Of a DNA stretch of 20,113 nt, positions 1 to 20,113 are shown one piece after another. Positions within the stretch are counted from its first letter, which is position 1; every line of letters begins with the position of its first letter. Below the pieces are notes generated by a model. The model was not told the origin of the DNA, did no database searches, and saw nothing but the letters and a program-made list of their open reading frames with translations. The translations under genes were made by a program, and so were the position numbers. Origin of the DNA: a virus; IMG/VR virus record IMGVR_UViG_3300035698_014414, positions 1 to 20,113 of that record. One strand, 5' to 3'.

Positions 1-104
1 CAGATATAACCGGATGGATAACAACCAATTCAGAGGGTGATACTTGTTATATGTACCCTAACACAGCGGGGAACGGAATCGAAGTAAGTACAACAAAACC
101 TTAA
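1..104 (+). CDS. C-terminal end of an unidentified protein (partial)
   Basis: An open frame enters from the left edge (first full codon at base 3) and stops with TAA at 102-104, giving 33 visible residues ending in STTKP. The stretch is rich in Thr, Gly and Asn (DITGWITTNSEGD at its start), as is common in beta-rich surface or fibre proteins, but it is too short to assign. The stop lies 12 bases before the next gene, in the same orientation, so it probably belongs to the same late transcript. A tail or fibre protein is possible but is inference only. Confidence 0.6.
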   Translation, partial: DITGWITTNSEGDTCYMYPNTAGNGIEVSTTKP

Positions 105-116
105 ATAATTATAACA
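103..116 (+). promoter_or_regulatory. A/T-rich non-SD translation leader
   Basis: The 18 bases AAATAATTATAACAATGA (103-120) recur exactly at 1703-1720, in both cases ending on a start codon. A close variant, AAATAATTACAATT, sits at the same distance from the ATG of the major capsid gene (11097-11110). There is no Shine-Dalgarno sequence. Bacteroidota often initiate on unstructured A/T-rich leaders, so I read this as a phage translation-initiation element. Confidence 0.5.
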
Positions 117-395
117 ATGAAAAAGATAATTTTAATTACAATGATGCTCGCCTTCGGGATGATGGCAATGGCACAAACAGCAGACACCACTTATACTAAA
201 CTTTCAAATAAACAGGTGCTGGTACAGGTGGCAACGGCAACAGATACCGTCTTTGCTGTGTACACAAAGAAGGATGTCAATGAGCAGATAAAGTATATCA
301 ATAGCGATATACAGATATACCTTCAGCAACTCACAGAATTAAGAGCGCAACGTGGCAGGCTTATTGCCATTCGTGATGAATTAAACACTTATTAA
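117..395 (+). CDS. small exported protein with signal peptide and coiled coil
   Basis: This 92-residue protein begins with a clear type I signal peptide: Lys2-Lys3, a hydrophobic core, and a predicted cut after Ala-Met-Ala at residue 19, leaving Gln20 as the new N-terminus. Gln at +1 is characteristic of Bacteroidota signal peptidase I substrates. The mature part (about 73 residues) ends in a helical, probably coiled-coil segment from about residue 52 (KDVNEQIKYINSDIQIYLQQ and onward). No catalytic motif or lipobox Cys is visible. It lies just before a second signal-peptide gene and upstream of the lysis genes. It may act in the host periplasm or outer membrane, for example in lysis or exclusion of other phages, but the function is unknown. 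Confidence 0.8.
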   Translation: MKKIILITMMLAFGMMAMAQTADTTYTKLSNKQVLVQVATATDTVFAVYTKKDVNEQIKYINSDIQIYLQQLTELRAQRGRLIAIRDELNTY

Positions 396-417
396 TATAA
401 ACCCTAATACAATAAAA

Positions 418-1194
418 ATGAAACGATTGATGACATTCTTAATGATTCTTGCATTTGCGATAGCAGGTTTCTCTCAGGAATTAAAAACAGAGTATTACGC
501 AACATCTACCGAATCTTTTGGAAAGTATATGAAGGCACCAATACAGGTGTATATTTCCGCTACCGGAAAAACATATATTCTAAAGAAAGATCAGACGGCT
601 TTAAAAACTATGAGTAATGTAATTGCTCTTGGTTCTACCTATTATGAACAGACAGCCACTACTGGAACTTTTGATGGAATAATTACAGCTGATGCTGGCC
701 TAACGAATCCCTCTCAGTCAACACATATTTGGTCTGTTGGTGGAAGCGTTGTTTTAGCAACTGCGGGAACTGATGCGGCCTGTACTGATGGAGATCGTTA
801 TTGGAGTGAAATAATGATCCCTAACAATGTAACACTTACTGGTATATCTTATTTAGTAGGTTCTGTTGGGGCTACTGATTCGGTTGTTGTGCAATTATTC
901 AACTCTTCCGGTACAGAAGTAGCAACATCAAGAGCCGAAGGAACAGCTGCAGCTATAGTTGCTTCAGCAGCATCATTTCAGGGATTAACATTCTCGACAC
1001 CATATGCTGCAACTTCCGGAATTTATTATGTAGCCCTTCAATTTAATGGAACGACTGCTAAGTTTAGAACATATCCTATTGAGGGAAGTCCTTTTGTTGC
1101 AGGAACGGTGGGAGGTACGTGGGGTACAAAGGCAGATATAACACCAGGGACATCATACACAGTTGATGTGGGCCCGATAGTAATAACATACTAA
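418..1194 (+). CDS. exported beta-rich protein with signal peptide, function unknown
   Basis: This 258-residue protein has an N-terminal signal peptide (Lys2-Arg3, hydrophobic core to about residue 16, Gly-Phe-Ser then Gln20), the same architecture and Gln position as the preceding gene. From about residue 85 the sequence is rich in Thr, Ser, Gly, Ala and Val with alternating hydrophobics. One segment (WSEIMIPNNVTLTGISYLVG, then DSVVVQLFNSSG) looks like a beta-sandwich of the kind found in carbohydrate-binding or collar/fibre domains. A phage structural protein normally lacks a signal peptide, so export into the host envelope is the more likely reading. Its stop overlaps the next start (TAATG). 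I do not recognise the family. A modified surface or adhesion protein is an alternative. Confidence 0.75.
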   Translation: MKRLMTFLMILAFAIAGFSQELKTEYYATSTESFGKYMKAPIQVYISATGKTYILKKDQTALKTMSNVIALGSTYYEQTATTGTFDGIITADAGLTNPSQSTHIWSVGGSVVLATAGTDAACTDGDRYWSEIMIPNNVTLTGISYLVGSVGATDSVVVQLFNSSGTEVATSRAEGTAAAIVASAASFQGLTFSTPYAATSGIYYVALQFNGTTAKFRTYPIEGSPFVAGTVGGTWGTKADITPGTSYTVDVGPIVITY

Positions 1195-1634
1195 TGTTTA
1201 TCATAATCATAATAGCGCTGGCTTTACTAATGGCTCCCTTGATGGGATATTTCATAGTTTATGCAAGAGCAAAAGCTAATGAATCAGCTTTACTTGCTTC
1301 TAAAAGGAATGCGAGTTTATGGACAGAAAAGAAAGAGAGGTATTCAAATATCTGGCATGCACTCGGACTTATTATAAGGTCGGGTCTTGTCGTTTTAGTA
1401 TGGACTGGAATGTGGGGTCAATGGTATGAGTGTATATTGTACTCGCTAATCCTTATTTTCGTCTCATGGATAATATTTGACAGAGTAATAAATATTATCA
1501 TTGGAGCCAAGTTTTGGTATATTGATAAAAGAAACATCAATGGATTTCTTGGCAAGATCTATTGGGCAGTAACAGTACTATTGATTACGGGCATTATTGC
1601 TTGGGCTATAGCAGGATTAAGCATAATAAAGTAA
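1194..1634 (+). CDS. multi-pass membrane protein, function unknown
   Basis: The gene begins on the A of the preceding stop (TAATG), indicating translational coupling. The 146-residue product has about four hydrophobic segments: residues 2-24, about 55-75, about 82-105 and about 122-144. A charged loop (residues 27-50, with WTEKKERYSN) lies between the first two. No enzyme motif is visible. Its position between exported proteins and the lysis genes suggests an envelope role, such as a holin-like, antiholin or exclusion function. This is inference from topology and context only. Confidence 0.7.
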   Translation: MFIIIIIALALLMAPLMGYFIVYARAKANESALLASKRNASLWTEKKERYSNIWHALGLIIRSGLVVLVWTGMWGQWYECILYSLILIFVSWIIFDRVINIIIGAKFWYIDKRNINGFLGKIYWAVTVLLITGIIAWAIAGLSIIK

Positions 1635-1702
1635 TTTTCGACCCAAATATTTATTAATCGCAACTGACCACTTGCAAATAATAACCTGACAAATGCCTAT
1701 AC

Positions 1703-1716
1703 AAATAATTATAACA
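1703..1716 (+). promoter_or_regulatory. A/T-rich non-SD translation leader (second exact copy)
   Basis: Bases 1703-1720 repeat bases 103-120 exactly, including the ATG. The copy lies inside the longest possible open frame here (which would begin at 1693), so it argues that translation really begins at 1717. Confidence 0.5.
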
Positions 1717-1920
1717 ATGATACATCGAATAATAGACAATTTATTTCCAATAGGCGGCGGGGCTTATGGCGGATTATTAGTTTATGAAAAGTATGATTTC
1801 ATACTTTGGATGCACTGGACACAGTATTGTGAGGGATTAATCATGATTACAGTTGGTGCATTGATCGGATGGCTTATTAAGAGATTCCTTGATAAGGTTT
1901 TCCAAAAAAAAGAAACGTAA
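1717..1920 (+). CDS. small membrane protein, candidate holin-associated protein
   Basis: I place the start at 1717, not the in-frame ATG at 1693, because 1717 is preceded by the same leader as the gene at 117. This gives 67 residues rather than 75. The protein has a Gly-rich stretch (PIGGGAYGG), a hydrophobic segment at about residues 40-56 (LIMITVGALIGWLI) and a basic C-terminal tail ending KKET. One or two membrane passes are possible. It sits directly before the holin-like gene with the hydrolase next, so a holin, antiholin or pinholin-type role is plausible but unproven. The 82 bases upstream (1635-1716) hold no recognisable promoter. Confidence 0.6.
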   Translation: MIHRIIDNLFPIGGGAYGGLLVYEKYDFILWMHWTQYCEGLIMITVGALIGWLIKRFLDKVFQKKET

Positions 1921-1926
1921 CTAAAA

Positions 1927-1933
1927 AAGGAGG
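1927..1933 (+). promoter_or_regulatory. canonical Shine-Dalgarno sequence
   Basis: AAGGAGG lies 8 bases before the ATG at 1942, textbook spacing. It stands out because nearly every other gene in the window lacks an SD sequence. It fixes the start of the holin-like gene. Confidence 0.7.
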
Positions 1934-1941
1934 AACATAAA

Positions 1942-2286
1942 ATGAAAATAGCAAAAATACCTATCGAAGTTATCCTGGATAGCTTTAAGAAAGTTTCAGA
2001 GGTTTCGTCAACAAGAGTAATGTCTTATCTTACGTGGAAGTTCACAAAATGGTGGATGATCATGTTTGGTGGTGTTATGCTCATTATGTTTGTTATAGAT
2101 GCCTTTGGATGGGCAAATGTAGATACTGATGTATTTGATGGTATGTTCAAATTTTTCACCTGGAGTGTAATTATACTACTGACTGCCACATATACACCAA
2201 AGAGCCTATCACAAATCGCTGATAAATTTGGCGGTATAAAATTCTTTAATACTGATAAAGATGAAGGATTAAAAAATGATAAATAA
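1942..2286 (+). CDS. holin-like membrane protein
   Basis: This 114-residue protein has two hydrophobic segments, at about residues 37-54 (WWMIMFGGVMLIMFVIDAF) and about 72-84 (WSVIILLTATYTP), and charged ends with a Lys/Asp-rich tail. The TPKSLSQIADK stretch after the second segment resembles the PK-x-L-x-x-hA signature I associate with phage holins that control membrane permeabilisation and lysis timing. It is followed immediately by the cell-wall hydrolase, whose start overlaps its stop (TAATG), as expected for a lysis cassette. A strong SD sequence precedes it. The family assignment rests on topology and position, so it is probable rather than certain. Confidence 0.65.
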   Translation: MKIAKIPIEVILDSFKKVSEVSSTRVMSYLTWKFTKWWMIMFGGVMLIMFVIDAFGWANVDTDVFDGMFKFFTWSVIILLTATYTPKSLSQIADKFGGIKFFNTDKDEGLKNDK

Positions 2287-2738
2287 TGAATTCATCAAAT
2301 AATTACGTAATGGGCGATATGCTTTGTATGGCACTTTCTCAATATGGAATAAAAGAGATAGTTGGCAGCAAGCACAATGCAGAGGTATTAAAATACTTTA
2401 GCGAGATAGGTCATTCATGGGTAAAGAATGATGAATTGGCATGGTGCAGTGCCTTTATCAATTGGTGTGCAAAAATGACCGGATATGAATATACCGGCAA
2501 GCTAAATGCACGATCATGGCTTAAGATAGGAGAAACCTTAGACAAGCCTGAGATTGGCTGCATAGCTGTTTTATGGCGAAATGGTAAAAACAGTCCCTAC
2601 GGCCATGTAGGATTATTTATCGCTGAGGATGGTGATAATATCTGTATACTCGGAGGAAACCAGAACAATCAGGTGAAGATCGCACGCTATCCAAAGAATC
2701 GTGTGCTTTCATATCGAAAACTAAATAAAATAGCATGA
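2286..2738 (+). CDS. endolysin: Cys/His peptidase of the TIGR02594 (CHAP/NlpC-P60-like) type
   Basis: The 150-residue product matches the pattern of TIGR02594 phage cell-wall hydrolases: AWCSAFINWC with the likely nucleophile Cys54, an ARSWLK-type segment at 75-80, the GHVGLF motif with catalytic His107, and GGNQNN at 123-128 supplying the third polar residue. Such enzymes cut peptide bonds in peptidoglycan. The length is typical for a single catalytic domain with no wall-binding domain. There is no signal peptide, so release would depend on a holin, consistent with the gene just upstream. The start overlaps the holin stop and the end overlaps the next start (ATGA at 2735-2738). The family call is strong; the exact bond cleaved cannot be read from sequence. 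Confidence 0.85.
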   Translation: MNSSNNYVMGDMLCMALSQYGIKEIVGSKHNAEVLKYFSEIGHSWVKNDELAWCSAFINWCAKMTGYEYTGKLNARSWLKIGETLDKPEIGCIAVLWRNGKNSPYGHVGLFIAEDGDNICILGGNQNNQVKIARYPKNRVLSYRKLNKIA

Positions 2739-3427
2739 AGATAACAGCAAGCCATATACTAATCGCGATACTACTCCTTATTTTGATAGGGATGGTAATC
2801 TTTAGGAATGACATAGCCAAACAGCTTGGTTATTCTAATGAAGTTGTTGATCATTACATTGAAGTACAGGCAGAACTCACTCAGGGGATTAAAGATTCTC
2901 TGGCCATGGTTCCAGCACTCAAAGCAAGAATTGACAGCCTTGATGGAAAACTCGAAGAAAGCAAACTTAAACTTGCAATGATCCAGGCTGATCACGAACA
3001 GGAAATCGAAAACATAAATCAATATACCGTAGAGCAAGATGTGGAATACTTTGCTGAATATATTGATGCTGATACCTTACCAAGAATTATCAATGTTGAT
3101 AATAGAATTTATGTTGCATTGTTTCCTGATCACCTTAAAAGAACAAATTATATCTTTGCAGGGCATAGCAGCCTGGTAGAAGAACGAATAGAGTTAAACC
3201 GAAGCATAACCCTACACAAGCAGAAAGAAGCTCAGCAGAAGCGTGAAATAGATATCCTCTCTAATGTAATTACAAAACAAGAAGATCGCTTTTCCAATGA
3301 TCAGTTACTTATTGGTGAAAAGGATAGGCAGATAAAATTACAGAAGAAACAGAAACGCAGACGGACATGGGGAATGATTGGTGGTGTATTTGTAGGAGTA
3401 GGAATCGGTGCTTTAATATTCAATTAA
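2735..3427 (+). CDS. spanin-like coiled-coil membrane protein
   Basis: This 230-residue protein has an N-terminal membrane segment (about residues 7-23, ILIAILLLILIGMVIF), long charged helical stretches likely to form coiled coil (about 60-95 and 150-205), and a Gly-rich hydrophobic C-terminus (about 212-229, GMIGGVFVGVGIGALIF) after a basic KKQKRRR patch. It directly follows and overlaps the endolysin gene (ATGA), where the inner-membrane Rz-type spanin usually sits. There is no Cys at all, so it is not a lipoprotein and not a classical unimolecular spanin. No nested outer spanin was seen. A spanin that connects inner and outer membranes through its two ends is possible. A chaperone or virion protein cannot be excluded. 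Confidence 0.55.
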   Translation: MKITASHILIAILLLILIGMVIFRNDIAKQLGYSNEVVDHYIEVQAELTQGIKDSLAMVPALKARIDSLDGKLEESKLKLAMIQADHEQEIENINQYTVEQDVEYFAEYIDADTLPRIINVDNRIYVALFPDHLKRTNYIFAGHSSLVEERIELNRSITLHKQKEAQQKREIDILSNVITKQEDRFSNDQLLIGEKDRQIKLQKKQKRRRTWGMIGGVFVGVGIGALIFN

Positions 3428-3428
3428 T

Positions 3429-4052
3429 ATGAGCTGGCTAAGATATAACGATGAAATAGGAAAGGTAGAGATCGCCCCTGAAGCAATGGAGTTTGCAGAG
3501 GTAAAGAAAGTCTATGCCAGGGATAGAAGAAACGATACAAAGCCATTCTTTAATAAGGTCATAACCTATGTTTATCATGCTTATGCAAAACCACCACATG
3601 CACTTGCGGACATATTTCCAACGGAAAGAAAACGCAGGGTGTGTAATTCATATTTTGCAGGAGAAGATGTTACAGTTTTAGAAAAAGAAGATGATGTTGT
3701 TGCTCTTATAGATCTTTACAAAGAAGATTCTGGATCTACTGTTGAGAATTTCTTCGAACAACTAAAATATGAGATGGAAGGAATGCTAAAGCATTACAAT
3801 ACTATCCCAATGGTTCGTAAGCAAAAGGTAAAGAAAAAAGTTACTGTTAATTACATGGACAGTGAAGGACATGCACAAGAACAGGAAGTTGAGATTAATG
3901 TGATGATGGAAATGGATAACAGTGAGGAAAAGATGAAAGTATTCCAGGCTGCTGATAAACTGATCGATCTATTCAAAAAGATGAAGGAAAAGGTTGTTCA
4001 GGAACGTAAAGAAAAGAAAAAGGAAACAAGAAGAAGATTTGACAAAGCATGA
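3429..4052 (+). CDS. conserved-looking phage protein before TerL, candidate small terminase
   Basis: The gene begins one base after the spanin-like stop, and its own stop overlaps the terminase start (ATGA at 4049-4052). The 207-residue product is highly charged. The N-terminal part (IAPEAMEFAEVKKVYARDRR, then KVITYVYHAYAKPPHALADI) resembles a protein I recall next to the large terminase in Bacteroidota phages. The last 50 residues are Lys/Glu-rich and helical, ending KKETRRRFDKA, suitable for nucleic acid binding or oligomerisation. I see no confident helix-turn-helix. The small terminase subunit, which recognises the packaging site, is the natural guess from position, but the sequence alone does not prove it. 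Confidence 0.5.
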   Translation: MSWLRYNDEIGKVEIAPEAMEFAEVKKVYARDRRNDTKPFFNKVITYVYHAYAKPPHALADIFPTERKRRVCNSYFAGEDVTVLEKEDDVVALIDLYKEDSGSTVENFFEQLKYEMEGMLKHYNTIPMVRKQKVKKKVTVNYMDSEGHAQEQEVEINVMMEMDNSEEKMKVFQAADKLIDLFKKMKEKVVQERKEKKKETRRRFDKA

Positions 4053-7000
4053 GGTTCCGTGATACAAAAAGATTTTCGCCCGTAGTCGAACTCGGTGACA
4101 CCCCACATAGGGATGACTATTATCATATAAAGCCAAGCCTTATAACGGATGAACTTATTCAAAGCGGAGAACACTTCGTTGATGATGAGTGGTGGGATCG
4201 TCAGCATGAGAGATGCCAAGATGGCTTTACTATAAAGGATGCTATTGAGCCCGGTGGAGATTTTCTTATTGATGGGGTTGATTGTTTCTGGTCAAAGGAT
4301 AAAAGAGATTGTTACATACCAATGTATGATCTTCATATAAAGGATAGAACAGTACATATATCCGGAAGATTCTATTTCTATTTAAACTTCTGGTCTATCT
4401 ATGCAAGAGTCGTAGGCACAAAACGGAAAGCAGTAATACCGCCTCGTTTTATTTCTCTCGACTTTTTCTTTTCTCGTAGAATAGAAATGATGTTCGATCA
4501 GTCAAAAGATGGACAGGAACTGAAAGGAAGACAAGAAGGTTTTTCTGAAAAGTGTGCCGGTATGCTGATTGGATATAACTATACCTTTATCCCTGCTTCA
4601 GTAAATGTTATTGTGGCCGGAGTACAGGAAGATGCCGATAAGACTTTTGGTAACTGCGTTCGCGGTCTTGATTATTTAAAGAATACACAGTTCTATAAAG
4701 AAAAAGGAAGACTATCGGTAACTGATGGTATCAGTACAGCCAAAAACTATCATTCAGAAATCCATGCCCTAACAGCAAACCATAAACCACAAGCAGTATC
4801 TCGCCTATCTCCTACATTTGTTCTATATGAGGAAATAGGTAAGGGTCATAAGAAGTGGTCTTTAAAAGTTGCTGGTTTTGTTAAGCCTTCAATCTATACT
4901 GAAGGGATGAAAACTGGCTGGCAGGTCTTCATCGGTTGTGTGTGTGCGGGAACTAAAGTTTGGACTAATAATGGAGAATTAGTAAATATAGAAGATCTAA
5001 AACAATCAGATGGAATATTGGGATATAATGGTACCGGTGTTAATAAAGAGCCGATTACTAATATGAATCCCCCAAGACAAAAACCTTGTTATAGAATAAC
5101 TACTTCCGGAGGAAATACTCTTGAATGTTCAAATGATCATCCTTTAATGTGGAGTAAGAATCATTTTACAAAACAAGATAAGAGTAAAGACATTTTTCAA
5201 AGAAAAGCTATTAAATTTAAAAAAACAGAGGATGTTAAGGTTGGTGACCAATTAATTACAATAGAAGAAGTTCCTATATTTGGAAATAGGGAAGAGAAGA
5301 ATGCAAAGTTATTTGGTTTATTAGTTGGAGATGGAAACTATTCTCATGATTTTACTCCAGTTTTATCAGTAGCAGATAATGAGATTTACGATTGGGTAAA
5401 TAGTAATTATGATACAAAAGACTATAAAACATTTCCTTTAACTGATGGAAGGATATTTCATAATGTTGCTATAAGAAAATTCACTCATCTATTAAAAGAT
5501 AATAAAATGAGAGGTCAGTCTGGTATATCAAAAAGATTACCAGATGATATTGATTCATATAATAAAAAATCGTTGGCTGAATTTATTGGTGGATATTATG
5601 ATGCTGATGGCAATGTTTATATTAATGGGAAAAGATCAAGAGTTGTTTTAACGAGTAAAGTCTATTTATTACTTGAGCAAGTTAAATATCAATTAAGAAA
5701 ATTCGGAATACATTCAAGTATATGTGAAGAAAAAAGGCATAGTGTATCTATTGGTTATGAGGGTGCGCAGCCAATAATATTTAGATTATACATAAATTCA
5801 TTTGATTCAATAAAAAAGTTTCATGATAATATTCCATTATTGTGTAATCATAAAAAAGAATTACTTCAAGAAATTATTTCTAATGATAGGAAAGACAGAA
5901 AGAAAATTGATAAAGCTGTTTTCGTTTATGATGAAGATAATAAAAAAGGAAAATATTTTATTGGCATGACCGAAATGTCAGGATTGAAATATGAGATTGT
6001 GTCAAAAATAGAATATATAGGGATGCAGGATGTATATAATCTAACTGCTGGTGATACACATACCTATATAGCAAATGGATTTGTCACATCAAATACCGGT
6101 GGCGACATGGATGAGGGTGGTTATGATCTGGAACAAAGACATTTCTTTCCTAATAAGTATAACATTCTTGCATTTAAAAATGTATTTGAAAAAGAAATTG
6201 ATCCTACCGGAGATGAGGTAGGACACTTTACCGGAAAGCAATGGTTCCATATTGTTGATGATGATGGAAATCCATTAGTACAAAAGAGCCTTAAAGCAAT
6301 CGAAAAAGAGATTCTTGAGTCTGATGAAGATGAAAGGCATTTACAGCGTTCTCAGTGGGCTACTACGGCTTCTGATGCTCTTATGAGAAGTACTGTTGGA
6401 TTCTTTGGGGAAAACGTGTGTGAGTACCTTAGAAAGCGTAATCAGTACATAATGTCGCATCGCGAAGAAAGGGTTCTAAGAAGGGGGAGGCTTGTTCCAA
6501 TTAATTCAACTAAGCCATGGGATGGTGTTAAGTTTGTTCTCGATGAGAAAGAAGGATGGATAGAAATTCTTGAAGAGCCAGAACTTGACTATGATGATAA
6601 GCCATTTACGGATCTTTATAAAGGTGGTGTTGATAGTTACGATCAGGATGAAGCACATACTTCGGATTCAAAGGGTGCAATGATTATTAAGAAGGGTTTC
6701 AGAAAGGATAGTAAATCTCCGCATTACAATACAACTGTTGCCATGATTGTTGAAAGACCTACAGAAAAAGAGGGTGGCGCGCCTGTATTTTACTTTCATA
6801 CTATACTTGCAGCAATCTATTATAATGCTAAAATAAATATTGAGTATTCAAATCTTCGTATATTTGACCATTACATAAACAATGGGTATGAGGTTTTACT
6901 TCACGAAAGACCACGTTTAGCATTTGCCGGAAAGATTCAGAGAAGCCAGGTAAGTAATCGTTACGGAACAGATAAGAGCCTAAAGCCACAGATCCTTGCT

Positions 7001-7261
7001 ATTAAAAAGGATTCACTCTCACGGGAAGTAATAGAAATGATGTATTTCCCTGCAGAAATAGAAGCCTTGTCAAAATTTATATATGATCCATCTGGAAAGA
7101 AATATAATTGCGATATCACAATAGCATCATGTGAGGCTGAGGTTATAGTAAAGGAAGCTGAGTTTGTTGTAATCAAATCAAGAGAGAAGTCAATAACCGA
7201 ACTTGCTGGAGTTATTAGATTCAGAAGAAGAAATGGAAAACTTACAAAACAATTAATATGA
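4049..7261 (+). CDS. terL: terminase large subunit precursor containing an intein
   Basis: The 1070-residue precursor encodes the DNA-packaging ATPase/nuclease. Before the intein there is a Walker A-like GRQEGFSEK (160-168), with Phe in place of the usual lysine, and a Walker B-like PTFVLYEEIGKG (255-266, acidic pair Glu261-Glu262). Residues 297-682 form the intein. Splicing would join WQVFIG (291-296) to TGGDMDEGG (683-691), restoring the coupling motif and giving a 684-residue enzyme, a normal TerL size. The C-terminal half has a nuclease-like arrangement: Asp862 in GGVDSYDQDEA, Glu932 in KINIEYSN and Asp1022 in CDITIASC are my candidate metal ligands. The start overlaps the upstream stop and the end overlaps the portal start (ATGA both times). 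The protein would dock on the portal and pump DNA into the prohead. Confidence 0.88.
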   Translation: MRFRDTKRFSPVVELGDTPHRDDYYHIKPSLITDELIQSGEHFVDDEWWDRQHERCQDGFTIKDAIEPGGDFLIDGVDCFWSKDKRDCYIPMYDLHIKDRTVHISGRFYFYLNFWSIYARVVGTKRKAVIPPRFISLDFFFSRRIEMMFDQSKDGQELKGRQEGFSEKCAGMLIGYNYTFIPASVNVIVAGVQEDADKTFGNCVRGLDYLKNTQFYKEKGRLSVTDGISTAKNYHSEIHALTANHKPQAVSRLSPTFVLYEEIGKGHKKWSLKVAGFVKPSIYTEGMKTGWQVFIGCVCAGTKVWTNNGELVNIEDLKQSDGILGYNGTGVNKEPITNMNPPRQKPCYRITTSGGNTLECSNDHPLMWSKNHFTKQDKSKDIFQRKAIKFKKTEDVKVGDQLITIEEVPIFGNREEKNAKLFGLLVGDGNYSHDFTPVLSVADNEIYDWVNSNYDTKDYKTFPLTDGRIFHNVAIRKFTHLLKDNKMRGQSGISKRLPDDIDSYNKKSLAEFIGGYYDADGNVYINGKRSRVVLTSKVYLLLEQVKYQLRKFGIHSSICEEKRHSVSIGYEGAQPIIFRLYINSFDSIKKFHDNIPLLCNHKKELLQEIISNDRKDRKKIDKAVFVYDEDNKKGKYFIGMTEMSGLKYEIVSKIEYIGMQDVYNLTAGDTHTYIANGFVTSNTGGDMDEGGYDLEQRHFFPNKYNILAFKNVFEKEIDPTGDEVGHFTGKQWFHIVDDDGNPLVQKSLKAIEKEILESDEDERHLQRSQWATTASDALMRSTVGFFGENVCEYLRKRNQYIMSHREERVLRRGRLVPINSTKPWDGVKFVLDEKEGWIEILEEPELDYDDKPFTDLYKGGVDSYDQDEAHTSDSKGAMIIKKGFRKDSKSPHYNTTVAMIVERPTEKEGGAPVFYFHTILAAIYYNAKINIEYSNLRIFDHYINNGYEVLLHERPRLAFAGKIQRSQVSNRYGTDKSLKPQILAIKKDSLSREVIEMMYFPAEIEALSKFIYDPSGKKYNCDITIASCEAEVIVKEAEFVVIKSREKSITELAGVIRFRRRNGKLTKQLI
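4937..6094 (+). mobile_element. intein with LAGLIDADG homing endonuclease inside terL
   Basis: This 386-residue in-frame element begins at Cys297 (CVCAGTKVW, with Thr at intein position 6 and Val at 8, as in block A) and ends at Asn682, before Thr683 as +1 residue (TYIANGFVTSN then T). Block B is GNTLECSNDHPL. Block F/G is VYNLTAGDTHTYIANGF onward, with Ser rather than His before the final Asn. The two endonuclease motifs are LFGLLVGDG (421-429, Asp428) and IGGYYDADG (513-521, Asp520), with RLPDDI between them. The open frame is intact, so splicing and homing may both be active. It is more AT-rich than the gene: by hand count 15 of 60 G+C at 5401-5460 against 24 of 60 at 6181-6240. That fits recent acquisition. 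Confidence 0.9.
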
Positions 7262-9930
7262 GCAGTCGACCATCATTATACGTTTCAGAAGGCGAGAAGG
7301 ATCTTCAATGGATAAAAGATTATGCCAACTATCTTTCCAGGCACCGATCGGTAGGGATTAATGGAAAATTTGACATTATGATGTGGAACTATTATAATGA
7401 TGAATTCGACGATGATAGGTTTAATTACTTTTTGGAATTTGGAGAAAATGATTTACCGGCCCAACCAAGGCATATACCAATACAACGACATCTCATAGAT
7501 CTTTTAGTATCTGAATTAACATCGCGCGCCTTACCATTATCTACTTCTACAATAGACCAGGGATCTATTGATGATAAGCAGAAGGACATAGTGATGGGTG
7601 CCATAGCTAAAATGAGAGACGGAGTTAGAAACTCTAAAAATACAATGAATGTGAAGATGGTTTCTGTACAACAAAAGGCAGAACAACTTCAGTCACTTGC
7701 TCAGCAGGAACCTCAAAATGCTGAACAGCAAAAAGAAATCGAAAGAATTAAAGCATCTCTTCCATTAATACTTTCCCAAATAGAATTTGTAACCAATAAT
7801 CTTGAGTCTGAAGGAAGATTAATTGATGAAGTAGCCAGTGAGACTGAACGGTTTTACAGATACGACTATGAGGATATAAAAGAAGAACTTGCTGATGGCA
7901 TACTCATAAAGCTTAAAGAAGTCTTAAAGATTCATTCAGAAATTAAAAAAGCATTCATTCAGAATTGTGTTACCGGCCGGCATTATTATTATGTTGACCA
8001 GATGGAAGACAATAAACATCCAATCTTTAGAGCCGTTGATTCAACAAAAGTGTTCTTTCCAAGGATATCCGGAATAGACAGAGTTAATAAGGGGCCCTGG
8101 GTTGTTATATCTGAAATGAAATCATGGCAGCAAATAGCCGTTCAGCATGGTTCTAAAATCGTAAGAGAATACGGAAAAGAGAAACTTGAGGAATACGAGC
8201 AGAAGTATAATGCTGATGATAATGGAAATGCATATGTAGCCACAAGCAAAGGAGCCATGGATAACATTGGTGCTTATGGCGGAACCCCTGATTCAGAAGA
8301 AGGTATTCGTATCGACAAGGTGTTCTTTAAGGTACCAAGAGAAGAGAAAGTAAAGTTTTCGCCAAACCCATTCAGACCCGGACTATACTTTAAACATTTT
8401 ATTGATCCAAACGCAAAGGTTATTAATGATGATGTTTACAAATATGATGCATCCAATCAGGAATATGTAAGTATAGCTAATCCTGATGATAGGATTAGAA
8501 AGATAGATGCTGTATCATATAATATCAATAAGGGACAAACTATTGAGTATTACTATACTAATGACATCTATGAAGCCACGGTAATCAATAATGACATTGT
8601 GGTTAATGCTCGCAAAAAAAGATTCGTTCCACGCGAGGAAAAAGAACATGGTGATGTTAATCTTCCAGTATTCGGAAGAACGCATTCATCTTATGGTGAT
8701 CGCCCATACAGTTTAATTAAGGCAACAAAAGATATTCAAGACCTTTATGATGTAGTTCATACACAACGAGAACTGATGATCGCCCTTGCCGGTGCAAAAT
8801 CCATATTCTTTGATAGAAGTCAGAAACCGGAAGATATGTCAGATAATGATTGGCAGTATCAAAGAAAGATGGGTACTATCAATATTCAGACAATGGATTC
8901 TAATGGTAATCCAAGAAGAACAAATTTCAATCAGTGGACAATGGTTGACCTTAGCCTGTCTCCTGCTATTCAATATCTTGATGTTATGTTATCAAGTTTG
9001 GAAGAGAATATGGGTAATATCATTGGTGTACCACGCCAACGACAAGCACAGGTACAGGATAGTGACCAGGTAGGCACATTTAAGGAGAGTATTAAGCGTT
9101 CTTACATTATGACGGAGATACTCTTCAATAACCATGAAGAAGTCCTTGAGGAAGCTCTCACGCACATGGTAAACCTTGCTGGAAGGCATGCTTATCGTAA
9201 TGGTGGAAAACTTGAAGTTAGCGATGGTAGTTTTGGCAGAAAGATCCTTAATATTCCACCAGAACTTTATAAAAACATTCAACTAAAGGTTCAGGTTATG
9301 AGTTCAGGGAAATCCGAAATGAGAATGAATGAACTCAGGGAACTTGCCGCGGTACATTTTAAGGGTGGAGGACTTCCATTCAATTCACTTGTTCATATCT
9401 ACAATTCAGATACCCTTCGTGAAATGGAAAGTAAGGTCATGCATTTTACTGCAGAAGCGAACAGATTGGCCGGAAAAGCAGAGAAAGACCAATTCGAAAG
9501 CCAAAAAGCAATGCAGATGGAGTTTGCTCAATTCCAACAGCAGTATGATTCATTCTGGAAACAGAAACAACTTGAACTTGAAACTTTCAAGATGAAGTAT
9601 GATCAAAAGAACTCTGAATTTGAAAACTTCTTAAAGAAAGAAGAGAACGATATAGCCAAACTGAAGTTAAAAGTTGATACAGAACTTAGCGTTATGGAAC
9701 TTCAGAATGAAAAAGAGAGCGAAGACAATGTTCTTATTTCAAATAATATTAATGCCAGGATTGATCAGAAGTTAAAGGCGATAGAAATGGAAATGAATTT
9801 CCTTATAAATAAGAGCCAGATGGCACTTGACAGGAAACATGGAGATGATTCGCACGTTGAAAAACTGAAAGATATCGAGATGAAAAAGACATCTAAGAAG
9901 CTCGTAAAAGAGCATGCGAGTGATAAGTAA
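7258..9930 (+). CDS. portal protein with long C-terminal coiled coil
   Basis: This 890-residue protein follows the terminase with an ATGA overlap, the usual position of the portal. Residues about 35-95 (YYNDEFDDDRFNYF, then DLPAQPRHIPIQRHLIDLLV) fit the start of large Bacteroidota phage portals, where a Pro-rich loop precedes a helix ending in an LLVSEL/LLxGE-like motif. Residues about 480-650 (DRPYSLIKATKDIQDLYDVV, then GNIIGVPRQRQ) fit the portal core that forms the dodecameric ring at one capsid vertex. From about residue 725 to the end the sequence is almost entirely charged helix (EAEK/QQ/KLKLK-type), far longer than a simple portal tail. This may be an extended crown or barrel, or an internal scaffold-like extension. 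The portal call is firm; the role of the extension is inferred. Confidence 0.82.
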   Translation: MSSRPSLYVSEGEKDLQWIKDYANYLSRHRSVGINGKFDIMMWNYYNDEFDDDRFNYFLEFGENDLPAQPRHIPIQRHLIDLLVSELTSRALPLSTSTIDQGSIDDKQKDIVMGAIAKMRDGVRNSKNTMNVKMVSVQQKAEQLQSLAQQEPQNAEQQKEIERIKASLPLILSQIEFVTNNLESEGRLIDEVASETERFYRYDYEDIKEELADGILIKLKEVLKIHSEIKKAFIQNCVTGRHYYYVDQMEDNKHPIFRAVDSTKVFFPRISGIDRVNKGPWVVISEMKSWQQIAVQHGSKIVREYGKEKLEEYEQKYNADDNGNAYVATSKGAMDNIGAYGGTPDSEEGIRIDKVFFKVPREEKVKFSPNPFRPGLYFKHFIDPNAKVINDDVYKYDASNQEYVSIANPDDRIRKIDAVSYNINKGQTIEYYYTNDIYEATVINNDIVVNARKKRFVPREEKEHGDVNLPVFGRTHSSYGDRPYSLIKATKDIQDLYDVVHTQRELMIALAGAKSIFFDRSQKPEDMSDNDWQYQRKMGTINIQTMDSNGNPRRTNFNQWTMVDLSLSPAIQYLDVMLSSLEENMGNIIGVPRQRQAQVQDSDQVGTFKESIKRSYIMTEILFNNHEEVLEEALTHMVNLAGRHAYRNGGKLEVSDGSFGRKILNIPPELYKNIQLKVQVMSSGKSEMRMNELRELAAVHFKGGGLPFNSLVHIYNSDTLREMESKVMHFTAEANRLAGKAEKDQFESQKAMQMEFAQFQQQYDSFWKQKQLELETFKMKYDQKNSEFENFLKKEENDIAKLKLKVDTELSVMELQNEKESEDNVLISNNINARIDQKLKAIEMEMNFLINKSQMALDRKHGDDSHVEKLKDIEMKKTSKKLVKEHASDK

Positions 9931-9931
9931 C

Positions 9932-9962
9932 TTGACAATCAATTATATATTCAATAGATTTG
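9932..9962 (+). promoter_or_regulatory. Bacteroidota-type promoter for the capsid genes
   Basis: TTG at 9932-9934, a 20-base spacer, then TAGATTTG at 9955-9962. This fits the known Bacteroides primary-sigma pattern (TTTG or TTG near -33, TAnnTTTG near -7). Transcription would begin about 7 bases downstream, leaving a short A/T-rich leader before the ATG at 9986. TTGACA with 17 bases to TAGATT also resembles a sigma70 promoter. It lies in one of the few intergenic gaps, right before the scaffold and capsid genes. Confidence 0.6.
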
Positions 9963-9985
9963 TATAAATTTAAAACAGTAAACAG

Positions 9986-11065
9986 ATGACAAAGAGAAAA
10001 GTATTTTTCGCAGATGAAGATCTCGGTATCGGAGAATTCGATGCCAAATCATTCCTCTCAGGGGGTGCTGAAGAATCAGTAGATCCCCCCAGTGATCCGC
10101 CTGAAGATCCACCGGCAGATCCACCGCCTACCGATCCGCCATCAACCGATCCACCTAAAGACCCACCAGAGACTTTCGTAACAGAAGATCCTCAATGGAA
10201 GTATTTACATGAGACCTATCCTGATGCTGAAATTCCAGAATCTATTAGGAGTAAGGCAGAACTCTCACCAGAGGAAAATGTAAAACTCGTTAATGAGTTT
10301 ATAAGCAAAAGTGTAAAGCCAGTTGATTCTGATGATCCATTTATTAAAGAATATATGGAAGCCAAGAAAGTTGAAGGCTTTACCGTTGATCGTTGGCTTA
10401 ATGGTGTTCAGGAAACACAAAGCATTCTTTCACTCCCAACAAGGGAACTTTTAGAGAAAGCTTACGCTTGGGAATCTAAACGTAAAAATCTTGATTGGTC
10501 TGATGATGATATTAAGACACGTCTTGATGGTATGGATAAGATTGCTATGGAAAGGGAAGCTGACAGCGTAAGACAAGGCGTAAAGACAGCACAAACACAA
10601 AGAATGTCAGAGCACCATAAAGAAACAAGACGCGTGCTTGAAGCAGAAACATTACCAGCTACTGAGGTTGCACAAAAAGCCGAAGTAGAATCATATATTG
10701 AAAGCATTAAAGAAAATGTCTCCATCGGAGGATTTAAATTCGAAACTGCTGAACGCGATACATATATCGAAGACGTTCGAAGGATGACAGAGAAAAAGAT
10801 CGTTGATATCGGAGGTACACCCACAATCGCGAGCGAAGTGGATATGTTACTTAGTGAAATCTTAGCCGACCCACAACGGGCTTTTCACGAACTTTTACCT
10901 ACACTCATAATGATCAAAACAGGAAAGATCAAAAGATACACTTCTGATTTGGTTGAAAGGGAGAAGGATAAAGTTCTTAATACGATGAAGAGAGAGCCAG
11001 AAGATACTCCAGGCGGTAGTTCCGAATCGGGCTACAAGTCTGAGGGTTTCATGAGAGGTGAATAG
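9986..11065 (+). CDS. probable scaffold or capsid-assembly protein with DPP repeat
   Basis: This 359-residue acidic, helical protein lies between portal and major capsid genes, where the scaffold normally sits. It has an N-terminal short segment (VFFADEDLGIGEFDAKSFL), a Pro-rich linker with seven Asp-Pro-Pro units (residues 33-61), and a mostly helical remainder rich in Glu, Lys and Arg with coiled-coil potential around residues 170-240. The C-terminus is Gly/Ser-rich (GGSSESGYKSEGFMRGE). No protease triad was recognised, so it appears to be a scaffold without a fused protease. It is the first gene behind the Bacteroidota-type promoter. The role is inferred from position and composition. A minor virion protein is the main alternative. 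Confidence 0.55.
   Translation: MTKRKVFFADEDLGIGEFDAKSFLSGGAEESVDPPSDPPEDPPADPPPTDPPSTDPPKDPPETFVTEDPQWKYLHETYPDAEIPESIRSKAELSPEENVKLVNEFISKSVKPVDSDDPFIKEYMEAKKVEGFTVDRWLNGVQETQSILSLPTRELLEKAYAWESKRKNLDWSDDDIKTRLDGMDKIAMEREADSVRQGVKTAQTQRMSEHHKETRRVLEAETLPATEVAQKAEVESYIESIKENVSIGGFKFETAERDTYIEDVRRMTEKKIVDIGGTPTIASEVDMLLSEILADPQRAFHELLPTLIMIKTGKIKRYTSDLVEREKDKVLNTMKREPEDTPGGSSESGYKSEGFMRGE
10082..10168 (+). repeat. in-frame Asp-Pro-Pro repeat tract
   Basis: Seven DPP units begin at residues 33, 37, 41, 45, 50, 55 and 59 of the scaffold-like protein, separated by one or two residues (S, E, A, PT, ST, K). At the DNA level the unit is GATCC followed by two or three bases ending in CC, with one GACCC variant. 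This GATCC-rich repeat could expand or contract by slippage and probably encodes a stiff extended linker. Confidence 0.85.
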
Positions 11066-11096
11066 GAAACTAATTCCCTTGCTCATACTAATTATT

Positions 11097-11110
11097 AAAT
11101 AATTACAATT
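11097..11110 (+). promoter_or_regulatory. A/T-rich non-SD leader of the capsid gene
   Basis: AAATAATTACAATT directly precedes the ATG at 11111. It is the same element, at the same distance from the start, as the leaders at 103-116 and 1703-1716, differing in only three of 14 bases. No SD is present, although this gene must be very highly translated. Confidence 0.5.
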
Positions 11111-12595
11111 ATGGCAAGATTACTTCCTGGCCCGGTAACGACTGTAGCACAAGAGTCGATATCTGGTCGTATGTTGCTGGAAAATGGAGCCAAAGATCCT
11201 GATTTTATTCCAACGATCTTCTCCATGTTTCCGGAAGAGGCCGGCTTGATTTCTTTGCTCGACGCTAAGAACTACAAAACAAAAGGCCTAAACTATAGCT
11301 CTAATTTCCTTACGGGATCAAAATTCAGAGCCGTAACGTCTAATCATATTCAGTTTAAAATTCATCAAAGCGACTATCGGAAAGAACATTTCCGTTCTGG
11401 CCCTGATGGAGTAACTTATGTTGATTATTCAAATGCTTCCTATCCTGGTCTGAATAAAGGCGAATTTTATATTTTCCTTGACAGTAACTATATCAGCGGA
11501 TATGATGTCATGCTGATGGCAGACGGAACAACACATCTTTATGCAGTGGACAAAACCGGCCCCGAAGAAGTTTCCGGTGGTGTGTTCAGGTATAAAGTAA
11601 AAGTTGATGGTGAAAACCTCGACGAATATGCAGACCCTACTATGATGGAAGAGGGTGACGAAATTCAAGGATCATACAATAAGTACCCACATGACTTTTC
11701 AACTGGTGGTGCAGAACAGTATGAATTCCACGGTTTCGGAGATGCTTACTTAACCCTTCAGAGGTTTAAGATTTCATGGTCTGGTACAGCTAAAGCCATG
11801 GACGGAAAGAAAGCTACTGGTCGCTGGGTACAGCATGGTAGTTATAAAGAAAAAGCATTCATCACAGAAGCTGACGAAAAGATGATGAAGAAACTGGCCA
11901 AGGCTCAGAACTTCCAACTCTTCGAAGGAAAAGGAACTGTTTCAAGGGAAACCAAGAAAGTAGTCCTTACCAACGATGAAGGAAAAGAGATCCTTTCCGG
12001 TTCCGGACTCATGTATTCAGGTGACGGCCCGATTGAATTTCCAATCAACAATGGCTGGAGCCAAAAAGTTCTTGAGAACTTCCTTACAAACATCGATTCA
12101 TATATCCGTCCCAATGAGACTGGAAAACGTGAGGCTGCTATCTTTATGCATCCTACTGCGTATATGAATATGATGCAAGTTCTAAAGACTATGGGTGCCA
12201 CACAGAATAACAACATTGTCGGTGACGGTGATGACAAGGTTCTGAATGACACTTATGCCGGTTATACTATTGGTGGACTCCACTTGTATTTTAACCGTAC
12301 TCCTTATATGCAGAATCGCCCGGGCAAAGTGCTCAAGGATGGTTCTAAATCAAACGAATGGGATTCTGTCGTTGTGCCTCTCGGACTTACTGAAGGTGGA
12401 GAACGTGGAATTCAGCTTGTACAGCTGAGACCCCTCGTTGAAGGTACTGTTTCTGGTATCGATGCCGGTGGTAACGTATCAAGTGATATTGATGGTTCAT
12501 CCAAACATGCGCTTATCCAGAATGGTATAATCTCACAGGTGCAGGTAATCAAAACTTACCGCCCTATCGCTAACAATCTTGTTACATCCCAATAA
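11111..12595 (+). CDS. major capsid protein (HK97-fold type, inferred)
   Basis: This 494-residue protein follows the scaffold-like gene and is the right size for the large major capsid proteins of Bacteroidota podoviruses. Features that fit are the N-terminal MARLLPGPVTTVAQ arm, a long mixed central region, and the segment at about residues 295-360 (ILSGSGLMYSGDG, then a helix with NFLTNIDSYI and IFMHPTAYMNMM). This last segment resembles the loop-helix-strand region that I recall in capsid proteins of this group. It has the shared non-SD leader and lies downstream of the promoter at 9932. I see no catalytic motif. It would form the icosahedral shell after assembly on the scaffold. Position gives most of the support; the fold is inferred. 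Confidence 0.75.
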   Translation: MARLLPGPVTTVAQESISGRMLLENGAKDPDFIPTIFSMFPEEAGLISLLDAKNYKTKGLNYSSNFLTGSKFRAVTSNHIQFKIHQSDYRKEHFRSGPDGVTYVDYSNASYPGLNKGEFYIFLDSNYISGYDVMLMADGTTHLYAVDKTGPEEVSGGVFRYKVKVDGENLDEYADPTMMEEGDEIQGSYNKYPHDFSTGGAEQYEFHGFGDAYLTLQRFKISWSGTAKAMDGKKATGRWVQHGSYKEKAFITEADEKMMKKLAKAQNFQLFEGKGTVSRETKKVVLTNDEGKEILSGSGLMYSGDGPIEFPINNGWSQKVLENFLTNIDSYIRPNETGKREAAIFMHPTAYMNMMQVLKTMGATQNNNIVGDGDDKVLNDTYAGYTIGGLHLYFNRTPYMQNRPGKVLKDGSKSNEWDSVVVPLGLTEGGERGIQLVQLRPLVEGTVSGIDAGGNVSSDIDGSSKHALIQNGIISQVQVIKTYRPIANNLVTSQ

Positions 12596-12604
12596 TTTAT
12601 AGAC

Positions 12605-13774
12605 ATGGAAAAAGAAACAGTTAAACAGATAATCTTTACCAGAGAGGTATACAAAAAAAATTCTTGGTTTATTCCCATTGAAAGAGTTGGGAATGTTTAT
12701 ATAACCGGCCAGGAAGATCTAAGTACGGATCAGAAAACAGGCAAGTCACCTCTCTCGAGTGAAGAAGAAGAAAAATATCCATTTGTTATCGACCCATTCG
12801 ACTTTCATCAGGTTGCGCATCTCCATAAGTTTGATCTTACGGATAATTATTATGCCGCGATTTACAATCTGATTATTGCTTCGAGGATGGTAGCAGAAAG
12901 TGAAACGGAATATAAGAAAACGCCTATTAAGTTTGTTGGTTACTTTTTTGACAAACAGAAAGATGCTGTTAATGACAACTCCAAGGAAGATCAAATTTTT
13001 GAAGCACAGACATTGATTCGTGCTGCTTCTTTGGATAAGCATAAGCATGTTGCGACGTTATTGAACTATTTCGTAAAGGGTAAGTTTTATATCCCGGTCA
13101 CCAGTATCTCACCTGAAATGTTGAAAAACAGGCTTATTAAAGCTTGTTACGAACATACAGATGAGGTCAAGAAGTGCTTTCCTAAGTACAATAAGGGCAT
13201 TGAGAAATTCTCATTCGTCCTCGAGCTTCTCGATTATGAGCTCATCAGAGAGACCGAGAGAGGTGAGTTCTTTTACGAGACTGAACCTCTTGGCTCTTCC
13301 ATTGATGAAGTTATCGCTAAGTTCGCCAAGTATGAAGGACAGGATATTCGAAGGCTGCTTGAAGTTAAACTGCAAAAAAGGAAACAAGGACTTCCTATTG
13401 AAGAACGTGAAGACCCTACATCATTCCAATCAAGGATTAAAGACTTGAAGGTAATGTATGTTGATGGTCAACTCGATACTTTTAAGAAGGGCTTGCTTAA
13501 GCTGAATGCTGACTTTCCTGAGCTGGTTAGCGATCAGCAGTATGCTGACGAGATGGACAAACTTGAATCTTGGGTAGAGAAACCAAAAAAGGAGGAAGTA
13601 TCGGAACGAGAAAAACTCCTGGTTACTTTACAGAAGAAAGGCCTTGAAAAACTGCAATCATCTATAAAACATCACAGCACCCCTTACGTTGAGGAAGAAT
13701 GTGCTGAGTTCTGGGACGATGAGGAAAAGTTAATAGAGTACATGATTGATAAAAAACTGAATAATGTTCAATAA
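12605..13774 (+). CDS. unassigned capsid-module protein
   Basis: This 389-residue charged protein begins 10 bases after the capsid gene stop and overlaps the next gene by 11 bases. The first part (IIFTREVYKKNSWFIPIERV, then NVYITGQEDLS) looks like a short beta region, followed by long helical Lys/Glu-rich segments (about residues 225-390). There is no signal peptide, membrane segment or enzyme motif. Its position right after the capsid gene suggests a minor capsid, auxiliary or assembly protein. I do not recognise the family. Confidence 0.7.
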   Translation: MEKETVKQIIFTREVYKKNSWFIPIERVGNVYITGQEDLSTDQKTGKSPLSSEEEEKYPFVIDPFDFHQVAHLHKFDLTDNYYAAIYNLIIASRMVAESETEYKKTPIKFVGYFFDKQKDAVNDNSKEDQIFEAQTLIRAASLDKHKHVATLLNYFVKGKFYIPVTSISPEMLKNRLIKACYEHTDEVKKCFPKYNKGIEKFSFVLELLDYELIRETERGEFFYETEPLGSSIDEVIAKFAKYEGQDIRRLLEVKLQKRKQGLPIEEREDPTSFQSRIKDLKVMYVDGQLDTFKKGLLKLNADFPELVSDQQYADEMDKLESWVEKPKKEEVSEREKLLVTLQKKGLEKLQSSIKHHSTPYVEEECAEFWDDEEKLIEYMIDKKLNNVQ

Positions 13775-14516
13775 TTCCGAGGATATATTCAAGTCTTTCC
13801 TTTACGGTATTCGTAAAAGTAATACGCGTACCGTAAAGCCGGAGACTTTTGTTATAATTTGGAACGAGTGGGCTTTAAAAGACTGGAAGGAACTAAATCA
13901 TTTTCATGATAGAGGGCCCGAGGTTGATAAGATCATTCGTGATAAACTTCAGAATCTGATAAGGTGGTTTTGGTATGCACCATATGTTGGGAATAAATGG
14001 AGATTCGATCTTCCTGATGGAACGTATCTTGAAGGAGTGCAAAAGAATCCTTACTCAACAAGCACCCTTTCGGACCGGCCTGAGGTTATGCCTAAATATG
14101 CCAGGCATTTGTCTGCACAATTTAAGCTTAATTATAACACGAATACTTCTCAACAGTGTAGTCTCAAAGGATTAAGCGATTTTCTTGATGCAACAGAAGC
14201 ATTTAACGATGATATTGCAGTATTAAGAAAGTCATATTACTTAAAACCTTCTGATGATCGCATCTATTATAAAATAGAGAATGGTAGTGTTCATGTGGAT
14301 AACGGTTTTCATACCGAACCCGATATGATGCTCCTTGAATATTTGAAGGAACTCAATCAAATGAGCGTGCTAAGTGATGTCTTTAGTTATGATATCGATT
14401 TAACACAACAACAGATACAGGAAGTTATTACCTCTGCTGTTCGTATTCATTTGGAGAATCTTTCAAGTCCACGTTATCAATCAATGCTCAACGAAAATGC
14501 ACAAAGGCATAAGTAA
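13764..14516 (+). CDS. unassigned protein of the head/neck module
   Basis: This 250-residue protein starts within the end of the previous gene (11-base overlap), so the two are probably translationally coupled. Helical ends (WNEWALKDWKELNHFHDR and, near the C-terminus, QQQIQEVITSAVRIHLENL) flank a central beta region with SYYLKPSDDRIYYKIENG. This helix-beta-helix arrangement resembles proteins I recall among the neck or head-completion genes of Bacteroidota phages, which would fit a role in closing the portal vertex. No motif proves this. No signal peptide or membrane segment is present. Confidence 0.65.
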   Translation: MFNNSEDIFKSFLYGIRKSNTRTVKPETFVIIWNEWALKDWKELNHFHDRGPEVDKIIRDKLQNLIRWFWYAPYVGNKWRFDLPDGTYLEGVQKNPYSTSTLSDRPEVMPKYARHLSAQFKLNYNTNTSQQCSLKGLSDFLDATEAFNDDIAVLRKSYYLKPSDDRIYYKIENGSVHVDNGFHTEPDMMLLEYLKELNQMSVLSDVFSYDIDLTQQQIQEVITSAVRIHLENLSSPRYQSMLNENAQRHK

Positions 14517-14520
14517 GAAG

Positions 14521-14533
14521 AATAATTACAATT
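14521..14533 (+). promoter_or_regulatory. leader element related to the capsid gene leader, with palindrome
   Basis: AATAATTACAATT is identical to bases 11098-11110 before the capsid gene, but here lies 16 bases farther from its ATG (14550). It runs into AATTTTAAAATT (14530-14541), a perfect 12-base palindrome. This may be a translation or mRNA-stability element shared by the two abundant structural genes. Confidence 0.4.
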
Positions 14534-14549
14534 TTAAAATTCACATAAT

Positions 14550-16046
14550 ATGGAACGCTTAAAACAATATCCTCACAATATTCTGATGAATACTGTGACA
14601 AACAAGAAGATTGGCGTTTATGGCGACAATCTTAAAGGAAGGCTGATGCTTCAGTTCAAAGAACTTGGTATCACACTTCCCGGTGATGTATGGGCAGGCG
14701 GAACAAGTCCACCTGCTGCATCTACAACTCTCAATGTTGATTTGAAGGTTGCAAAAACAACTACTGATGATGGAATCAAAAAGGCCTGGATGGTTAATCT
14801 CAATCCTGCAGCTCCAGCTTCAAATACAAATTGGGGTTACAATTTAACAATTAGTCCTGTAACAAAGATGCCGGGTGTACATGATAACCGTCACCAGGCT
14901 CACCAAAAGTCATATGCTAACAATATAGCTGCTATCACTTCGACAAGTGGTTATGTTGATGATGTATATGTACTCAGGGCTGAAAGTGATCTTATCAAAC
15001 AGATTTATCTGGATTCTGGTAAGCATGATGTTAATCCTGATCCTGTAAGTAATATGAGCAAGGCTGTATGTGATCCATTCAGGGCTTATCTTGTTACTAC
15101 AAATAGTGGTGATGCAATCACTTATACAGATGCTGATGGAAATGCTACTTCAGTTAACGCTGGTGCGAGTGCAAAACTCTCTGCCGAGACCGTTAATGCA
15201 AATGCAACTCTGAAGCTTTTTGTAAAAGCTATTGCTATTTCAGCCACTCAGATGTATATCATCAGCCGTACAGCTGGTACATTGTTTACTGTTGCTGTTG
15301 CTGGATCCAACGTCATTGATAGCAGAAACATCATGTTGACTGCTAAAGATGAACGTGTGAAGTTTGATGTAGAACTTGATCAGAACTATGGTACTGTTGC
15401 TGCCTTTTCATGGTATCAGATTACTGCTACCACCGCTGCAGGAACTACTACGGCAACTGTTAATGGAACTGCGTTGGCTGCTGCAAATGATGCCGCTGGT
15501 GCCACTTACTCAACCAACCTGAACACTGCCCTTACCGGAGACGGTTACTCGTCATATGATGCGTATGGTAGTGGAACCCCTGTATGGGATGTATGGTTTA
15601 GTCTGACTACTACCAAAAGGGTAACTTTTGCTTTCAGCGCTACTTCAACATCAGTGCTCTCTGCATCTTACTCTTATTTTGCAAGGTACCCAAGTCTGAC
15701 TTCAGATGATATCCATGCAATCTTCGCTAACCAAAAAGGACAGGCTACCCTTAATTCATTTGTCTATGGAGACAATGCTATTGATGGCTCGTCTTACAAC
15801 AAGTATACTCTTACCTTTACCGGTATGGATATCTCGTTGCAACATGGTACAAGCGATTATGGTAAACATCGCCAGACTGTAAATCTCTATGTATTGGCTT
15901 CACAGGCTACAGGAGTTGACATCTATGATGCCAATGATCCTAACAACCAGTATGCCTATAATGATGAGTCAGCTCATACAGCTGATGATACCAATCTTGA
16001 GGAACTACTGACCGTTTGGGCCGGTACTGCTCCCTCTACCTGGTAA
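14550..16046 (+). CDS. probable abundant virion structural protein, 498 residues
   Basis: The protein has a charged N-terminal segment (MERLKQYPHNILMNTVTNKK) and then long Thr/Ala/Ser/Gly-rich beta sequence. Residues about 310-390 (ITATTAAGTTTATVNGTALA, later VWDVWFSLTTTKRVTFAFSA) look like an inserted Ig-like or carbohydrate-binding-like beta-sandwich of the kind found on virion surfaces. No signal peptide is present, unlike the proteins at the left edge. It carries a leader element matching that of the capsid gene and is followed by the only strong terminator in the window, both consistent with high expression. A capsid decoration protein, head fibre or tube protein would fit. The sequence does not let me choose. 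Confidence 0.65.
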   Translation: MERLKQYPHNILMNTVTNKKIGVYGDNLKGRLMLQFKELGITLPGDVWAGGTSPPAASTTLNVDLKVAKTTTDDGIKKAWMVNLNPAAPASNTNWGYNLTISPVTKMPGVHDNRHQAHQKSYANNIAAITSTSGYVDDVYVLRAESDLIKQIYLDSGKHDVNPDPVSNMSKAVCDPFRAYLVTTNSGDAITYTDADGNATSVNAGASAKLSAETVNANATLKLFVKAIAISATQMYIISRTAGTLFTVAVAGSNVIDSRNIMLTAKDERVKFDVELDQNYGTVAAFSWYQITATTAAGTTTATVNGTALAAANDAAGATYSTNLNTALTGDGYSSYDAYGSGTPVWDVWFSLTTTKRVTFAFSATSTSVLSASYSYFARYPSLTSDDIHAIFANQKGQATLNSFVYGDNAIDGSSYNKYTLTFTGMDISLQHGTSDYGKHRQTVNLYVLASQATGVDIYDANDPNNQYAYNDESAHTADDTNLEELLTVWAGTAPSTW

Positions 16047-16072
16047 CAGGTGATTTATAGAAATCAGTAATA

Positions 16073-16104
16073 GGAAGGGGGTTGCAACAACTCCCTTCCA
16101 TTTT
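16073..16104 (+). terminator. intrinsic terminator after the capsid module
   Basis: Bases 16073-16099 form a 12-bp stem: GGAAGGGGGTTG pairs with CAACTCCCTTCC around a CAA loop, with one G-T wobble. It is followed by ATTTTAACC, a short T-run. It lies 27 bases after the stop of the 498-residue gene and 16 bases before the next start codon (16116). Confidence 0.85.
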
Positions 16105-16115
16105 AACCAATCAAG

Positions 16116-16781
16116 ATGGAAAATAGGCAAAGTCAGAAATTAATTGTTGAGCAGATCGTTACTGAACTTGCTCAGGCATATCCTTTAAAGACATTGGTAA
16201 ACTTAAAAGAATATTTTGCAGACCAGTGTGATAATATGCGAATGACATTACTCAGAGAGTATTTTAATGCTTTCAGGTATGTAGACCAAAGCTTTTATCA
16301 GCAGGTTCCATGCGATGAGTCTGTTATTACATGCCATACGGAGGATTGTACAATTAATGGGATTACTTTCACAGCCAAAGGGGATTTTTACGAGTTAGTA
16401 CTTCCAGATCTTGTTACAGGTGTGGAAGACCATAATATAAAGTCTGTATCAGATAAAAAGGGAACATTTACTTTTGACAGAGTTGGTATGAATGACTTTA
16501 TAGATTACAAAACTCAATATGCAAAGCCAGGGCCGATCTTTACTGTAATCGGAAATAAGATGCTTCTTAAGGGAGTTCCTACTGCCGGTATGACATTTGT
16601 GAATATCTGGTTACTCGCTGCCTCACCCCGTATTACTTGCGGCTGGGAAGATACCAACTTCTATCCTACTCCATCAGTTTATAAACTAAAGTTGCTTGTC
16701 AAGAAAGACTTTTTGTCTACCCGGGCACCGCAACAAGAAAATAAACCAGAAAGAGATGATAGTAACGAAAAAAGTAAGTGA
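16116..16781 (+). CDS. neck adaptor / portal-ring-like protein
   Basis: This 221-residue protein has a helical start (QKLIVEQIVTELAQAYP) followed by beta segments such as FYELVLPDLVTG and PIFTVIGNKMLLKGVP, then TFVNIWLLAASPR. In ring or adaptor proteins that join portal and tail I recall this order: an LPDL-type strand, an iGNKxxLkG-type hairpin and a strand ending in a Pro. The C-terminal 25 residues (APQQENKPERDDSNEKSK) are charged and probably flexible. It is the first gene after the terminator and is followed by a second adaptor-like gene at 17914 and a nozzle-like gene. The assignment rests on pattern memory and order, so it is moderate. Confidence 0.55.
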   Translation: MENRQSQKLIVEQIVTELAQAYPLKTLVNLKEYFADQCDNMRMTLLREYFNAFRYVDQSFYQQVPCDESVITCHTEDCTINGITFTAKGDFYELVLPDLVTGVEDHNIKSVSDKKGTFTFDRVGMNDFIDYKTQYAKPGPIFTVIGNKMLLKGVPTAGMTFVNIWLLAASPRITCGWEDTNFYPTPSVYKLKLLVKKDFLSTRAPQQENKPERDDSNEKSK

Positions 16782-16929
16782 CCTTAATGGTTACAAGTAT
16801 TGGATAGACATTTTCTACTCCGGAAGACTTATTGCTGGACAAGGAATGCTCTACCTCAGATTCAGAAGCACCCGGTATATAATTTTTCTCAATGGTAAAT
16901 TACACGGATCAAAACGGAGACGAAGTTGA
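16756..16929 (+). CDS. possible small protein, 57 residues, unassigned
   Basis: An open frame starting at 16756 bridges the 110-base gap between the genes ending at 16781 and starting at 16892, overlapping each by 26 and 38 bases. The product (MIVTKKVSDLNGYKYWIDIF and onward, ending HGSKRRRS) is aromatic-rich and basic at its end. It could be a small assembly protein. A longer start at 16696 exists but would overlap the upstream gene by 86 bases. I chose 16756 because AGAAAGAG stands just upstream. I cannot name a family. It may also be part of a frame-shifted longer product with the next gene. Confidence 0.45.
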   Translation: MIVTKKVSDLNGYKYWIDIFYSGRLIAGQGMLYLRFRSTRYIIFLNGKLHGSKRRRS

Positions 16930-17395
16930 TATCAACAAGGTTTTAACGATCATTGTACCGATAAGTATTGTTGGTGACCAGGGAACTGAAAAGTTCTTTT
17001 GGATGATGCGTCAATACATGTTTGATAGCATTGAGAATCATGAGGCTTATTTTTACCAATGCGAACCTATTGAAACTTTAAGGAGTCAGCCCTGCTATAA
17101 GATCATTGAAGATAGTGGCGAGATATTTTACTTGCCGGTTACCTTTGGTGCCGTAGAGGGAAGGGGTCGTAAAAGGGAAGAACAATCTTGGGAAAAGCTT
17201 TACGAAAAGAAAGCTGATCAGCCAAGAGACATGATTAAGGCCTATAAAGACATTACCGGTATTGATCTCAGCAAAACTCATAATATTAAATATGACGGAA
17301 TAAGAGTTCAAAGAGATGCAAAGAAAAAAGAAAAAAAGAAGTTTACGTTACCTGTACATTGGGAAGAGGATCCTGAGGAACAGCAAACATATTAA
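16892..17395 (+). CDS. unassigned neck/tail-module protein
   Basis: This 167-residue protein starts at the first available ATG; a stop lies in frame at 16880-16882 just upstream, so no earlier start is possible. It has a hydrophobic strand (VLTIIVPISIVG), mixed sequence, and a Lys-rich C-terminal section (RDAKKKEKKKFTLPVHWEED) coded by an A-rich stretch at 17320-17342. The start overlaps the 57-residue frame and the end overlaps the next gene by 80 bases. There is no SD. The role is unknown; a tail-completion protein is possible from position. Confidence 0.65.
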   Translation: MVNYTDQNGDEVDINKVLTIIVPISIVGDQGTEKFFWMMRQYMFDSIENHEAYFYQCEPIETLRSQPCYKIIEDSGEIFYLPVTFGAVEGRGRKREEQSWEKLYEKKADQPRDMIKAYKDITGIDLSKTHNIKYDGIRVQRDAKKKEKKKFTLPVHWEEDPEEQQTY

Positions 17396-17924
17396 GGTTG
17401 TCAAGTTTATATCAACAGGACATCCTTTTTACAGTCCGGCTTTCGATCATGAGGATATAGCTTTAGAGACCATCGGAGACCATTCAAGATTAGAACCAGA
17501 TGTTCTTAGGGGAAGACCAATAAAGAGTTTCATAAAGGCTACACAGCGAAGATCAATGTTGGATGAAGATAAGTATACGACGGGAGTTGTAAACTTTATA
17601 TTAAAATCGTTCTTTAAAAGGGTGCTTGAAGATGTTATCAGGAATGATGTTGTTTTCTTATTTCCACGTAACTATGTTTACATTGTTGCTGCACAACAAT
17701 CTCCTGACAGTAAGACATTCAAATATGATAAAGTACATGGCCAGGGAAGAATAATGGTTATGCTTGTGTACTCCAAGAGGGGGTTTGCAATAGGGAAAGG
17801 AAGAAAGAAGTTTATCGCTATCGCACCGAAATATCAGAAGATGATAAATGAAGAACTTGAAAAAGGACATATCTATCCAGGGATAGACAACATAATGACT
17901 AAAATGCAAAGCTATGGCTATTGA
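17316..17924 (+). CDS. unassigned neck/tail-module protein
   Basis: This 202-residue protein has an unusual 80-base overlap with the gene before it. The only ATG before the conserved-looking body (STGHPFYSPAFDHED onward) is at 17316, which gives a basic N-terminus (MQRKKKKRSLRYLYIGKR) translated from the A-rich tract in the other frame. The body contains RSMLDEDKYTTGVVNFILKS and KGRKKFIAIAPKYQKMINEE. There is no enzyme or membrane signature. The product could be a tail-completion or neck protein. A frameshift from the preceding frame (+1 or -2) would fuse the two products, which I cannot test. Confidence 0.6.
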   Translation: MQRKKKKRSLRYLYIGKRILRNSKHIKVVKFISTGHPFYSPAFDHEDIALETIGDHSRLEPDVLRGRPIKSFIKATQRRSMLDEDKYTTGVVNFILKSFFKRVLEDVIRNDVVFLFPRNYVYIVAAQQSPDSKTFKYDKVHGQGRIMVMLVYSKRGFAIGKGRKKFIAIAPKYQKMINEELEKGHIYPGIDNIMTKMQSYGY

Positions 17925-18555
17925 TGGATTCACAGATACGGAAATAATTGCTGGACGACTTAACAGGTTGTTTAAAACAAAACACTTTAGTAATGCTGAT
18001 GTGGCAGAATGGTGTGCTCAGGTAGAAGTTGAGTTTATCAGAGACATAGATGCCATGTGGGAATTTAGGGCTGTACCGTTAGTTGTAGGGAACGATAAGA
18101 TGGTTATGATACCATGTAACGTTTATAAGATTGACGAGCTCTACACTGAGGATAAGATGTTTCTCAGCTATAATAGAACAAAGGATGGATTCCTTACAGA
18201 TCTTAAAGTTGAAACTCTCGGAGACGAAGAATGTAAAATAGGAGATACGATATACATTTCTTATCATGGAATACCTATTGACATAAAGACTGGCGCGGTA
18301 CTTATTCAGTCGGGTCATGAAGCTACATGTGAAACATATTGCAAGGTAAGAGCTTTCGAGGAAGATGCCGGTATTGGAAAGTTCAGTATGGGTATGTGGG
18401 TTGGTTGGGATCAGAAGTTCAGTGGCATGTTACAAGCTATCCGTAGCGGTCATAAGAACATTGACAGAAGGAAGTCTCATCAGTTTCAGATTATCATGGG
18501 TAATATGCTTCCGAAAATCGGACGTATGACAATTAAAATAGATCAATTTCACTAA
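17914..18555 (+). CDS. tail adaptor-like protein (T7 gp11-type position)
   Basis: This 213-residue protein overlaps the preceding gene by 11 bases. Helical N-terminus (TDTEIIAGRLNRLFKTKHFS, then QVEVEFIRDIDAMWEFR), beta section (RAVPLVVGNDKMVMIPCNVY, then IGDTIYISYHGIPID) and helical C-terminus resemble adaptor proteins that form the ring under the portal in short-tailed phages. The GDTIYISYHGIP strand recalls the xhxIxYxGxP feature of these adaptors. It sits immediately before the nozzle-like gene (TAATG at the junction), the same order as T7 gp11-gp12. The assignment is inferred from layout and motif memory. Confidence 0.55.
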   Translation: MAIDGFTDTEIIAGRLNRLFKTKHFSNADVAEWCAQVEVEFIRDIDAMWEFRAVPLVVGNDKMVMIPCNVYKIDELYTEDKMFLSYNRTKDGFLTDLKVETLGDEECKIGDTIYISYHGIPIDIKTGAVLIQSGHEATCETYCKVRAFEEDAGIGKFSMGMWVGWDQKFSGMLQAIRSGHKNIDRRKSHQFQIIMGNMLPKIGRMTIKIDQFH

Positions 18556-20113
18556 TGAAAGTCAAAAACATATTTACTCAAGGAATTATTTCGGATATTG
18601 ACAATTCGTTGAAGAAGCCTAATCAGTGGGATTTCCCTACTATGAATGCAAGGGTTATCAATCGTAAAGGTCAAGGTTTTGTCATAACAAACTTCCCTGG
18701 TAATAAAGAACAATTTTCATTAAAGACAGGTTATGCTGTACTTGGTACTTGTGAGCACAATGGCATACTGTACATACTTAGCATTGATGGTAGTGGTCCG
18801 CGTGGTGAGATCGGAACATTTCCAAGTCCGGAACTTATAGATCCCGATAATACAAAATTTAAAAGAAAATACAGAACTCTCTATAACTATAAGGAAACTT
18901 CTACGCTTCCCAATGTATATGAATTCAATACCGAACATTTTAATCTCGATCCAAGCAAGACGGCTGATATGTTTGCTCAAAGAAGTTATGATGATAGTGT
19001 TGACATTTATATTGCAGATCACAATAATCCAAACAGAGTAATTAATTCAAATTTTACACAAAGCGGAAAATCACTTGAGAGGATATATTATGCAAATAGT
19101 TTCGATGGCGCCATAAACCTTATAGCTCATTCAAAGAAAATAATCAATTACGAAATAGGAGAAGTGGGAAACAGTGGGAATCTACATCCCGGGGTCTACT
19201 TTTTATATTTCAGGTATGGAAGTGCAAGTCTTAATTCTACTCATTTCGTTGATGAGATGGGCCCTATTCCTATTTTTAATGGTACTGCCGGGTATAATGT
19301 AGAAGGTCTGCAGGAGATGAACTGGCTTACTCAGGAAGAAAGTGTAACGAATAAGAATCTACGAATTGAACTAACGAATCTTGATACATCATTTTCATTT
19401 TTGGAAATAGGAGTAATGAGATTAACTGCATTGATTGAGAATGCTGACGCTTCGCAAGATATATATCTTATTGATAAAAGATACAGAATTCCTATAAATG
19501 GTAATCTTACCATCAATATTACCGGGTATGAAAGCCAGGGCGTATTGACATATGAAGAAATTATTAGACCAAAGGTTCCATATAGTATCAGTAAAACACA
19601 TACCAATACCAATAACGTATATTACGGTGGTAACTGGAAAAAGCCAACCAGAACATTTGATAAAGAGAAATTCAAAGATTTTGCTCTATTGATTAATCCA
19701 GAGGCTACCTATTCTCCGGAATTAAGTTCGGCTGCTCAAGGAATGCGTGATATAGAGAACGGTGCTCAATTTGATGGATATTACAGAAACGAAGAGAACT
19801 TTAACAAATATGTAGGTTATGCTCATGGAGAGGCTTATCCATTTGGTGTTAAGGGAATCTTTTCTGATGGGACAGAAACAAATGCATATCCAATAAAGGG
19901 TCTTGTTAATGGTGTTAGTAACGACAAAGGAATCTTTCGCTTTCCTTTATGGCAAGATGAGGCTGTTCATACTTTTGGTGTTTATACCGATCTTATTACC
20001 AATATAAGAAAGGCTATGGGTATAAAGTTTAATATGAGTGTAGCTGATACATTTTTTCATAATCCATTAAATGAAGAAGCTTTTAAAGATATTGTTGCGA
20101 TAAAGTTTGTTCG
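18555..20113 (+). CDS. tail nozzle/tube-like protein, N-terminal part (runs off the window)
   Basis: The start (ATG at 18555) overlaps the preceding stop (TAATG), and the frame stays open to the right edge, giving at least 519 residues. The N-terminus (MKVKNIFTQGIISDIDNSLK, then YAVLGTCEHNGILYILSIDG) and the motif RSYDDSVDIYIADHNNPNRV (about residues 142-161) recall the nozzle or muzzle proteins of T7-like and crAss-like phages, which begin with a beta-propeller-like domain. The position right after an adaptor-like gene agrees. Later residues are beta-rich with many Asn, Gly and Tyr. The C-terminal part is not visible, so length and final domains are unknown. Confidence 0.6.
   Translation, partial: MKVKNIFTQGIISDIDNSLKKPNQWDFPTMNARVINRKGQGFVITNFPGNKEQFSLKTGYAVLGTCEHNGILYILSIDGSGPRGEIGTFPSPELIDPDNTKFKRKYRTLYNYKETSTLPNVYEFNTEHFNLDPSKTADMFAQRSYDDSVDIYIADHNNPNRVINSNFTQSGKSLERIYYANSFDGAINLIAHSKKIINYEIGEVGNSGNLHPGVYFLYFRYGSASLNSTHFVDEMGPIPIFNGTAGYNVEGLQEMNWLTQEESVTNKNLRIELTNLDTSFSFLEIGVMRLTALIENADASQDIYLIDKRYRIPINGNLTINITGYESQGVLTYEEIIRPKVPYSISKTHTNTNNVYYGGNWKKPTRTFDKEKFKDFALLINPEATYSPELSSAAQGMRDIENGAQFDGYYRNEENFNKYVGYAHGEAYPFGVKGIFSDGTETNAYPIKGLVNGVSNDKGIFRFPLWQDEAVHTFGVYTDLITNIRKAMGIKFNMSVADTFFHNPLNEEAFKDIVAIKFV

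What the first reader, a model, noticed from the sequence alone, without database searches (positions are those of the whole stretch)
4937..6094. Full-length intein splitting the terminase at its ATPase coupling motif
The intein begins at Cys297 and ends at Asn682, and the exteins rejoin as IG-TGGDM, in the expected place for the coupling motif between Walker B and the nuclease. DNA packaging would thus depend on protein splicing. Splicing elements and both LAGLIDADG motifs (Asp428, Asp520) look intact.
Basis: partly seen in the sequence, partly recalled or inferred. Interest (0 to 1): 0.75.

Follow-up and report, generated by a model that had tools for sequence, protein, structure and literature searches.

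The report
Intein in a phage packaging enzyme
A phage's DNA-packaging enzyme is interrupted at a functional motif by a complete, probably still mobile self-splicing protein element; this is real and precisely placed, but inteins in this enzyme, at this motif, are already known from other phages.

Summary
The 1070-aa ORF at 4049-7261 is a large terminase (TerL) carrying a 386-aa class 1 intein (Cys297-Asn682; nt 4937-6094), leaving a 684-aa product. Intein and LAGLIDADG profiles match; the AlphaFold model (pLDDT 90.9) aligns end to end with full-length inteins (Z 29.4 to TliVMA). The nearest TerL found (L194, 58% identical) lacks exactly these residues: LYIG|TGGDMDEGG against VFIG|TGGDMDEGG. 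A model of L194 matches T4 gp17 and puts the junction at the end of the strand after Walker B, i.e. motif III. Extein and intein trees conflict, and a related intein entered the same site independently in L074, so the element is mobile. One correction: not every splicing residue is canonical. The penultimate residue is Ser instead of His and block B has Ser instead of Thr; close relatives vary at the C-terminus too, and published phage inteins without this His still splice. TerL inteins are known in mycobacteriophages (one site in the C-motif) and crAss-like phages; Dulem virus 41 and 42 have homologous inteins at the identical junction. New member of a known kind; splicing and homing are inferred, not shown.

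The parts
4049..7261 (+). Large terminase (TerL) precursor ORF, 1070 aa
   Evidence: Open reading frame; phrog_6681 terminase large subunit E 1.2e-32
4049..4936 (+). N-extein, residues 1-296 (most of the ATPase domain)
   Evidence: Aligned to intein-free TerLs; fold of intein-free relative L194 matches T4 gp17
4526..4552 (+). Walker A-like loop GRQEGFSEK (residues 160-168)
   Evidence: R161, G164 and S166 invariant in 21 relatives
4817..4834 (+). Walker B strand and catalytic Glu, FVLYEE (residues 257-262)
   Evidence: E262 invariant; strand in the L194 model
4925..4936 (+). First half of motif III (coupling motif), VFIG, residues 293-296
   Evidence: G296 invariant; end of the strand after Walker B
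4937..6094 (+). Class 1 intein with LAGLIDADG endonuclease, residues 297-682, 386 aa
5282..5893 (+). LAGLIDADG homing endonuclease domain (about intein residues 116-319)
   Evidence: PF14528; aligned range of stand-alone endonucleases on the model
5309..5335 (+). First LAGLIDADG motif LFGLLVGDG, Asp428
   Evidence: D invariant in 40 inteins
5582..5611 (+). Second LAGLIDADG motif FIGGYYDADG, Asp520
   Evidence: D invariant in 40 inteins
6029..6094 (+). C-terminal splicing region (blocks F and G), ending HTYIANGFVTSN; penultimate Ser681, terminal Asn682
   Evidence: TIGR01443 at residues 661-683
6095..6103 (+). Second half of motif III, TGG, with +1 nucleophile Thr683
   Evidence: T683 invariant in 21 relatives; empty sites
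6095..7258 (+). C-extein, residues 683-1070 (rest of the ATPase domain and RuvC-like nuclease, Asp862)
   Evidence: nuclease-domain matches to RB49 gp17 for relative L194
7258..9930 (+). Portal protein gene directly downstream
   Evidence: phrog_6547 E 9.5e-29

Best explanation
A full-length class 1 intein with a LAGLIDADG homing endonuclease is inserted between Gly296 and Thr683 of a large terminase of the crAss-like type. Shown by sequence and model: exact insertion at motif III (the ATPase coupling motif), a complete intein and endonuclease fold, empty alleles in relatives, and separate acquisition of related inteins at the same site. Inferred: Cys297 attacks the bond after Gly296, Thr683 accepts the N-extein, Asn682 cyclises (block F His671 may stand in for the missing penultimate His), and the exteins join as VFIG-TGGDM to give the 684-aa packaging motor. 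Also inferred: the endonuclease cuts intein-less terL at the conserved GGN-ACN-GGN-GGN codons, and repair from the intein allele copies the element. Because it sits in an essential motif, only precise removal would be tolerated, which helps it persist.
For: Profiles; AlphaFold pLDDT 90.9 and end-to-end match to TliVMA, PI-PfuI and PI-SceI inteins, Z 25-29; exact gap in intein-free TerLs; empty site in L188-L194, with L194 58% identical over the spliced TerL; homologous inteins at the same G|TGG junction in about 35 TerLs, including Dulem virus 41 and 42; extein and intein trees in conflict, AU p 0.004 and 3e-5; L194 model matches T4 gp17.
Against: The penultimate His is Ser and the block B Thr is Ser, so splicing rate is uncertain. 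No splicing or cutting was measured. Correspondence with T4 motif III rests on structure, spacing and conservation; the sequence profile comparison was not significant.
Confidence: 0.92

Rival explanations
1. The intein is decaying: C-terminal cleavage is impaired by Ser681, or the endonuclease is dead, so the precursor splices poorly or only cleaves, and the phage tolerates or is losing packaging.
For: Non-canonical penultimate residue; relatives in the same subclade also depart from His-Asn.
Against: The ORF is intact without stops or frameshifts, both catalytic Asp and the fold are kept. Phage inteins with Gly, Lys or Ser at this position exist and a Gly one splices well.
Confidence: 0.1
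2. Splicing is conditional and acts as a timer or switch that holds TerL inactive until late infection.
For: The insertion splits the motif that couples ATP hydrolysis to packaging, so the precursor should be inactive; altered C-terminal residues could tune the rate.
Against: Close relatives do without it and no regulatory input was found; sporadic, horizontally moving occurrence is the pattern of a parasite.
Confidence: 0.07
3. The 386 residues are an ordinary accessory domain of this TerL and not an intein.
For: None found.
Against: Precise empty sites in relatives, end-to-end structural match to inteins, conflict between intein and extein trees.
Confidence: 0.005

Closest known systems
TerL inteins of crAss-like phages (Yutin et al. 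2021, PMC7886860), and homologous TerL inteins in GenBank phages Dulem virus 41 and 42
   Same: Homologous inteins (35-38% identical) with the same CVCAGTKV start; Dulem 41 and 42 have the identical G|TGG junction. The paper says Delta-group TerL typically contains an intein.
   Different: Those end in His-Asn, the window in Ser-Asn; the window TerL is only 24-26% identical to reference Crassvirales TerLs. cr53_1 has its intein six residues downstream; cr7_1 and cr118_1 have theirs at the nuclease site.
TerL6-f inteins of mycobacteriophages of clusters B3 and B4 (Kelley et al. 2016, PMC5050341)
   Same: Intein in the putative ATPase coupling motif of a phage large terminase; the Chandler gp6 representative was shown to splice.
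   Different: A different TerL family; no TerL6 intein was among the hits to the window's intein at E 1e-5.
Full-length LAGLIDADG inteins TliVMA, PI-PfuI, PI-SceI
   Same: Same complete architecture over all 386 residues, Z 25-29.
   Different: 15-22% sequence identity, other host proteins.

Membership tests
Class 1 intein | Nucleophilic Cys or Ser at position 1 and Cys, Ser or Thr at +1 | tested here: met
   Cys297 and Thr683; boundaries confirmed by empty sites
Class 1 intein | HINT splicing fold with N- and C-terminal splicing blocks | tested here: met
   TIGR01445, TIGR01443, PF14890; model Z 29.4 to TliVMA
Class 1 intein | Block B T-x-x-H | tested here: inconclusive
   His present and invariant; Thr replaced by Ser, as in the homologous inteins
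Class 1 intein | Penultimate His (common, not obligatory) and terminal Asn | tested here: inconclusive
   Asn682 present; penultimate is Ser681. Known inteins splice without this His
Class 1 intein | Autocatalytic splicing | not testable with these tools
   Needs expression
LAGLIDADG homing endonuclease | Two LAGLIDADG motifs with catalytic Asp | tested here: met
   Asp428 and Asp520, invariant in 40 inteins; PF14528 E 4e-16
LAGLIDADG homing endonuclease | Cutting of the intein-less allele | not testable with these tools
   Empty alleles exist, cutting not assayed; separate gains at one site fit it
Large terminase (TerL) as host protein | ATPase plus RuvC-like nuclease of the T4 gp17 kind | tested here: met
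   phrog_6681; intein-free relative L194 matches T4 gp17 ATPase Z 22 and RB49 gp17 nuclease Z 18
Insertion in TerL motif III (coupling motif) | Junction at the end of the strand that follows Walker B | tested here: met
   L194 strand 290-296 with junction at 295|296, after Walker B strand 256-260; T4 reads IIITTTPNG there; sequence profile match alone not significant
TerL6-f intein of Kelley et al. | C-motif insertion and common intein lineage | tested here: inconclusive
   Same motif by their description; kinship of the inteins not seen at E 1e-5
Crassvirales (window phage) | TerL, portal and major capsid protein within the order's clades | tested here: inconclusive
   TerL and portal match the phrogs also found with relatives, 24-26% TerL identity to members; no rooted tree of the order was made

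The most novel reading that the evidence does not exclude
A motif III-specific intein lineage has spread over many gut and environmental phage terminases. It sits at junctions three codons apart (G|TGG, GTGG|T, GTGGxEG|S), apparently sliding along the repeated Gly-Thr codons, and one member (MT835482) may have hopped to a different position with the same TGG in another TerL family. A subclade that includes the window's intein has given up the penultimate His and in part the terminal Asn (ends SN, AN, GN, KQ), which would mean a changed C-terminal cleavage step.
Probability: 0.35. Interest if true: 0.4.

Novelty: new member of a known kind. Interest (0 to 1): 0.22.

Why it matters
It is a clean case of an essential packaging motor that should be assembled only after protein splicing, with matched empty alleles for homing tests. 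The family gives a natural series (His, Ser, Ala, Gly, Lys-Gln ends; three neighbouring junctions) for studying how inteins tolerate the loss of catalytic residues and shift their insertion site. The principle itself is established.

Tried and rejected
Single-sequence scans of IMG/VR with the spliced TerL and with the intein found no relatives; profile scans did. An alternative intein start at Cys299 was set aside: homologues share CVCAGT and the empty site joins after G296. Profile search of solved structures with the intein-free TerL family found nothing by sequence and hhalign against T4 gp17 was not significant, so motif III was placed by structure, spacing and conservation. The hop of the MT835482 intein into another TerL family is suggested by the tree (branch 99/98), but the AU test does not reject a single origin of the upstream-site inteins (p 0.20), so it is not claimed. 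The window holds no tRNA gene. In one search PF14890 missed the nuclease-site inteins that can be read directly in L188 and L190, so that tally is not evidence of absence.

Full report
What is there. The ORF at 4049-7261 (+) encodes 1070 aa. Residues 297-682 (nt 4937-6094) start CVCAGTKVW and end HTYIANGFVTSN; without them 684 aa remain, joined as VFIG-TGGDM. The segment has GC 0.288 against 0.382 for the exteins, and no 1158-base stretch of the window outside it that was sampled is below 0.339.

It is an intein. TIGR01445 (intein N-terminus) begins at residue 297, TIGR01443 (intein C-terminus) covers 661-683, and PF14528 (LAGLIDADG_3) and PF14890 (Intein_splicing) match in between. In an alignment of 40 homologous inteins C1, H68, D132, D222, D224 and others are invariant. 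The AlphaFold model has pLDDT 90.9 and pTM 0.90. Foldseek and VIA-align put complete endonuclease-bearing inteins on top, aligned from residue 1 to 386: TliVMA Z 29.4, PI-PfuI 27.3, PI-SceI about 25.

The host protein is a large terminase. The extein matches phrog_6681 (TerL) and the next gene phrog_6547 (portal). All 16 intein-free relatives aligned here match phrog_6681. The model of the intein-free relative L194 (pLDDT 84.5) matches the T4 gp17 ATPase domain at Z 22 and the RB49 gp17 nuclease domain at Z 18.

Position. In relatives R161, G164 and S166 (Walker A-like) and E262 (Walker B) are invariant, and so are G296 and T683 on either side of the intein. In L194 the junction G295|T296 lies at the end of strand 290-296, the strand after the Walker B strand 256-260. 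T4 gp17 reads IIITTTPNG at the same relative place; that T285-T287 is its coupling motif is from my own knowledge. The claim 'coupling motif' is therefore well supported, by structure, spacing and conservation; the sequence profile comparison was not significant.

Empty alleles. cr50_1, ProJPt-Bp1 and phi14:2 show a gap exactly over the intein. Much closer relatives do too: L188-L194 (N-extein 54-60% identical) run straight through the site. L194 is identical at 394 of 678 aligned positions of the spliced TerL and reads LYIG|TGGDMDEGG.

Mobility. The TerL tree pairs the window with intein-free L194, and intein-bearing L074 with intein-free L197 (support 99 and 100). The intein tree instead groups the window with L015, L020 and L022, and L074 with L095. 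AU tests reject the window+L074 pairing for the intein (p 0.004) and the window+L015 pairing for the extein (p 3e-5). So the two inteins entered the same codon boundary separately. That the endonuclease drives this is inferred.

Ser681 replaces the penultimate His seen in most relatives, and block B has S-N-D-H where Thr is usual (this Ser is shared by the homologues). The window's nearest inteins end in AN, GN or KQ. Kelley et al. 2016 found Gly, Lys and Ser at this position in mycobacteriophage inteins, and their RDF intein with penultimate Gly spliced better than its His mutant; inteins with terminal Gln that splice are also known. I therefore expect splicing, with some doubt about rate.

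Novelty. Yutin et al. 2021 state that in Delta-group crAss-like phages TerL typically contains an intein. Kelley et al. 2016 describe seven terminase insertion sites, one (TerL6-f) in the putative coupling motif, and showed splicing for five terminase inteins and cutting for two. Dulem virus 41 and 42 in GenBank carry homologous inteins at the identical junction. This is a new member of a known kind. The mildly new part is the family view: three neighbouring junctions in motif III, one of them (GTGG|T) a single clade with support 99, and a subclade with altered C-terminal residues.

Noticed in passing
L188 from 4001, L190 from 4001 (C-terminal half of TerL): The window's close relatives lack the motif III intein but carry another one at the nuclease active site (YKAG|CLLPGEK...YHN|CDSYDQD), the same site as in cr7_1 and cr118_1: two TerL sites are occupied in alternation.
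   Followed up: partly
L016, L017, L018, L020: Related motif III inteins end in Lys-Gln (NTYLSNMYITKQ|TGG) with Asn in place of the block F His: a natural Gln-ending intein subclade.
   Followed up: partly
L003 4001-5068 (MT835482): A homologous intein sits in a different TerL family before the motif III strand (MLSA|TGGTLVKVGTTG) with the same TGG after it; possible hop between non-equivalent sites, AU test inconclusive.
   Followed up: partly
L095 3001-4107: A 36% identical TerL intein at the same junction lies on a contig binned as a Lachnospiraceae MAG, though its TerL is nearest to that of crAss-like cr50_1; probably a misbinned phage contig.
   Followed up: no
L002 (Dulem virus 42, PP511876): In the GenBank record the TerL with its intein is split into several short CDS, apparently because in-frame TAG codons were read as stops.
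   Followed up: no
window 2286-2738: A 150-aa CHAP-domain protein (E 3.4e-8), a likely lysin, lies upstream of the packaging genes.
   Followed up: no
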